A stretch of 64,000 nt of DNA, taken from Robiginitomaculum sp. (lineage in GTDB: Bacteria; Pseudomonadota; Alphaproteobacteria; Caulobacterales; Maricaulaceae). The notes beneath the pieces are model-generated. The model saw nothing but the letters and a program-made list of their open reading frames with translations, was not told the origin of the DNA and did no database searches. The stretch's first letter is position 1; the number at the start of each line of letters is the position of its first letter. Positions 1 through 64,000 of the stretch are shown piece by piece. The stretch lies in NCBI GenBank assembly GCA_030949705.1, contig JAUZSF010000019.1, positions 1 to 64,000 of the forward strand, given 5' to 3'. Both the position numbers and the translations under genes were made by a program.

Positions 1-318
1 GGTGATAGCCATGGCGAGCAGCTCTGATCTCGCCAAGGATCGGCACCCCACCGCCTTGGCCAGCCTGATACATGATGGGGTTCCGGATGGTATGGGCAAT
101 GCCCAGCGATAACACCAGGGCGGCAATGTCCGACCAGTCGCGCTTGGTCAGATCCTGACAGGTCAGGCCCGCTTCGATTGCCGCTTCGCGATTGTTCTCG
201 TTATCGTCCCAGACAATGACCTTCTTTGCCCGCCAGCAAAGTTTTGCCGCGCGCTGAGCCTGTGCGTTAACCTATGACGGCAACGGTTTTATCTTTGAAC
301 CCAATGGCGGCAATCACG
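1..318 (-). pseudogene. murD: MurD, UDP-N-acetylmuramoylalanine--D-glutamate ligase, 5' part, frameshifted and cut by window edge
   Basis: MurD adds D-glutamate to UDP-MurNAc-L-alanine in the cytoplasm. Only the N-terminal third is present. Translation from GTG at 318 begins VIAAIGFKDKTVAVIG and then meets a stop. In the next frame it resumes with AAKLCWRAKKVIVWDD and a further ~60 residues typical of MurD (VLSLGIAHTIRNP, GVPILGEI). The Gly-rich nucleotide-binding turn expected after VAVIG is scrambled. A second shift near base 33 is likely, because GEI should continue as ELLAMA rather than RAARHG. It lies 9 bases after mraY, as in normal dcw clusters. The identity is firm. The breakage more probably reflects poor sequence than loss, because the gene is essential. 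Confidence 0.8.
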
Positions 319-327
319 GGTCTTTTC

Positions 328-1432
328 CTATCTCAGTTTCAGATTGACAGCCCCAGCAATGCCAACGCACCACCTGTGGTCTAGAAAAAGCGGACCACGG
401 TTGGCTCGGCCCAGCAGTTTTTCAAAATGATGGTGAATGAGCCATTACTGAAACACCGTTTGCCAGTCGCTTGAACGGGAGCTACCTGGATGATCACCGA
501 CACCGCCTCCAACACAAACAGGCCGCCGATAATCACGCCAAAACAACCTCGTAGCGGGCCAAACCACCAATGGCCCGATGGCGGCCCCTGACAGGACCGG
601 TATGCCATGAAATCATCGCCGGCGGGCATTCCACCACAAAAGCCAGCTTCCGCCCCAATAGCGCGCCGCCACCAGCAAGCGCCAGTTCAGACGTTCCCGG
701 CACGTAGGTAATTACAAGATACCAGGTACAATCCACCCGACCGACAATATAGGCAATCAGGCCCAAAGAACCCGCCGCGATCATCACCGGCGCAATGTGG
801 CCAATCCGTCCGGACCATCGGTCGGTCAGACCGCATTGGAGGCTCCCGACAATGACAAAGGCCCCAAAGAGCAGGTGGTAAGAGCAGGGCCTGTGATTGA
901 ATCAGCACATCCTTGAAAAAGGGAATGGCCACCGCGGTGGAAAATATTGCTGGCGAGGTGACGGATTCTGCTGTCATTTTCACCATAAGATAAACGGCGG
1001 CACCGGCAATGATGAACTCCAGAAACAATCTGAGCCGTCCCGAAACCCCGGCGTGAGAGCGCTTGGTCACTTTGGCATAATCATCGGCAAGCCAATGAGG
1101 CCAAAACTGGTCAGAATACCCAGCACGATCCAGACATACAGATTGCTCAGATCCGTCCACAATAACGTGCTCAGCAATGCCGGAAACAGGATCAGCACCC
1201 CGCCCATAGTGGGCGTGCCTGCTTTTTCAATAATATGGCTGGCCGGTCCATCTTCACGAATGGGCTGGCCGTGTTTTTGTTTGATCCGTAACCAGTCAAT
1301 GATCGGCTTGCCAAACATAAAGGCCAGAAACATCGAGGTCATCATCGCCCCGCCCGATCTAAAGGTGATATACTTCAACACATTAAAGAGCTGAAATTGA
1401 TCAGACAGCGGATATAGAAAATAATGGAGCAT
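328..1432 (-). pseudogene. mraY: MraY, phospho-MurNAc-pentapeptide transferase, heavily frameshifted
   Basis: MraY transfers phospho-MurNAc-pentapeptide to undecaprenyl phosphate at the inner membrane (lipid I). The reading frame starts intact at ATG 1432 (MLHYFLYPLSDQF) and carries the early MraY segments GTPTMGGVLIL and TSFGLIGL. It then continues in at least three other frames: DDYAKVTKRSHAGVSGRLR, VMIAAGSLGLIAYIVGRVD, VPGTSELA, IIGGLFVLEAVSVIIQVA and WAEPTVV, ending at LGLS/KLR with a TAG at 328-330. The region that should read VNLTDGLDGL is also altered by substitutions. Length and position (9 bases after murF) are those of an intact gene. So many errors in an essential gene suggest low-quality sequence rather than a true pseudogene. 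Confidence 0.85.
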
Positions 1433-1441
1433 ATAGGCCTC

Positions 1442-2821
1442 TTAGCTGGTGCCACGCTTGAGAGCGCTGGCGATCTGGTGAATGCGAGATCCGTTTGAAC
1501 CCTTCAGCAACAGGACATCACCGGGTATTACGATCTTGTGAAGACTATCCTGCAAATCTTCTATATTTTCAAACCACCCGCCCTGGCGTTTTTTGGGTAG
1601 GCTGTAAAACAGTCCCTTCATGAACGGTCCGGTACAATAGACCTGATCAATACCCGCCTGTTGCAGGTTCCAGGCCAGGGCTTCGTGATATTGGCGGGCC
1701 TCTTCACCCAGTTCCAGCATATCACCCAGCACCGCAATGCGCCGCTTTGCCGGCCAGCCGCCCAGGGTTTCCAGAGCCGCCGCCATGGAAACCGGATTAG
1801 CGTTATAGGCATCATCCAACAGCGTAGCCTGACCGCCCGAAACTGCGATCTGAACCGCGCCGCCCCTGCCGGGCAAGGGTTCCAGCGTCGCTAGCGCCGC
1901 AACGGCATCAGCGCTTTCCACCCCGCAAAATAGCGTGGCCGCCACCGCCGCCGCCGCATTACCGGCCCAATGGGTACCGCTGACTTTCAGGGAAAAATTA
2001 TGCGGCTCGCCAAACACCACCATCTGACCGCGGGATTCATTGGGCCCCGTATCAAACGCACTCACCCATACGTCGGCCCCTTGGTTCGTGCCAAAGGTAA
2101 CGACGCGCGAGACACCCTGTGCCATTGCCAGCGCGGCCAGTTTTTCCCCCAGCGGATCATCCGCCGGAATAATGGCCACGCCATTATCAGCCATGGATGA
2201 CCATACTTGCGCCTTTTCATCGGCAATCGCCTCCAGCGTGCCCAGGGCCTCGATATGGGCCGGGGCAATCCGGGTAATCAGCCCCACATGGGGGCATACC
2301 ATTTGGCTAAGCGGGGCAATCTCGCCTGCATGGTTCATGCCCAATTCAAAAACGGAACGCATTGTTATTTTTGGCATTTTTGCCAAAGATAACGGTACCC
2401 CCCAATGATTATTGTATGATTTTTCCGAGGCATGGGATGGCCCAACGGCGCGAAAAATGGTGGCGATGGCCTCCTTGACACTGGATTTGCCAACCGAGCC
2501 CGTCACCGCCACCCGATAGGCATTTGAACGCATCCGCGCCTGCACGCCCATGCGTTGCAACCCGGCCAGACTGTCATCAACCAGCGCCTGGGCGCCACTG
2601 CCCACCCGATGATCCACCAGGGCGGCTACCGCCCCGGCCTCATAGGCCTTAGCTACAAACTCATGGCCGTCACGCTCGGCGTGCAGGGCAATGAAAAGAT
2701 CGCCAGGGACCAGTGTACGGGTATCAATGGACAGGCCCGTTGCCTGCCAGTCATCACCATCAATCAGCGCGGCCCCGGTGGCCAATGCTACCTCTCTGGC
2801 GGTCCATAGGGGTTCAGTCAT
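1442..2821 (-). CDS. murF: MurF, UDP-MurNAc-tripeptide--D-alanyl-D-alanine ligase
   Basis: MurF adds D-Ala-D-Ala to the UDP-MurNAc-tripeptide, the last cytoplasmic step of peptidoglycan precursor synthesis. The 459-residue product starting MTEPLWTAREVALATG has the Mur-ligase N-domain, the ATP-binding loop TGSVGKSS at about 107-114, the central NNHWGVPLSLAKMP and FELGMNHAGEI segments, and the C-terminal DDAYNANPVSM and GDMLELGEEA motifs. A longer frame runs upstream to 2926, but the ATG at 2821 overlaps the end of murE by 8 bases and matches the family N-terminus. Translational coupling to murE is likely. The gene is intact. Confidence 0.96.
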   Translation of the reverse strand: MTEPLWTAREVALATGAALIDGDDWQATGLSIDTRTLVPGDLFIALHAERDGHEFVAKAYEAGAVAALVDHRVGSGAQALVDDSLAGLQRMGVQARMRSNAYRVAVTGSVGKSSVKEAIATIFRAVGPSHASEKSYNNHWGVPLSLAKMPKITMRSVFELGMNHAGEIAPLSQMVCPHVGLITRIAPAHIEALGTLEAIADEKAQVWSSMADNGVAIIPADDPLGEKLAALAMAQGVSRVVTFGTNQGADVWVSAFDTGPNESRGQMVVFGEPHNFSLKVSGTHWAGNAAAAVAATLFCGVESADAVAALATLEPLPGRGGAVQIAVSGGQATLLDDAYNANPVSMAAALETLGGWPAKRRIAVLGDMLELGEEARQYHEALAWNLQQAGIDQVYCTGPFMKGLFYSLPKKRQGGWFENIEDLQDSLHKIVIPGDVLLLKGSNGSRIHQIASALKRGTS

Positions 2822-4262
2822 GAGAGCCTCCAGCCACGCCCAGCGCGGTGCGCGCCACCTGCGCATCATCAAAGGGGATGCATTCATCGCCAATAATCTG
2901 GCCGCTTTCATGGCCCTTGCCGGCAATCACCAGTGCATCACCAGCCTTTAGCGCCCCAATGGCGGTAATAATGGCTTCTTCGCGATCCGCAATTTCAGTA
3001 GCGTCATCACAGGTGGCCATCACCGCGGCGCGAATGCTGGCGGCATCTTCATGGCGTGGATTGTCATCGGTAACAATCACATGATCGGCCAACTGGGCAG
3101 CGATTTTACCCATTTTGGGGCGCTTTAACGGGTCGCGGTCCCCACCACAGCCAAACACCAGATGAATAGCGCCCATGGTGTGAGGTCTCAGCGCCCGCAA
3201 TAATTTGTCCAGTCCATCCGGGGTGTGGGCAAAGTCCACAAATACCGGCGCACCATTGCCGGTTGTGCCCACCGCTTCCATCCGGCCACGCACACCATGC
3301 AAGGATTTTAACGCCTCCAATGCGAGCCTCTCCGGCACGCCGCTTTGCAAAGCCAGGGCCAGCGCCAGCACCGCGTTGAGCGCCTGAAACTCACCGGCCA
3401 ATGGCAATTCAACGCTATGTAATTGCCCATGAATATCCAGTGTCAGGGTTTGACTTTTGGCCAGTGGGTGCAACTCTTGCAGACGCACATCCTCGCCTTC
3501 CCAGCCAACGCTCATCACCTCAAGACCATGTGCACGGGCCAGATCGGCCATGCGCCGCCCCCAGGGGCCGTCCACCATGATGGCCGCCGGGGATCCCGCC
3601 TTGGCCCGTTCTGAAAACAAGCGCGCCTTGGCGGCAAAATAGTTTTCAAACCCGTCATGATAATCAAAATGATCCTGAGACAGATTGGTAAACCCGGTAT
3701 GGGTGATGGCAACCCCGTCCAGCCGGTTTTGCACCAGCCCGTGGCTGGAGGCCTCCAGCGCCAATGAGTCAATGCCGTCTTTGCTTATCTTCTGGATCGC
3801 CCGGTGCAGGCTGACCGGGTCCGGCGTGGTATGATGCAGGGGCGTCAGGCCGTCATCGGTGATCACCCCCAAGGTGCCAAGACAGGCCGCCTTGCGTCCG
3901 GCAAAGGCCCAGATCTGGCGTAAAAATTCCACTGTCGAGCTTTTGCCATTGGTGCCCGTGACCGCCACAATGGTTTTGGGTTGACCGTCAAAAAAACGCG
4001 ACGCCATCAGGGCCAGATCATGACGCGGGTTTTCACTTAGTACCATGGGCAGCCCCGCCCCCGGCGTTCCCGTGGGAGCCAGAATGGCACTGGCACCTTT
4101 TTCAATTGCACTGGGGATAAAAGCACGGCCATCCATATTCACGCCGGGCAGGGCCGCAAACAAAAAGCCGGGCTGTACCTCGCGACTATCGGCCGTCAGA
4201 CCACAGATCTCGACCGCCTTATCAGCAGCGGCAATGGTGTCCGTTAATTGCCCTAACTTCAC
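2814..4262 (-). CDS. murE: MurE, UDP-MurNAc-L-Ala-D-Glu--2,6-diaminopimelate ligase
   Basis: MurE attaches the third stem-peptide residue. The ATP loop TGTNGKSS lies at about 102-109, and the C-terminal DDNPRHED matches the DNPR signature of enzymes that use meso-diaminopimelate. The product is 482 residues if translation begins at GTG 4262, which overlaps the ftsI stop as GTGA. The frame is open further upstream to 4370, inside ftsI, but that extension has no MurE similarity. The N-terminus from GTG (KLGQLTDTIAAADKAVEICG) fits the family. The gene sits between ftsI and murF with overlaps on both sides, so it is part of one operon. Confidence 0.96.
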   Translation of the reverse strand: MKLGQLTDTIAAADKAVEICGLTADSREVQPGFLFAALPGVNMDGRAFIPSAIEKGASAILAPTGTPGAGLPMVLSENPRHDLALMASRFFDGQPKTIVAVTGTNGKSSTVEFLRQIWAFAGRKAACLGTLGVITDDGLTPLHHTTPDPVSLHRAIQKISKDGIDSLALEASSHGLVQNRLDGVAITHTGFTNLSQDHFDYHDGFENYFAAKARLFSERAKAGSPAAIMVDGPWGRRMADLARAHGLEVMSVGWEGEDVRLQELHPLAKSQTLTLDIHGQLHSVELPLAGEFQALNAVLALALALQSGVPERLALEALKSLHGVRGRMEAVGTTGNGAPVFVDFAHTPDGLDKLLRALRPHTMGAIHLVFGCGGDRDPLKRPKMGKIAAQLADHVIVTDDNPRHEDAASIRAAVMATCDDATEIADREEAIITAIGALKAGDALVIAGKGHESGQIIGDECIPFDDAQVARTALGVAGGSHD

Positions 4263-5971
4263 GGATTTTTCTCCCCGTTGCTGGCCATAAGGCTGGTACG
4301 TTTGGCCAGCGGCAGCAATACCGGCCCAATGCGTCCAATCACACGCCCCGCCACCGGTGCCGCATTCCACCCCGCAGTTTCCCAGCCGCCTGTATGGACA
4401 TCGCCTTTAGGTTCATCAAGCAGGATAAACACCAAATATTGCGGATTATGTGCCGGAAAAATGGCCACAAAAGACGAGATGTTGCGATCCTTGACATAGC
4501 GCCCGGTTTTGGGGTCCAGTTTTTCCGCAGATCCGGTTTTGCCGGCCACGTCAAAGCCCTCGACATTGGCGTTTTTGCCAGTGCCCTTGGTCACCACTTC
4601 GCGCATGATATCTATCACCGTTTTGGCCGCCATTGGTGAGATAACGTCCCTCCCCTCGGGCCTGTAGCCGGGGGGACGTGCCAACAAGGTCAGTGGCACC
4701 AAATGGCCGCCATTGGCCACCGCCCCCATGGCCTGGACAAAGGCCAGCGGGGTCACTGTTATGCCATGACCATAGCCAATGGTGGCGGTTTTTACCGCTC
4801 GCCATTGCCGCGACGACATATAGGGGCGCGCACTTTCTTTCAGCTCGATTTTAGCGGCATCCAACAAACCAAAATCAGCCAGATACTGGCGTTGTTTTTC
4901 ACCGCCAACTCTTAATGCGATCAGGGCGGCCCCCTTATTGGAGGATTCAATCAGAATTTCACGCACACTCATTTTATGGCGGCTATGGTGCATATCATTG
5001 ATCTGTTTCGTACTCACCACCAAAGGGCGCACCACATCAAACAGTTCGTCGGGCTTAATCAGGCCCTGATCAAAGCCCATGGCCAGAGTCAAAGGCTTGA
5101 ACACAGACCCCAGTTCGTACCGATCCGTGGCGGCACGGTTACGGCGTTCACGCGGCGATGCCTTGCCGGGGGCATTGGGGCTGAACGTTGGCCTGCCGGC
5201 CATGGCCAGCACTTCACCGGTTTTGATGTTGGTAACAATGCCCAGCGCCGCCTCGGGGCGAAATTCCGTCATGGCGGTTTGCAATTCACTTTCCAGCGCA
5301 AATTGCACCCGGGTATCCAGCGACAAGGCCAAAGTCTTGGTATTTTTATCCTGTAATTGCTCGGCAAAGGCGCGTTCCGCCCCGGCGGTGCCCCGCCCAT
5401 CGGCATTAACCCAACCCAGCACATGGGCGGCAAATTGCCCGCGCGGATAATAGCGGGTCAGTTCGGGCACAAATTCCACACCGGGTAATCCTAGTGAAAA
5501 AATCGCATCCCGGACAGCCGGCGTGAGACGATGGCCCAGTCGGGCGCGGCCCTTTTTACCTTCCAGACGCGCCCGCAAAATCTCTTCGCTGGCCAATCCC
5601 TTAATGGCCGACAGCTGACGGGCGAGCCGGTCCGCATTGCGGATATTGGCGCGGGCAATATAGGCCGAATAGGTTTCAATGCTGGAGGCCAGCAATTCAC
5701 CGTTTCTGTCTGTCAGCTTTGCCCGGGGCACCTGGGTGGAGGCCGCCACACGATTTTTCACCGAAACGCTCTGGTGATCAAATATGGTCAGACTGACCGA
5801 GCGCACCATCAGCACGCTATAACCAAAGGCAAAGATCAGCGCCATCAGCATCAATCTTGGCCGCGCGGCGCGCACCGCTTCTCTTTGTTCGCCTGAAATA
5901 GAGAACAGCTCGGCGGCGTCAATACGCTCCACGTCCGCCAGCGGGATGGTATAACGCCCCGCTTTGGCCAT
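4259..5971 (-). CDS. ftsI: FtsI / PBP3, septal peptidoglycan transpeptidase
   Basis: FtsI is the class B penicillin-binding protein of the divisome and cross-links septal peptidoglycan in the periplasm. The 570-residue product has a cytoplasmic N-tail, one membrane segment at about 40-57, a PBP dimerisation domain and a transpeptidase domain. All three active-site motifs are visible: SVFK at 289-292, SSN at 343-345 and KTG at 478-480. The start ATG shares one base with the ftsL stop (TAATG), and the end overlaps the murE GTG start. Both junctions support coupled translation within the dcw operon. Confidence 0.96.
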   Translation of the reverse strand: MAKAGRYTIPLADVERIDAAELFSISGEQREAVRAARPRLMLMALIFAFGYSVLMVRSVSLTIFDHQSVSVKNRVAASTQVPRAKLTDRNGELLASSIETYSAYIARANIRNADRLARQLSAIKGLASEEILRARLEGKKGRARLGHRLTPAVRDAIFSLGLPGVEFVPELTRYYPRGQFAAHVLGWVNADGRGTAGAERAFAEQLQDKNTKTLALSLDTRVQFALESELQTAMTEFRPEAALGIVTNIKTGEVLAMAGRPTFSPNAPGKASPRERRNRAATDRYELGSVFKPLTLAMGFDQGLIKPDELFDVVRPLVVSTKQINDMHHSRHKMSVREILIESSNKGAALIALRVGGEKQRQYLADFGLLDAAKIELKESARPYMSSRQWRAVKTATIGYGHGITVTPLAFVQAMGAVANGGHLVPLTLLARPPGYRPEGRDVISPMAAKTVIDIMREVVTKGTGKNANVEGFDVAGKTGSAEKLDPKTGRYVKDRNISSFVAIFPAHNPQYLVFILLDEPKGDVHTGGWETAGWNAAPVAGRVIGRIGPVLLPLAKRTSLMASNGEKNP

Positions 5972-6291
5972 TATGGACGGGCCTTGCCTGCCAATACGGC
6001 CCCGTTAGGATCAAAGTGCTGGCCGCTAAGCTGGGCAAAGGTCATGTCCTGCTCTGGTGATAAGGGGCGCAATTGCAAATGCACCCGCGATAGCGCCTCC
6101 AGCCGTTCCGGGCGTTCCAGATAGGCCAGCTCATTTTCCAGTTGGGAAATTTGGGAAAGCTCACTGATAATGCCGTTTTCCATGCGCGCAATGCGTTGCT
6201 GGGCGCTTTGCGCCTCGGTTTTGGCAACATAAAGCGCCAATGCCAACAATGCCGTCACCACACTGGCCAGAACATAAAACGCACGGATCAT
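5971..6291 (-). CDS. ftsL: FtsL-type cell-division protein
   Basis: This is a small bitopic membrane protein of 106 residues. It has a membrane segment at about 6-23 (YVLASVVTALLALALYVAK) followed by a heptad-like helix (ARMENGIISELSQISQLENE) and a short periplasmic tail. FtsL forms the FtsQLB coiled-coil complex that recruits and activates FtsW/FtsI. Sequence conservation in this family is poor, so the call rests on topology and on its place between rsmH and ftsI. The start ATG at 6291 overlaps the rsmH stop as ATGA. Confidence 0.85.
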   Translation of the reverse strand: MIRAFYVLASVVTALLALALYVAKTEAQSAQQRIARMENGIISELSQISQLENELAYLERPERLEALSRVHLQLRPLSPEQDMTFAQLSGQHFDPNGAVLAGKARP

Positions 6292-7283
6292 ATCAGGGCC
6301 TCCAAAGTATCAAGATCGGGAATATCGCGAAAAGTAAGTGGCGGTGCCGCCATAGGGGCCGTATTCTGGCGAATACCGGCACGCAGGCGCGCTGAACGCG
6401 CGCGCGGATTGGCCGAAACCTCCTCGGCCCCGGGCTTTTGGGCCTTGCGCCCCAGCATGGAAAAGGTTGGCGAAAATTCGATTGCCTCGCCCACCGGCAC
6501 ATGGCGCGATCCCTGCGATGGCAGCTCCGAGCGCACACGAAAAAATTGCTTTACGATGCGATCTTCAAGGGAATGAAAGGCCACCACGACCAGCCGCCCG
6601 GCCGGCACCAGCATCCGCTCGGCGGCCAGTAATGCGCGGTGCAACTCGCCCAGCTCGTCATTGATATATATGCGCAAAGCCTGAAACACCCTGGTGGCCG
6701 GGTGGATTTTCTGCCAGCCACCACCCAGCACCTGCGCCATCAATTCGGCCAGCGCCCCGGTGGTCAGTATGGGCTGCTCAGCACGCGCATTAACAATGGC
6801 GGCAGCGGCCCGGCGCGCCCCGCGCTCTTCGCCAAAGGTGCGAAAAATGGCGCTCAGCGCCTGTGCACTCAAGTGATTAACTGCATCGGCCGCCGTCGGC
6901 CCTGTATCACCCATGCGCATATCCAGCGGCCCATTGCGCATAAAGGAAAACCCGCGATCCGCATTGTCAATCTGCATGGAGGAAACGCCGATATCCAGCA
7001 CCACACCCTCTACGCCGTCCCATCTCTGGCCGGCAATGGCGGCCTCCAGGCCGGAAAACGGCGTTTGAGTGAAGGCAAAGCGGTCCCCAAACTCAGCGGC
7101 CAGTGCCTCGGCATGGGGCCTGACCGTGGGGTCACGATCCAGCGCCAGCAATTTTATGTTTTCGCGCTCCAGCAGGGCGCGGGAATACCCACCAGCCCCA
7201 AAGGTGCAATCCACCACACGCGCACCGGCCTTCAGGTCCAGCGCCGAGCAAACCTCCTCCAGCATGACCGGGGCGTGGATCAC
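6288..7283 (-). CDS. rsmH: RsmH (MraW), 16S rRNA m4C1402 methyltransferase
   Basis: RsmH N4-methylates C1402 of 16S rRNA using S-adenosylmethionine. The 331-residue product from GTG 7283 begins with HAPVMLEEVCSAL, followed by the SAM-binding VVDCTFGAGGYSRALLE, the family motif LDIGVSSMQIDNADRGFSF and VAFHSLEDRIVKQFF. The GTG start overlaps the mraZ stop (GTGA). The open frame extends upstream into mraZ, but that part is not RsmH-like. It is the second gene of the dcw operon. Confidence 0.95.
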   Translation of the reverse strand: MIHAPVMLEEVCSALDLKAGARVVDCTFGAGGYSRALLERENIKLLALDRDPTVRPHAEALAAEFGDRFAFTQTPFSGLEAAIAGQRWDGVEGVVLDIGVSSMQIDNADRGFSFMRNGPLDMRMGDTGPTAADAVNHLSAQALSAIFRTFGEERGARRAAAAIVNARAEQPILTTGALAELMAQVLGGGWQKIHPATRVFQALRIYINDELGELHRALLAAERMLVPAGRLVVVAFHSLEDRIVKQFFRVRSELPSQGSRHVPVGEAIEFSPTFSMLGRKAQKPGAEEVSANPRARSARLRAGIRQNTAPMAAPPLTFRDIPDLDTLEALI

Positions 7284-7804
7284 AACTTCTCTCCCTTCAG
7301 GAGAGCCTGCAAAGACTCGCTGTCGCGCAATAAAGAACCAAGATCGGCTCCACCACCCATGCGTTCGGCTTCGGCCGGATCGGCCAGGCGCGCCGCCAGA
7401 CGACCGCGAATATTGCCCAGCCGGTCCGCATGGGTTTGGGCGTTCCATATCTGGAAATGAGAATCACAGCCCACAAAGGCACAACGCCCCTCTATACCGG
7501 CATGGGTGATGAATTCCTTGGGCAGGGTGACCCGCCCGGTACTGTCAAAATCAAGGCGACGGATAGAGCCAAGGATGGCCACTTCCAGATCTTTTCTGAG
7601 CGGGTCATAGCGCGGCAGATTGGCAATATCCATGCGGTATTGCTGCACAAACTGTTCGCCACCGCATTCCAGATACGGTCCATCAAAATGCGGCAATACA
7701 TAGATCGCATCATAGGGATCATTGCGCAGCGCCTCGCGATAACTCGCCGGCACAGAAACCCGGTTTTTCGCATCAGCGGTATGTTCTGACGTCGATAAAA
7801 ACAC
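7280..7804 (-). CDS. mraZ: MraZ, dcw-operon transcriptional regulator
   Basis: MraZ is a DNA-binding protein with two SpoVT/AbrB-like domains that autoregulates the dcw operon. The 174-residue product starts MFLSTSEHTADAKNRVSVPA. The second half carries DFDSTGRVTLPKEFITHAGI, the second AbrB-type half. It is slightly longer than many MraZ proteins (about 150 residues) because of a C-terminal tail. It is the first gene of the minus-strand operon running to the window edge. Three evenly spaced TGGG repeats lie about 75-95 bases upstream and are the probable binding site. Confidence 0.94.
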   Translation of the reverse strand: MFLSTSEHTADAKNRVSVPASYREALRNDPYDAIYVLPHFDGPYLECGGEQFVQQYRMDIANLPRYDPLRKDLEVAILGSIRRLDFDSTGRVTLPKEFITHAGIEGRCAFVGCDSHFQIWNAQTHADRLGNIRGRLAARLADPAEAERMGGGADLGSLLRDSESLQALLKGEKL

Positions 7805-7877
7805 GCGCGTTCTGCTCCCTAATTCTGGTTCAGAACAGCTACCCCGCCCTTATCCGAACCCCCTTGCGAATGCTCTA

Positions 7878-7902
7878 TGGGATAGCATGGGAATTTATGG
7901 GA
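7878..7902. promoter_or_regulatory. MraZ box: three TGGG repeats at 10-base spacing
   Basis: TGGG begins at 7878, 7888 and 7898 on the plus strand, exactly one helical turn apart, in the leader upstream of mraZ. MraZ of E. coli is known to bind TGGGN direct repeats separated by 5 bases upstream of its own gene. Spacing and position match. The repeats read TGGG on the strand opposite to mraZ transcription. The function is inferred. Confidence 0.75.
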
Positions 7903-8053
7903 AACAATGACGATTAAGGAAATCTTTAGGCTTTTTGTACGTTTTTTTGCGCTTTCCCACACTTTGGGCGGAACGATACAGGAACAGGCATAACGAAGGG
8001 GGTGGGTCGCCCGTAAACAGCGCCCTCAACCTCAGCAGACTAATTTTTAATGT

Positions 8054-11000
8054 TTAAGATTTTCTGCCAAACCCGCCGCCGCCGGGGGTATGGATTTCCA
8101 GGCAGTCACCGGGGGCCATGTCGGCCTGGAAACAGCCCTTTTGCACCTCGGCATGCCCATCAGCACGGATCAGGATTTGCCGACCACTTTGGGCCGCCTC
8201 CCCACCCGCCAGACCCGGCGGCGTGGTTTCACGGCGGGTGGAGAGCAGAGCCACGCTCATAGGGGCCAAAAAGCGCAGGCGGCGCACACTGCCATCACCG
8301 CCATGCCATTGCCCGCCCCCACCAGAGCCATGACGCACAGCATGGCCTTCGACCCGCACCGCAAAGCGGCGCTCCAGCACCTCAGGATCGGTCAGGCGCG
8401 AATTGGTCATGTGGGTATGGATGGCGTTTTCCCCATCATATCCCATGCCCGCCCCGGCCCCGCCGCAAATCGTTTCATAATATTGCTGGCGATCATCCCC
8501 AAAGGTCAGATTGTTCATGGTGCCTTGCGCCGCCGCCATGGCACCGGTGGCCAGAAACAGGGCATCCACCACATGCTGACTGGTCTCCACATTGCCCGCC
8601 ACCACCGCGGCGGGCGGGTTTGGATCCAGCAATGAGCCTTTGGGAATAATGATCTGCAAAGGCTGCAAACAGCCCTCGTTCAGGGGAATATCCGCATCGG
8701 CCAAACACCGAAAGACATACAGCACCGCCGCCCGGGTCACCGCCGCCGGCGCATTGAAATTACCGGACATTTGCGCCGATGTCCCGGTGAAATCCACCAC
8801 GGCACAGCGCGCTTTATGATCCACCTCAATGCGCACCTTGATCACCGCCCCACAATCCATGGGCACTTCGGCAGCACCCGATTGCAGACGATCAATCACC
8901 CCGCGCACGGCGGCCTCGGCATTGGCGCGCACATGGCCCATATAGGCCTGCACCACCCCTTGCCCGTGTTCATCCACCATGCGCATCAAGGCCTGCGCCC
9001 CACAGGTACAGGCGGCAATTTGCGCCTGAAGATCGCCGATATTCTGATCCGGATTGCGCGCCGGCCAGTTGGTGCTGGCCAGCACAGCGCGCACGGCGGC
9101 CTCCTGAAACACGCCGCGACGCAAAATCGGCAGGCAGTCAAAAATCACGCCCTCTTCCTCGATCGAAGATGAAAACGGCGGCATCGAGCCCGGGCGAATG
9201 CCGCCCACATCCGCATGATGGCCACGCGCCGCCACCCAAAACAATCGTTCCCCCGCCGTATCGGCCACTGGCATCACCACCGTAATATCGGGCACATGGG
9301 TGCCCCCGGCATAGGGCGAGTTCAGCGCCACTGCCTCGCCGGGGCGCAAATCCGGCACCCGGGCCAGCACTTCGCGCACGCTGGCTGACATGGAGCCAAG
9401 ATGCACCGGCATGTGCGGCGCATTGGCCACCAGCGCCCCGTCGGCCTCGAACACCGCACAGGAAAAATCCAGCCGTTCTTTCATATTGACCGACAAGGCC
9501 GTGCGCTCCAGCACCTGGCCCATCTGCACCGCCACGCCCATAAAGCGCCGGTTATAGAGCTCCAATTGGACCGGATTCACTGCGGCGTCTTCTTTTCGCG
9601 CCGCTTTGGCCCCGCCGGTCAGGACCAGCATACCATCCTCGCGCATCCGAGCCTGCCAGCCCGGCTCCAGCAGGATTTGCGATAAATCATCGACCAGCAA
9701 GGCCGGACCGGACAGGCTTTGCCCCGCCCCCATTTTGGTCAGTGCATACACCGGCAGGGGCAATTCACCGGTACGAGTGTGCAACACGCCGGTTTTTATA
9801 GGCGCCAAGGCCTCCCCGGTTTTGGCCTTGCTCATCGCCAAGGCAATGGCGTCTTGGGGAGCTGCCTCCAGCGCCACGATCAGAGATTCCATTTCAATGG
9901 CAGCACCCGGGCGGGCAAATCCGTAAAGGCGCTGGTGATCGCCCTCAAAGCGCGTGCGCATTGCCGCGGCGGTATCCAGCGGCACGGGCAACACCGAATC
10001 CGAACCGGCATATTTCAGATAGACCGCATCGCGGCGTTTTATCTTGGCCGTCTCAATGTCATGACGGCGCAACTCGGCCGCCGCCTCCTCGTATAGCGCT
10101 TCGGCATGGGCCTGCGCCACCTTCAAGTTCGCGCCATCCAGCGGCAATAACAGGGCGCGGCGCCGCTCGGCCCGCAAGTCAGCCAAGCCGATCCCAAAGG
10201 CCGACAAGACCCCGGCAAACGGGTGCACCAGCACAGTTTTCATCCCCAGCGCCCCGGCCACGGCGCAGGCCAATTGCCCCCCGGCCCCGCCAAAAGAAGC
10301 CAAGGCATACCCCGCCGGATCAATACCCTTGGTCAGAGAGATAGAGCGAATGGCCTGAGCGATATTTTCAACACCGATTTCGATAAAGCCCAGCGCTGCC
10401 TCGTGGGCATTCCCGGCCCCCATAGAGTCGGCCAGTTCGCCCAGGACCGCCCGGGATGCCGCTACATCTGGGGCGGCATTGCTGTGCGGGCCAAAGGTTT
10501 TGGGAAAAAAGGCCGGGTCCAGACGCCCCAGTACCAGATTGGCATCGGTCAGGGTGGCCGGGCCGCCCCGGCCATAGCCCGCCGGCCCCGGCGCTGCCCC
10601 GGCGCTTTGCGGTCCCACCTGAGCACGCCCACCCTCGAATTTGAGGACCGAGCCGCCCCCCGCCGCAATGGTGTGCACCGCCACCATGGGGGCCCGCAGA
10701 ACCACCCCCTGCAAGGCCATACCGTCCATGCGCTCTACATCGCCGTCCTCAGCGCGCGAAACATCCGTGGAGGTGCCGCCCATGTCAAAACCGATCACCT
10801 TGTCAAAACCGGCCCTTAGCGCGGTTTTGGCCATGCCGACCACGCCGCCTGCCGGACCGGACAACACTGCATCGCGAGCACGAAAGGCTTCGGTGGGGGC
10901 AAGGCCGCCAGAAGACTTCATGAAGTATAAGGGCGCCGCACCCAGCGCCCCGCGCACCCGGCCCACATATTCATTCAGCACCGGCGACAAATAGGCATCA

Positions 11001-11647
11001 GCGAGCAGAGTTGAGGCTCGGGGGATCAGCTTTTGCAAAGGGTCCACCGCGCTGGTGCTGATCGCCACAAAGCCAATCTCGCGGGCCATGCGGTGCAGGC
11101 ATTGTTCATGAACCGGATTGGAAAAACCATGCATCAGACAGATGGCCATCGCGCGACAGCCACGATCATAGGCCGCCTGCATGCCTGCCTTGGCCGCCAT
11201 CTCATCAAGGGGGGGCAGGATGGTGCCATCGGCACCGATCCGTTCTTCAACCTCCAGCACATCCTCATAAAGCGGTGCCGGGCGGCGCACCTCCATGGCA
11301 AAGATATCGGCCCGGGTTTGATCACCAATGATCAGCGCATCGCCAAAACCTTTGGTGGTCACAAACAGGGTTTTGGCGCCCTTGCGTTCCAGCAAGGCAT
11401 TGGTGGCCACCGTGGTGCCCATTTTAACACTGGCGATGCAAGAGGTTGGCAGGGCCTTGCCGCCCGACACGCCCAGAATGCGCGAAATGCCCTCGACCGC
11501 CGCATCGGGGTATTGATCCGGGTTTTCTGACAAAACTTTAATGGTTTGAAAATACCCGTCTTCGCGCAGGCCGATTACATCGGTAAACGTACCGCCGCGA
11601 TCAATCCAGAACGACCATTTTCCCTGATTATGCATATGCCGGCTCAA
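8054..11647 (-). CDS. Fused hydantoinase A/B - 5-oxoprolinase family protein
   Basis: This 1197-residue protein joins a hydantoinase/oxoprolinase A-type half (about 1-690) and a HyuB-type half (about 700-1190), the arrangement of ATP-dependent 5-oxoprolinase. The start [23 protein letters not shown] holds the GGTFTD nucleotide-binding motif; further motifs are [13 protein letters not shown] and [15 protein letters not shown]. The B half has [20 protein letters not shown], ending in HTPGGGGFG. The likely reaction is ATP-driven opening of 5-oxo-L-proline to glutamate, but family members also act on hydantoins or related lactams, so the substrate is not certain. It stands alone, divergent from the co-chaperone gene. 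Confidence 0.88.
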
Positions 11648-11787
11648 TTATTTATCGGTCAGATATTGAGCGCACTTTGGCGACGAAGGGAAGACCATTG
11701 GCATGCCCCGCCTGCACATGGACTTCCATTTCTCATTGCCACACCCTCATGCATTTGCTCAAACATAAAGAGGAGCGATAACGCATT

Positions 11788-12474
11788 ATGGGCATTTGGC
11801 AAAAATTTACCGACATCGCCGCCGGGGCTGCAGCCTTTTTTGTCGAGCATGAACACGAACAAAAACCCGGCCGCCGGGTAGATGATGCGGGCTTTGCCAC
11901 CGCCCTGATTGCGCTGGGGGCCAAATTGGCCAAAGCCGACGGCCTGGTCACCGCCGAAGAAATCACCGCCTTTCGCGAAGTGTTTTCCGCGCCCAAAAGC
12001 GCCCAGAATGATGTCGCCCGCCTGTTCAACCTCTTCCGCCAGACCACCTTGGGATATGAATCCTATGCCAAGCGCATTGCACGCAAGTTTCGCTGTTGCC
12101 CGTGCATATTGGAAGACATACTGGATGGCCTCTTCCACATTGCCCGCGCTGATGGCCGGGTGACTGACGAGGAAGAAGATTTTTTGCGCCATGTTGCGGA
12201 TATATTTGGTTTTTCTTCGCGCGAATACCGCCGCATTCGCGCCAGCCGCCTGGGCCGTGAACCCGACGACCCCTATCTGATTTTGGGCATTGATGAGACC
12301 ATTCGCGACGAGGACATCAAAAAAGCCTATCGGCGCATGGCCGCTGCCAACCACCCGGATCGCATTATCGCCCGAGGCCTGCCGGCCGAAATGCAGGGAT
12401 TGGCCAGTAAAAAAATGGCCATGATCAATCTGGCCTACGAGAAAATTCTGGCTGAGCGGGGCCTTGCCGCCTGA
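11788..12474 (+). CDS. TerB / J-domain co-chaperone (DjlA-like)
   Basis: A 228-residue protein with an N-terminal TerB-like helical domain (about 33-145; acidic loops ADGLVTAEE and ADGRVTDEEED at equivalent places in its two halves) and a C-terminal J domain with the HPD tripeptide at 189-191. J domains stimulate the DnaK ATPase. The combination is that of DjlA-type proteins, but no clear membrane anchor precedes TerB; the N-terminus is only a short amphipathic stretch. In alphaproteobacteria such genes are often beside the amidase found here two genes downstream. The start ATG at 11788 is supported by the family N-terminus. Confidence 0.85.
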   Translation: MGIWQKFTDIAAGAAAFFVEHEHEQKPGRRVDDAGFATALIALGAKLAKADGLVTAEEITAFREVFSAPKSAQNDVARLFNLFRQTTLGYESYAKRIARKFRCCPCILEDILDGLFHIARADGRVTDEEEDFLRHVADIFGFSSREYRRIRASRLGREPDDPYLILGIDETIRDEDIKKAYRRMAAANHPDRIIARGLPAEMQGLASKKMAMINLAYEKILAERGLAA

Positions 12475-12581
12475 GGCTGTGTCTGCATTTAGTCACAACA
12501 CTGTGCATTGACCTTGGCGCGTTTCATGCCAAGATATAAGGATCATCCTGCCTTGGGGGGCATTGATGAGTGGAGAATGCC

Positions 12582-12890
12582 ATGACCACGGCAAAACTTG
12601 AAAACCACGGGCCTTCCGGCTTTTTATCCCGGCTGATGAATACGCTGCGCAACAGTGCGCTTTGGCTGGGTGCGGGGGCCTTTGCGGCGCTGGCAGCTTT
12701 GGCAGCCTTTTTCTTTGCCCTGGCGGCCCTGGCCGGCACCTTTATCATTGTTGGTGCCTTGGCGCTGGTCTGGCTGATTTTTCGCATTGCCGGCTCGCGA
12801 CGCCCAAAAGGCGATGGCAACACCCTGAACGCCCGCCGCGGCCCCCATGGCTGGACCGTGGATGGCATTGGGCCTTTTGGCTCACGCTAG
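12582..12890 (+). CDS. Small membrane protein of unknown function
   Basis: A 102-residue protein, start chosen at ATG 12582 because GGAG lies 6 bases upstream; an in-frame GTG at 12570 is the alternative. A short polar N-terminus is followed by two adjoining hydrophobic stretches rich in Ala and Phe (about 27-68) that could form a helical hairpin, then a basic tail (GSRRPKGD). It lies between the J-domain protein and the amidase on the same strand. No family is recognised and no function is proposed. Confidence 0.6.
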   Translation: MTTAKLENHGPSGFLSRLMNTLRNSALWLGAGAFAALAALAAFFFALAALAGTFIIVGALALVWLIFRIAGSRRPKGDGNTLNARRGPHGWTVDGIGPFGSR

Positions 12891-12902
12891 GGCCTTTTCC
12901 CT

Positions 12903-13581
12903 ATGGCGATGATCAACGCCCCATCGCCCAATCACAATGAACGTACTTTGCCGGTCAGCATGCTTGTGCTACATTATACCGGTATGGAAAGTGGCCAGGC
13001 CGCCCTGGATCGTCTGCGCGACCCGGCGGCCAGGGTTTCGGCGCATTATGTGCTGGAAGAAGACGGACGGCTTTTCCAGCTGGTCGAAGAACACCGCCGC
13101 GCCTGGCATGCGGGGCTCAGCTTCTGGCGCGGCATTACCGATATAAACAGCGCCTCCGTCGGCATAGAGATCGTCAATGGCGGCCATGATTTTGGCCTGC
13201 CGGCCTTCTCCGAGGCACAAATGCAGGCCCTCATCCCACTGTGCCAGGGAATCATGGCGCGCCACAGCATTGCCGCGCACAATATTGTCGGCCATAGCGA
13301 CATTGCTCCCGGACGAAAGCAAGACCCGGGCGAGCGCTTTGACTGGCAAAGACTGGCCCGCGAAGGTATCGGCCTTTGGCCCACCCCCGCCGAAGCCCCG
13401 CCAGAAGAACGCTTTTTTTGATGATCTGGCCCATATTGGCTATGGCCTTGATCTGGCAAGCGAAACCGACCTCACCACCGCCTTTCAGCGCCGCTATCGC
13501 CCGCAAAACCTCAGCGGCAAAGCCGATGCACAGACCCGCGCCATCGCCCATGCCTTAGGGCAGATGATCCCCGCCCCTTGA
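12903..13581 (+). CDS. N-acetylmuramoyl-L-alanine amidase (AmiD-like), frameshift at a T run
   Basis: An Amidase_2-family zinc amidase that cleaves the MurNAc-L-Ala bond of muropeptides. Visible are VLHYTGM with a zinc His near residue 24, AWHAGLSFWRG, SVGIEIVN and the second zinc site region HNIVGHSDIAPGRKQDPG. The frame from 12903 stops at 13421 after EERFF. The sequence resumes in the next frame as DDLAHIGYGLDLASETDL to the stop at 13581, giving the expected C-terminal peptidoglycan-binding-like segment. The switch is at T7 (13413-13419); six Ts would restore a single 225-residue frame. No signal peptide is seen, which suggests a cytoplasmic, recycling-type enzyme. Sequencing error is the simplest explanation. 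Confidence 0.85.
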
Positions 13582-13610
13582 CGGCGCGGTTAAAAACGCT
13601 TCTTTAGCCT

Positions 13611-13984
<374 letters not shown>

Positions 13985-14323
13985 CTTTTTTCTCGTGCTC
14001 CTCATCCTGAGGTGGTGCGAAGCACCCTCGAAGGACGCGACGCTAAAGCCCACTACTTGAGCACGAGTTTCCTTGTGCTAACGCGATGCTGGTACCTCCA
14101 CCGGGCTAATGTGTGCAATAACCATACACATAGACGTACCCACCTCTGATCAAGTCAGAAAAGGACGAGAAGAGGAAGGCGAGAAACTTATCCCCGCATA
14201 GCGCCCCTGAGGGCAATAAGGGCTAAGGTTTACCCCCCAGTCATCCTTCTTCTGCCTCTTAATGGTACATTTCAACAAGCTGTGGTATTGGCGGTTTTGG
14301 TCCAAACCCATCGGAGCCCCTTA
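13985..14323. other. Intergenic region between rnpB and kynU
   Basis: About 340 bases with no convincing gene. It holds the rnpB T run and one copy of a dispersed palindromic repeat (about 14000-14038), then unassigned sequence. A GGAG about 7 bases before 14324 serves as the kynU ribosome-binding site. No riboswitch or tRNA was seen. Confidence 0.6.
14000..14038. repeat. Dispersed palindromic repeat, family B
   Basis: The stretch reads CTCATCCTGAGGTGGTGCG followed by AAGCACCCTCGAAGG. The same core (CATCCTGAGG ... CCTCGAAGGA) recurs near 32095 and, more divergent, near 39702 and 39765. This is a common intergenic repeat type in alphaproteobacteria and can form a hairpin. Confidence 0.65.
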
Positions 14324-15562
14324 ATGCCCTACAGCCGCCAATCCCTTGCGAAACGCGACGCCAAAGACCCATTGGGGGCCTTTCGCGATGAGTTTATATT
14401 GCCCCGTGGAGTGATCTATCTGGATGGCAATTCATTGGGGGCCATGCCCAAAGCCGCCATGGCGCGCAGCCAGGAATTGGTATCACAGGAATGGGGCCAG
14501 GACCTGATCACCAGTTGGAACCGCCATGGCTGGTTTGACCTGCCCACCCGCCTTGGCGACAAGCTGGCCGACCTGATCGGCGCGAAAAATGGCGAAGTGC
14601 TGATCACCGACAGCACCGGGATCAATCTTTATAAGCTGTTGAGCATGGCGCTGGATTTGCGCCCGGGTCGCAAAGTGATCCTGATGGAGGGCAGTAATTT
14701 TCCAACGGATAATTACATGGCCCAGGGTTTGGCCCGCCAATTGGATCGTGGTCACGAAATACGTTTTGCCGAGCGTGAAAACATGGCTGTACAGATCACC
14801 CCCGAGGTGGCGGTGGTGGCCCTGACCCAAGTGCATTATAAAACCGGCGCGATGTTTGATATGGAGGCCATCACCCAAATGGCCCACAAGGCCGGGGCGC
14901 TGATCTGTTGGGATTTATGCCACAGCGCCGGGGCTTTGCCGGTGGATTTAGCGGGCGCGAATGCCGATTTTGCCGTTGGTTGCAGTTATAAATTTTTGAA
15001 CGGTGGCCCGGGCGCCCCGGCGTTTTTGTATGTCGCCAAGCGTCATCAAGGCAAAGCCACACAACCCTTGAGCGGCTGGTGGAGCCATGCAGACCCCTTT
15101 GCCTTTGAGCGCGATTATCGCCCGGCGGGCGACATTCACCAAATGCTCAGCGGCACCCAGCCAATTTTGTCGCTCACCGTCATGGAATGTGGGCTGGATA
15201 TGATGTTGCGTGCCGATATGGACGCGATACGGCAAAAATCCATGGCGTTGGGGGATGTCTTTATTGGGTTGATGGCGGCCCATTGCGCCGGGTCCGGCTT
15301 TGCGCTGGCCAGTCATCCATCGGCCCAAGAGCGGGGCAGCCAGGTGTCCTTCACCCACCCCCATGGCTACGCCATTATGCAGGCGCTAATCGATCAGGGC
15401 GTGATCGGGGATTTTCGCGCCCCGGATATTTTGCGCTTTGGGCTAACGCCGCTCTATACGCGCTATGTGGATATCTGGGGTGCGGTGGAGGCCATCAAAA
15501 CGGTGATGGATCAAAACCTGTGGCAGGATCCGCGCTATGCCCGGCGCGCCCGGGTAACCTGA
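14324..15562 (+). CDS. kynU: Kynureninase
   Basis: Kynureninase is a PLP enzyme that cleaves L-kynurenine to anthranilate and alanine. The 412-residue product starts MPYSRQSLAKRDAKDPLGAF. It has the family motifs IYLDGNSLGAMPK, the cofactor-binding Asp in WDLCHSAGALP (D197) and the PLP lysine in GCSYKFLNGGPGAPAF (K223). ATG 14324 has GGAG 7 bases upstream; the open frame to 14282 is an extension. It heads the tryptophan-catabolic island, and a formamidase candidate lies convergently just downstream. Together they would convert N-formylkynurenine to anthranilate. Confidence 0.95.
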   Translation: MPYSRQSLAKRDAKDPLGAFRDEFILPRGVIYLDGNSLGAMPKAAMARSQELVSQEWGQDLITSWNRHGWFDLPTRLGDKLADLIGAKNGEVLITDSTGINLYKLLSMALDLRPGRKVILMEGSNFPTDNYMAQGLARQLDRGHEIRFAERENMAVQITPEVAVVALTQVHYKTGAMFDMEAITQMAHKAGALICWDLCHSAGALPVDLAGANADFAVGCSYKFLNGGPGAPAFLYVAKRHQGKATQPLSGWWSHADPFAFERDYRPAGDIHQMLSGTQPILSLTVMECGLDMMLRADMDAIRQKSMALGDVFIGLMAAHCAGSGFALASHPSAQERGSQVSFTHPHGYAIMQALIDQGVIGDFRAPDILRFGLTPLYTRYVDIWGAVEAIKTVMDQNLWQDPRYARRARVT

Positions 15563-15566
15563 ACGC

Positions 15567-16427
15567 TCAGCCCTTTGCCTGCATCTGTGCCTTAATGGCC
15601 AAAAACAGCGGGCTTTGCGGATTGGCCAGCTCCAGGATAATATCAAAATGGTTGAACCCCGCCATGGGAATATTGGTGCAGTCATGCCCGGCCTTTTGCA
15701 GGGCATCGGCAAAGTTTTGGGTTTGCGACTTAAACGCATCGGTCTCGACCTCGCCCACGCTGAGCACCACTGGGCAGGAAGGTTCAGGCAGATGCAATTG
15801 CGGGCTGTGGCGAGCCGCCTCGTCCGCATCCATGGCCAGCGCATCATTGATATAAGTGCCCACCAGCGGACGCAGATCGTATACGCCACTGACCAGGGTG
15901 GCCCCTTTCAAGGGGCAGGTGTCAAAGCCTTCTACCTGCCAGTTGGTGGCCAAAATTTGTGCCAGCAAGTGCGCCCCGGCGGAATGACCAGACATGGTAA
16001 TGTTGTCCGGATCGCCGCCATAATCGGCAATATTTTTGGCTACCCACACCGCACAGCGACGTGCCTCGTCTATGATTTGCGCCATTTTAGCCTCGGGCGC
16101 CAGGGTATAGTCCATTACCACCAGAATGCTGTTATGATTCAGAAAATTACCGGCCGCAAAGGTGCTTTCGGCCTTTGAAAATTCCTGCCAATAGCCGCCA
16201 TGGACAAACACATGTACCGGGAATGGGCCATCCCCACCGGGCACAAAAATATCCATCACCGTGCGCGGCGCATCTCCATAGGGCACGTCGGCATGGGTGT
16301 TGGCTTTGTATGTCTCGCTCATGCTTATGCATTGTTCAGCAAACGCCAGCAGCACATCGTCAAGATTTTCAACACAGGAACTGGGCGTGTATTCGCGTTC
16401 CCGCGCCGTCATATTGGTCTCAGTCAT
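15567..16427 (-). CDS. Alpha/beta hydrolase, probable kynurenine formamidase (arylformamidase)
   Basis: A 286-residue alpha/beta hydrolase of the BD-FAE/arylformamidase type. The oxyanion motif is HGGYWQEF; the nucleophile elbow is GHSAGAH, where the catalytic Ser lies; a distal Asp (VGEVETDAF region) and His (AGFNHFD) complete the triad. These enzymes hydrolyse N-formyl-L-kynurenine to kynurenine. The gene converges on kynU with only 4 bases between the stops and diverges from the CDGSH-cupin gene, which strongly supports a role in the kynurenine pathway. A general esterase remains possible from sequence alone. Confidence 0.82.
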   Translation of the reverse strand: MTETNMTAREREYTPSSCVENLDDVLLAFAEQCISMSETYKANTHADVPYGDAPRTVMDIFVPGGDGPFPVHVFVHGGYWQEFSKAESTFAAGNFLNHNSILVVMDYTLAPEAKMAQIIDEARRCAVWVAKNIADYGGDPDNITMSGHSAGAHLLAQILATNWQVEGFDTCPLKGATLVSGVYDLRPLVGTYINDALAMDADEAARHSPQLHLPEPSCPVVLSVGEVETDAFKSQTQNFADALQKAGHDCTNIPMAGFNHFDIILELANPQSPLFLAIKAQMQAKG

Positions 16428-16565
16428 TGGCCCCTCCCCGACACCATCAACAGCCTAATTCACGCTGCAAACAGGTGAAATATCATTGATTATTCCTGTT
16501 CATGAGTCGCATAGTTACTCAAGTTTTTGATAGCACAGATGATGGTTAAGAGCTAAAGTAATTTT

Positions 16566-17645
16566 ATGTCAAACAATGAATCCCAAAATCCTGATCCCGT
16601 GATTGCCGCCACCAAGCCCTGCCTGACCTCTTTGGAGGAGGGAAAGCGCTATTTCTGGTGCACCTGCGGGCGTAGCAAAATGCAGCCATTTTGCGATGGC
16701 TCTCATGCGGGCACCAAATTCAGGCCCTTGAAATTCGTGGCCGAAAAAACAGAAGACGTTTTGCTGTGTGCCTGCAAACACACCCGTTCGGCCCCGTTTT
16801 GCGATGGGGCGCACAATAATCTGCAAGACACCTATGAAGAGGCCAGCGCCGAAGAAATCGCCGCCATGAGCGATGCCAAACTCATCGAGCGCGATGCCAG
16901 CAATGGCGGCAAAGCCATGCTGGATGGCGGGGCCTATGTGCTGAGCCCGGATCCTGTGCGGGACGAACACAAAGGCACGCTTAGCTGGCAAACCCTGATC
17001 GGGGCCAAGGACGGGGCCAAACACCTTAGCCTGTTGCGCCTGAGCACCGCCCCCGGCACCTCGCCCTGGATGCGCTATGAAAACAGTGACACGGTCATGT
17101 TTGTGGTTTCGGGCACGGGCAGTGTCGACATTGAAGGAAAGAGCTTTACCGTTGGGCCGGAAACCGGCGTTTTTGTGCAGGCCGGCGAGGCGTTTTGTAT
17201 TCACGCCGATGAGCCGATCACCATCATGGCGACCATTTGTCCGCAAAGCGAAAAGCCGAGCTGGCCCGATGGCCCAAATGGCGCGTTTAATGCGGCCTTT
17301 GCCGAACGCCGCGTCGGCGTGGATCATGACAAGGCTGAGGTCATGGCCGACCGGTTTTTTCAGATTTTGGTGGATGAACAGGTCGGCTCCAAGGAAATCA
17401 CCCAGTTTATTGGCGAAGTACCATTGTCCCGCGCCGCCTTTCACCGCCATCTGTACGAGGAAGCCATCGTCATTTTATCCGGGGAAGGCATGATGTGGAC
17501 AGAACAATGCCGTGCCCCAGTCAAACCCGGCGACATTATTTTCCTGTCCAGACGTCAGGGCCACTCGCTGGAATGCACCGACGCACGCGGCCTGCGCCTG
17601 ATGGGCGCGTTTTACCCCTCGGGCAGCCCCGCAATTAATTACTAG
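16566..17645 (+). CDS. CDGSH iron-sulfur / double-cupin fusion protein
   Basis: A 359-residue protein with two CDGSH-type iron-sulfur motifs at the N-terminus: CTCGRSKMQPFCDGSH (Cys 32, 34, 43, His 47) and CACKHTRSAPFCDGAH (Cys 68, 70, 79, His 83). Each should bind a [2Fe-2S] cluster with 3Cys-1His ligation. A linker leads to two cupin-like barrels (about 155-235 and 285-355). The second holds a clear metal-site-like cluster AAFHRHLYEEAIVILSGEG and GHSLEC; the first is weaker. It lies between the formamidase (divergent) and a transporter (15 bases downstream, same strand). Function is not known. A ring-cleaving dioxygenase with its own iron-sulfur electron donor is one inference. Confidence 0.75.
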   Translation: MSNNESQNPDPVIAATKPCLTSLEEGKRYFWCTCGRSKMQPFCDGSHAGTKFRPLKFVAEKTEDVLLCACKHTRSAPFCDGAHNNLQDTYEEASAEEIAAMSDAKLIERDASNGGKAMLDGGAYVLSPDPVRDEHKGTLSWQTLIGAKDGAKHLSLLRLSTAPGTSPWMRYENSDTVMFVVSGTGSVDIEGKSFTVGPETGVFVQAGEAFCIHADEPITIMATICPQSEKPSWPDGPNGAFNAAFAERRVGVDHDKAEVMADRFFQILVDEQVGSKEITQFIGEVPLSRAAFHRHLYEEAIVILSGEGMMWTEQCRAPVKPGDIIFLSRRQGHSLECTDARGLRLMGAFYPSGSPAINY

Positions 17646-17659
17646 AACTGGATATTAGT

Positions 17660-19021
17660 ATGGCCACCAACGCCTCTACAGACAAACGCTGGTCATCGGG
17701 GCTGGGCTTCATCCTGGCCACGGCCGGAGCCGCGGTGGGCCTGGGCAATTTGTGGCGTTTTCCGTTTCTGGCCGGCGAAAATGGTGGCGGCGCGTTTGTG
17801 CTGATCTATATCGCCTGCGTGTTTTTGATCGGCATGCCGATCATGCTGGCCGAGCTGGCATTGGGGCGCACCGGCGGCGGCAGCGCCATGCACAGTGTCC
17901 GCACCCTGATTACCAAATCAGGAGCCAATCGCGGCTGGCAGTTCATCGGGGTTTTAAGCATTTTCATCCCCTTTATCGGGGTGGCGTATTACAGCGTGGT
18001 TGGTGGCTGGGCCGTGGACTATGCCGCCCATGGCATGATCGGCAAGGTTGCCAGCGCCAATGGCGAGCTGGCCGGGGCGCGCTTTGATACCATGCTGGCC
18101 AGTCCGTGGCGTATGCTGATCGCGCACAGCGTGTTTATGGGCGGCATCATGCTGGTGTTGATCCGGGGCGTGCATGGCGGCATTGAGGCCATATCAAAAG
18201 TGCTGATGCCCTTGTTATTTTTGTTACTGGCGGGGCTGATGATCTATGCCCTTAAGGTAGGCGATACCGCCCGGGCCATGGATTTCCTGTTCTCTCCAGA
18301 CTGGTCTGCGGTGACCGGCAAAACCATCATTCTGGCCGCCGGACAGGCCTTTTTCTCGCTGGCCATCGGGGTTGGCGTGATGATCACCTACGGGGCCTAT
18401 GTTCCCAACACCATCTCTTTGGGGCGCTCGGTTGCCATTGTGGCGCTGGTCGATACGGCGGTGGCGCTGGTGGCGGGCATTGCCATTTTCCCATTGGTGT
18501 TTTCCCAAGGGCTGGATCCAGCCGGTGGCCCGGGCCTGATTTTTGTTACCCTGCCCACCGCCTTTGGCCAGATGAGCGGTGGCATGGTGGTGGGGGCCGC
18601 CTTCTTTATATTGCTCTTCTTTGCCGCCTTCACCACCGGCATCGGTACGTTGGAGCCGGTGGTATCCTGGCTGGAAGAGCGGCGCGGCATGTCGCGCACA
18701 AAGGGTACGTTGCTGGCCGGTATGGGCGCCTGGTTTGTGGGCATTGCGGCGCTGTTATCGTTTAACATCTGGTCGCATATTCATCCCTTTAATCTGGTGC
18801 CGGGCTATGATGGCAAAAGCATTTTTGACACCATGGACTTTACCATTGCCAGTATATTGCTGCCCTTTAATGGCTTGTTGATTGCCCTCTTTACCGGCTG
18901 GGGCGTTCCCCATCTGGTGCGTGGCCATCTTGGCCTGAACCCACGGATAGAAACCTTGTGGATTTGGGTTTTACGCCTATTGATCCCCTTTGCCATCATT
19001 CTGATTGCTGTTTGGAAGTGA
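17660..19021 (+). CDS. Neurotransmitter:sodium symporter family amino-acid transporter
   Basis: A 453-residue membrane protein of the NSS/SNF (LeuT) family. The N-terminal signature RWSSGLGFILATAGAAVGLG and NLWRFPFLAGENGGGAF contains the unwound TM1 region that binds Na+ and substrate. About 11-12 hydrophobic helices follow. NSS proteins import amino acids with Na+; bacterial examples include a tryptophan transporter (TnaT). In this setting, tryptophan, kynurenine or anthranilate uptake is likely, but the substrate cannot be read from the sequence. It is apparently co-transcribed with the CDGSH-cupin gene and the PLP enzyme, 15 and 11 bases away. Confidence 0.92.
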   Translation: MATNASTDKRWSSGLGFILATAGAAVGLGNLWRFPFLAGENGGGAFVLIYIACVFLIGMPIMLAELALGRTGGGSAMHSVRTLITKSGANRGWQFIGVLSIFIPFIGVAYYSVVGGWAVDYAAHGMIGKVASANGELAGARFDTMLASPWRMLIAHSVFMGGIMLVLIRGVHGGIEAISKVLMPLLFLLLAGLMIYALKVGDTARAMDFLFSPDWSAVTGKTIILAAGQAFFSLAIGVGVMITYGAYVPNTISLGRSVAIVALVDTAVALVAGIAIFPLVFSQGLDPAGGPGLIFVTLPTAFGQMSGGMVVGAAFFILLFFAAFTTGIGTLEPVVSWLEERRGMSRTKGTLLAGMGAWFVGIAALLSFNIWSHIHPFNLVPGYDGKSIFDTMDFTIASILLPFNGLLIALFTGWGVPHLVRGHLGLNPRIETLWIWVLRLLIPFAIILIAVWK

Positions 19022-19032
19022 GCCCGCACACC

Positions 19033-20166
19033 ATGAAAAACTATCGTGAAGATTTTTCAATTTTTCAGCATACCCATTATATCAATTCGTGCTCATACGG
19101 GGCGCTGTCTCATCAGGTCGAGGCGGCCTATGGGGAATATCTGAACTGTCGGCGCACCCAGGGCGCAGACTGGATGTATTGGTGCGAGCTGCACGAAGAC
19201 GTGCGCAGCCGCTTTGCCAAACTGGTGAATGCAGATGCCGACGAAGTGGCGGTTACCACCTCGGCCTCGGCATCCTTGAGCAGTCTGATCAGCGCGCTGG
19301 ATTTTACCGGCACGCGCAATCGCGTGGTCACCACCGATCAGGCCTTTCCCACCGAGGCGCAAAATTGGCACGCGCAAAGCCGCCGCCATGCCGATGTGGT
19401 CCATGCCCGCGAAAATGATGACGGGCAGTTGGACCTTGGCCATCTGGCCGAACTGGTGAACGAGAACACGCTGATCGTGGCCGTGCCGCTGGTGTGCTAT
19501 CGCCATGGGGCGCTGAACGATATTGCCGCGATTACCAAAATCGCCCATGATGCCGGGGCATTGATGCTGGTGGATGGCTATCAGGGGCTGGGCGCGGTGC
19601 CATTTGATGTGCGCACGCTGGATGTGGATTTTCTCATCGGCGGGGCGCTGAAATACCTGCTCAGCAGTGCCGGCATCGGCTACCTCTATGCGCGCGAAGC
19701 ACTGATCAACGATCTCTATCCCGCCCAAACCGGCTGGTTCGCCCAGGCCGACATTCATGCCATGAAAATTCATGGTAATGAGCCGGCCCCCAATGCAAGA
19801 CGGTTCGAACAAGGTACCCCGTCTGTACCGGCGCTTTATGCGGCCAAAGCCGGGCTGGATTACATGCTGAACGTTGGGGTGCAAAAGACCCGTGACCATG
19901 TGCAGGGCCTTAACCGCGCACTTAAAGACGGCGTGCGCGCCCTTGGCGGCACGTTGGCCTGTCGGCTGGACGATACGGCGCAAGGCCCCATGGTGGCCAT
20001 TCGCAGCACCGATGATCACACATTGGTGGCGGCCTTACAGGCCGACAATATCATCACCTCATGTCGGGATGGAAATCTGCGCGTTTCGGCGCATTTTTAT
20101 AATGATCTCAGCGATATTGAGGCGGTATTGGCCGCGCTTGAAAAAAACAAGGCCTTGCTGGCTTAG
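19033..20166 (+). CDS. Class V aminotransferase-fold PLP enzyme (kynureninase/cysteine-desulfurase-like)
   Basis: A 377-residue fold-type I PLP enzyme. The start at ATG 19033 gives MKNYREDFSIFQHTHYINSC; the frame is open to 18958 inside the transporter. The cofactor Asp lies in LMLVDGYQGLGAVPFD (D181) and the PLP lysine in LIGGALKYLLSSAGIG (K207). Phosphate contacts are probably in TTSASASLSS. It is not a close kynureninase match but belongs to the same class. It follows the transporter by 11 bases and so probably acts on the transported amino acid or a derivative of it. The substrate is unknown. Confidence 0.8.
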   Translation: MKNYREDFSIFQHTHYINSCSYGALSHQVEAAYGEYLNCRRTQGADWMYWCELHEDVRSRFAKLVNADADEVAVTTSASASLSSLISALDFTGTRNRVVTTDQAFPTEAQNWHAQSRRHADVVHARENDDGQLDLGHLAELVNENTLIVAVPLVCYRHGALNDIAAITKIAHDAGALMLVDGYQGLGAVPFDVRTLDVDFLIGGALKYLLSSAGIGYLYAREALINDLYPAQTGWFAQADIHAMKIHGNEPAPNARRFEQGTPSVPALYAAKAGLDYMLNVGVQKTRDHVQGLNRALKDGVRALGGTLACRLDDTAQGPMVAIRSTDDHTLVAALQADNIITSCRDGNLRVSAHFYNDLSDIEAVLAALEKNKALLA

Positions 20167-20219
20167 CGATCAATTAGCGTCACCCCGTTGAAAAACGGGG
20201 TCCAGTTGCAATGTTTGTC

Positions 20220-20247
20220 TGGATTCCGGCTTGCGCCGGAATGACGG
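20220..20247. repeat. Dispersed palindromic repeat, family A
   Basis: TGGATTCCGGCTTGCGCCGG followed by AATGAC is a hairpin-forming unit of the ATTCCGG/CCGGAAT type. Just before it, CACCCCGTTGAAAAACGGGG (20181-20200) forms another hairpin. It lies between convergent genes, so it may also act as a bidirectional terminator. Related units occur at 39610-39688 and 51510-51949. Confidence 0.65.
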
Positions 20248-20253
20248 AGTTCC

Positions 20254-22599
20254 TTATTTCACCGCGCGGGTATAATGACGGCGATTGGGGCGGGCTTTCA
20301 GGGCCAGCTCCAGCGCCTTTTCATTGGCCTTTTCGGCTTCGCGATAAAGCTGATATTCCCCGGTTTGATATTGCGGCGGCCACCCCAGATCACGCACCCC
20401 ATAATGCCCCGCGGCCTGACGGGTGAAGTTCGGATTGTTCAAATGCGGACGGGCCAGCGCGCACAAATCGGCCCGGCCATCGGCGACAATGGTGTTGATC
20501 TGTTCGGGCAGCGTAATGTCGCCCACCGCAATGGTGGGAATGTCCACTTCCAGACGAATATATTCGGCAAAGGGGGTTTGCCACATGCGCCCATAAACCG
20601 GCTTTTGCCAAGGCACGGTCTGACCTGATGAAGCATGGATAATATCTACACCAGCGTCCTTGAACGCGTTTGCAATTACTTTCAGATCTTCCAGCGACAG
20701 GCCGCCTTCGGCCCAGTCCGATGACGACAGACGCACCGACATGGGCTTTTCACCCGGCCAGACGGCCCGCATGGCAGTAAACACCTCCAGTGGAAATTTC
20801 ACGCGATTTTGCGCTGACCCGCCATATTCATCCTGGCGTGTATTGGTCAGCGGCGAGAGAAAACTCGCCAGCAAATACCCATGGGCGCAATGCAGTTCCA
20901 GCATGTCAAACCCGGCGGCATCGGCGCGCCGGGTGGCCGCCACAAATTCATCACGAATGCGGTACATATCGCCGCGCCCCAGTGCCGTTGGCGTGTCCGA
21001 TATGCCCTCCAGATAGGGAATGGCCGAAGCGGAAAAGAGCGGCCAATTGTCATGCTCTTTTGGGTGATCGGGGGTTTCCCAGCCCCGTTGGGTCGAGCCT
21101 TTGCGCCCTGCATGGCCCAATTGCAGCGCCATTTTCGCCCCGGTATTGTGGTGCATAAAATCATTGATGCGCGCCCAGGCGGCTTCCTGTCCATCATTCC
21201 AAAGCCCGGTGCAGCCATCACTGATACGCGCATCGGCGCTGGGGCAGGTCATTTCCACAAAGACCAGCCCTGCCCCGCCCAGTGCCCGGGCGGTATAATG
21301 AGAAAAATGCCAGTCCGTGGGCGTGCCATCCACGGCACTATATTGCGCCATGGGCGCCACCGCCACCCGGTTGGGGATGGTCAGATCGCGCAAGGAAAAC
21401 GGCGTGAACATGGGGGTTGGACGCTTTGCCGCCACATCGCGGCCGGTTTCTTTTTTGTAACGCTGGTAAAATTCGTCCTCGGCGGCGCGTAAAAAATCCG
21501 CATCGCGCAGTTTCAGATTGTCCCAGGTGATGGATTTGGCGCGGGACATAATGGAAAACGCAAAGGCATAGCGCGACTTGTCCCAATGACGCGGCATGTT
21601 TTCAAACCAGCGCAAGGACACCGCGGCATTGTGCTGGGTGATCTCCACCGGGGTGCGCCGGGTGTTTTCATATTGCTCGAATATGGCGGGTAAATGTTCC
21701 GGATTATCCAGCACCGCCTGGCTCAGCCCGATGGCGCATTCCATGGCCAGCTTGGTGCCCGAGCCAATGGACCAGTGCGCCGTGGCCTTGTTATCGCCCA
21801 AAAGAACTATGTTACCAGCATGCCAGCGATCACAGGTAATCACCGGAAAATTACGCCACAAGGACCGATTGGTGATAAAGCCATGACCATCCAACGCTTC
21901 GGCAAAAACACCCTCCAGATATTTGGCACATTCGGCCTCGTCCATATCGGCAAAGCCGCTGGCCTGCCAGCAATCGGCGGTGGTTTCCACCACCCAGGTC
22001 GAATGCCCTTCCTCATATTGATAGGTATGGGCGCAAAAATGCCCATGCTCGGTTTCCTTGAAAAAGAATGTGAAGGCATCCAGCGGCCTGGTGGACCCCA
22101 GCCAGACAAAGTGATTGGGGCGTAATTGTGTATGCATACCAAATTCGCCTTGGTGCTTGTTGCGAATGGCACTGTTAATGCCATCGGCGGCCACAATCAG
22201 ATCACTGTCGGCAAAGCGCGTGCCCAGCGTATCCGGGTCAATCACAGTGGAATAGTGAATTTGCACCCCTACCGCCTCACAGCGTTTCTGCAACACCTGC
22301 AACAAGGTCAGGCGCGAACAGCCGGCAAAGCCATTGCCACCAACAATGGTGCGCTCCCCCTTGTGCTCGATCACAATATCGCTCCAATGGGCAAAGCTGT
22401 CCCGGATCATGTCATAAGAGGCCGGATCGGCGCTTAAAAACTCGTCCAGGGTTTCATCAGAAAACACCACGCCAAAGCCAAACGTATCGTCGGCGCGGTT
22501 TTGCTCATAGACCTCAATGTCAAAATCGGGCCGCGCCTTTTTGGTCAGAAGCGCAAAATACAGGCCCCCTGGCCCCCCGCCAATTACCGTGATTTTCAT
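20254..22599 (-). CDS. 2-aminobenzoyl-CoA monooxygenase/reductase (anthraniloyl-CoA monooxygenase), bifunctional
   Basis: A 781-residue fusion of an N-terminal FAD aromatic hydroxylase (about 1-380) and a C-terminal old-yellow-enzyme-type FMN reductase (about 390-770). The dinucleotide motif is VIGGGPGGLYFA at 5-16, and VLLGDNKATAHWSIGSG is the second FAD contact. The OYE half shows FTPFSLRDLTIPNRVAVAPM, ALQLGHAGRKGS and LHCAHGYLLASFLSPLTN. This architecture is known for 2-aminobenzoyl-CoA monooxygenase/reductase, which hydroxylates and then dearomatises 2-aminobenzoyl-CoA. Salicylyl-CoA 5-hydroxylase is a related alternative, but the anthranilate-forming kynU nearby favours the first. It is divergent from a MarR gene across a 76-base region with a symmetric operator. 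Confidence 0.92.
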   Translation of the reverse strand: MKITVIGGGPGGLYFALLTKKARPDFDIEVYEQNRADDTFGFGVVFSDETLDEFLSADPASYDMIRDSFAHWSDIVIEHKGERTIVGGNGFAGCSRLTLLQVLQKRCEAVGVQIHYSTVIDPDTLGTRFADSDLIVAADGINSAIRNKHQGEFGMHTQLRPNHFVWLGSTRPLDAFTFFFKETEHGHFCAHTYQYEEGHSTWVVETTADCWQASGFADMDEAECAKYLEGVFAEALDGHGFITNRSLWRNFPVITCDRWHAGNIVLLGDNKATAHWSIGSGTKLAMECAIGLSQAVLDNPEHLPAIFEQYENTRRTPVEITQHNAAVSLRWFENMPRHWDKSRYAFAFSIMSRAKSITWDNLKLRDADFLRAAEDEFYQRYKKETGRDVAAKRPTPMFTPFSLRDLTIPNRVAVAPMAQYSAVDGTPTDWHFSHYTARALGGAGLVFVEMTCPSADARISDGCTGLWNDGQEAAWARINDFMHHNTGAKMALQLGHAGRKGSTQRGWETPDHPKEHDNWPLFSASAIPYLEGISDTPTALGRGDMYRIRDEFVAATRRADAAGFDMLELHCAHGYLLASFLSPLTNTRQDEYGGSAQNRVKFPLEVFTAMRAVWPGEKPMSVRLSSSDWAEGGLSLEDLKVIANAFKDAGVDIIHASSGQTVPWQKPVYGRMWQTPFAEYIRLEVDIPTIAVGDITLPEQINTIVADGRADLCALARPHLNNPNFTRQAAGHYGVRDLGWPPQYQTGEYQLYREAEKANEKALELALKARPNRRHYTRAVK

Positions 22600-22620
22600 G
22601 ATTCCTTCCTCCCGCTTGCA

Positions 22621-22657
22621 TTTAGTTTAGTCATAAGATACTTATATGTAAACTAAA
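22621..22657. promoter_or_regulatory. Nested inverted repeat, probable MarR operator
   Basis: TTTAGTTTA (22621-22629) and TAAACTAAA (22649-22657) are perfect inverted repeats. ATAAG (22633-22637) and CTTAT (22641-22645) form a second dyad. Both are centred on base 22639. It sits in the 76-base gap between the monooxygenase and the divergent MarR gene, where MarR proteins usually bind to control both. Confidence 0.7.
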
Positions 22658-22675
22658 TAGTGCGATTGAGAGAAT

Positions 22676-23122
22676 ATGGGCGACAAAACCACCCTGAAAC
22701 TGTGGCTGCAACTGGCCAAAACCTCGGCTCGGTTACAAACCGAACTTACGGCCCGTCTGCGCACCCATTATGGGCAATCCATGGTCCGCTTTGATGTTTT
22801 ATCGCAATTGGCGCGCACCGATGAGCAACGATTGGGGGTAAGCGCCCTGTCGCGCATGCTGATCGCCTCATCGGGCAATATATCGCGCTTGCTCGACCGG
22901 ATGGAAAAGGAAGGCCTGTTGGAACGCAGCCCTGCCCCCCATGACCGGCGCAGCATCATGGTTGGCCTGACCCCGGCCGGGGCCGCCCTCTTTGCCCGCA
23001 TGGCCAGAGATCATGAATGCTGGGTTAGCGAGATCCTGGGTGATATGCCCAAGGCGAAACAGCAGGAACTGTTGGAACATCTGATTTTTTTACAAGGTAT
23101 TTTGCCAGCTAAACCAGCATAA
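22676..23122 (+). CDS. MarR family transcriptional regulator
   Basis: A 148-residue winged-helix regulator. The recognition-helix region is LGVSALSRMLIASSGNISRL, followed by the wing GLLERSPAPHDRRSIMVGLT, the classic DxRS signature of MarR. Family members are usually dimeric repressors released by aromatic acids or their CoA esters. It is divergent from the 2-aminobenzoyl-CoA monooxygenase, and the nested palindrome between them is the likely operator. The inducer is inferred to be anthranilate, 2-aminobenzoyl-CoA or a related compound; this is not shown by the sequence. Confidence 0.9.
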   Translation: MGDKTTLKLWLQLAKTSARLQTELTARLRTHYGQSMVRFDVLSQLARTDEQRLGVSALSRMLIASSGNISRLLDRMEKEGLLERSPAPHDRRSIMVGLTPAGAALFARMARDHECWVSEILGDMPKAKQQELLEHLIFLQGILPAKPA

Positions 23123-23128
23123 GCTTGC

Positions 23129-23527
23129 TCAATTGGCCGGCACCACTGCCGTGGTCTCGATCTCGATCTTGGCGCGTTCTTCCATCAGAGAGACCACCTG
23201 TACACAGGCCATACAGGGAAACTGAGTGCCGATAATTTCTTTCCATACCACGCCGATGTCTTTCAGACGCGCCAGATAATCATCACGATCGGTGATATAC
23301 CAGGTCATACGCACAATGTGTTCCGGCCCGGCCCCGGCCTCGGCCAGTATGGCGATGGTATTGATCAGGGTCTGGCGGATCTGGTCGACCAGATCATCGC
23401 TTTCAAATTCTTCATTGGCGTTCCAGCCGATCAGCCCGGCGGTAAAAACCGTGCGCCCCTCGGCCACGATGCCATTGGCATAACCTTTGGGGCGTTTCCA
23501 GCTTGTCGGTTGTAATATACGTTTCAC
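23129..23527 (-). CDS. RidA/YjgF-YER057c-UK114 family protein lacking the catalytic arginine
   Basis: A 132-residue Rid-family trimer subunit. The fold is clear: GYANGIVAEGRTVFTAGLIG, QIRQTLINTIAILAEAGAG and the C-terminal AKIEIETTAVV. RidA enamine/imine deaminases need an Arg in the FPARS segment; here the aligned stretch is FPCMACVQV, with Met at that place. It therefore belongs to a divergent Rid subgroup and may not be a general imine deaminase. Its start overlaps the thioesterase stop by 4 bases, so it is in the catabolic operon. The pathway passes through enamine intermediates, which would suit a Rid enzyme of altered specificity. Confidence 0.88.
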   Translation of the reverse strand: MKRILQPTSWKRPKGYANGIVAEGRTVFTAGLIGWNANEEFESDDLVDQIRQTLINTIAILAEAGAGPEHIVRMTWYITDRDDYLARLKDIGVVWKEIIGTQFPCMACVQVVSLMEERAKIEIETTAVVPAN

Positions 23528-23949
23528 GAAAGACTCTCTTCAATCTGATAGGGCAACATGCGCTGGCGCACGGCCTCAGGCCACGGCGCCGAACCGGTAA
23601 AATCCGTTTTGCTGCACACCAATACGGCGCGCGAGGTAATGCAGGTTTCCTCATCTCGGACGGCCTTGACCCGCAAGATCAGCGAAGAACGCCCAAGCTG
23701 AATAATGCCCAGCATCACGTCCAGTTTTTCGCCAAGACGGCATGGCTTCAAAAACTGTGTACTGACATCAACCAAAGGGGTGGTTAGATCAAACTTTTTC
23801 CGAAATTCGGAAAAACTGTGATCCAGCGCCTCGTCAAACCAGTCCTCAACCACCGAGTTTTGAATTTCAAAAAAGCGCGGATAGAAAATAATCCCCGCCG
23901 AATCCGTATGGCCAAAGCGCACTTTGCCGGGAACGTTAAAAAAGCCCAT
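23524..23949 (-). CDS. 4-hydroxybenzoyl-CoA-thioesterase-like (hotdog) acyl-CoA thioesterase
   Basis: A 141-residue hotdog-fold protein from ATG 23949 (MGFFNVPGKVRFGHTDSAG). The first strand has the 4HBT-type signature RFGHTDSAGIIFYPRFFE with the catalytic Asp. The open frame reaches 23982, but ATG 23949 follows the acyl-CoA dehydrogenase stop closely with GAGG just upstream and matches the family N-terminus. It would hydrolyse an aromatic or alicyclic CoA thioester, releasing CoA from dead-end or product esters of the 2-aminobenzoyl-CoA pathway. The exact substrate is unknown. It is in one operon with its neighbours. Confidence 0.88.
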   Translation of the reverse strand: MGFFNVPGKVRFGHTDSAGIIFYPRFFEIQNSVVEDWFDEALDHSFSEFRKKFDLTTPLVDVSTQFLKPCRLGEKLDVMLGIIQLGRSSLILRVKAVRDEETCITSRAVLVCSKTDFTGSAPWPEAVRQRMLPYQIEESLS

Positions 23950-23953
23950 ATCC

Positions 23954-25114
23954 TCAATTTCCTTGCAGGAGTTGGCGGGCAATCACAATTTTTTGCACTT
24001 CGGACGCCCCTTCATAAATGCGCAGCGCCCGCACCTCGCGGTATAGCTCCTCAACCTTTTGGCCCTTGGTCACCCCCAGACCGCCCAGCAATTGCACCGC
24101 CTTGTCGATCACGCTCTGGGCCTGATCCGTGGCATAAAGCTTGGCCATCGCCGCCTCGCGGGTCACTCGGATGCCGTTAACGTCCTTGGTCCAGGCGGAC
24201 CGGTAAATCAACAGGGCAGAGGCATCCACATCCAGCGCCATTTCCGCCAGCATGCCTTGCGCCAATGGCAAATCGGCCAAGGTTGCCCCAAACATGGCAC
24301 GGCGGCGCGCATGACCCAGGGCCTCGTCCAGCGCCCGGCGGGAAAAGCCCAACGCCGCCGCCCCAACGGTGGTGCGAAATACATCCAGCGTTGAAAGCGC
24401 CACCTTAAAGCCGCGCCCCTCTTCGCCCAGCAAATGAGCCGCGGGAATGGCGCAATCCTTGAACGTTAAACGTGCCAGCGGATGCGGGGCGATGACCTCA
24501 ATGCGCTCGGCTACACCCAGCCCTTTTGTGTCCGCATCAACAATAATAGCACTAACCCCGGCATCGGTTTTGGCAAAGAGCGTATAAAAATCAGCAATGC
24601 CGCCATTGGAAATAAACGTCTTTTGCCCATTGGCCAGATAATGATCACCATGGCGGATCAACTGGGTGCTCATGGCGGCAGCGTCAGAGCCGGCATCGGG
24701 TTCAGTCAGCGCAAAGGCGGCAATCTTTTTGCCGGCCGCCACGGCTGGCAGATAGGCCGCCTTTTGCATGGCATTGCCAAACATGCTGATCGCCCCGGAG
24801 CCAAGCCCCTGCATGGCAAAGGCGAAGTCCGCCAGGCCGCTATGGCGCGCCAGGGTTTCGCGAATCAGGCAGAGCGAACGTACGTCCAGGCCTTCATGCA
24901 CGCCGCCAAATTCTGCCGGCACGCAATAGCGCAACCAGCCACCTTTTCCCAAAGCCGCCACCAGCGCGCGGCAGGTTTGGTCTACATCTTCGTGGGCCTT
25001 TTTTGTATCCACAATGGCCGGCAGTTCACGGCCCGCCCAGACGTCCAGTTCTTGGGCCAGAACGCGGTGGTGGTCCTCAAAAAACGGCCAGTCGAGAAAG
25101 CTTTGATCAGACAT
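23954..25114 (-). CDS. Acyl-CoA dehydrogenase
   Basis: A 386-residue FAD enzyme of the acyl-CoA dehydrogenase family. Motifs are [16 protein letters not shown] (flavin/substrate binding), [33 protein letters not shown] and the C-terminal [19 protein letters not shown], where the Glu of YEG is the usual catalytic base. The start ATG shares its last bases with the enoyl-CoA hydratase stop (TGATG). In this operon it probably oxidises a cyclic acyl-CoA formed after dearomatisation of 2-aminobenzoyl-CoA. General fatty-acid oxidation is the alternative. Confidence 0.92.
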
Positions 25115-25923
25115 CAATCCCCCTCGAACACAGGTTTTTCCTTGGCCACAAAAGCATGATAAGCGCGTTCAAAATCGCGGGTCTGCATACAAATAGCCTG
25201 CGCCTGCGCCTCAGCCTCAATAGCGGTATCGAGGCTCATATCCCATTCCATATTGAGCTGGTTTTTGGTGATACCATTGGCAAAACTTGGCCCCGATGCC
25301 AAACGCCCTGCCAGTTTCATGGCTGCGCTGTCCAGCGCCTCGGCATCATGAATGGCATTAAAAAAGCCCCAGCTGAGGCCTTCCTCGGCGCCAAAACTGC
25401 GCCCGGTCATTAAGAGTTCTGTGGCCCGCCCCTGGCCGATGATGCGGGGCAGCATGGCGCATGCCCCCATATCGCATCCGGCAAGCCCCACCCGGTTAAA
25501 CAAAAACGCGGTTTTAGCCTCTGGCGCGGCCAGACGCAGATCCGAGGCCATGGCGATGATCGCCCCGGCACCGACACAAATACCGTCAACGGCGGCTATA
25601 ATGGGTTGCGGGCAACCGCGCATGGCCTTGACCAGATCGCCGGTCATGCGGGTGAAATCCAGAAGTTCGCTCATATCCATTTTGGTCAGCGGCGCGATGA
25701 TTTCGTGCACATCGCCACCGGAGCAAAAATTGCCTCCCTGGCTGCCAAAGACGATGGCTTTGACCTTTTTGTCATAAACCAGCGCGCGAAAGGTATCGCG
25801 CAGTTCAGCGTAAGATTCAAAGGTCAGCGGGTTTTTGCGTTCCGGCCGGTTCAGCGTGATACGGGCGATGCCGTCTTCAAAGGTCCAGCAAAAATGCGTT
25901 GGCGAAAACTGATCAGGGTTCAT
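25114..25923 (-). CDS. Enoyl-CoA hydratase/isomerase family protein
   Basis: A 269-residue crotonase-fold protein. The oxyanion-hole segments are [17 protein letters not shown] and [20 protein letters not shown]. The crotonase Glu pair is not clearly conserved, so hydratase versus ring-opening hydrolase cannot be settled. It overlaps the downstream acyl-CoA dehydrogenase start and the upstream MarR stop (25920). Homologous genes accompany 2-aminobenzoyl-CoA monooxygenase in other anthranilate degraders, where they act in the modified beta-oxidation of the ring product. Confidence 0.9.
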
Positions 25924-26375
25924 TCACTTTTCCGTTTCGTATTTGTATCGGGTTCCAGCTGGTCCAGCAGCGCGCGTAAAGTGGACAGATCTCTCGAATT
26001 TAACCTGGCAAAGGCCTCATGGATCCACTCCTTGTGCTCGGCCGCCATGTCATTAAACAGCGATACCCCTTCGGGGGTTAGCGAGAAAATCACGCCGCGG
26101 GCATCTTTGGGGCTGACCCGGCGTTTCACAAATCCGTCCCGTATCAGGGGCGCCGTAACCTGGGTGGTGTTGCCTTCGGTCACCATGAGCTGCCGCGACA
26201 ACTCACCGGCGCGCAGGCCCTCCGGATAGCAACGCTGTAGCGCGGACATGACATCAAAACGGGAAATGGAGACGCCAAATCGCGTCCGCAATTGCGCATC
26301 CACCGATTTTTTTATGGCATTAGAAGCATTCAACAAGGTCAGCCATGCTCGTAATGTGTCGCGCCCATCTGTCAT
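25920..26375 (-). CDS. MarR family transcriptional regulator (second)
   Basis: A 151-residue winged-helix protein. The HTH region is [20 protein letters not shown], followed by the wing [20 protein letters not shown]. It is embedded in the catabolic operon, overlapping the hydratase start and the SDR stop by 4 bases each, so it is made together with the enzymes. It differs from the other MarR gene of the island (22676). Its target is not evident; the short palindrome TAGTACTA at 27158 before iorA, or the operator at 22621, are candidates. Confidence 0.9.
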
Positions 26376-27109
26376 GCAATGCTCTCCCCGCCATCAATCA
26401 CGATTGCCTGTCCGTTGGTTGCCCCGGACCCGGCCCCCGATACATACGACACGGCATCGGCAACCTCCTGCGGCAATACAGCGCGGCCCATCGGGTTGTC
26501 CCGGATCAACAGGCTTAACGCCTCCTCTTGCGTGCATCCGGTTTTTTCCATGATCACGGCCAAAGAGCCGTCCAGCAATGGCGTTTGGGTAAACCCGGGG
26601 CAGATCGCATTAACCGTTACCCCGGTTTTGGCCAGCTCGATCGCCAGGGTTTTGACTAGGCCCAACACCCCGTGCTTGGCCGCGCCATAGGCCGCCGTAT
26701 AGGCATAACCCTTCAGACCAGCCGTAGAGGCAATGACGATAAAGCGTCCCCAGCCGCGCTCCACCATGGCTGGAATGGCGGCCTGTGCACATAAAAATGC
26801 GCCGGTCAGATTGACCGCCAACATGGCCTGCCACATTTCCATATCTGTTTTTAGCGCCGGGGCCGTAGCCGCCGCGCCAGCGTTATTGACCAGAATGTCG
26901 ATGGGGCCAGCCTCTGCAAAGGCCTCTTTTACGGACTGTTCCTGGGTAACATCCATAAGGAAATAATCAAAGCCCGTGGCCTTTAGCGCCGCTTCATTAC
27001 GCCCGCTGACCAGCACTCGCGCGCCGTCATCCGCCAAACGGCTAGCGCAGGCCAGACCGATCCCCGATCCGCCGCCGGTCACCAATGCCGTTTTGCCTTT
27101 TAGGTTCAT
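26372..27109 (-). CDS. Short-chain dehydrogenase/reductase (3-hydroxyacyl-CoA-type)
   Basis: A 245-residue classical SDR. Cofactor motif TGGGSGIG at about 11-18, NNAG at about 76-79, catalytic Ser in ASTAGLKGYAY, the YxxxK pair in YGAAKH, and the PG motif NAICPGFTQTPLL. Low-chain NAD-type SDRs like this resemble 3-hydroxybutyrate or 3-hydroxyacyl-CoA dehydrogenases. As first gene of the minus-strand operon that runs through to the Rid protein, it would supply the alcohol-oxidising step of ring-product beta-oxidation. The exact substrate is inferred only. Confidence 0.9.
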   Translation of the reverse strand: MNLKGKTALVTGGGSGIGLACASRLADDGARVLVSGRNEAALKATGFDYFLMDVTQEQSVKEAFAEAGPIDILVNNAGAAATAPALKTDMEMWQAMLAVNLTGAFLCAQAAIPAMVERGWGRFIVIASTAGLKGYAYTAAYGAAKHGVLGLVKTLAIELAKTGVTVNAICPGFTQTPLLDGSLAVIMEKTGCTQEEALSLLIRDNPMGRAVLPQEVADAVSYVSGAGSGATNGQAIVIDGGESIA

Positions 27110-27157
27110 ATCGCATCCATTTAAGTGGATTCTGATCCTAGCACAGCAAAATAATTA

Positions 27158-27165
27158 TAGTACTA
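27158..27165. promoter_or_regulatory. Short palindrome in the SDR/iorA divergent promoter region
   Basis: TAGTACTA, flanked by AT-rich sequence (ATAATTA before, AAAATAAAA after), lies in the 126-base gap between two divergent operons of the island. It is a possible MarR site, but no match to a known operator can be shown here. Confidence 0.3.
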
Positions 27166-27235
27166 AAATAAAATTTAGATAGGACCTAGCCATAGCATGT
27201 CTGGCGCGGCAAGATAGGCTCTTAAGGAGCATGAT

Positions 27236-29386
27236 GTGGCCGAACGATCTTTCGCAACAGAAGTCCAGAAGCTGAAACTGGGTAAGGGCGAGACCTTTCA
27301 CGGCGAAGGCATTCTGGCGGTGACCAAGGCGCTGTTGCAAGCCGGGGTTTCCTATGTTGGCGGTTATCAGGGGGCGCCCATTTCGCACCTGATGGATGTG
27401 CTATCCGATGCTGAACCGATCCTGAATAATCTGGGCGTGCATTTTGAAACCAGCGCGTCCGAGGCCGCCGCCGCCGCCATGCTGGCCGCTTCGGTCAATT
27501 ACCCGTTGCGCGGGGCGGTCACCTGGAAATCCACCGTGGGCACCAATGTGGCCTCGGATGCGCTGGCGAGCGTTGCCTCCAGCGGGGTGATGGGCGGGGC
27601 GCTGATCATTGTGGGTGAAGATTACGGCGAAGGCTCCTCCATCATGCAGGAGCGCTCGCACCCCTTTGCCATGAAATCGCAAATCTGGCTTATTGACCCG
27701 CGGCCCAACCTCACTTCGATTACCAACATGGTGGAAAAAGGGTTCAACTGTCCGAGGCCTCCAACACCCCGGTCATGCTGGAATTGCGCATTCGCGCCTG
27801 TCATGTCTCGGGCAGCTTCACCGCCAAAGACAATGTCAAACCGGCCTTCACCCTGGCCGAGGCCATGGAAAACCCGGTGCGCGATTATGGCCGGGTTGTA
27901 TTGCCGCCATCCAATTTCGTCCACGAGGTCGAAAAAATCGAAAAGCGCTGGCCCGCCGCCATATCTTACATCAAAAAAGCACAAGCTGAACGAGTTTCTG
28001 GGCGGCACCACCGGCGATGTGGGCATTATCGTTCAGGGCGGACTTTACAACACCTTGATGCGGGCCATGCAATTGGTCGGTCTGGCCGACAGTTTTGGCC
28101 GCACCGACATTCCGATTTATTGTCTGAATGTCACCTATCCGATGATTGAGGACGAGGTGCGCGGTTTTTGCGCCGACAAGCGCGCTGTTCTGATGGTCGA
28201 GGAAGGCCAGCCTGAATATATCGAACAGGCCCTGAACACCATTTTGCGCCAGGCCGATCTGCAAACCCGCATTGTCGGCAAAGAGGTCTTGCCACGCGCC
28301 GGTGAATATACCGGCCAGGTTTTGCGCGATGGCTTGCAGGCATTTTTTGCGGCCCATGCCCCCGACAAGATCAAGGGCGCCAAACCAGACCAGCCTCTGG
28401 ACCCCAAAACCCAGAAACAATTGACGCAAAACGTACCCCCGCGCCCCGTTGGCTTTTGCACTGGCTGCCCGGAACGCCCGGTGTTTACCGCCATGAAACT
28501 GGTACAGCGCGAACTGGGAAATTTTCATGTCTCCTGCGATATTGGCTGTCACCTTTTCTCCATTTTGCCGCCCTTTAATATTGGCAATACCACCATGGGC
28601 TATGGCCTGGGCTGGTCCGGGGCCTCGGCGTTTAACACCCCGGCCGGCAAGCGCACGATCAGCATTATGGGCGATGGCGGGTTTTGGCATAATGGCCTGA
28701 CCAGCGGCGTTGGCGGCGCGGTTTTTAACCAGAACGACAACGTCCTGGTGATTATCGACAATGGCTATTCGGCGGCCACCGGGGGCCAGGATTTGCTCTC
28801 CTCGCGCGCCGATAATACAAACCGGGTGACCAACCAGCCTATTGAAAAGGCGGTGCGCGGCCTGGGGGTCAACTGGGTGCGCCCGGTCAATACCTATGAT
28901 CTTGGCAAAATGGTCAAAACCTTGCGCGAAGCCCTGACCACCGACGTTAAGGGTCCCAAAATTATTCTGGCACAGTCCGAATGCATGCTGAACCGCCAGC
29001 GCCGGGAAAAGCCCCTGCAACGCAAAGCCATTCAGGATGGACAGCGCACCGTAAAAACCCGCTTTGGTGTAGATGCCGATACCTGTACCGGCGATCATGC
29101 CTGCATCCGCCTTTCGGGCTGTCCCTCTTTGACCATTGCCGACAACCCCGATCCCTTGCGCGAAGACCCCATCACCCGCGTCAATCATGACTGCGTGGGG
29201 TGCGGTGTTTGCGGCGAGATCGCCCATGCCGCCATCTTGTGCCCTTCTTTTTACCGGGCCGAGATTCTTCATAACCCGACATGGTGGGATCGTGCGCGCG
29301 CCGCCATTCGCCGGGCCGTGATCGGCTTTTTTCAGCGCCGTGATGAGCGCAAACGCGCCCGATATTCCTTTGGCGGTGCCTCATGA
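27236..29386 (+). CDS. iorA: Indolepyruvate:ferredoxin oxidoreductase alpha subunit, two compensating frameshifts
   Basis: IorA carries thiamine pyrophosphate and iron-sulfur clusters and oxidises aryl pyruvates to aryl-acetyl-CoA with ferredoxin reduction. The GTG start at 27236 has AAGGAG 6 bases upstream. The N-terminal pyrimidine domain has GGYQGAPISHLMDVL. The TPP domain shows CTGCPERPVF, CDIGCHLFSILPPFN and SIMGDGGFWHNGL, and the C-terminus has cysteine clusters of ferredoxin type (CTGDHACIRLSGC, CVGCGVC). Between about 27745 and 27978 the frame is wrong: the true peptide reads LSEASNTPVMLELRIRACHV in another frame. One base is missing at 27745-27747 and one extra A lies in A6 at 27973-27978. 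Sequencing error is likely. Confidence 0.9.
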   Translation: MAERSFATEVQKLKLGKGETFHGEGILAVTKALLQAGVSYVGGYQGAPISHLMDVLSDAEPILNNLGVHFETSASEAAAAAMLAASVNYPLRGAVTWKSTVGTNVASDALASVASSGVMGGALIIVGEDYGEGSSIMQERSHPFAMKSQIWLIDPRPNLTSITNMVEKGFNCPRPPTPRSCWNCAFAPVMSRAASPPKTMSNRPSPWPRPWKTRCAIMAGLYCRHPISSTRSKKSKSAGPPPYLTSKKHKLNEFLGGTTGDVGIIVQGGLYNTLMRAMQLVGLADSFGRTDIPIYCLNVTYPMIEDEVRGFCADKRAVLMVEEGQPEYIEQALNTILRQADLQTRIVGKEVLPRAGEYTGQVLRDGLQAFFAAHAPDKIKGAKPDQPLDPKTQKQLTQNVPPRPVGFCTGCPERPVFTAMKLVQRELGNFHVSCDIGCHLFSILPPFNIGNTTMGYGLGWSGASAFNTPAGKRTISIMGDGGFWHNGLTSGVGGAVFNQNDNVLVIIDNGYSAATGGQDLLSSRADNTNRVTNQPIEKAVRGLGVNWVRPVNTYDLGKMVKTLREALTTDVKGPKIILAQSECMLNRQRREKPLQRKAIQDGQRTVKTRFGVDADTCTGDHACIRLSGCPSLTIADNPDPLREDPITRVNHDCVGCGVCGEIAHAAILCPSFYRAEILHNPTWWDRARAAIRRAVIGFFQRRDERKRARYSFGGAS

Positions 29387-30899
29387 AAACCGTACGCCCG
29401 ATCACCATTGCCATTACCGCCATGGGCGGACAGGGCGGCGGCGTGCTGGCCGACTGGATTGTCGGTCTTGGCCAGCAAAATGGCTATCTGGCACAATCCA
29501 CCTCGGTGCCCGGCGTTGCCCAGCGCACCGGCGCCACCATTTATTATGTCGAGCTGTTTCCCGCCGACGCCGCCAAGAAAGCCAAGCGCGCCCCCATATT
29601 GGCCATGATGCCGGTGCCCGGCGATGTGGATATCGTCATCGCCTCCGAAATGATGGAGGCAGGCCGGGCGCTGATGCGCGGTTTTGTGACGGGCCGCACC
29701 ACTTTGATTGCCTCCACCCACCGGGTCTATGCCATTGCGGAGAAAGAACCCCTTGGCGATGGCCGCCAGGACCCGGCAGAGGTGCAGGCGCTGGCCGCCA
29801 AAACCGCCGGACGCTATATCGCCTTTGATATGGATGCCGCCGCCCAGGCCACGAACAGCTTCATCAGCTCGGTACTTTTTGGCGCGCTGGCCGGTTCAGA
29901 CGCCTTGCTGTTTTCCAGAAATGCCTATGAAAAAATCATCAAAAATGGCGGCAAAGCGGTGCAGGCCAATTTGCGCGGCTTTGCCCTTGGATTTGCAAAC
30001 AGCGCCGGCACCCCCCGGCGATCCCGGCCAGTCCCACCCCGCCAGTTGAGCCACCGGCCCCGGCCGTGGCGCCCCTGATGGCCCGCCTTGAAAGCGATTT
30101 TGCCCCGGCCTGTCATGACATGCTGCGCCATGGCCTTAAACGCGTGGTGGATTTTCAGGACCCGGCCTATGGCACGCTCTATCTGGATCGCATGAGCGCC
30201 ATACACAAACTGGACAAGGCCTATAATGGCACCCGGCGCCGCTGGCGATTAACCCGCGATGTGGCACGCTATCTGGCCCTGAAAATGGCCTATGAGGACA
30301 CCGTGCGCGTGGCCGACCTGAAAACCCGCGCCTCGCGCTTTGCCCGCTTTGCCCAAGAGGTAGGGGCAGTGGATGGCCAGATCATCACCATTACCGAATT
30401 CATGCACCCTCGTGTGGAGGAGTTATGTGATATTCTGCCCGCACCTTTGGGCCGCTTTATTTTGCGTACGCCATGGGCAAAGAAGTTTATGGGCCTCTTC
30501 TTTGGCAAAGGGCGCCGGATTGAAACCACGTCCTTGCACGGTTTTTTACTTCTACGCCTGATCGCCTCTCTCAAGCCCCTGCGCCGATCCTCCTTGCGAT
30601 TTGGCCAAGAGACAAAACACATTGAAACCTGGCTGGACAGCATTACCAGCGCGGCGCCGGCCAATTACGCCCTGGCGTGCGAACTTGCCGGCCTGCAACG
30701 GCTGATCAAAGGCTATGGGGACACCTATGAGCGGGGCATGAAAAACTATGCCACGATTACCGACGCCCTTGGCAATTTTGCCGATGCGAAAAATGCCCAC
30801 AAACACGTAAAAACCCTGAAAGAGGCCGCCTTGAAAGACGAAGACGGCCTGGCCTTGAATACCGCCTTGGAAAAACTGCAAAACGGGAGAACAACATGA
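29383..30899 (+). CDS. iorB: Indolepyruvate:ferredoxin oxidoreductase beta subunit (long form), frameshift at a C run
   Basis: The N-terminal ~190 residues are the POR gamma-type domain (AMGGQGGGVLADWIVGLGQQ, STSVPGVAQRTGATIYYVE). After a Pro-rich linker comes a ~280-residue C-terminal domain of the kind found in long IorB proteins. The frame from 29383 ends at 30078 in nonsense. The C-terminal part is open in another frame, usually read from 30066. Adding one C to C6 at 30011-30016 joins them through TPPAIPASPTPPVEPPAPA. The start overlaps the iorA stop as ATGA, and the end overlaps the cyclase start. It is co-transcribed with both. Confidence 0.88.
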
Positions 30900-31681
30900 A
30901 TGGAACCGATATATTAAGCGCCCTGACCGCCGCACTGGGCGGCGGCGGCGTGCGCGTTGTGGACCTGACCCAACCCTTGGAGCCAGCCACCCCGGTTTTG
31001 CAATTGCCGCCGGAATTTGTCCAAAACCCGCCCTTTGAGATCGAGGTTCTCTCCAAATATGATGAGCGCGGCCCCGCCTGGTATTGGAACAAGTTTAAAT
31101 GTGGCGAACATACCGGCACCCATTTTGATGCCCCCATTCATTTTGTTACCGGCAAGGATTATGAAAACAACGCCACCGACACCATCCCGGTAGAAAAATT
31201 CATCGGTCCGGCCTGTGTGATTGATGCCAGTAAAGAGGTCGAAAAAGACCCTGATTTTCTGATCAGCATCGATTATGTCAAAGCCTGGGAAGATACCCAC
31301 GGTAAAATCACCCCCGGTTCCTGGGTATTGTTTCGCACCGACTGGTCCAAACGCACCGACCCGGCAGAATTTTTGAACTTTCACGAAGACGGCGCCCACA
31401 CCCCGGGATGGGAGGCCTCGTGCATTCCGTTTCTGGCCGAGGAACGCGATGTGCTGGGCGTTGGTGTAGAGACCGTGGGCACCGATGCGGGGCAGGCCCA
31501 TATGTTCGACCCGGCCTTTCCCTGTCACACCTTGATGCATGGGGCCAACAAGTTTGGGCTGGCCAGCCTGACCAATCTGGACCAACTACCGCCCACCGGC
31601 GCGATTGTCATTGCGCCGCCTCTTAAGATTGTGAATGGCTCTGGCAGTCCTTTACGCGTGCTGGCCCTCGCCCCGGCGTAA
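30896..31681 (+). CDS. Cyclase-family metal hydrolase: KynB-type formamidase or isatin hydrolase
   Basis: A 261-residue protein of the metal-dependent cyclase family. The metal motif is GEHTGTHFDAPIHF (HxGTHxDxPxH). Known members are kynurenine formamidase KynB and isatin hydrolase, both relevant here. The product is longer than typical KynB (about 210 residues) and closer to isatin hydrolase in length. It overlaps iorB by 4 bases, so it is in the ior operon. With indolepyruvate oxidation nearby, an indole-derived lactam or amide is a plausible substrate. The family call is firm; the choice between activities is open. Confidence 0.85.
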   Translation: MNGTDILSALTAALGGGGVRVVDLTQPLEPATPVLQLPPEFVQNPPFEIEVLSKYDERGPAWYWNKFKCGEHTGTHFDAPIHFVTGKDYENNATDTIPVEKFIGPACVIDASKEVEKDPDFLISIDYVKAWEDTHGKITPGSWVLFRTDWSKRTDPAEFLNFHEDGAHTPGWEASCIPFLAEERDVLGVGVETVGTDAGQAHMFDPAFPCHTLMHGANKFGLASLTNLDQLPPTGAIVIAPPLKIVNGSGSPLRVLALAPA

Positions 31682-31709
31682 TTACCATCCTCAAAATGTA
31701 CCAGTGTAG

Positions 31710-31736
31710 CCCCCGCCATCATGGCGGGGGTTTTTT
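31710..31736 (+). terminator. Rho-independent terminator of the ior operon
   Basis: CCCCCGCCAT and ATGGCGGGGG form a perfect 10-base stem with a one-base centre, followed by TTTTTT. It lies 29 bases after the cyclase stop. Confidence 0.9.
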
Positions 31737-31895
31737 GGTTTTATCCCCGTGTCCGTTAGGGATAATCAGGGGTAAATGAGGGTCGTTTCAGGGGCTGTTA
31801 TGTAAACTTTAGGGGCATTTAAGGGGTAAAGACGGGCATGCCAAGGGGTAAGGCTTGCCCCTCATTGACCCTCATGTGCGCTATGCGGGGGATTT

Positions 31896-32004
31896 CTCCC
31901 TCTCCCTGGGGAGAGGGCCGGGGTGAGGGGGTGGTGAATCAGGGTCAGGGTTCTGTCTTTAAGCCGATGACCCCTCACCTTATTCCTCTCCCACCCGGGA
32001 GAGG
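31896..32004. repeat. Inverted pair of CTCTCCC/GGGAGAGG-type repeats
   Basis: The segment beginning near 31896 (CCCTCTCCCTGGGGAGAGGG, then CCGGGGTGAGGG) is matched in the opposite orientation by CCCCTCACC ... CTCTCCCACCCGGGAGAGG up to 32004. Each unit is itself a hairpin. This is a widespread bacterial intergenic repeat type. Confidence 0.6.
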
Positions 32005-32094
32005 AAAGAGCTTGTCTCCATGCCGGTGCGATGCTTTGGGAATGGGGATAGCAAAACCTTGTCCCACACCGGCGTGGGTGGGGTATACTTCTAT

Positions 32095-32215
32095 CCATCC
32101 TTCGAGGCTCTCTTCGTTCGCACCTCAGGATGAGGTTTGCATATTATTCTCTACCTCATACTGAGGTGTCCTGAGGGAGGGCGTCGCACCCCGAAGGGCC
32201 TCAAAGTATGGAACA
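32095..32215. repeat. Dispersed palindromic repeats, family B (two units)
   Basis: The first unit runs from CATCCTTCGAGGCTCTCTTC to CAGGATGAGG (32095-32135). A more degraded unit of the same family begins at CCTCATACTGAGGTGTCCTG (32153) and ends near 32215 (CCTCAAAGTATGG). Confidence 0.6.
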
Positions 32216-32364
32216 CCGTCTGGATCCCGGACAAGACGAACGCCTTTTCAGAACCCCCAGGACGGAATAATCTGATTAAATGCAGTATTATGTTGCATTG
32301 CAGCACAATCCGATGAACAAGCACACCCTTTGCCTGCGGGCGCCCTATCAATCAGGTCACGACC

Positions 32365-33980
32365 ATGAGAGCCAGTCTTGCCGCCTTTGCTGATCGCTTT
32401 TCCGCCTCCGGCTGGAAAGAACGCAGCCTGCGCGATTTTACCCCCAAGCGCATTCGTATCGAAGTGCTGGCCGGGTTAACCGTGGCGCTGGCACTGGTGC
32501 CCGAGGCGGTGGCCTTTGCCTTTGTCGCCGGTGTGCATCCGCTGGTGGGGCTGTATGCCGCCTTTCTGGTGGGCCTGATCACCGCCGTTTTGGGCGGCCA
32601 GCCGGGTATGATTTCCGGGGCGACCGGGGCGCTGGCCGTGGTGATGGTGGCGCTGGTTTCCGCCCATGGGGTGGAATACCTTTTTTGCCACCGTGGTGTT
32701 GATGGGCATTTTGCAAATACTGGCGGGCGTGTTCCGTCTGGGCAAACTGATCCGTCTGGTGCCACACCCGGTGATGCTGGGCTTTGTCAATGGCCTGGCC
32801 ATTGTCATTTTTCTGGCACAGCTCACGCAATTTCAGGTAGGACCCGAGGGCGACCGGCACTGGATGACCGGCCTGCCGCTGATCCTGACATTGGGTCTGG
32901 TCTTGCTGACCATGGGGATTATTTGGCTGGTGCCCAAAATCACCAATGCCATTCCCGCCCCGCTGGCCGGGATTGCGGTGGTGGCGGCCATCGTGATCGG
33001 CTTTGGACTGGAGGTTCCCCGGGTGGGGGATCTGGCCTCGATCAAAGGCGGCCTGCCCTCATTTCATCTGCCCATGGTGCCGCTGAACCTGGAAACCCTG
33101 GAGATCATTTTTCCCTATGCGATTATTCTAGCCGCCATTGGCCTGATCGAAAGCCTGTTGACGCTGAACCTGGTGGGCGAGATGACCGGCAAGCATAGCG
33201 GCGGGGCTTCGCGCGAATGTCTGGCCCAAGGCGTGGCCAATACGGTTACCGGATTTTTTTGGCGGCATGGGCGGTTGCGCCATGATCGGCCAGTCCATGA
33301 TCAATGTGAAATCCGGCGGGCGCACGCGCCTTTCCGCGCTGGCGGCGGCACTATTCCTTCTGAGTTTCATCCTGCTGGCTTCGGGCCTGATCGAACAGAT
33401 CCCGCTGGCCGCCCTTGTGGGCGTGATGTTCATGGTGGTGATCGGCACCTTTGCCTGGCAGAGCCTGCGCATTATGCAGCGCATTCCGCGTCTGGATGCG
33501 TTTGTCATTATTCTGGTGACCGCGGTCACCGTAAAATACGATCTGGCCACCGCCGTGGTGGTGGGGGTAATCGTTTCGGCACTGGCCTATGCGTGGAGCA
33601 ATGCCCGGCGCATCCATGCGGTGGTTCGTGAAAGCCACAGTGAAACCGGGGCCAAGGTTTATGAAATCGAAGGGCCGCTGTTTTTTGGTTCCACCGACGG
33701 TTTTGCCGAACTGTTTACCCCCGATGAAGACCCGGACGTAGTGATTGTGGATTTCATGAAATCCCGTGTGGTGGACCAGTCGGCTCTGCAGGCCATCGAG
33801 GCACTGGCCTCAAAATATGAAAAGCGCGGCAAGACCCTGCGCCTGCGCCATTTATCGCGCGATTGCCACAAACTGTTGAACCGCGCCGGTCAGTTAATGG
33901 TCGATTCCAATGATGACCCGGATTACGGCCTGGCAGTAGATTATTCGGTACGCACCGGCATTCTGGGCGGCGCGCACTAA
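32365..33980 (+). CDS. SulP-family anion transporter with STAS domain, two frameshifts
   Basis: SulP proteins move sulfate, bicarbonate or other anions across the inner membrane. The N-terminal signature is [20 protein letters not shown], followed by [19 protein letters not shown] string of hydrophobic helices continues to about 33640, and a cytoplasmic STAS domain ([30 protein letters not shown]) ends the protein. Three frames must be joined. T6 at 32681-32686 and T7 at 33254-33260 each carry one extra T, and removing both gives one uninterrupted ~537-residue protein. The stop overlaps the convergent TTL-like gene by 4 bases. The substrate is not known. Confidence 0.88.
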
Positions 33981-36373
33981 ACGCCCATTTCATCAGCCAG
34001 TTTTTGTGCCCCCACTATGGGATCAGAAAAAGCCAGCGTGTAGAGAGAAATCCCTTCCAGCCAGTCATTCAGCGCGCTGACCTGTGCGCCGGACAAATGC
34101 GCCCCTTGCGCGCCAATGGCCGAAACCAGTGCCCCATCCAGCGCCCGATGCAGGCTGGCCTTTTGCAGGTTTGCATCTTTGTCGGGTCCCCGTTCCATCA
34201 TGATCATGGCGCGCAACGTATATGGTTTTGGTTTTCCGTTCAGGGCGGCGGCCAACAAACGCCCCTGCCCCCCCGTTGACCAGTTTTGAAAACAAGATGG
34301 CGGCAGGGAATCCCCTTGAGTGCGAACTACCTCTTCATCATCGTCATGCAGCCGCACCGGCAGGCCCAGCGGCATTACCCGTTTGGGCTTTTTCGTATCC
34401 AGCACCATGCCGCCGCCATAACCGGCCTTGGCCAGCGCACTGAATGCCAATGGCAAGGCGTCCTCCCACCCGTTCATCCGGCCAGCGGCAAAAAACACCG
34501 CCTCGCTATCGTTGATCGGCACCAGGGTGCCGGCAATGGCAATATCGCTTTCTTTCAAGGGGGCCTGTTCAAAAAGCGCGCGGGAAACCACTTGGGCCAC
34601 ATTATCCAGCCCCAGCCCCGTGGTAATCAATTGTGACCCCACCGCCAGTGCATAGCCCACCGGCGCGTTTTGCACGGCGACATTCACCCCGGCCTGTTTT
34701 TTGGTTTTCAAAGGCGCAAAGAGCGGCCCAAGCCGGGCAGCCACCACGGCGCAGCCATACTCCAGGGTGATCGGGCATTTGCCGACCATGAGGGGGTCAG
34801 CGGACGGCGTTTCTAGTGCCTCTGTCCGTGATTTTTGCGGCTGATCCTGATCGCCGGTATCGCGGCGCAGCAGGCCCAATTGCGCCCAGCTGGACAAGGC
34901 GTCCCAGACGTTTTCACGGATCATCCATTGCTCGTCCTCACTGGGTGTGCCGTGGGCCGCCTCGTGCGCCGCAATCAGATCCTGGGCGATGCCTTGCGGG
35001 TCGGCACCATCGGCCACTTGCAGCCAGATCCAGCCCGACACCGGATTGGGGGTATAGAGCGTGCCGTTTTTTTCAAAATACAGCGCCAGTTCATCCTCGG
35101 AAACAATCTCGACGGTCTGGTTTGGGCACAAGCGTACCGGGCGCAATTCGCGGCCAAGAACGGCGCGGGCGCTGACCATATCGGCATAACGCGGCACCGG
35201 AAAAAATGTCAAATAATCCTCGACCGTCTCTTTGGCGGGGAACAGGCGCTGGAACCCACCGGCGCGGGCCATCTCATCGTCGATCTGGCGGGCTATGCGT
35301 TCGGCACGGTCCAGGCCGCTATAATCCGCAATTGGTGCATTCAGGCCCAGCAAGGACACCATATCGGCCACCATGGTCCGTTTGATAATGGTTTCGGTAT
35401 CGCCGCCATCTTCGGGCCCGGCACAAACCTCCAAAGACGGGCTGAGGTTACATTCCAGGATCCAGGGTTTGAGATCTGCATCCACCAGACAGTCCACCCC
35501 CAACAGCTCGTAACAGCCATTGGCCGGGGCCTTTTGTATATTGATGCGCTGGCGCATGCGTTCGCGCACGGCGATCACCGTCAGCGTGACCAGATCCCGG
35601 ATTTTGGCAAACAGCGCCTCATCATCATGGCCTGCATCGCGCAGCCATTGGCGGTATTCCCCCAGGCCGACAAACACCACCGGCGCATCGGCATCGGTAT
35701 TGGTGGCGTTAATATCCGGGTTGGTCAGATGGGCAAAAGGATTATCCGGGTCCTCTATATTATACGGCTCGGAGGCCAGCTTGGCGAAGCCCTCGCGATG
35801 CAGATAAAACCGCAATGGCTCGACCGAACTGATCAGCACATAAAGGCGCAGCACGTATTTGCGATCATTCATCACATGGGGGTTGTCGATATATTCCTGC
35901 ACCATCCAGGTGTTTTCCAGCGGAATATTGGCGATGTCCTGCACCACTTCGATTCCGCGCCCGCGGGACGAGTTCTTGGGTTTTAAAATCCAGCTCTTGT
36001 CCGGGTTTTGCACGGCACAGTGTTGCAGTTCATGAAAATCATCGGGCATGGCATACACCCGGGGGAAATAGTCCATGCGCGACCGGTTTTTGGGCGACGC
36101 CTGACGCGCCCGCGCCGCCTTTAGCGTCTCATAGAGATAATCCTTGATGGTCAAACCATTATTGCCGGGAATATGATTGATGGTTTTGGTGGTATCCAAT
36201 TGCTCGAACACATCGGGGTCGGGCATGCCGGTATACCAGCAGGTATCCCAGTTTTTTGCCGATCCCGGCTTCCAGATGGAAGTGTCCAGTGCCTCGACAA
36301 AAAAGACATCCTGACCCGGTTCACGATTGCCCGCCAGCCAGTATCGACGGTGTGGTTTTTTCCTGCGACCCAT
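33977..36373 (-). CDS. Tubulin-tyrosine-ligase-like ATP-grasp protein with PqqD-like and HprK-like domains
   Basis: A 798-residue protein from ATG 36373 (AAGGGA 5 bases upstream; the frame is open to 36436). Residues about 60-330 form a TTL domain. The ATP-grasp lysine segment WILKPKNSSRGRGIEVV is near 128-144, then MVQEYIDNPHVM, RKYVLRLYVL, YLHREGFAKLASEPYN and the metal-binding end CYELLGVDCLVDADLKPWI with LECNLSPSLEV near 287-316. All are hallmark TTL/TTLL motifs. Residues about 410-505 resemble PqqD, a peptide-recognition domain (ALYFEKNGTLYTPNPVSGWI, WDALSSWAQLGLL). The last ~290 residues resemble HprK-like kinases, but the P-loop place reads GRMNGWEDAL and looks degenerate. TTL enzymes ligate amino acids (Tyr, Glu or Gly) to proteins. 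It is divergent from a Glu-rich secreted cytochrome. Confidence 0.82.
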   Translation of the reverse strand: MGRRKKPHRRYWLAGNREPGQDVFFVEALDTSIWKPGSAKNWDTCWYTGMPDPDVFEQLDTTKTINHIPGNNGLTIKDYLYETLKAARARQASPKNRSRMDYFPRVYAMPDDFHELQHCAVQNPDKSWILKPKNSSRGRGIEVVQDIANIPLENTWMVQEYIDNPHVMNDRKYVLRLYVLISSVEPLRFYLHREGFAKLASEPYNIEDPDNPFAHLTNPDINATNTDADAPVVFVGLGEYRQWLRDAGHDDEALFAKIRDLVTLTVIAVRERMRQRINIQKAPANGCYELLGVDCLVDADLKPWILECNLSPSLEVCAGPEDGGDTETIIKRTMVADMVSLLGLNAPIADYSGLDRAERIARQIDDEMARAGGFQRLFPAKETVEDYLTFFPVPRYADMVSARAVLGRELRPVRLCPNQTVEIVSEDELALYFEKNGTLYTPNPVSGWIWLQVADGADPQGIAQDLIAAHEAAHGTPSEDEQWMIRENVWDALSSWAQLGLLRRDTGDQDQPQKSRTEALETPSADPLMVGKCPITLEYGCAVVAARLGPLFAPLKTKKQAGVNVAVQNAPVGYALAVGSQLITTGLGLDNVAQVVSRALFEQAPLKESDIAIAGTLVPINDSEAVFFAAGRMNGWEDALPLAFSALAKAGYGGGMVLDTKKPKRVMPLGLPVRLHDDDEEVVRTQGDSLPPSCFQNWSTGGQGRLLAAALNGKPKPYTLRAMIMMERGPDKDANLQKASLHRALDGALVSAIGAQGAHLSGAQVSALNDWLEGISLYTLAFSDPIVGAQKLADEMGV

Positions 36374-36620
36374 CCTGATCCCTTGTGCATTGCCCATGCC
36401 AGAATGAGCATGCTTAGGCCAGAGGATGTCAAGCACGCACCGCCGCGTTAGGCCGGAATGGGATGGCTCCTCTCGAAATTGTTACCTCTGCGAGATGACA
36501 AGTGTTTTGCTTCGCCATGGGCCTGTCCATAGCCTGCAAGGGTCGGGTGCCAAGGGTGCCCCACTTATTACTGCGTTTCCATATGCTGCCGCGGGCAGCC
36601 ATCATGCTAAGGGGAAAACC

Positions 36621-37337
36621 ATGCAAGACCGTCAGGAAAAACGCCAGAAACTGCTGAGAAATCTGGCCAAGGGCCTTTTGTACTCGACACCATTAATGGT
36701 GGCTGGTCTTGGCATCAGCCAGACGGCAAACGCGGAGACTGCCGCCTATGAACAGGCCTCTGGTGAAGCCGAAGGCGAAGCCAAAAAAGAGGCCCGCGGC
36801 GAAGGCGAGGCCGAAGCCAAAATGCACAAGGCCAAGGGGGAGGCCGAAGGCGGAGCCAAAGGGGAAGGCGAAGCCCGCATGATGAAGGCCAAAGGCGAGG
36901 CCAAGGGCGAAGCAGAAGGTGAAGCCAAAGGCGAGGCCGAAGGGGAGGCCAAAGGCGAGGCAGAGGGCGAAGCCGAAGGCAATCCCAGAGACATCAAACG
37001 CCCCATGTTTTCCAAAAAATATAAAGGGGATCGCAGTCAGCTGGTCGCTCGCGGCAAAGAGCTTTATGGCGACTCATCGCTTTCCACCAATGGCTTGAAC
37101 TGCAATAGCTGTCATACTGACATGGCCGGTTATAACGACACTTTCAAACAGCCCTACCCGCACTATGTGGCGATGGGCAAAGACATTTATGGCCAGAAAA
37201 AACTGACCGCCGAATCCATGGTACAGGTTTGCATGCAGCAACCCATGGAGGCCAAACCCCTGCCCTGGGATTCCGAAGAACTGGCCGCCCTGACAGCCTA
37301 TGTCGAGGTATTGCAAAAAGAATATGCCGCAAAATAG
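36621..37337 (+). CDS. Secreted c-type cytochrome with a Glu/Gly/Ala/Lys-rich repeat domain
   Basis: A 238-residue protein. ATG 36621 has AGGGG 7 bases upstream. A twin-basic N-region, a hydrophobic stretch and ANA near residue 38 form a likely Sec signal peptide. Residues about 48-120 are a low-complexity repeat of GEAEGEAK-type units with some 30 glutamates. A single haem motif CNSCH lies at 161-165, within a small cytochrome c domain that has further Met and His residues downstream, so the axial ligand is not certain. The gene is divergent from the TTL-like ligase, with 247 bases between starts, and is followed by another cytochrome c. The repeat may be a substrate tail for the ligase; that is inference. 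Confidence 0.85.
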   Translation: MQDRQEKRQKLLRNLAKGLLYSTPLMVAGLGISQTANAETAAYEQASGEAEGEAKKEARGEGEAEAKMHKAKGEAEGGAKGEGEARMMKAKGEAKGEAEGEAKGEAEGEAKGEAEGEAEGNPRDIKRPMFSKKYKGDRSQLVARGKELYGDSSLSTNGLNCNSCHTDMAGYNDTFKQPYPHYVAMGKDIYGQKKLTAESMVQVCMQQPMEAKPLPWDSEELAALTAYVEVLQKEYAAK

Positions 37338-37372
37338 GGGTGAGCATTTAAGATAAATGCACACAAGCCTTG

Positions 37373-37393
37373 CGCCCACCTTCATGGTGGGCG
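37373..37393 (+). terminator. Hairpin between the two cytochrome genes
   Basis: CGCCCACC and GGTGGGCG pair around TTCAT. No T run follows, so it may be an attenuator or RNA-stability hairpin rather than a full terminator. Confidence 0.45.
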
Positions 37394-37485
37394 TAATGGT
37401 TTATACAGGGCATGGGGAAATGGTGCCAAGGCACCATAAGAGATTGCAAATTGCGAGCCTGCCTCGCCAGTATAAGGAAAACACT

Positions 37486-37869
37486 ATGCGTACATCATCT
37501 CTTTTGCTCATCGGCAGCGCCTTGGCACTGACCATCAATGCCGGGGCCGCCATGGCTGATACCGCCGCCGGTGAAGCGGTATTTAAAAAGTGCCGGGTTT
37601 GCCATTCAAATGTTGAGGGCAAAAAGAAAGTCGGTCCCAGCCTGTATGGAGTGGTTGGCCGCACGCCAGGCACGCTGGAAGGCTATAAATACAGCGAAGC
37701 CATGAAAGCCTTTGGGGCCAGCGGTGCCGTCTGGGATGCCAAAACCCTGGACACCTATCTGATGCAACCCCGGGCGTTGATCGCCAAAACCAAAATGATG
37801 TTCCCCGGCCTGAAAAAAGAGGCCGACCGCAAGGCCGTCATTGAATATCTGGACAGTCTGGACGACTAG
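37486..37869 (+). CDS. Periplasmic class I cytochrome c
   Basis: A 127-residue protein with a signal peptide ([20 protein letters not shown], cleavage after AMA near residue 24), a haem-binding [19 protein letters not shown], and a probable Met axial ligand in TKMMFPGL. It has the layout of soluble electron carriers of the cytochrome c2/c550 type, here about 100 residues when mature. ATG 37486 has AAGGA upstream; the open frame extends to 37357. It follows the Glu-rich cytochrome on the same strand after a hairpin. Its stop overlaps the convergent murA stop. Confidence 0.92.
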
Positions 37870-39134
37870 GGGCTGGGCACCCGTTTAATATCGGCCCCCA
37901 GCGCGCCCAGCTTGCGCTCCAGCCCTTCAAAGCCGCGATCCAGGTGGTAGACCCGATTGACCTCGGTCTGCCCCTGGGCGGCCAGTCCCGCAATGACCAG
38001 GCTGACACTGGCACGCAAATCCGTCGCCATCACCGGGGCCCCATGCAAAATCTCTACGCCGCGCACCACCGCTTCGCGGCCATGTACAGTAATGTCGGCG
38101 CCCAGACGGCTTAGTTCTGGCGCATGCATAAAACGGTTCTCGAATATGGTTTCCCGAATGATGGATGCCCCTTCAGCGCGGCAAACCACCGCCATGAACT
38201 GGGCCTGCAAATCCGTGGGAAAACCGGGATAGGCCTGGGTTTCCACATCGGCAGCCTGGCAGCGCTGATCAGACTGGATAATGCGCACGCTTTGCGCGTC
38301 CACGGTCACTACCGAAACCCCGATGGCCCGCATGCGGCCCCACAGCGCGCCCAGATGCGACGGGTCACAGTTTTCAATACACACATTGCCGCCGGTGGCT
38401 GCCACGGCCAGCGCATAAGTGCCGGCCTCAATGCGGTCCGGCACCACCCGGTGCGTGGTGCCGCCCAGATGATCCACCCCGGTAATGACAATCCGGGCGC
38501 TGCCGCCGCCCTCAACTTTGGCCCCCATGGCATTCAGACATGCCGCCAAATCTGCAATTTCCGGCTCTCTTGCGGCATTTTCCAGCACCGTTTCACCCTT
38601 GGCCAGCACCGCCGTCAGCATGGCATGTTCAGTAGCCCCCACCGAAACAAAGGGAAAGCTGATCATCGCCCCGTGCAGCCCCCGGGGAGCCTTGGCCATG
38701 GCATAGCCCTCGTCCAGTTCGATCTCAGCCCCCATGGCCTCAAGCGCCTTGAGGTGCAGGTCCACCGGACGCGCGCCAATGGCACAGCCGCCGGGCAAAG
38801 ACACACGCGCCCGCCCGTGCCGGGCCAATAATGGCCCCAGCACGTTAAACGTCGCGCGCATTTTGCGTACCAGATCATAGGGGGCATAGGGTGCCGCTTC
38901 GGTATTGGCGTGCAGCACCATTTGGGTACCGTTTTGACGATTCACCTCAACGCCTAAATGCTTCAAAAGGTGCGCCATAAAGCGGGTATCAGCCAGATCC
39001 GGCATATTGGTCAGGATTAATGGCGCATCACAAAGCAGCGATGCGGCCATCAGCTTTAGTGCCGAGTTTTTGGCACCATTAATGCGAACACTGCCCGTTA
39101 GAGGATTGCCGCCATTTATCAGAATACGATCCAT
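37866..39134 (-). CDS. murA: MurA, UDP-N-acetylglucosamine 1-carboxyvinyltransferase
   Basis: MurA transfers enolpyruvate from PEP to UDP-GlcNAc, the first committed step of peptidoglycan synthesis. The 422-residue product starts [20 protein letters not shown] with the conserved K22/N23 pair. The catalytic Cys (fosfomycin target) is C117 in [16 protein letters not shown]. Further motifs are [20 protein letters not shown] and [12 protein letters not shown]. The length is normal and the frame is clean. A small basic protein gene lies upstream on the same strand. Confidence 0.96.
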
Positions 39135-39208
39135 GGGGAGGGATTAGAGAGCTAAAAAGGCAAGGGCAAGCGTAAATCGTGGTGTTTTCAGGATACCACC
39201 AGCCCGCC

Positions 39209-39343
39209 TTAGCCCGTCAGCTTGGTCTTGCCCGCTTTGCGGCGGCGAAGATTGGCCCTAAGAGCCTCGGCCAAACGCTCTTCCTTGGTTTGCGGCGTAG
39301 CCTTTTTTGGCTTGTTTTTGTTCTCATCAACAGCTTTACGCAT
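39209..39343 (-). CDS. Small basic protein of unknown function upstream of murA
   Basis: A predicted 44-residue protein from ATG 39343, very rich in Lys and Arg. It ends in KEERLAEALRANLRRRKAGK, a helix that resembles short conserved proteins annotated near murA in alphaproteobacteria. No convincing Shine-Dalgarno sequence is visible; an in-frame ATG at 39358 is the alternative. Longer versions of this frame run into antisense tRNA sequence and are spurious. The function is unknown. Confidence 0.55.
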   Translation of the reverse strand: MRKAVDENKNKPKKATPQTKEERLAEALRANLRRRKAGKTKLTG

Positions 39344-39468
39344 AAAAAAAGCACCCATTTGCAGAAGGAATGTGACTGTACCCTTTATCTCGCCCGATCG
39401 CTGGGTTATATGCGCAGCCCAACAGGCGTTTGTCCATGATAATAGAGCGCCTCCTTGGCTTGGAAAAG

Positions 39469-39543
39469 GCCGCAGTAGCTCAGTGGTAGAGCGCGTCATT
39501 GGTAATGACGAGGTCGGGAGTTCAATTCTCCCCTGCGGCACCA
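39469..39543 (+). tRNA. tRNA-Thr (anticodon GGT)
   Basis: A 75-base cloverleaf. The acceptor strands GCCGCAG (39469-39475) and CTGCGGC (39533-39539) pair. The anticodon loop TTGGTAA sits on a GTCAT/ATGAC stem, and the T-loop is TTCAATTC. The discriminator A and an encoded CCA follow. The D-arm is AGCTCAGTGGTAGAGC. Confidence 0.97.
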
Positions 39544-39609
39544 TTATTTCTTGTCCTATCGCGGTGCTGGCGCCCGCTATATGAGGACAGTTTTCTTACC
39601 CCTCTCACC

Positions 39610-39688
39610 TGTCATTGCCGGGCCTGTCCCGACAATCCAGAGCGGGATTTAAACGGATCTGGATTACCCGGCTGAACCGGGTAATGAC
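39610..39688. repeat. Facing pair of family A palindromic repeats
   Basis: TGTCATTGCCGGGCCTGTCC (39610 onward, ending GACAATCCAG) and TGGATTACCCGGCTGAACCG (39659 onward, ending GGTAATGAC) lie head to head with about 19 bases between. The same unit flanks the GIY-YIG gene near 51.5-51.9 kb. Confidence 0.7.
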
Positions 39689-39701
39689 ACGCCGTGCACA
39701 T

Positions 39702-39806
39702 CCATGCTTCGAGGCCCGGCTGCGCCTCACTCCTCAGCATGAGGCATTATTTATCTAACTACGCCCTTATCCTGAAGCGCGAACGAAGAGAGCCTCGAAG
39801 GATAGG
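39702..39806. repeat. Two family B palindromic repeats
   Basis: CCATGCTTCGAGGCCCGGCT through CAGCATGAGG (39702-39745) and CCCTTATCCTGAAGCGCGAA through CCTCGAAGGATAGG (39765-39806) are in opposite orientation. They match the copies at 14000 and 32095. Confidence 0.65.
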
Positions 39807-39906
39807 GTCACACCCAGGGCCCTCTGACGTAATCAAAGAGCGCAAAGTCAAAAATCGCGCATGTTTAGAATGGAATATCGGCTTTTGCCGGTATGACCGT
39901 TGTGTA

Positions 39907-40668
39907 TCAGCCGGTTTTTTTGCGCGAAGCCACAGGCCAATAGCCCGACAGGATCCGTTCGCCGGTTTTGCCATTTTCCACTTCTTCCTGCACCCGCGCC
40001 CCAATCCCGGAAAGATTGTTATTATGCATGCGATAGCAAAAAAGTGGTTCGGGGATATATACGCCGGTCCAGCCATTGGCGATAATCCGGCACCATTTGT
40101 CCTGTTTGGTGCCCTTGCGCACACTTTCATCAAACGGGGCCACCTGTTTCATGGCTTCCATCAACACCAGAGCGGGCTCGGGGATATAGCTGAGCGTGCG
40201 GATCAGGTCCGCATCAAAGGGGGCCGAACGCCCCCGTTCGAGAAATTCGCCTTCGGCGGAAATTAGATGGCAGTCCATATAGACAAAACCGACCTTTTTG
40301 TCTTCGCTGCGGGCGCGCTCCAGCACCGCTAGGCATCGGACAATATGATTGTCCATCAGATAGTCATCAGAATCCAGAAGCAGGCAATACTGGCCACTCA
40401 CCACTTCCATGGCACGGTTCACCGCCGCCACTTTACCGGCATTTTTTTCCATCTCGATCAGGGAAATATCCAGCTTGCTTTTATAAGACTCGATCAGGTC
40501 CTTGATGACTTCCACGGAATTATCCGAGCTGGCATCATCAACAATGACAATTTCCAAAGGGGAATAGTCCTGCCGCGACAGGCTGGCAATGGTTTCACCA
40601 ATAAACTGGCCGTAATTATGGTTAGGAATGATAACCGATAATAGGACCGGCGTTGTTGCACCACTCAT
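39907..40668 (-). CDS. Family 2 glycosyltransferase
   Basis: A 253-residue GT-A-fold glycosyltransferase. The N-terminal strand LLSVIIPNHNYGQFI, the nucleotide-binding VIVDDASSDNSVEVI and the metal-binding LLLDSDDYLMD (DxD type) are visible. It would transfer a sugar from a nucleotide sugar to a cell-surface glycan or lipid; donor and acceptor are unknown. ATG 40668 is used; the frame begins two codons earlier at a TTG. It is followed upstream on the same strand, after 16 bases, by a sulfotransferase gene, suggesting joint work on a surface saccharide. Confidence 0.88.
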   Translation of the reverse strand: MSGATTPVLLSVIIPNHNYGQFIGETIASLSRQDYSPLEIVIVDDASSDNSVEVIKDLIESYKSKLDISLIEMEKNAGKVAAVNRAMEVVSGQYCLLLDSDDYLMDNHIVRCLAVLERARSEDKKVGFVYMDCHLISAEGEFLERGRSAPFDADLIRTLSYIPEPALVLMEAMKQVAPFDESVRKGTKQDKWCRIIANGWTGVYIPEPLFCYRMHNNNLSGIGARVQEEVENGKTGERILSGYWPVASRKKTG

Positions 40669-40684
40669 AGACAATACCCACTTT

Positions 40685-41824
40685 TCAACTTACGGCCCCT
40701 CGGGAACTCAATTCATCACCCCCGAAAAGGGTTTTTGGAGCCGCTCGTAATCGCCCAAGCAGCGCCTTTGTAATGCGCTCTATTTGTATTCTATCCTTCA
40801 CAGAAACAGCAGCCTGCTTAGCGCTGCCATCGCTTTGGAAGGTGCTCGTATCAGAATCATCCTTTGAATGGAAGCGAAACTGTGTACACATTTCAGCGAT
40901 CACCTGTTCATCCGGCACAAAGGAAAACCCTGACTTTAAAACCTGCCCCAATGTATCGGGTCTTAGGTTATGATAGTCTAAAGCCTTCACATTAACTAAT
41001 GAAGAATCCAGTATCACTTTGAAATAATTGTTATAACAGTTCGCCAGATAGCTGACGTCATCCATTTTTTGCACTTGCGCGGGGCTTTTACCGGTCAAAA
41101 AACTGGCCTGGGGCCAGTCTTTGGCTACCAGCACGGCGGTGGTTTCCTTGATCACCGAGGCGATCACTTCCACCGGATCGCGAAAAAGAAACAGGCTGTG
41201 CACTTCGGGAAAGGCCCGCGCGATAAAGTCCAGATACAGCGTGTTCCAGCTGATGAATTTAACAAAACTGGTGGTTTCCGTACCCAGGCGCGGCCGGGTC
41301 AGCGCGAACACCAGATTGCGAAATTTCTTCACCGTAAGCGCATCACCAGGCATTTCGCTTTGCCAGTCATGGGTCATGGCAGCCCAAAAGCCGCGCTGTA
41401 AGGGCCCGCCCTGATTGACCACACAGTGGGCGGGAATTCTGGCCAAAGCCTTGCCGAGCAGGGTCGAACCACATCGCGAGGTATGGAAAATGAAGCCCGA
41501 CGGCATTAGCGCATCTTCTATCAGATCATCCACCTCCAGCACCCGCATCGACGTGGCAAAGGCGGTGGAAATCATATCCGCCTGGGCAAGACGCTCGATG
41601 GTGAACAAGTGCTGCCAGTCCCGATAGGCATGGGTACCAATATCCACCCAATATACCTTGCTGACCTGTCCGGGGGTGCTGGCCGGCTCGATCGCGGCCG
41701 GAATAAGGCCTGCATTGGCACGAATACGCGAAATGGCTTCATCATCTGACACAAGCGCGTCAAAACGGCCCGGCAAAAGCCGCCCTACGACCTCATGGTC
41801 TGGCAAGGCATAAATCGGCACCAT
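40685..41824 (-). CDS. Sulfotransferase family protein
   Basis: A 379-residue protein. The 5'-phosphosulfate-binding loop is seen in GFIFHTSRCGSTLLGKAL and the 3'-phosphate-binding segment in VHSLFLFRDPVEVIASV. These are the PAPS sites of carbohydrate-type sulfotransferases. The N-terminal ~110 residues are not recognised. ATG 41824 is chosen over an upstream TTG at 41833. It is paired with the glycosyltransferase, so sulfation of a surface glycan is plausible. Local base composition is slightly more AT-rich than neighbours in its C-terminal third. Confidence 0.85.
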   Translation of the reverse strand: MVPIYALPDHEVVGRLLPGRFDALVSDDEAISRIRANAGLIPAAIEPASTPGQVSKVYWVDIGTHAYRDWQHLFTIERLAQADMISTAFATSMRVLEVDDLIEDALMPSGFIFHTSRCGSTLLGKALARIPAHCVVNQGGPLQRGFWAAMTHDWQSEMPGDALTVKKFRNLVFALTRPRLGTETTSFVKFISWNTLYLDFIARAFPEVHSLFLFRDPVEVIASVIKETTAVLVAKDWPQASFLTGKSPAQVQKMDDVSYLANCYNNYFKVILDSSLVNVKALDYHNLRPDTLGQVLKSGFSFVPDEQVIAEMCTQFRFHSKDDSDTSTFQSDGSAKQAAVSVKDRIQIERITKALLGRLRAAPKTLFGGDELSSRGAVS

Positions 41825-42048
41825 TTTGAACAACCACCCCGGCAGTTATATCTTTATGCAGGCTTATATACACGTTCAGGCCCGCCTTTCGTACCCATAA
41901 CCTATAGCGGGACAAACGCAAAGTCCTTGCGCCAGTACGGCGAAGTTCAGGTAAAGGCTTCCCCCTCATGCAGCTTTTCCTTGCACGAACCTTCGGGGTT
42001 TGACACTTTGCGCGCAAATTCACAGTCCCTGTCCTTTGGAGTTCTGTT

Positions 42049-43461
42049 TTGCACGACACCCCGGTTCAAGCCTATGGCCACTGGCTGGCCACCGCCGCGG
42101 ATGACTGGCCAGAAGAGGCCCGTCATTCCGCCTGGCGCGAACTGATTGATCAGATCGGCGTTACCGTACCAGGCACCGCCGAACCGGCCACAAAAATTGC
42201 CGCGCAAGTGGTCAGCACCTGGGGCACCGGCCCCAGCATGGCTGCCGGGCAGGAGACACGCCTGGCCGCGCCTTGGGCCGCGCTGGTCAATGGCACCGCG
42301 GGCCATGCCCTGGACTTTGATGATAATTTTGATCCGTCAAAATCGCATGCCACCACGGTGCTGTATCCGGCCATTCTGGCGCTGGCTGAACAGGAAGGCG
42401 CCAACGGGGCCGCCTGTATTGATGCCTACATTGCTGGCCTGCAAATCATTGGCAAGGTGGGCCAGGGGGTGAATCCCTATCACCGGGACCGGGGCTGGCA
42501 TGCCACGGCCACGCTGGGCGCGGTGGGCGCCGCGGCGGCCTGTGCCCGCCTGTTGAAACTGGACGCAGAACGCGCCGCCATTGCCATTTCGCTTTCTACC
42601 AGCATGGCGGCGGGGTTCATGTCGCAATTTGGCACCATGGCCAAGCCTTTGCATGCGGGACTGGCGGCCAAGGCCGGGATCATAGCGGCCTCGTTGGCCC
42701 GTGCCGGCATCACCGCCAGCATGAACACGCTGGATGGCAAAAACGCCATGAACCATTTGATGGTTGGCCCGGATTACGAGCATTTGCGCGATACCCTGAC
42801 CAATCCGGACCATGGCCATACCCTGACCTTTGACACCCAAAATATCGGCGAGCCATTGCTGATTACCGAACACGCCTTTCGGGTAAAGCGCTTTGCCAAT
42901 TGCGGTGCCTCGCACCGGGCGCTGGATGGTCTTCTGATTTTACGTGAACAACATGGCTTTGGCGCTGATGACGTGGAACGAGTGGATATCACTTTGCCGC
43001 AAGTGCATGTGAACAATCTGATGTATCATGATCCGCAAGACCCCTTGCAGGCCAAATTCTCCTTTGAATATGCCCTTGGCACGGCCTTGCTTTTTGGAGA
43101 TTTTACGCTGAGCGATTTCACCCAGGAAGCGGTGATGCGCCCACCGGTGCGCGCCCTTTATCCACGCATACACCTGCACGGTGTGGATGCGCTGGAAGGG
43201 GCCTGCCCGACCGAGGTGAAAATCACCCTGAAGGACGGCACGGTTTATGAAACCGTGCGCACTATGCCTTTGGGCAGCAAGGCCGCCCCCTTCAGTGACG
43301 AACAATACTGGGCCAAATTTGAAGGCTGTGCCGCCCCCTATATGGATGCAGACAGCCTGAACGGCCTGAAACAGGCTTTGATTAATTTTACGGCTCTGGA
43401 CGAGATAACGGAAATGACGCGCTATCTTGCCAAGCCCCTGGAACGCAGAGAAACCTCATGA
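42049..43461 (+). CDS. MmgE/PrpD family protein
   Basis: A 470-residue protein of the MmgE/PrpD (2-methylcitrate dehydratase/iron-independent dehydratase) family. Motifs include NGTAGHALDFDDNFDPSKSH, GYHxxxxG-like YHRDRGWHATATLG, GTMAKPLHAGLAAKAGIIAA and the later CGASHRALDG. The start is TTG 42049 with GGAG 7 bases upstream; no closer ATG fits. No methylcitrate-cycle neighbours are present, so the substrate is unknown. The stop overlaps the downstream nucleotidyltransferase start as ATGA. Confidence 0.88.
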   Translation: MHDTPVQAYGHWLATAADDWPEEARHSAWRELIDQIGVTVPGTAEPATKIAAQVVSTWGTGPSMAAGQETRLAAPWAALVNGTAGHALDFDDNFDPSKSHATTVLYPAILALAEQEGANGAACIDAYIAGLQIIGKVGQGVNPYHRDRGWHATATLGAVGAAAACARLLKLDAERAAIAISLSTSMAAGFMSQFGTMAKPLHAGLAAKAGIIAASLARAGITASMNTLDGKNAMNHLMVGPDYEHLRDTLTNPDHGHTLTFDTQNIGEPLLITEHAFRVKRFANCGASHRALDGLLILREQHGFGADDVERVDITLPQVHVNNLMYHDPQDPLQAKFSFEYALGTALLFGDFTLSDFTQEAVMRPPVRALYPRIHLHGVDALEGACPTEVKITLKDGTVYETVRTMPLGSKAAPFSDEQYWAKFEGCAAPYMDADSLNGLKQALINFTALDEITEMTRYLAKPLERRETS

Positions 43462-44282
43462 GCACCCCCACCCCATCTGCCCAACGTCCATCCGTTCTGG
43501 TACTGGCCGCCAGCCGCGCCGGTGCCGATGACCCGGTCGCCCGACTGAAAGGCACTTCACACAAATGCCTGGCCCCGATTGACGGGGTGGTGATGCTGGT
43601 CCGGGTGGTGCAGGCCATTCTGGATGCCGATGTGATGGGGAAAATATATATCTCCATCGAAAGTGAAGATTTGCTGCGTACCGTGCCGGAACTGGCCCAA
43701 TGGCTGGACGATGACGTTATTCGTATGGCCCCGGTGCGGGGTAATCTGGCCGACAGTGTGCTGGCCGCCGCCGAAATCATGGAGCCGGCCTTCCCCATGA
43801 TCATCACCACCGGGGACAATGCCCTGCACGGCCCTGAGATTTTGCAGGATTTTGTCGGCCAGTTTATGGCGATGAAAGGCGATGCCGCCGCGGGCTTTAC
43901 CACCGCCGAAACCGTCATTGCCGAATTCCCCGAGGTGGGCCTGGCCTATCACCGCCTGAAAGACGGTGGCTATTCATCCTGCAATCTTTATGCGTTTCGC
44001 TCGGACAAGGCGCTGACCGCGGTGCGCATATTTGAAGGCGGTGGCCAGTTTGGCAAACGCCCGCTGCGCATCATCAAGGCCTTTGGGATCATGCCCTTTA
44101 TTTTGTACAAGCTGCACGCCGCCACCCTGGATGAATTGCTGCAACGCATTGCCAAACGGCTGGGCATCACCGCGGATATTATCATGTTGCCCTACGCCTA
44201 TGGGCCCATTGATGTGGACAATATTTCCTTTTTTGAAATCTCGGAACGGGCGTTAAAAGAACGCCGTCTGGCCAAAAAATAA
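43458..44282 (+). CDS. Nucleotidyltransferase (MobA-like NTP transferase) family protein
   Basis: A 274-residue GT-A-fold NTP transferase. The N-terminal strand VLVLAASRAGADDPVARLKG with the following SHKCLAPIDG is the usual NTP-binding loop and Lys (K-x-L-x-x-i). A metal-binding Asp lies in IITTGDNALHGPEI. This resembles MobA/IspD-type enzymes, which activate a phosphorylated acceptor with CTP or GTP. The C-terminal ~100 residues are unusual. It is coupled to the PrpD-like gene by a 4-base overlap; the joint pathway is not known. Confidence 0.82.
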   Translation: MSTPTPSAQRPSVLVLAASRAGADDPVARLKGTSHKCLAPIDGVVMLVRVVQAILDADVMGKIYISIESEDLLRTVPELAQWLDDDVIRMAPVRGNLADSVLAAAEIMEPAFPMIITTGDNALHGPEILQDFVGQFMAMKGDAAAGFTTAETVIAEFPEVGLAYHRLKDGGYSSCNLYAFRSDKALTAVRIFEGGGQFGKRPLRIIKAFGIMPFILYKLHAATLDELLQRIAKRLGITADIIMLPYAYGPIDVDNISFFEISERALKERRLAKK

Positions 44283-44330
44283 ACTTCCCTTCCCCGGTCT
44301 TTCATGGCGGGGATAAATCAAATGCATCCG

Positions 44331-44349
44331 AGGGCCGCCATGCGGCCCT
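44331..44349. repeat. Perfect short hairpin
   Basis: AGGGCCGC and GCGGCCCT pair around CAT, between the nucleotidyltransferase and the head-spike gene. No T run follows; a terminator role is possible but weak. Confidence 0.45.
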
Positions 44350-44390
44350 AGTCTTGGGGTTCTTCTTCATGAACCCACGGGACACCAAGG

Positions 44391-45110
44391 ATGAACGAAA
44401 CCCCCAATCTGGTATTGCCCTATATTTTAGAGGCACAGGCGCAAAAGCACGTTACCCATAACGAGGCCATTCGCGCCCTGGATGCGCTGGTCCAACTGGT
44501 TATTACCAGCCAGACCCTCACCGCACCGCCAGCCGCTCCCATAGAGGGCGAACGCTATATTATTGCCGCCAATGCCACCGGCATCTGGGCCGGCAAGGAT
44601 GCCCAGATCGCCGCCTGGCAGGACGGGGCCTGGGCCTATTATATCCCCAAAGCAGGCTGGCAGGCCTGGATCATTGATGAGGCGCGGCCGCTCTATTTTG
44701 ATGGCACTATCTGGCAAGCCCCGCCCCAGGGGATGAGCCTGATTGCCAATGCCACACCCAACGGGGCCCAGACCCGCTTTGACATTATCGAGGAAGACAT
44801 CCCCCTGGCCGGCGCCTTTACCGACAGCACCATCGTCATCCCGGATCGGGCCATTGTGTTTGCGGTCACCAGCCGCACCACCACCGCCATTACCGGGGCC
44901 AGCAGCTATGATTGCGGCATTGTTGGCAATCTGGCCAAATATGGCGGCGCGCTGAGTATTACGCCCGGCAGCACCAATAGCGGCGTGACCGGTCCCACCG
45001 CGTTTTATGCCAACACCCCCATCCGCCTGACCGCCAATACGGCAAATTTCACCGGCGGCAGCGTCCGTATTGCCATCCATTTGATGCTGTGCGGCGCCCC
45101 CACTTCCTGA
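44391..45110 (+). CDS. DUF2793 protein, GTA head-spike-fibre homologue
   Basis: A 239-residue protein starting MNETPNLVLPYILEAQAQKH followed by THNEAIRALDALVQL, the DUF2793 signature. This domain is found in phage and gene-transfer-agent proteins of alphaproteobacteria, including the Rhodobacter capsulatus head-spike protein GhsB. The remainder is Gly/Ala/Thr-rich beta structure, as in a fibre. The downstream gene matches a GhsA-type spike base. No other GTA structural gene lies in the window. Spikes of RcGTA bind the capsule of recipients. Confidence 0.8.
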   Translation: MNETPNLVLPYILEAQAQKHVTHNEAIRALDALVQLVITSQTLTAPPAAPIEGERYIIAANATGIWAGKDAQIAAWQDGAWAYYIPKAGWQAWIIDEARPLYFDGTIWQAPPQGMSLIANATPNGAQTRFDIIEEDIPLAGAFTDSTIVIPDRAIVFAVTSRTTTAITGASSYDCGIVGNLAKYGGALSITPGSTNSGVTGPTAFYANTPIRLTANTANFTGGSVRIAIHLMLCGAPTS

Positions 45111-45141
45111 TTTTACGTATAATAACCAAGGACTTAATATT

Positions 45142-45405
45142 ATGAGTGACCCCTTTCCCTATACCGCCACCGGCATGAGTGGCCCGGCCATTGATGCCTT
45201 TGCCATCACCCCCGATGATGCCACCGACTTGGCCCAAACCACCCGGGCGCTTTACAGCGGTGGCGGCGGTGATATTGCCATGATCCTGCAGGGCGGCGGG
45301 GCCGTCACCTTCAAGGCCGTGCCCGCCGGGGTCATCCTGCCTTTGCGAGTAAGGCGGGTCATGCTGAGCGGCACAACGGCCCTCGATCTGTGTGGGCTGG
45401 TTTGA
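45142..45405 (+). CDS. GTA head-spike-base-like protein (GhsA/Rcc01079 type)
   Basis: An 87-residue protein. It has the layout of RCAP_rcc01079-type spike-base proteins: an N-terminal AITPDDATDLAQTTRALYSG, a Gly-rich GGGGDIAMILQGGGAVTF and a C-terminal LPLRVRRVMLSGTTALD. The base attaches the fibre to the GTA head. It is 31 bases downstream of the fibre gene and probably in one transcript with it. ATG 45142 is the natural start. Confidence rests on motif layout and on its neighbour. Confidence 0.75.
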   Translation: MSDPFPYTATGMSGPAIDAFAITPDDATDLAQTTRALYSGGGGDIAMILQGGGAVTFKAVPAGVILPLRVRRVMLSGTTALDLCGLV

Positions 45406-45610
45406 AGAAATGCTGTCTCTGGCATGGGTTCAGGCTTTGATACCGTTGATTCATGCCGATTATCCACCGCCGTGAATATGGGTTGCCCGCAATAACATCA
45501 AAGGCATTTGAAAATAGAATACATTTCCTACATGCTCTCTTTGTTAGGGCAACCTGCCGCTTTTATGACATAAGTGATTACAATAGAGTACAAACCCCGG
45601 GGGGATAAAC

Positions 45611-46708
45611 GTGAAGTGGATAATTGCACTGGCTGGTTTTGTGGCGTTGGGCATAGGCGGCATACATTATGACGTCTTTGCTGGCATGCCGGGCGGTTCA
45701 GGCATCCACAACATTGAAACCAAACTGAAAACCCATGCCGAACGTGCCTTGCACAACGCCAATCTGGATTGGGTCAACATAGAAATCCACGGTCAGGAAG
45801 CTTGGTTGTCGGGGACGGCCCCTTCCAAAACGGCACTGGAAACAGCGCGCATGGCCGTACTGCACAGTGTTGGCAAAGGCGGGGCGGTTATGGGTCCCAT
45901 CACCGCGGTAAATACGGATCAGATCAAAATACAGGAAAAAAAAGACCCTGAGGTCTGGCAGGTGCAAAAATTGCCCGATGGGCAATGGACATTTTCCGGC
46001 AGCATCGCAGATGCCAAGAGCCGACAGGCCCTGATTGATTTTCTCATCCAGGATGATCAGACGTCGGCGGATCACATAAAGGACAGGATGCACCTGGCAT
46101 CCGGCATGCCCACGGGATGGAACCAGCGGGCGCAAATGCTTCTTAAGGCGTTATCACGGCTGGATGTGGGCACCGCCCGCATGCGTGACGACCGCCTTAG
46201 CCTGCAAGGCAGCACCAATGACGCAAAAATCAAAACCGAAGTGGAAGAGCTGTTTACGCGCTTCAAGGCCCCGGACAAAGCCACCACATCCATTGTGTTA
46301 ACGCCCCCCCCAAAACCGGCACCAAAACCATCAGATCCCTTTGATCGCACCGGGTGCCAACATAAATTTACAGAAATTCTTGGTAAAGACAGCATCCATT
46401 TTGCCACCTCCAAGGCCATTATTAACCAAGACAGTTATGCCCTTATGGACCAATTGGCTGAACTGGCCCAAAAGTGTGCAAGCCATACGTTGGTCATATC
46501 GGGCCATACGGATCCTCTGGGGGACCCTGCCTTTAATGACTGGCTATCTTTACAACGGGCATTGGCTGTGAAAAATTATTTTGTAAACAAAGGGATAGAT
46601 GAGAATACCTTGCGCGCGCGCGGGGCGGGTTCTATGGAACCCCTGTGTTCAGAAAACACCCGTTCTTGCCGCCAACGCAACCGCCGGATAGAAATAAGCA
46701 TAGAGTAG
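45611..46708 (+). CDS. OmpA-family peptidoglycan-associated protein
   Basis: A 365-residue envelope protein. The GTG start at 45611 is preceded by a GGGGGG run. An N-terminal membrane segment or uncleaved signal (about 3-18) leads to a region with BON-like repeats (WVNIEIHGQEAWLSGTAPS, DDRLSLQGSTNDAKIK). A Pro-rich linker (PPPKPAPKPSDPFD) precedes a C-terminal OmpA domain with HTLVISGHTDPLGDPAFN and LRARGAGSMEPLCSENT and RQRNRRIEISIE, the peptidoglycan-binding signature. It probably links the inner membrane to the wall. It is 14 bases from the next gene. Confidence 0.88.
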   Translation: MKWIIALAGFVALGIGGIHYDVFAGMPGGSGIHNIETKLKTHAERALHNANLDWVNIEIHGQEAWLSGTAPSKTALETARMAVLHSVGKGGAVMGPITAVNTDQIKIQEKKDPEVWQVQKLPDGQWTFSGSIADAKSRQALIDFLIQDDQTSADHIKDRMHLASGMPTGWNQRAQMLLKALSRLDVGTARMRDDRLSLQGSTNDAKIKTEVEELFTRFKAPDKATTSIVLTPPPKPAPKPSDPFDRTGCQHKFTEILGKDSIHFATSKAIINQDSYALMDQLAELAQKCASHTLVISGHTDPLGDPAFNDWLSLQRALAVKNYFVNKGIDENTLRARGAGSMEPLCSENTRSCRQRNRRIEISIE

Positions 46709-46722
46709 AAAGGGACAGAACC

Positions 46723-47205
46723 ATGGTATGGCTTGCCGCACAAATGTGGGGATTACTTGCGCTAAGCCTGGTACTGGGCTTGCTCGCCGGGCGATGGATC
46801 TGGCGTCAACCACAAAGCAACAGGGATGATGAGGCCGATAAAGAGCTGGCGCAATTACGCTCGCGGATTGAAGAAAGCGATGCGGAAAAAGCCAAACTGC
46901 GCTCGCAATTGCTGGAATACGAAACGGAACAGCGTCAGTCCGGCTCGGATCAGGACAGCACAGAAGTGGATCCGATCCTGTATGAATCGGCCAGCGATGG
47001 TAATGCCGACGATTTAAAACTCATCAAGGGGATCGGCCCGCAACTGGAAAAAATGCTCAACGACATGGGCATATATTATTATCACCAGATTGCCGCCTGG
47101 ACCGACAGCCAGGCCGCCAAAATCGACGAACGACTGCGCTTTAAGGGGCGCATTATGCGCGACAATTGGCGCGCCCAGGCCAGCGCCCTGTCCTCTAACC
47201 GCTAA
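46723..47205 (+). CDS. Membrane-anchored coiled-coil protein with helix-hairpin-helix domain
   Basis: A 160-residue protein. A membrane segment (about 8-25, LLALSLVLGLLAGRWIW) is followed by a charged coiled coil (ELAQLRSRIEESDAEKAKLR) and a C-terminal domain with LKLIKGIGPQLEKMLNDMG, the helix-hairpin-helix GxGP type seen in small alphaproteobacterial proteins, then WTDSQAAKIDERLRFKGRI. HhH motifs bind DNA or proteins. ATG 46723 follows AGGGACAG. It is probably in one operon with the OmpA-family gene. The function is not known. Confidence 0.75.
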   Translation: MVWLAAQMWGLLALSLVLGLLAGRWIWRQPQSNRDDEADKELAQLRSRIEESDAEKAKLRSQLLEYETEQRQSGSDQDSTEVDPILYESASDGNADDLKLIKGIGPQLEKMLNDMGIYYYHQIAAWTDSQAAKIDERLRFKGRIMRDNWRAQASALSSNR

Positions 47206-47304
47206 TGCATTTTTTGTATATGACCACTGGTCACGCTTACCTGCGCGCGTTATGGCTGTGTTCAACATGAATTTGGCCCTGACCACCCAGAAAAGGAAGA
47301 AATT

Positions 47305-47385
47305 ATGAGCGCCCTTCTTGCCATTATTGCCGTTGTCGTGATTTTTGCAGTTCTGAATATCGTAGAATACGGCCGCATCGACTAG
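47305..47385 (+). CDS. 26-residue membrane miniprotein
   Basis: MSALLAIIAVVVIFAVLNIV followed by EYGRID and a TAG stop. AAGGAAG lies 6 bases before the ATG. It is one hydrophobic helix with a charged C-terminal EYGRID. Short proteins ending LNxxExGRxD are recalled from other alphaproteobacteria, but this was not checked. It is too short for most gene finders. Confidence 0.6.
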   Translation: MSALLAIIAVVVIFAVLNIVEYGRID

Positions 47386-47399
47386 GCCCCTCTTTGGGA

Positions 47400-48032
47400 T
47401 CAGGCCGCCCCTTCGCGCAATAATTTTGCCAGCACCGCAGGTGGCTGTGCACCGGAGGCACCGCGGGCGCGGGCCACTATAAAGGTGGGTACGGCCTGAA
47501 CCCCGATTTGCTGTGCCTCGCGCACTTCGCGGATGATCTGGTCCACATCCCGATCACTGGCAAACAGCCCGCTCAGCACGTCTTCTTCCAGACCCAGCCC
47601 AACGCCGATTTTGATCAGCGTATCCACGTCCCCCACATCCTGACCTTGGGTGAAAAACGCCTCAAACAAGGCTTCTTCGGCTTCCCAGCCCTTGCCCTGT
47701 CCCTCGGCCCAGCGGATCAGACGATGTGCATTCAGGGTATTGGGCCGCCGGGTGATTTTATCAAAGCGAAAATCAATCCCCACCTGTGCGCCCGCCTGTT
47801 GCAAATGCTCCATGCCGGCCTTGCGCGCCGCCTTGTCGGGGAATTTGCGATCCATATAGGCATGATATTCCAGCCCTTCTTTGGGGATGCCTCCATCCAG
47901 AAAAAACGGCCGAAAGGCGGTTTGTACCTCAACCTCGTCACCCAGCATATCCAGGGCGGCGCGCACATTGCGCAGGCCAATCCAGCACCAGGGGCACACC
48001 ACATCGGAAACCATATCCAGAGTCGTTTTCAT
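47400..48032 (-). CDS. DsbA-family (FrnE-type) thiol oxidoreductase
   Basis: A 210-residue thioredoxin-fold protein without a signal peptide. The redox motif is CPWC at 13-16 in MVSDVVCPWCWIGLRNV, and the cis-proline loop is QAVPTFIVARARG. The insertion is all-helical, as in FrnE and 2-hydroxychromene-2-carboxylate isomerase. It is cytoplasmic and likely acts on disulfides or polyketide-like substrates; the exact role is unknown. It diverges from a small secreted-protein gene across 66 bases. Confidence 0.88.
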   Translation of the reverse strand: MKTTLDMVSDVVCPWCWIGLRNVRAALDMLGDEVEVQTAFRPFFLDGGIPKEGLEYHAYMDRKFPDKAARKAGMEHLQQAGAQVGIDFRFDKITRRPNTLNAHRLIRWAEGQGKGWEAEEALFEAFFTQGQDVGDVDTLIKIGVGLGLEEDVLSGLFASDRDVDQIIREVREAQQIGVQAVPTFIVARARGASGAQPPAVLAKLLREGAA

Positions 48033-48098
48033 TTTCTTCGCCTTTTTACCTTGTCGATAATTATGCTACACTGGAACGAGAATAAAAAGGAAGCCGTC

Positions 48099-48542
48099 AT
48101 GTTGGCACCCATCGTCATGCTTGCTCTACTGCAAACCACCCCCATGGCGCAGAGCGAGACCAACAGTACCGCCGTGCCATTACAGGGAAAGGTGATCATC
48201 AATGCCCATTGGCAGGGCAAGCCGTTCAGCCTGCGACAGTTCATGCGCAGCCATTTTAATATTGGCTCTTTGTTTGGTGGCCCGGCCTCGCCGCGCCAGA
48301 CGGGCATGGCCATAAAGGTGTGCATTTCTGCACCGGGCAGCATGGATTGCGGCGTTTACCAGAGCGAGCCAAACCGCGGCGAGGCCCTGCCCCTAAACCT
48401 GACCCTGCCGGCGGGTGATTATGATGTTCAGGTCTGGCCGGTCAGCTTTAAGCCCCAGGCGCAAACCCAAAATACGCATGTGAATGCCGATGGCTCCACC
48501 GCTCTTGCCTATACATTTCAATGGCCCAAGGGATCGCGCTGA
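48099..48542 (+). CDS. Secreted protein of unknown function
   Basis: A 147-residue protein from ATG 48099, with AAGGAA 7 bases upstream. The N-terminus (MLAPIVMLALLQTTPMAQSE) is a likely signal peptide. The mature part has two cysteines (VCISAPGSMDCGVYQSE) and a predicted beta-rich C-terminus (LPAGDYDVQVWPVSFK). No family is recognised. Its stop lies within the stem of a terminator shared with the convergent KAS III gene. Confidence 0.6.
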   Translation: MLAPIVMLALLQTTPMAQSETNSTAVPLQGKVIINAHWQGKPFSLRQFMRSHFNIGSLFGGPASPRQTGMAIKVCISAPGSMDCGVYQSEPNRGEALPLNLTLPAGDYDVQVWPVSFKPQAQTQNTHVNADGSTALAYTFQWPKGSR

Positions 48543-48563
48543 GCCGTTCACTCAGCGTTTTTT
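48537..48563 (+). terminator. Terminator between convergent genes
   Basis: CGCTGAG and CTCAGCG pair around a 7-base loop, then TTTTTT. The stem contains the stop codon of the secreted-protein gene and overlaps that of the KAS III gene. Confidence 0.75.
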
Positions 48564-49676
48564 CAACACCACCGTACCGGCACTATAGCCCGCCCCAAAC
48601 GAACAGATCAGGCCCAGATCACCGGATGTAAAATCATCATGGTGCTTGTGAAAGGCAATGATCGATCCAGCTGACGAGGTGTTGGCATATTCATCCAAGA
48701 TCACCGGGGCGTCTTCTTCGCTGACCTCGTGCCCCATCACGCGCTTGGCGATCAGTTGGTTCATGGACAAATTGGCCTGGTGCAACCACAGGCGTTTTAA
48801 CTGGCTGGGTTCCAGCTCCAGTTCAGCCATGTGCTCGGCAATCATGCTTGCCACCAATGGCACCACTTCGCGAAACACCTTGCGGCCTTCCTGTACAAAC
48901 AATTTGTCATCCTTGCCGATGCCTTCGGGGGCGGCACGGTTCAAAAAGCCAAAATTATTGCGGATATTGTTGGAAAACTGGGTTTTCAGCTTGGTGCCCA
49001 GAATGTCATAGCCCGCCCCGTTCACCCGGCTTTCTTCCTCGACCAGAATGGCGGTGGCCACATCACCAAAGATGAAATGGCTGTCGCGATCACGAAAATT
49101 CAAATGGCCGGAGCAAATTTCAGGGTTGCATACCAGCACAGACTTTGCCTGACCGGAGACGATCATGCTTTGCGCCGTGGCCAGCCCAAAGGTGGCCGAA
49201 GAGCACGCCACATTCATGTCATAGCCAAAACCATGATCAATACCCAGCGCGTCCTGCACCTCGACCGATATGGCCGGATAGCCCCGTTGCAGGTTGGAAC
49301 AGGCAACCAGCACAGCATCCACATCATTGGCATCCCGCCCGGCGTTTTGCAGGGCATCCTTGGCGGCGCCGACGGCGATTTCCGCCAATATGGAAATTTC
49401 TTCATTGGGGCGTTCGGGAATGCGCGGTGCCATAATGGCGGGGTCCAGTATGGGATCTTTGGAGACCACATAACGGGATTTTATGCCTGAGGCCTTTTCA
49501 ATAAAGGCCGCCGAAGAAAGGGGCTTTGCCTCTACCTCTCCCTTTTCAATGGCGGCGGCATGTTCGGCGTTCCACTGGTTGGCCCAGGTGTTATAGCTGT
49601 GCACCAATTCTTCGTTGGAAATGCTTTGCGACGGGGTCCACAGACCCGTGGCGCTTAATACGGCGTTGTGTTGCAT
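48552..49676 (-). CDS. Beta-ketoacyl-ACP synthase III-like enzyme
   Basis: A 374-residue thiolase-fold condensing enzyme. The catalytic triad is in place: C158 in DMNVACSSATFG, H299 in LWLHQANLSMNQ and N332 in DEYANTSSAGSI. It is longer than FabH of fatty-acid synthesis (about 320 residues) and lacks some of its motifs, so it may be a secondary-metabolite or acyl-homologue condensing enzyme. The N-terminal insert (about 28-60) is charged. It stands alone and is upstream of a GST gene on the same strand, 65 bases apart. Confidence 0.87.
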   Translation of the reverse strand: MQHNAVLSATGLWTPSQSISNEELVHSYNTWANQWNAEHAAAIEKGEVEAKPLSSAAFIEKASGIKSRYVVSKDPILDPAIMAPRIPERPNEEISILAEIAVGAAKDALQNAGRDANDVDAVLVACSNLQRGYPAISVEVQDALGIDHGFGYDMNVACSSATFGLATAQSMIVSGQAKSVLVCNPEICSGHLNFRDRDSHFIFGDVATAILVEEESRVNGAGYDILGTKLKTQFSNNIRNNFGFLNRAAPEGIGKDDKLFVQEGRKVFREVVPLVASMIAEHMAELELEPSQLKRLWLHQANLSMNQLIAKRVMGHEVSEEDAPVILDEYANTSSAGSIIAFHKHHDDFTSGDLGLICSFGAGYSAGTVVLKKR

Positions 49677-49741
49677 AAAAATTCCTGCCCAAAATTACCC
49701 ATTTGCTTTTACGCCTTCTGGCGCAAAAGACCAGTACCCGT

Positions 49742-50830
49742 TCAAGCCCGCATCAGTTTGAAATTTTCGCGGACCAGCCGTGGTTCCACGGACATATTCA
49801 TCAGAACGTCGGCCCCGATCCGGCCCAGCAAGGCATCGGCCGCCGCTTTGTCCACGCCTGCAAGGCCCTGATAATGGTCCAGTACGCGCTGAAGCATCCA
49901 CAGCGGGTACGGGAAGACCGCCCGGTCTTCTTCCACGCCGCCGATTTTATATTTGTGAAAGCCGGTGATGCGGGGCAGTTCCCGCACATCAGGGTTCTCG
50001 CCGGCCCATTTTTGCAGATCTTTCAGGCTGTCCTGCAAAATCGGCAAATGCTCGGTGGCAAACATTTCCAGGATGGGCACCAGCGTTTCGGGGATCTGGT
50101 CATTTTCCAGAAAATCCCCCGTAAGCGGATGTTGTGGTGCGTGGGCGCGACGCGCCCAATCGGCCACACGGGGCGCGATGCGCTCCATCATTTCACCCGA
50201 GGCCGGATCACGATAATTGTGGGCATAAAGCGGACCCAAAAGCCCGTAATCCCCAATGGATGGCCGGGTGCCAAACAAAAACGGATGATCGGCCAGATGG
50301 GCATCAAAGGCCCGCAAAAAGGCCTCATAGGTGCTTTCAATCGCCGGGGCCGTTTTTTCGGTTATGCCCAGAAATGGCAGCGAACCTTTGAACTTTTCGG
50401 CAGCCTTTTTACCCAGCGCATAGCGTTCGTCTGACGGTAAATCGGGAAAGGCCGTATTGCCAAATTCCTGATAGGCAAAGTCCTCATTATAGGTCCAGCG
50501 ATAATACATGGCCGCAATCAACAGCCATTCATCGCCAAACAGCTCCAGCATCAAGGCAGCCAGTTTTTGCACCGGGCCTTCAGGGTAGACTTTTGGCCCC
50601 GGTTCATGGTCTTCCAGATAATCGATAATGTCGGTGGTGTCCTGCACCGTCTCGCCTTCGGGCGTGATCAGCACCGGCACCATGCCATAGCCAAGGCGCG
50701 GCATGATCTCTTTCTCATAAATCTTGCGATTGGAAAGCACTTCCCGATAGGGCACATTTTTCCAGCGCAAATACCCCCGTGCCTTGCCCGAATAGAGCGA
50801 AAGCGGCGCAGCAAGAAACTGATAGCTCAT
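49742..50830 (-). CDS. Glutathione S-transferase family protein
   Basis: A 362-residue protein, much longer than typical GSTs (about 200-230). The N-terminal thioredoxin-like domain (SLYSGKARGYLRWKNVPYRE and GMVPVLITPEGETVQDTTDI with DYLEDH) binds glutathione. The helical domain has HPFLFGTRPSIGDYGLLGPL. The C-terminal ~110 residues extend beyond the usual fold. The substrate is unknown. Its stop is 65 bases after the KAS III start on the same strand. Confidence 0.85.
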   Translation of the reverse strand: MSYQFLAAPLSLYSGKARGYLRWKNVPYREVLSNRKIYEKEIMPRLGYGMVPVLITPEGETVQDTTDIIDYLEDHEPGPKVYPEGPVQKLAALMLELFGDEWLLIAAMYYRWTYNEDFAYQEFGNTAFPDLPSDERYALGKKAAEKFKGSLPFLGITEKTAPAIESTYEAFLRAFDAHLADHPFLFGTRPSIGDYGLLGPLYAHNYRDPASGEMMERIAPRVADWARRAHAPQHPLTGDFLENDQIPETLVPILEMFATEHLPILQDSLKDLQKWAGENPDVRELPRITGFHKYKIGGVEEDRAVFPYPLWMLQRVLDHYQGLAGVDKAAADALLGRIGADVLMNMSVEPRLVRENFKLMRA

Positions 50831-50843
50831 CTTATTGTTCCGA

Positions 50844-51383
50844 TCAAAACGGGTTCAAGGCATAGCCTTCATTATTCAACACCGCATGGGCGGTCATTGC
50901 CGACAGCGCCATATTCACGCCAGGCAGCAAGTCTTCGTTACCAATGCCGTAATAGGCCGCAGTCTGGCCACACACATAAAAGCGCACCTTGTGGGCCACC
51001 AACGCCTCGACCAAGTCTATATTGGCATTTTGCGCATGTTCATGCTGGGTGCTGTAATATTCATCCCGGGTTACATCCATGGCCCCTTTACCATGCAGCA
51101 CCACGGCCAGTTGGATATTGTCTTCACTCATCCCGGCGGCCACATGCATATTGATAAAACGGGCCACGGATTCCAGCTGGCGGTTCACCTGCTCTGCCTT
51201 GCCCCCTTTGGAAATGTCAAAGCGAACCTTGAAAACCTCATTGGCCGGAATCGGCAGATCGGATTTCACATCAGCGATTTTACCAAATGCAGGAATGGCC
51301 GTGCCCGCATGAAAAGCTTCTGGCCCGGCCAATGCTGGCATGGACAGGGTCATAAAAGCAAAAATAGTAATGATGAACCGCAT
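50844..51383 (-). CDS. DsrE/DsrF-like family protein with signal peptide
   Basis: A 179-residue protein. A signal peptide (MRFIITIFAFMTLSMPALA, cleaved near 19) is followed by a DsrE-like alpha/beta domain: NIQLAVVLHGKGAMDV and VRFYVCGQTAAYYGI, where the Cys is the usual active-site residue of the fold. Periplasmic members of this family are of unknown role, possibly in sulfur handling. It lies 13 bases before the GST start on the same strand. Confidence 0.82.
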   Translation of the reverse strand: MRFIITIFAFMTLSMPALAGPEAFHAGTAIPAFGKIADVKSDLPIPANEVFKVRFDISKGGKAEQVNRQLESVARFINMHVAAGMSEDNIQLAVVLHGKGAMDVTRDEYYSTQHEHAQNANIDLVEALVAHKVRFYVCGQTAAYYGIGNEDLLPGVNMALSAMTAHAVLNNEGYALNPF

Positions 51384-51509
51384 GGATATACCCCTCTTGG
51401 ATTGGTCAACTCACCTCACAAATCTAGGGCCCGGGCCGGGCGATGTCATGCGCTTATTTTGGTTGCCGTCCTGTCGTGACAAGGGCGTAGCTTCGTACTG
51501 TCTTTCACC

Positions 51510-51540
51510 TGTCATTACCGGGCTTGTCCCAGTAATCCAG
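51510..51540. repeat. Family A palindromic repeat, upstream of the GIY-YIG gene
   Basis: TGTCATTACCGGGCTTGTCC ending AGTAATCCAG. The mirror-image unit follows the GIY-YIG gene at 51862. Confidence 0.7.
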
Positions 51541-51557
51541 TGAAGTAAGCTTGTTAT

Positions 51558-51853
51558 ATGCAGGATCGTATCTATTCAGTGTATATACTGGCAAGTAAAC
51601 GCAATGGCACCTTATATGCCGGCGTAACGAATAATTTGGTACGGCGAGTTTATGAACACCGCGAGAAACTAGTGGCTGGATTTACCAAAAAATATGGCGT
51701 GTCTATGCTCGTATGGCACGAGGAATTTCTGACATTGAGTTGGCCATACGGTGTGAAAAACGAATTAAAAAATATTCACGCCGATGGAAATTGAACTTGA
51801 TTGAACAAAAAAATCCAGATTGGGATGACCTTTGGGAAGTGATTTCACGCTAA
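51558..51853 (+). CDS. GIY-YIG family nuclease, frameshifted
   Basis: A small (about 97-residue) GIY-YIG endonuclease-like protein, with the core SVYILASKRNGTLYAGVTNN and LVRRVYEHREKLVAGFTKKY GVSMLVWHEEF. The first frame ends after a wrong C-terminus at 51794. The expected one (DIELAIRCEKRIKKYSRRWK and ending WDDLWEVISR) is in another frame and stops at 51853. One base is missing at TTT 51726-51728. The gene lies between inverted family A repeats, 17 bases after one and 8 bases before the other. Sequencing error or recent inactivation are both possible. Confidence 0.82.
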
Positions 51854-51861
51854 CTGTCTAC

Positions 51862-51949
51862 CTGGATTACCGGGACAAGCCCGGTAATGACAATGAGAGA
51901 ATAAACTAAACCATAGTGTGTCATTGCCCGACTGGTTCGGGCAATCCAG
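51862..51949. repeat. Two family A palindromic repeats, downstream of the GIY-YIG gene
   Basis: CTGGATTACCGGGACAAGCC ending CGGTAATGAC (51862-51891) is inverted relative to the copy at 51510. TGTCATTGCCCGACTGGTTC ending GGGCAATCCAG (51919-51949) is in the same orientation as that copy. Confidence 0.7.
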
Positions 51950-51985
51950 GCCAATCTGAAATCATGCGAAAATCGCGTAAATACC

Positions 51986-54001
51986 TTACGTATCCAGAAA
52001 GCTGCGCAGTTTGCGCGAGCGGCTGGGGTGTTTCAGCTTGCGCAGGGCTTTCGCCTCGATCTGACGGATCCGTTCGCGGGTCACCGAGAATTGCTGACCA
52101 ACTTCTTCCAGCGTGTGATCGGTGTTCATGCCAATGCCAAAACGCATGCGCAATACCCGTTCTTCGCGCGGTGTCAGAGAGGCCAATACCCGCGTGGTGG
52201 TTTCGCGCAAGTTAGACTGGATCGCGGCATCGACCGGCAAAATGGCGTTCTTGTCTTCGATAAAGTCACCAAGGTGGCTGTCATCCTCGTCCCCGATGGG
52301 GGTTTCCAGACTGATCGGTTCCTTGGCGATCTTCATCACTTTGCGCACTTTTTCCAGCGGCATAGAGAGTTTTTCGGCCAGTTCCTCGGGCGTAGGCTCG
52401 CGGCCGATTTCGTGCAGCATCTGGCGCGAGGTGCGCACCAGCTTGTTGATGGTTTCGATCATATGCACCGGAATACGAATGGTGCGGGCCTGATCGGCGA
52501 TCGAGCGCGTGATCGCCTGTCTGATCCACCAGGTCGCATAGGTCGAGAATTTATAACCCCGGCGGTATTCAAATTTGTCCACCGCCTTCATCAGACCAAT
52601 ATTGCCTTCCTGAATAAGGTCCAGGAATTGTAAGCCGCGATTGGTGTATTTTTTGGCAATCGAGATCACCAGACGCAAATTGGCCTCGACCATTTCCTTT
52701 TTCGCCTGCGCCGCTTCGCGCTGGCCTTTTTGCACAGTTTTGACGATGATGCGAAACTCATCAATGGTTACGCTGGCATCTTGTGCCAATTGTCCGACCA
52801 GACGTCGCAAACGGGTTACCTGATCGGCCTCGCGCTCAATAAATTTTGCCCAAGCCGGCGACAGCTTGGCGACGTCTTTTTCCCAATTAGGGTCCAGTTC
52901 ATGCTGGAAATAATGTTTCAGGAATTGCGTGCGCGGCACCCCGTGTCCATCAGCCAGGCGCATGATGCGCCCTTCCAGACCGACCAGACGCTTGTTGATC
53001 GCATAAAGCTGTTCGACCAGCGCTTCGATCCGGTTATTGTTCAGATGGATGGCTTTGAGGCGCGTAATGATCGCGTCCTGAATTTCGGTATATTTGCGCC
53101 GCGATTGCGGGGTTAGATCCTTGCCCTTCATCTGGGCGTCAATCAGCTTCCCCTGTAATTTGTTAAAGGTCTTGAAATCAGCGGCGATGGCATCCAGCTC
53201 GGCCACCACGCCCTCGCGCAGTTCGGCCTCCATGGCCGAGATCGACAGATTGACTTCGTCGTCATCATAATCGTCGTCATCATAATCGTCGTCATCATCA
53301 CTGCTTTCGCTGCCCTCGCCCTCAGCCTTATCCCCGTCTTTGGCGGTATCGTCAGATTTTTCATCGCCTTTGGACTCAGGAGGCGCTTCGGCCTGTACCT
53401 CACCGGCGGCCTCATCGCCGGCATTATCTTCCTCGGCCCCATGGCGAGCCGCAAAGGTGGTGTCCAGATCAATAATGTCGCGCAGCAAAATACGCCCTTC
53501 GGCCAACTCTTCACGCCAGACCATAATGGCCTCGAACGTCAGGGCGCTTTCGCACAGGCCGCGGATCATGGTGTCGCGCCCGGCTTCGATCCGTTTGGCA
53601 ATGGCAATTTCGCCCTCGCGAGAGAGCAGCTCGACCGTGCCCATTTCGCGCAAATACATGCGCACTGGATCATCGGTGCGATCCGCCGCCGCCGTGGTAT
53701 TGCCGGTGCGCACTGCCGTGGTGGCCGTGCGGGTGGCCACAGCCTTGCCGGGATCGCCCTCGGCGTCTTCTGAATCCACCAGGTTAATGCCCATGTCGGA
53801 CAGCAAGGCCATGATGTCTTCAATGCGTTCCGAGCTGACCTCGCCAGAGGGTAAGGCCTTGTTCAATTCTTCGTGAGTGACAAAGCCACGCGTCTTTGCC
53901 AGCGTAATCATACGCTTTACGCCGCTGTCGGAAAGGTCCAGCAAGGGGCCGTCCTGATTTTCCGTTGACGTGGTTTTTGCTGCTTCTGCGGCCTTGGCCA
54001 T
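51986..54001 (-). CDS. rpoD: RpoD, primary sigma factor (sigma-70)
   Basis: The 671-residue housekeeping sigma factor directs RNA polymerase to most promoters. An N-terminal region 1.1-like part ([20 protein letters not shown]) is followed by the long non-conserved region and region 2 ([40 protein letters not shown]). Region 3 ([16 protein letters not shown]) and region 4 ([20 protein letters not shown]) complete it. The spacer holds an Asp-rich stretch ([15 protein letters not shown]) from a local CATCATCGT-type DNA repeat near 53263-53298. dnaG lies 95 bases upstream on the same strand, the classical macromolecular-synthesis order. Confidence 0.96.
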
Positions 54002-54096
54002 TTATCACCTATCCTCGCGCATACGCCGAGCGTATTTGCGGTAACCCTAAGCTGTAACGGGCGCACCCGTAATTGTTCCCCAAGAGCACGGTCTCG

Positions 54097-55917
54097 TCAG
54101 ACCTTGCCCGCATCCTCTTCACCGGCCTTTGCAGCGCGTTGCGCGGCACCAAGCGCCCTCAGGCTGCTCTGGTCGCCTCGCTTTAAACCCTCAAGCAATT
54201 GGTGAACCCGCGCCGCCTGTTCATCCATAGAACCTTGCCGCCCGATCAAGTCTTGCGCGGTTTGTAACCAGCGCATAACGCGATCAGCTTCGGACTGTTC
54301 CGGGACAGGTATCGTGCGCCGCTCCAATTGCCTAAGATCGTCTGCAAAACCTTTGTGCGTTAAATGGCGATGCAAACTCTCCCTGTCAACACTTGTCGAG
54401 GCCAGCCAGTGCTCAAGAATGGCCTGTTGCAGCCCAATCAGGGCCTCATCGGTGAAGGGCATATTGGCAAAGGTCTCGTCGGCTTCGGCCAATATTTGTG
54501 GATGGGCAATGATCTGGGCGATCAAGAATCGTTGTTCAGCAAGGCCAGTAGCCTGTTTTTTAACGAGTTTACGCAAATCCTGGCTGGGATAGGCTTTGGC
54601 CGGTGCCCGTCCGGACCCCATGCGTGGGGCCCGGCGGAATAACAAATCCAGTCGTGAAAAAAATTCACTGGCATAATATCCAGCCACTTCCTTATTGCTG
54701 ATTTCGCTGGCGACCTCTCTTAGTCTTTTTTTCAGGCCGGCACGGGATTCCGGTGTGTCCAGCGGGGCGCGGTCCCGTTCGCGCTCCCATAAAACATCCA
54801 CCAGGGGTCGGGCTTCGCGCAACACATCATCCATGGCGGCGCGGCCGCGCTGGCGCAGCATATCATCCGGATCCAACCCGGCAGGTAAAAAGGAAAATTT
54901 CAGCGTGCGCCCCGGCTCCAGCAAGGGCAAGGCCCGATCCAGCGCCCGGTATGCCGCCCGCTGGCCCGCCGCATCGCCATCAAAACACAAGATCGGATCC
55001 GGTCCGGCCTGCCACAGAAGGCGCAATTGATCTTCGGTCAGGGCCGTGCCCAAAGGCGCCACCGCATGTTCAATGCCGGCGCGGGCCAGCGCGATCACAT
55101 CCATATAGCCTTCCACCACGACCAGCCCGCCGGCACCGGCGTTTCGTACCGCGGTGCGCGCCTGGGGATAATGATAAAGGGTACGGCCTTTGTGAAACAG
55201 CGGCGTTTCGGGCGAGTTGAGGTATTTTGCCTTGGCATCGGCCGACAGCGCCCGGCCGCCAAAGCCCACCAGACGCCGCCGCGCATCATGGATGGGAAAC
55301 ATCACCCGGTCGCGAAAGCGATCATAAGGCGCCTTGCCATCCTCCGGCGCGATCAGCAAACCGGCCTCGACCAGCACTTCGGGGCGTGCCCCCTTTTGCA
55401 GCAAATAATCTTTTAGCGCCGAATGCGAAGAGGGGGCATAGCCCATGCCAAATGATTTGTATGTTTCCTCATCCAGCCCACGATTTTCCAGATATTGGCG
55501 CGCATGGCGACCGCGTACGCGGCCCAGCTCGGCGGCATAAAACCGTGCCGCCTCTTCCATCCACTCGACCAGACCTTTCTGGCGCTCTGCCTTTTGCGCC
55601 GCTTCCGGATCCGGCGCCGGCAGGGCCATGCCCGCCTCACCAGCCAGGCGTTCCACTGCCTCGGTAAAGCTAAGCCCCTCGGTTTCCTGAAACCAGCTGA
55701 TCACATCGCCATGCTTGCCGGAGGAAAAACAATGATAAAATCCCTTCTCGTCATTGACGAAAAAACTGGGGGTTTTTTCCTTGTTAAACGGGGACAGGCC
55801 GGCAAATTCGCGCCCCTGACGGCGCAGCTTTACCGTCCGCCCGATTATATCAGACGGTTTGACGCGGCTTTTCAGCTCTTCAATGAAATCTTCGCCAAAG
55901 CGCATGTTTTTCGCCAT
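54097..55917 (-). CDS. dnaG: DnaG, DNA primase
   Basis: The 606-residue primase makes RNA primers for replication. The N-terminus reads GLSPFNKEKTPSFFVNDEKG and FYHCFSSGKHGD. It keeps the CHC2-type fold pattern but has only one of the four usual zinc ligands, as is common in alphaproteobacteria. The Toprim core holds VVVEGYMDVIALARAGIEHA and LCFDGDAAGQRAAYRALD with the metal-binding acidic residues. A C-terminal helical domain for DnaB contact follows. The start MAKNMRFGEDFIEELKSRVK is family-typical. It is upstream of rpoD in the same orientation. Confidence 0.95.
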   Translation of the reverse strand: MAKNMRFGEDFIEELKSRVKPSDIIGRTVKLRRQGREFAGLSPFNKEKTPSFFVNDEKGFYHCFSSGKHGDVISWFQETEGLSFTEAVERLAGEAGMALPAPDPEAAQKAERQKGLVEWMEEAARFYAAELGRVRGRHARQYLENRGLDEETYKSFGMGYAPSSHSALKDYLLQKGARPEVLVEAGLLIAPEDGKAPYDRFRDRVMFPIHDARRRLVGFGGRALSADAKAKYLNSPETPLFHKGRTLYHYPQARTAVRNAGAGGLVVVEGYMDVIALARAGIEHAVAPLGTALTEDQLRLLWQAGPDPILCFDGDAAGQRAAYRALDRALPLLEPGRTLKFSFLPAGLDPDDMLRQRGRAAMDDVLREARPLVDVLWERERDRAPLDTPESRAGLKKRLREVASEISNKEVAGYYASEFFSRLDLLFRRAPRMGSGRAPAKAYPSQDLRKLVKKQATGLAEQRFLIAQIIAHPQILAEADETFANMPFTDEALIGLQQAILEHWLASTSVDRESLHRHLTHKGFADDLRQLERRTIPVPEQSEADRVMRWLQTAQDLIGRQGSMDEQAARVHQLLEGLKRGDQSSLRALGAAQRAAKAGEEDAGKV

Positions 55918-56181
55918 TCACCCAAGGGGGGAAGATAAATCTTACACGGGGAAAGGGAAAGGGAAAATGCGGGGTCTGTGGTGGTTGTCCACAAGAACGA
56001 CCTTCTATCGCGTATTGACATACGTATATTTAGTTTGTATATACATACCGCTTGACGTAATTTAGGGGACTGAGGTTTAGAGGGTGCCCTAGAGACACTT
56101 CAGTGATTGCACGTAAACCTTTTAATGATTGGAGCAACTCATGGAATACAGAACACCACTTAGCCAAACGGGGGCTTCCAA
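55918..56181. other. Intergenic region between dnaG and brnT
   Basis: About 264 bases, with AT-rich sequence (TTGACATACGTATATTTAGT near 56016, then TTGTATATAC) that could hold a promoter for the brnTA locus and, on the other strand, for dnaG. No gene is seen; no firm -10/-35 pair is claimed. Confidence 0.5.
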
Positions 56182-56460
56182 ATGCATTTACAGTTTTTCA
56201 CTTTTGAAAAATTCACGTGAAATCCAGACAAACGTTCAGCAAACATAGCAAAGCACAGCATAGATTTTCTTGATGCTTTAACTATTTTCAATGACCCCGT
56301 TTTGGTCATACCCTCTAACTATGAGGAGGAGGTGCGCTATATTGCCATTGGTACTGTAAACCACTTGGAAATAGCCGTGGTTTTCACAATACGAAATGAC
56401 AATTGCAGGATTATTTCTGCACGTTGCGCAAGTACTAATGAACGAAAAAAAATATCGTGA
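56182..56460 (+). pseudogene. brnT: BrnT-family toxin with an internal stop codon
   Basis: BrnT is an RNase toxin of type II systems. Reading from ATG 56182 gives MHLQFFTFEKFT, a TGA at 56218-56220, then in the same frame NPDKRSANIAKHSIDFLDA, ILxxF-like TIFNDPV and EEVRYIAIG, and RIISARCASTNERKKIS with a TGA at 56458-56460. BrnT normally has FxWDPxK here, so the TGA stands where a conserved Trp (TGG) is expected. No alternative start follows before the conserved Lys/His. The toxin is therefore probably dead by a single G-to-A change, unless the base is a sequencing error. It overlaps brnA by 4 bases. Confidence 0.75.
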
Positions 56461-56783
56461 CCTACACCCGGGAGGAACTGGATAAACTTCCCGATGAAAC
56501 CGACTGGAAACGCGTTAAGGCGCTTACCGATGAGGACATTGCCAAGGCCGTGGCCGATGACCCCGATGCGGCCCCGATTGATCTGGACTGGTCGGATGCG
56601 GAATTGTGGATACCGGTCAGCAAAAAAGCCATCAGCCTGCGCGTTGATAATGATGTACTGGAATTTTTCCGGGCCAGTGGACGCGGTTATCAAACCCGCA
56701 TGAATGCGGTGTTGCGCCAATACATGATGCACCAGAAGGATAAGAAAAAAAAGCGCCTGACCCTTAGCTCAAAATGGCTTTGA
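56457..56783 (+). CDS. brnA: BrnA-family antitoxin
   Basis: A 108-residue antitoxin, start GTG 56457 overlapping the brnT stop (GTGA). The C-terminal part VSKKAISLRVDNDVLEFFRA with GRGYQTRMNAVLRQYM is the ribbon-helix-helix-type DNA-binding domain of BrnA; the N-terminal part (LDWSDAELWIPV) wraps the toxin. BrnA neutralises BrnT and represses the operon. Its 3' end overlaps the convergent yqeY-like gene by 20 bases. It is intact although the toxin is interrupted. Confidence 0.85.
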   Translation: MTYTREELDKLPDETDWKRVKALTDEDIAKAVADDPDAAPIDLDWSDAELWIPVSKKAISLRVDNDVLEFFRASGRGYQTRMNAVLRQYMMHQKDKKKKRLTLSSKWL

Positions 56784-57222
56784 CGGCGGCGCCAGCTTTG
56801 CCAAAGTCCATGGCCCCACCATATTTGGCCTTCAGGGCCGCCATGCATTTGCCCATATCTTTCAGGCCGGCGGCATCCAGTTCTTCGACCACGGCACGGG
56901 CGGCGGCCTGAATTTCTTCATCGCTCATCTGGCGGGGCATAAATTCAGCAATAATGGCGCTCTCTTCGCGCTCGCGCTCGGCCAGGTCGGCGCGGCCGGC
57001 TTCTTCATAAATGCGGGCGCTTTCTTCACGCTGTTTAAGCAGCTTGGCCAGAATTTGCAGGATTTGCTCTTCGGCGCACCCCTCACCCACATCGCGGGTA
57101 CGCGCGGCGATATCGCGATCCTTGATCGCCGCCTGGACCAGACGCAGGGTGGAAACCCGCACCGGTTCTTTGGCTTTCATGGATTCAACAAGTTTGGTCT
57201 TAATCTGATCGCGTAGCGACAT
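56764..57222 (-). CDS. GatB/YqeY domain-containing protein
   Basis: A 152-residue YqeY-type protein, start ATG 57222 with AAGGTG 6 bases upstream (MSLRDQIKTKLVESMKAKEP). The helical family motifs VRVSTLRLVQAAIKDRDIAA, EILQILAKLLKQREESARIY and GRADLAEREREESAIIAEFM are clear, and a C-terminal AALKAKYGGAMDFGKAGAAV matches the tail domain of GatB. It may bind tRNA or aid amidotransferase; the role is not established. It is divergent from carA. The 3' end overlaps the end of brnA by 20 bases. Confidence 0.92.
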   Translation of the reverse strand: MSLRDQIKTKLVESMKAKEPVRVSTLRLVQAAIKDRDIAARTRDVGEGCAEEQILQILAKLLKQREESARIYEEAGRADLAEREREESAIIAEFMPRQMSDEEIQAAARAVVEELDAAGLKDMGKCMAALKAKYGGAMDFGKAGAAVKAILS

Positions 57223-57379
57223 GCGTTTCACCTTGTTCGCGGCAAGATTGCCGCCAGATAATACGGTCTGTTCCCCATAAATTAAAGCACCTGACAGACC
57301 GTGCTCCCGGTTGACGCTGACCAGCGCCTTGCCTAGTTTCGCGCAACTTCCACACTGGGAAAAACCGGAGCGTTGGCCT

Positions 57380-58576
57380 ATGACTGCTCAGCCAAAGAGT
57401 CAAGAGCATCTTGAAGTGCCAACCGCATTGCTGGTGTTGGCGGACGGTACGGTTTTTGCCGGTTTTGGCACGGGCGCGACGGGTGAAGCCCTTGGCGAAG
57501 TTTGCTTTAACACGGCGATGACCGGTTATCAGGAAGTGCTGACCGATCCATCCTATTCAGATCAGCTGTTGTGTTTCACCTTTCCCCACCTGGGCATTAC
57601 CGGCACCAATGCCGATGATACCGAAGATGAAAGCGCCCGCCAAGATGGGCCGCCATCGGGCGCAAAAGGCGTGATCATGCGGGCGGCCCCCGGCGAGGCC
57701 GCCAGTTGGCGTTCCGACAATGATTTTGACACCTGGCTTAACACGCGCGGCATTGTGGGTATTTACGGCGTGGACACCCGCGCCCTGACCGTACACATCC
57801 GCCGCCACGGCATGCCCCATGGGGTGATTGCCCACCACACCGATGGCCAATTTGATATTCCTGCCTTGCAGGCCATGGCCAAAGGCTGGGCCGGGTTGGA
57901 AAATGCTGATCTGGCCGCCAAGGTCTCGGCCAAAACCTCTTATCCGGCCCGGCAAAGCGAATGGGATCTGAAAAGTGGCTATGCCGCCCCGGCGCAAGAG
58001 GGACCATTGGTGGTGGTCATTGATTATGGGGCCAAGAGCAATATTGTCCGCCGTCTGGCTGCCTTGGGGCTGCGCGTAACGGTGGTGCCATGCACGATGA
58101 CGGCCGCTGACATTCTGGCACTGCATCCCGATGGGGTTTTGCTGTCCAATGGTCCGGGCGATCCGGCCGCCACCGCCGCACATGCCAGCCCCGTCATTCA
58201 GTCATTGATTAGCGCGAATGTGCCAATCTTTGGCATCTGTCTGGGACACCAATTACTGGCGCTGGCCCTGGGGGCCAATACCAAGAAAATGGATCAGGGC
58301 CATCATGGAGCCAATCATCCGGTCAAGGACTTGTCCACCGGCAAGGTTGAAATTGTTTCCATGAACCACGGCTTCACCGTGGATGAAGACACATTGCCCG
58401 ATGGCGTTGTGGCCACCCATATATCCCTGTTTGATGGCAGCAATTGTGGCCTGCGTCTGAAAGAGAAACCCGTTTTTTCCGTGCAATACCATCCCGAGGC
58501 CAGCCCGGGGCCGCAAGACAGTTTTTATCTGTTTGATGATTTTAAGGCTGCCCTTGGGCGCACGGCACCGCAATGA
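57380..58576 (+). CDS. carA: CarA, carbamoyl-phosphate synthase small subunit
   Basis: CarA is the glutaminase subunit of carbamoyl-phosphate synthase, which feeds arginine and pyrimidine synthesis. The 398-residue product begins MTAQPKSQEHLEVPTALLVL. The N-terminal domain has MTGYQEVLTDPSYSDQ and the class I amidotransferase domain has LLSNGPGDPAAT, the nucleophile Cys in GICLGHQLLALALG and the His in VQYHPEASPGP. ATG 57380 has GGAG 9 bases upstream. It is followed by a ChaN-type lipoprotein gene rather than carB, overlapping it by 4 bases. Confidence 0.95.
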   Translation: MTAQPKSQEHLEVPTALLVLADGTVFAGFGTGATGEALGEVCFNTAMTGYQEVLTDPSYSDQLLCFTFPHLGITGTNADDTEDESARQDGPPSGAKGVIMRAAPGEAASWRSDNDFDTWLNTRGIVGIYGVDTRALTVHIRRHGMPHGVIAHHTDGQFDIPALQAMAKGWAGLENADLAAKVSAKTSYPARQSEWDLKSGYAAPAQEGPLVVVIDYGAKSNIVRRLAALGLRVTVVPCTMTAADILALHPDGVLLSNGPGDPAATAAHASPVIQSLISANVPIFGICLGHQLLALALGANTKKMDQGHHGANHPVKDLSTGKVEIVSMNHGFTVDEDTLPDGVVATHISLFDGSNCGLRLKEKPVFSVQYHPEASPGPQDSFYLFDDFKAALGRTAPQ

Positions 58577-59583
58577 CTTTATCACAATTTCGCCTGGGCC
58601 TGATGAGTGGTGCCTTGGCAATGCTGGCGGGCTGTGCGGACACGCGCCCATATACCCAAGCCTATACCCAGGCCACTGGCCCGTGGCAAAGCTGGCAAGT
58701 CCCCGTTTCCACCCCTTCTCCCCTATTGGGCAAAATCTGGTCCTACAAGGATAACGCCTTTATCACGCCGGATGCTCTGGCCAAACACATGGCGGCTGTG
58801 GATTTTGCCCTTCTGGGTGAAAGCCACGACAATGCAGATCATCACCGTTTGCAAGGCTGGATGGTCAGCGCCATTGCCAATGAAGGGCGCCAGCCCGCCG
58901 TTGTTTGGGAAATGTTTGATACCGGCCAGAGCGACGCGTTGGCCACTTTTCAGGCTGGCAAACCAGATCATGCCGATGCGCTGGGCACAGCGGTACAATG
59001 GGAAAAAACCGGCTGGCCGCAATGGCCGCTTTATCAGCCCATTGCCGAGGCCTCTTTGTCATCGGGGCTGACCATGTATGCCGGTGACCCGCCGGTAAAG
59101 CTGGTACGAGCCGTCGGTAAAAAAGACTTTTCAGTACTGCCCGCGGGGCAGAGCAAAAAACTGTTGCTGGACAGGTCCCTGGCGACGGACTTGCAAAACG
59201 CCCTGCAAACGCAAATTGTCAAATCTCATTGCAACCTTATCCCTGCAACGGCCACCGGCCCCATGTATCGCGGGCAACGCCTGCGCGATGCCAGCATGGC
59301 CATGCATATGGTCGAAAAAGGGGCACGGGATGGGGCCATTCTCATTGCCGGCACCGGCCATGTCAGACAGGACCGCGCCGTGCCATGGTATCTGCGCCAA
59401 TTGCGCCCCGGCAAAACCGTATCCAGCCTGATGTTTGTGGGCGTTACGGATAAGGATACAGACCCGGTGGCCCTGATCCCCACCGACCCGAATGGCAAAC
59501 CGGTTGCCGATTACGCCTGGTTCACCCCCAAGGTGGTCCGCAAGGATCCGTGCATTGCACTTAAAAAACGCTTTGCCAAATAG
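58573..59583 (+). CDS. ChaN-family lipoprotein
   Basis: A 336-residue lipoprotein: signal MTLSQFRLGLMSGALAMLAG with the lipobox Cys at 21 (LAGC). The domain has LLGESHDNADHHRLQG and AVVWEMFDTGQSDAL and a later TGHVRQDRAVPWYLRQL, typical of the ChaN/haem-binding uptake family (EreA/ChaN-like fold). ChaN binds haem. It overlaps the carA stop as ATGA, an unusual partner; function in this organism is inferred only. It converges on the coiled-coil protein gene with 2 bases between stops. Confidence 0.85.
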   Translation: MTLSQFRLGLMSGALAMLAGCADTRPYTQAYTQATGPWQSWQVPVSTPSPLLGKIWSYKDNAFITPDALAKHMAAVDFALLGESHDNADHHRLQGWMVSAIANEGRQPAVVWEMFDTGQSDALATFQAGKPDHADALGTAVQWEKTGWPQWPLYQPIAEASLSSGLTMYAGDPPVKLVRAVGKKDFSVLPAGQSKKLLLDRSLATDLQNALQTQIVKSHCNLIPATATGPMYRGQRLRDASMAMHMVEKGARDGAILIAGTGHVRQDRAVPWYLRQLRPGKTVSSLMFVGVTDKDTDPVALIPTDPNGKPVADYAWFTPKVVRKDPCIALKKRFAK

Positions 59584-59585
59584 CC

Positions 59586-61838
59586 TTAGGCGGCAATGTG
59601 TTCCAGCGCGGTTTCAATCAACAGATAGGCCGGGCCATCACCGGTGCGCAAATGGGTTTCCAGATGCAACTTGTTGCCCTTTTGCGCGGATTGATTGATC
59701 TTCTGGCGCAACTCGCTGGCAAATTCCTCGGCGATTGCCAACAGGGCCGCATCATCAGAAAACGCCACGCTCAAGGCTTCAATTTGTGCCTCGGCCTCCA
59801 GGCGGACAATATCCACCATCGCGCGTTTGCCGCCCACCAGCCGGGCATGGGCCAGGCTGCGATAGGTTTGGGTGCTGAATAAACTTTGCGGGTCAATATC
59901 ATGAATGCGAAACAGTGTGACCAGACGGTCCAGCGTATCGGGGCCCTGGCGCGTCGATGGCGCCGATGCTGATGCCACACCATCGGCTTTGTCCTTGGCA
60001 CGGTCCATGCCCGACAAGACGTCTTTCCAGCTCCACCCCTGATTTTTCTGGGCCGGTTCCTCAGTCTTGACCGCTGGCTCGTCCCTAGTGGCGGCGCGGG
60101 CTTTGTTCTGGGCCTCAATCTGCGCCTCAATAAAACTTTTTTTCTTGGTTTTGGCAGGCTTTGGCGCGGCTGGGGCCGGTGAGGTGGCGGCGGGCTTTAC
60201 ACTCTCAGTGGTTTTGTCCGGTTCAGCCGGGAGCGTTGTCTGGGCTTTGAACGGTTCGTCCTGGGCCTGTATTTTAAACGGACTGGGAACATCCAGAGCC
60301 CCGCCGCGCGGCCCGGCCGCTGCCCCCATGCGCAACATAAAATCACTCAGCAATTCATAATTCTGGCGAATGCGGGCCTGAAACTCGGCATCAATTTCTT
60401 CGGCTTCATCGGCGGCGGCCCGGGCAGCCTCGTTCAGGCCTTCCAGACCCTTGCGCAGTTTTTCCTGCAAGTCGCGGGCCTGCGCATCGGCGGTTTCGGG
60501 CAAGGCTGCCAGCTTGCTTTCCAGCGTCTTGGTAGCGGCCTCCAGCCGTTCAAAGGTTTTATCGGCCCAACTGGCGGCAGAAAAGCTGGCCTCGTTGGCC
60601 TGCTCCAGCCGTTTGGCAATCACTTCGGCATAAGCATCCAGCGCAGATTTCGCCTCTTCAGCGGCGTTTTTGAGCTCTTCTGCCTGGCGGGCATTACGTT
60701 CGGCGGCAAGGCGGGTTTCGCGCTGCACTTCCAGTACACGTTCCTGAGATGTGGTCAGGGCCGTATCAAAGGCCTCGGTAACAATCTCGGCCCCCTGACG
60801 CGCTACATCCTGCATTTTTTCAACACTTTGGCGGGTAAGGTCGGTCAGCACCCGCGCATCATCACGGCTGGCAGCAAAGCTGTCCCGGGCGCGTTCGCGC
60901 ACCTGATCCAGTTCTTGCGTGCTGGCGGAAAGAGCTTTGCTGGCATCGCCAAGCTCAATAGTGGTCGAGGAAAGCCGCCCCGTAGCTTCGTCCAGCTTGG
61001 CGGCGATCACCTTGGCCCCTTGCGCCGCATCATGGGCAGAGCCGGAAAGCCGTTCGGCACTTTCTTCCAGGGTTTTAGTGCTGTCGATGGCGTGGGCATT
61101 GGCAATGTCCGCGGCAGCTACCACCATTTTGGACTGTTCGGTTATGGCCTCGGCAATGTCGGCGGCCTTTTGGTCCAGCACGATGGCCAGATCGGCAACC
61201 GCTTCGCGTTCGCGGCGCAAATCGTTGATCAGGGCATCGGTGCGTTCGCGCGCGCTCTCTTCGGCCTTGGCAAAGGCTTCGCTGTGATGGCCAAGCACTT
61301 CTTCCATGGCGCCAAGGCGGGCCAGAGCGCCTTCCACCGCGCCATTCACCCGGGTGATTTCGCTACGCACCGCATCGGCCATCAGGCGCGCATCCTCGCG
61401 CGTGGCCTTGGCCGGATCGGCAAAGCGTGCCGCCATCGCTCCGATATAACGGGCGGTACTGCGAAAACGGACCAGCTCGGCAATCAGCACCGCCGCCAGC
61501 ATGACAAAAATGGCCGGGCCAACCGAAACGAACAACAGGCTGGCCACCCCCGTCACCGGCAATGCCATCAGACCGGACAGCCCGGCCTGTCCCAAAGTGA
61601 AGGCCAAGACCGCCGACACCCAGAAAAAGGAAACCACTGCCCCGGCCAGCAGAAACCAGACATGGGGAGATTTGGCATCTTCACCCGGAAGTCCCGGCTC
61701 GGCCTCTGGCGTTCCCGCCTCTTCGGCGTGGAGCACAATTTCACGTTCGGCCTGGCGCTCTTCGGACAGCTTGACCCCGGCCACCGTACCATAGGTACCG
61801 CTTTCAGAATTTTCCCGTTCCTGGTGAGTTTCAGACAT
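59586..61838 (-). CDS. Large membrane-anchored coiled-coil protein of unknown function
   Basis: A 750-residue protein starting MSETHQERENSESGTYG at ATG 61838 (GGGGGGAAG upstream; the frame is open to 61871). A charged N-tail of about 60 residues is followed by two membrane segments (about 60-83 and 90-124), then about 400 residues of coiled coil rich in Ala, Glu and Lys (DARLMADAVRSEITRVNGAV onward). A Pro/Lys-rich linker (PAATSPAPAAPKPAKTKKKS) comes before a helical C-terminal domain (TLDRLVTLFRIHDIDPQSLF; KRAMVDIVRLEAEAQIEALS). No catalytic motif is seen. The layout suggests an inner-membrane scaffold or polarity/division-type factor. The family was not recognised. Confidence 0.75.
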   Translation of the reverse strand: MSETHQERENSESGTYGTVAGVKLSEERQAEREIVLHAEEAGTPEAEPGLPGEDAKSPHVWFLLAGAVVSFFWVSAVLAFTLGQAGLSGLMALPVTGVASLLFVSVGPAIFVMLAAVLIAELVRFRSTARYIGAMAARFADPAKATREDARLMADAVRSEITRVNGAVEGALARLGAMEEVLGHHSEAFAKAEESARERTDALINDLRREREAVADLAIVLDQKAADIAEAITEQSKMVVAAADIANAHAIDSTKTLEESAERLSGSAHDAAQGAKVIAAKLDEATGRLSSTTIELGDASKALSASTQELDQVRERARDSFAASRDDARVLTDLTRQSVEKMQDVARQGAEIVTEAFDTALTTSQERVLEVQRETRLAAERNARQAEELKNAAEEAKSALDAYAEVIAKRLEQANEASFSAASWADKTFERLEAATKTLESKLAALPETADAQARDLQEKLRKGLEGLNEAARAAADEAEEIDAEFQARIRQNYELLSDFMLRMGAAAGPRGGALDVPSPFKIQAQDEPFKAQTTLPAEPDKTTESVKPAATSPAPAAPKPAKTKKKSFIEAQIEAQNKARAATRDEPAVKTEEPAQKNQGWSWKDVLSGMDRAKDKADGVASASAPSTRQGPDTLDRLVTLFRIHDIDPQSLFSTQTYRSLAHARLVGGKRAMVDIVRLEAEAQIEALSVAFSDDAALLAIAEEFASELRQKINQSAQKGNKLHLETHLRTGDGPAYLLIETALEHIAA

Positions 61839-61924
61839 GCACTTCCCCCCATAAGGGCTAATATTAACCACTCCTTAACTCGCGCAAAATCACGCAAAAG
61901 GGAAGTCTAAAGCGCATGATTTTT

Positions 61925-63481
61925 TTAGGCGTCTGTGGCTTTCCAGCGTAAAATCGGGGTTCTGGCGGCTCTGGTCTCGTCCAAACGGCGCAAGGGAGCC
62001 AGGGTTGGGGCGGCGGTAAAACGTGTCGTATCGCCTGATTTTGCCATTTTCGCCAGTAAAAGCAGCGAATCAGCAAACCGATCCAGACTTTCTTTTGATT
62101 CGGTTTCCGTGGGTTCGATCAACATTGCCCCATGCACGATAAGCGGGAAATACATGGTCATGGGATGATAGCCTTCGTCGATCATCGCCTTGGCAAAATC
62201 GAGTGTGGTCACCCCGGTATCTTTCAGGAATGCATCATCAAAGAGCGCTTCGTGCATACACACCCCGTCAAAGGCCGGGCTCATTTCTTCGGATAGCCGC
62301 GCCAGCAGATAATTGGCGTTCAAAACCGCATCTTCAGAGACCTGACGCAGACCATCTGCACCGTGGCTCATCATGTAAGCCAGCGCACGCACAAACATGC
62401 CCATCTGGCCATGAAAGACGCTCAGGCGGCCAAAGGGTTTGGCATCCGATTGTGCCGCCTCTTCGATCAGCGCCCAGCCATCGCCGTCGCGCACCAGATA
62501 GGGCAGCGGCGCATAATTGCTAAGACGTTTGGACAGCACCACCGGGCCGGCCCCCGGCCCACCGCCCCCATGGGGGGTGGAAAAGGTTTTGTGCAGATTG
62601 ATATGCATGGCGTCCACGCCCAGATCACGTACCCGGGTTTTGCCCATAATGGCGTTCAAATTGGCCCCATCACAATAAAAATAGCCCCCCGCCTCGTGCA
62701 CCAGATCGGCGATTTCGCGGATATCGCGCTCAAACAGGCCGCCCGTATTGGGATTGGTTAGCATGATGGCCGCCACATCAGGGCCGATTTTAGCGCGCAG
62801 GATTTCCATATCCACGCGCCCCGTATCATCGGCGGGCAGTTCATCAATTTCAAAGCCGCACGCCGCCGCCGTGGCCGGATTGGTGCCGTGGGCCGATTGC
62901 GGCACCAACACCCGGCGGCGGGTTTGCAGCTCGCCGCGCTCTTCAATGGCGGCGCGAATACACATCATGCCACACCATTCACCATGGGCGCCTGCCTTGG
63001 GCGACAGCGCCACCGCATCCATGCCGGTAATGGCCACCAGCCAATCGGACAGCTCGGCCATCAGGCCCAGCGCGCCTTGCACGGTGGATTGCGGCTGCAA
63101 CGGGTGCACATCGGCAAAGCCCGGCAAACGCGCCAGTTTTTCATTCAGGCGCGGATTGTGCTTCATGGTGCACGAGCCAAGGGGGTACAGCCCCAGATCA
63201 ATGGCGTAATTGCGTTGCGACAGGCGCACATAATGGCGCATGGCTTCGGGCTCGGAAAAGCCGGGCAGACCGATGGTCTCGTCCCGTTCCAGCCCGCCAA
63301 GGCGCGCGGTGTGTTCAGGCACATCCGGCAGATCAACGCCGCATTTTTCGGGCGCGCCCACTTCGTGCAAGAGCGGCTCTTGCTGCATCAATCCGCGCGA
63401 GCCGGAAAAGGTTTTCAGGTCTTCTGCACAGGGGACATCGCCGGTGGGGGCGGTGGGACGGCCGGTGGAATTCATTGCCAT
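61925..63481 (-). CDS. gcvPB: Glycine dehydrogenase (decarboxylating) subunit 2
   Basis: GcvPB forms the P-protein of the glycine cleavage system with GcvPA and binds PLP, decarboxylating glycine onto the H-protein lipoyl arm. The 518-residue product has the family motifs LYPLGSCTMKHNPRLNEKL, LSPKAGAHGEWCGMM, LVPQSAHGTNPATAAACGFE and the PLP lysine in MHINLHKTFSTPHGGGGPG. ATG 63481 overlaps the gcvPA stop (TGATG). It starts about 35 residues before the conserved core. The pair is on the minus strand; gcvT and gcvH would lie beyond the window. Confidence 0.95.
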   Translation of the reverse strand: MAMNSTGRPTAPTGDVPCAEDLKTFSGSRGLMQQEPLLHEVGAPEKCGVDLPDVPEHTARLGGLERDETIGLPGFSEPEAMRHYVRLSQRNYAIDLGLYPLGSCTMKHNPRLNEKLARLPGFADVHPLQPQSTVQGALGLMAELSDWLVAITGMDAVALSPKAGAHGEWCGMMCIRAAIEERGELQTRRRVLVPQSAHGTNPATAAACGFEIDELPADDTGRVDMEILRAKIGPDVAAIMLTNPNTGGLFERDIREIADLVHEAGGYFYCDGANLNAIMGKTRVRDLGVDAMHINLHKTFSTPHGGGGPGAGPVVLSKRLSNYAPLPYLVRDGDGWALIEEAAQSDAKPFGRLSVFHGQMGMFVRALAYMMSHGADGLRQVSEDAVLNANYLLARLSEEMSPAFDGVCMHEALFDDAFLKDTGVTTLDFAKAMIDEGYHPMTMYFPLIVHGAMLIEPTETESKESLDRFADSLLLLAKMAKSGDTTRFTAAPTLAPLRRLDETRAARTPILRWKATDA

Positions 63482-64000
63482 CAGAGCGCCTCCCGCAATG
63501 CCACCACCAGGGCGTCAAAATCTTCATCCCTATTGGTTTCGGTAACGGCAATCATCAAAACATCATCAAAATAACCTGCCCCGAAAAGTCGTGCCGCCGG
63601 GATACCACCCAGCACACCGGCTTTGGCCATGTCTTCGATAATCTGGCTGGCATTGCCCGATACCCGCACGGCAAATTCGTTAAAAAAGCTCTGGTTCAAG
63701 ACCTCAACCCCGTCCAGCGCGTCCAGCCGATCGGCCAGTTGGCATGCCCGGGCATGGTTCAATGCTGCCAGTTTGCGCAGGCCCACTTCGCCCAACAGCG
63801 CCAGATGAATGCTAAAGGCCAGCGTGCACAGACCTGAATTGGTGCAAATGTTCGAAGTCGCCTTTTCGCGGCGGATATGCTGTTCGCGGGTAGACAGCGT
63901 CAGTACATAACCGCGCTTGCCCGCCTCATCCACGGTTTCCCCGGCAAAACGCCCCGGGGCCTGACGAATGAATTTGCGATCATCCCGGCACGCCAGCAGG
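63481..64000 (-). CDS. gcvPA: Glycine dehydrogenase (decarboxylating) subunit 1, 3' part
   Basis: GcvPA is the other half of the split P-protein. Only the C-terminal ~172 residues are in the window. They begin inside LLACRDDRKFIRQAPGRFAG and continue with the GcvP signature TREQHIRREKATSNICTNSG. The frame is open to the window edge at 64000. It overlaps the gcvPB start at the stop codon. The split P-protein is the usual form in many alphaproteobacteria. The start lies outside. Confidence 0.95.
   Translation of the reverse strand, partial: LLACRDDRKFIRQAPGRFAGETVDEAGKRGYVLTLSTREQHIRREKATSNICTNSGLCTLAFSIHLALLGEVGLRKLAALNHARACQLADRLDALDGVEVLNQSFFNEFAVRVSGNASQIIEDMAKAGVLGGIPAARLFGAGYFDDVLMIAVTETNRDEDFDALVVALREAL

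Follow-up and report, generated by a model that had tools for sequence, protein, structure and literature searches.

A TTLL-type ligase with an RRE domain and its leader-bearing, glutamate-rich partners suggest an undescribed protein-tagging system in bacteria

Introduction

Eukaryotic glutamylases of the TTLL type use glutamate tracts with small spacer residues as acceptor regions, much like the bacterial tracts described below. One of them, TTLL5, glutamylates the Glu-Gly repeats of RPGR, which have been likened to tubulin tails, and a separate domain finds this non-tubulin substrate, as we propose here for a bacterial enzyme (PMC13052805). In bacteria, the addition of glutamate to a protein by an ATP-grasp enzyme is known from RimK, which acts on ribosomal S6 (PMC4431377).

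Closest to the recognition side of the present system are RRE-containing RiPP clusters. In paeninodin-like lasso and linear polyphosphorylated peptide (LPP) clusters, RREs are accompanied by HprK-like kinases, and YxxPx[L/V/I/F/A] is the motif that discrete lasso RREs recognize (PMC13381572). RRE-associated precursors with Sec signal peptides are described for the MNIO (DUF2063/DUF2282, bufferin-type) RiPPs, in whose leaders no specific RRE motif was seen (PMC12710340).

Here, we describe a locus of Robiginitomaculum sp. in which a TTLL-type ligase carries a PqqD/RRE domain and an HprK-type fold, and stands next to a gene for an exported-type protein with a leader and a glutamate tract. We then follow ligase and partner through their relatives and weigh what the pair may do.

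Results

The window analyzed here is a stretch of 64,000 nucleotides (GCA_030949705.1, contig JAUZSF010000019.1, positions 1 to 64,000), and the features of interest are collected in Table 1. An earlier note on this DNA had recognized eukaryotic-type TTL motifs in the 798-residue protein, and this reading was borne out: Pfam TTL (PF03133) matched the ligase at E = 1.5e-56, with 192.2 bits against a cut-off of 20.1, while an NCBIfam scan of the ligase returned no model at or above its cut-off. An AlphaFold2 model, built with an alignment of 58 of the 81 sequences, had a mean pLDDT of 89.6. When this model was compared with the PDB by Foldseek, TTLL6 came out on top (E ~1e-29, TM by target up to 0.83, 24% identity), followed by TTLL7, TTLL11 and then TTL (~1e-17). 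A family profile run against PDB sequences likewise ranked wild-type TTLL6 first (1.7e-62, matched over profile positions 33-396, which correspond to protein residues to within a few residues' offset), ahead of TTLL7 (2e-53), TTLL11 (6.9e-31), 5vlq (2.8e-18) and TTL (~1e-15). The PDB listing names 5vlq only as LOC100158544; we take it to be the glycylase TTLL3. A crystal structure of TTLL3 exists (reference in PMC12340829). Thus, membership in the TTL family stands, but the ligase is closer to TTLL6 and TTLL7 than to TTL itself.

Table 1. Coordinates of the ligase, its proposed substrate and adjoining features in the window
Feature	Position	Strand	Basis
TTLL-RRE-pseudo-HprK ligase, 798 aa plus stop	33977..36373	-	
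TTLL-type ATP-grasp ligase region, ~residues 33-396	35186..36277	-	Pfam TTL, family profile vs TTLL6, Foldseek
PqqD/RRE domain, residues 408-508	34850..35152	-	PF05402, TbiB1/TfuB1 matches
PEPCK/HprK-fold domain without Walker A, residues 520-798	33980..34816	-	
Divergent intergenic region, 247 bp	36374..36620	.	
Leader + Glu tract + SoxA/TsdA-like cytochrome c, 238 aa, proposed substrate	36621..37337	+	leader profile, Pfam SoxA-TsdA_cyt-c
Leader / putative signal peptide with YSTPLM (YxxPx[LM])	36621..36737	+	leader profile match E 1.7e-16
Alternating Glu-Gly/Ala/Lys tract, proposed acceptor	36762..36980	+	sequence; composition and alternation across all tracts
Heme-binding CNSCH	37101..37115	+	sequence
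Small cytochrome c550-like protein, downstream of tract cytochrome	37483..37869	+	

The catalytic residues of TTL-family ATP-grasp enzymes (basic residues, Asp and ExN) are present in the ligase. We compared 79 sequences, i.e., the window protein and 78 of its 80 relatives (L042 and L077 were excluded at <550 aa; L024 and L035 are incomplete), and found K131, Q159, K172, R176, LTN 216-218, D294, E307 and N309 to be identical in all 79. The one departure is the Asp of the KFDxR motif, present in TTLL6 and TTLL7 and replaced by Val in 79/79 family members; with this exception, the active-site conservation on which the earlier note had staked its reading held throughout. The predicted activity is the ligation of an amino acid to protein.

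Within the window's genome (G000, a 2.83-Mb assembly, 91.9% complete), the ligase is the sole TTL match. The idea that TTL is common in bacteria was dropped: PF03133 matched in 45 of 299 genomes, but a near-complete domain (E ~1e-56) was found only in the window's genome and in G334, the remaining listed matches being partial and weak. We also discarded the notion of a phage or plasmid module, as the ligase had no plasmid match and only partial phage similarity (residues 68-315, 24%). The phage matches are two records of a single uncultured phage; in the 735-kb record LR756501.1, a TTL-like stretch at 662309-663019 is 24% identical to ligase residues 68-315.

Two neighboring regions of the window are recorded for completeness. 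A SulP-type sulfate permease gene (32365-33977, plus strand) adjoins the ligase and is broken across three reading frames; because its pieces are 94-96% identical to a single intact 537-aa relative in locus L003, the frameshifts are either recent or assembly errors. Approximately 2 kb past the cytochromes, on the minus strand, lie adjacent genes for a sulfotransferase-like protein (40685-41833; 24.9 bits in Pfam, under the cut-off of 27) and a GT2 glycosyltransferase (39907-40674).

The two remaining domains of the ligase had also been proposed from motifs, and both assignments held. PqqD (PF05402) was matched in 54 of 55 homologues; Pfam on the window ligase alone gave a weak match. When a profile of the RRE region, aligned from 55 of 58 segments, was compared with the PDB, the nearest solved relatives were the lasso RREs TbiB1 (3.3e-6) and TfuB1 (4.4e-5), with no others below E = 0.1. 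The C-terminal domain has the PEPCK/HprK fold, and its P-loop, described earlier as degenerate, proved to lack Walker A, which was found in 0 of the 41 sequences with more than 230 aa of that domain. An active HprK kinase was therefore rejected, and we do not assign this domain as a kinase.

We then turned to the surroundings of the ligase in 81 loci, comprising the window and 80 of 88 ligase relatives, which come from Robiginitomaculum, other Alphaproteobacteria, Halomonas and its relatives, Marinobacter and a few others. Clustering of the neighbors gave one recurrent partner type, in which a Glu/Gly/Ala tract comes after an N-terminal leader; a further cluster, c18, was set aside as consisting, by appearance, mostly of antisense frames of tract genes. 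With a leader profile whose 13 seed sequences came from these loci, we detected 103 such ORFs in 75 of the 81 loci, so that Glu-rich cytochromes or short acidic peptides do recur beside the ligase, a point that the earlier note had proposed to check. The leader gene starts within 1.5 kb of the ligase in 73 loci, at a median distance of 131 bp (82 genes), and lies farther away in L015 and L078. Among the loci missed by the profile, L027 and L055 have a leader-tract ORF that was found by eye, the sequence of L035 stops within the ligase, and that of L077 is a contig of 3 kb; in L022 and L023, the ligase is present and neither profile nor eye found a partner in the fetched DNA. This leaves four loci in which profile and eye gave no leader-tract gene, two of them at contig ends.

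Three arrangements occur within 1.5 kb. In 13 loci, one of them the window, a cytochrome-type gene diverges from the ligase; 57 loci carry short genes downstream in the direction of the ligase (60 genes in total), and three loci have convergent short genes. Given the 60 downstream short genes against 13 divergent cytochromes, we abandoned the view that the cytochrome is the conserved partner. The link to a Glu-rich neighbor proposed for the window survives, but the constant element is the leader with its Glu tract, not the cytochrome: of the 103 leader ORFs, only 35 belong to the cytochrome type, each of them with CxxCH and CM..PM, and the other 68 fall outside it.

Other neighbors were noted as well. 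In 46 of the 81 loci, which include none from Robiginitomaculum, the ligase and short tract gene are followed by a gene for a DinB-family protein (cluster c3; e.g., L013 12746-13405 and L030 12972-13547), and four Marinobacter loci (L013, L014, L017 and L075) also have a TANGO2/NRDE-like protein. A cytochrome c550-like cluster (c23) occurs in 11 of 81 loci, all alphaproteobacterial; the window copy stands behind the tract cytochrome.

The partner family thus consists of exported-type proteins that share the leader xxRxxLLxxLSRxxxYxxPxLxxVA. Behind it comes a tract with E-[A/G]-E alternation, and the proteins occur as free peptides, as lipoprotein-like forms, or with the tract fused to a SoxA/TsdA-like cytochrome c (in the window, Pfam SoxA-TsdA_cyt-c at 36 bits against a cut-off of 27). 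NCBIfam gave no model at cut-off for three leader-tract proteins scanned. The Pro of the central leader stretch is present in 103/103 leaders, with Tyr at -3 in 80 and Leu or Met at +2 in 91. YxxPx[LMIFV] was found in 81 of 103 leaders, compared to 1% of shuffled leaders; the 22 without it include His and Val variants. Together, this motif and the nearest relatives of the RRE domain constitute concordant evidence from separate data. Read by eye, the leader is signal-peptide-like and has AxA-like ends, and in four further loci, L114-L117, it leads into a lipobox-like LLLAGC or LLLAAC, which gives these products the look of lipoproteins. Since the signal-peptide-like leader also bears the lasso-type YxxPxL, recognition and export seem to share one segment. 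One genome, G179, has two ligase genes (contigs C5 and C7; L113 and L114), each accompanied by a tract protein of its own; one of these proteins is plain signal-like, the other lipobox-bearing.

After the leader, at least nine Glu follow in 101 of the 103 ORFs, the exceptions being an ORF cut at the locus end (L034) and one with seven Glu (L058). Taking as tract the stretch from the leader to the heme domain or ORF end, we observed E[AG]E 1352 times, where shuffling gave 265 (sd 15), and EE 43 times, where shuffling gave 617 (sd 18). Some of this alternation could stem from tandem DNA expansion.

To what part of the tract an amino acid might be joined is hinted at by engineered TTLL6. In TTLL6, Q180 decides elongation over initiation, with Arg at 180 favoring gamma linkage (PMC7970040, PMC12366701), and H362 likewise sets elongation over initiation (PMC7970040). 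PDB entries 6vzq, 6vzr and 6vzs are of engineered TTLL6, whose aligned region differs from the wild type in CQ to AR and H to I. At the three engineered sites, the 79 bacterial sequences have S (71) or A (8) at the first, K (49) or R (30) at the second, homologous to Q180, and L (79) at the third, the H362 site; the window ligase has the initiation-type S136/R137/L310. In sequence, then, the ligase is basic and aliphatic at the sites where changes in TTLL6 variants favor gamma-linked initiation, a resemblance that points to side-chain branching. This signature is suggestive only, since the bifunctional TTLL7 has M and R there and does not share the Arg/Ile pattern, and 49 of the 79 bacterial members carry Lys instead of Arg.

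Evidence of this kind also bears on the possibility that the same enzyme and substrates are joined by a different chemistry, with glycine, alanine or another donor, or with addition at the C-terminus, as by TTL and TTLL11, in place of side chains. The TTL family does include glycylases and C-terminus-extending enzymes (PMC12340829, PMC12366701, PMC11574253), and 36 of the 68 short ORFs end in Gly, 24 of them in Glu-Gly. However, in the 35 cytochrome-type ORFs, the tract precedes the heme domain and nearly all have an ordinary cytochrome C-terminus (that of L009 has a second short acidic tail), and the site residues are initiation-like. Moreover, the glutamylases TTLL6, TTLL7 and TTLL11 score far above 5vlq, the presumed glycylase, and the donor therefore leans toward glutamate. 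We consider a different donor or C-terminal addition unlikely.

To what extent ligase and leader travel together was assessed in genome samples. In the window's order, the ligase is present in 7 of 200 genomes (eight genes), and a leader match (E <= 0.01) lies within ~0.7 kb of all eight, while 7 of the 193 ligase-free genomes have leader matches, all at E 0.001-0.01 (Fisher p 1.5e-9, with genomes treated as independent and kinship ignored). The leader alignment (A2) was built from ligase-adjacent loci, with G000, G014, G134 and G179 contig 5 standing behind its rows; the other four ligase genes (G020, G184, G199 and G179 contig 7) are independent because they are not in it. Leader matches at these four are weaker (E 3.9e-5 to 6.3e-3), yet adjacent and acidic-tailed; two of them (E 2.2e-3 and 6.3e-3) are within the background range, and it is their position and acidic tail alone that make them convincing. 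Among 244 genomes from the order of G334, 2 carry the ligase, with two leader genes each within ~5.5 kb, and at E <= 0.001, a leader match was seen in one ligase-free genome (G252, 6.5e-4). A phylum sample had the ligase in 3 of 398 genomes. A search of 200 genomes for tract-free orthologues of the cytochrome, which would serve as a natural control, found none; strong matches to the cytochrome domain occurred in 3 of the 200, all ligase-bearing, and G145 had a weak match with 33% identity.

It could be argued that the ligase acts on some other protein, a cofactor or a metabolite, the leader-tract proteins being carriers or partners and not acceptors. ATP-grasp ligases make small molecules too (PMC4431377), and L022 and L023 have the ligase without nearby tract proteins. 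Against this stand the close linkage of the ligase to a single leader family and their joint occurrence, as well as the RRE in the ligase and the lasso-type motif in that very leader, and we regard a target outside the tract family as improbable. That the tract is a halophile-type low-complexity expansion, linked to the ligase by shared operon ancestry without enzymatic relation, is hardly credible: the tract is repetitive, and Halomonas, Marinobacter and similar genera, which are marine or halophilic, account for many of the loci, but alpha- and gammaproteobacterial loci with differing gene order and fused domains keep the same leader and tract, and ligase and leader are absent together in the same-genus genomes G004 and G268.

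Discussion

The data establish the domain identities, the conservation of the catalytic residues and a leader common to the partners, along with the tight linkage and co-occurrence of ligase and partner. In the reading that we favor and hold to be probable, the RRE guides a TTLL-type ligase that, before export, attaches an amino acid, probably glutamate, as a branch to internal Glu residues of the tract. The binding of the leader, the donor, the type of linkage, the timing and the physiological role are what we infer, as follows. In the cytoplasm, the RRE would bind the leader of the substrate at its YxxPxL segment and so deliver the E-[A/G]-E tract behind it to the ATP-grasp site. At this site, an internal Glu would have its side-chain gamma-carboxylate activated as an acyl phosphate, which is the general ATP-grasp mechanism, and an amino acid, most probably glutamate as judged from the TTLL6-like fold and S136/R137/L310, would be joined as a gamma-linked branch. 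The pseudo-HprK domain may serve as a non-catalytic scaffold or second docking surface. The modified precursor would then be exported and its leader cut by signal peptidase, so that the product outside the cytoplasm would be hyper-acidic, be it a peptide, a lipoprotein or a cytochrome c. As to its role, we can offer guesses: extracytoplasmic electron transfer, electrostatic docking of the cytochrome, metal binding, or a charged surface in salt.

Together, ligase and tract substrates suggest an undescribed bacterial protein-tagging system. No prior description of it was found in the openly licensed literature, which leaves subscription work, e.g., amidoligase surveys, outside the scope of that search; in the main text of a study covering RRE fusions (PMC12710340), the terms "tubulin" and "TTL" do not occur. 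The ligase system combines a PqqD/RRE domain with a linked precursor that has a conserved leader and a variable core, all of them RiPP criteria. Whether it amounts to a new RiPP-like class, in which a TTLL-type glutamylase with a lasso-type RRE reads the signal peptide itself and places gamma-glutamyl branches on tracts that resemble tubulin tails in exported peptides, lipoproteins and cytochromes c, is in our judgment evenly balanced. If true, bacteria would own TTLL-type side-chain ligation with dedicated substrates and a guidance domain, a counterpart of the eukaryotic tubulin/RPGR glutamylation code. It would also provide a small genetic system for studying acceptor-Glu choice by TTLL enzymes and the origin of the eukaryotic family, would extend the RiPP repertoire by a modification, and would give an example of a signal peptide as the target of an RRE.

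With the eukaryotic enzymes TTLL6, TTLL7 and TTLL5 (with RPGR), the bacterial ligase shares the TTL catalytic domain and motifs, and its best structural match is among them. It differs in the PqqD/RRE domain proposed to find the substrate in place of a cMTBD or CID, in its exported-type substrates, and in the Val that replaces Asp in KFDxR. With the lasso and LPP systems, it has in common an RRE of the TbiB1/TfuB1 type, a leader motif of the YxxPx[L/V/I/F/A] type and the pairing of an RRE with an HprK-type domain; in contrast to these, the enzyme here is a ligase, the HprK-type domain is without Walker A, and the leader is signal-peptide-like. The MNIO RiPPs have a different enzyme and different modified residues, while RimK belongs to a different ATP-grasp family and is not known to have an RRE or leader. 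Compared to these known systems, the one described here joins a known enzyme family and a known RiPP-type recognition to a new substrate architecture.
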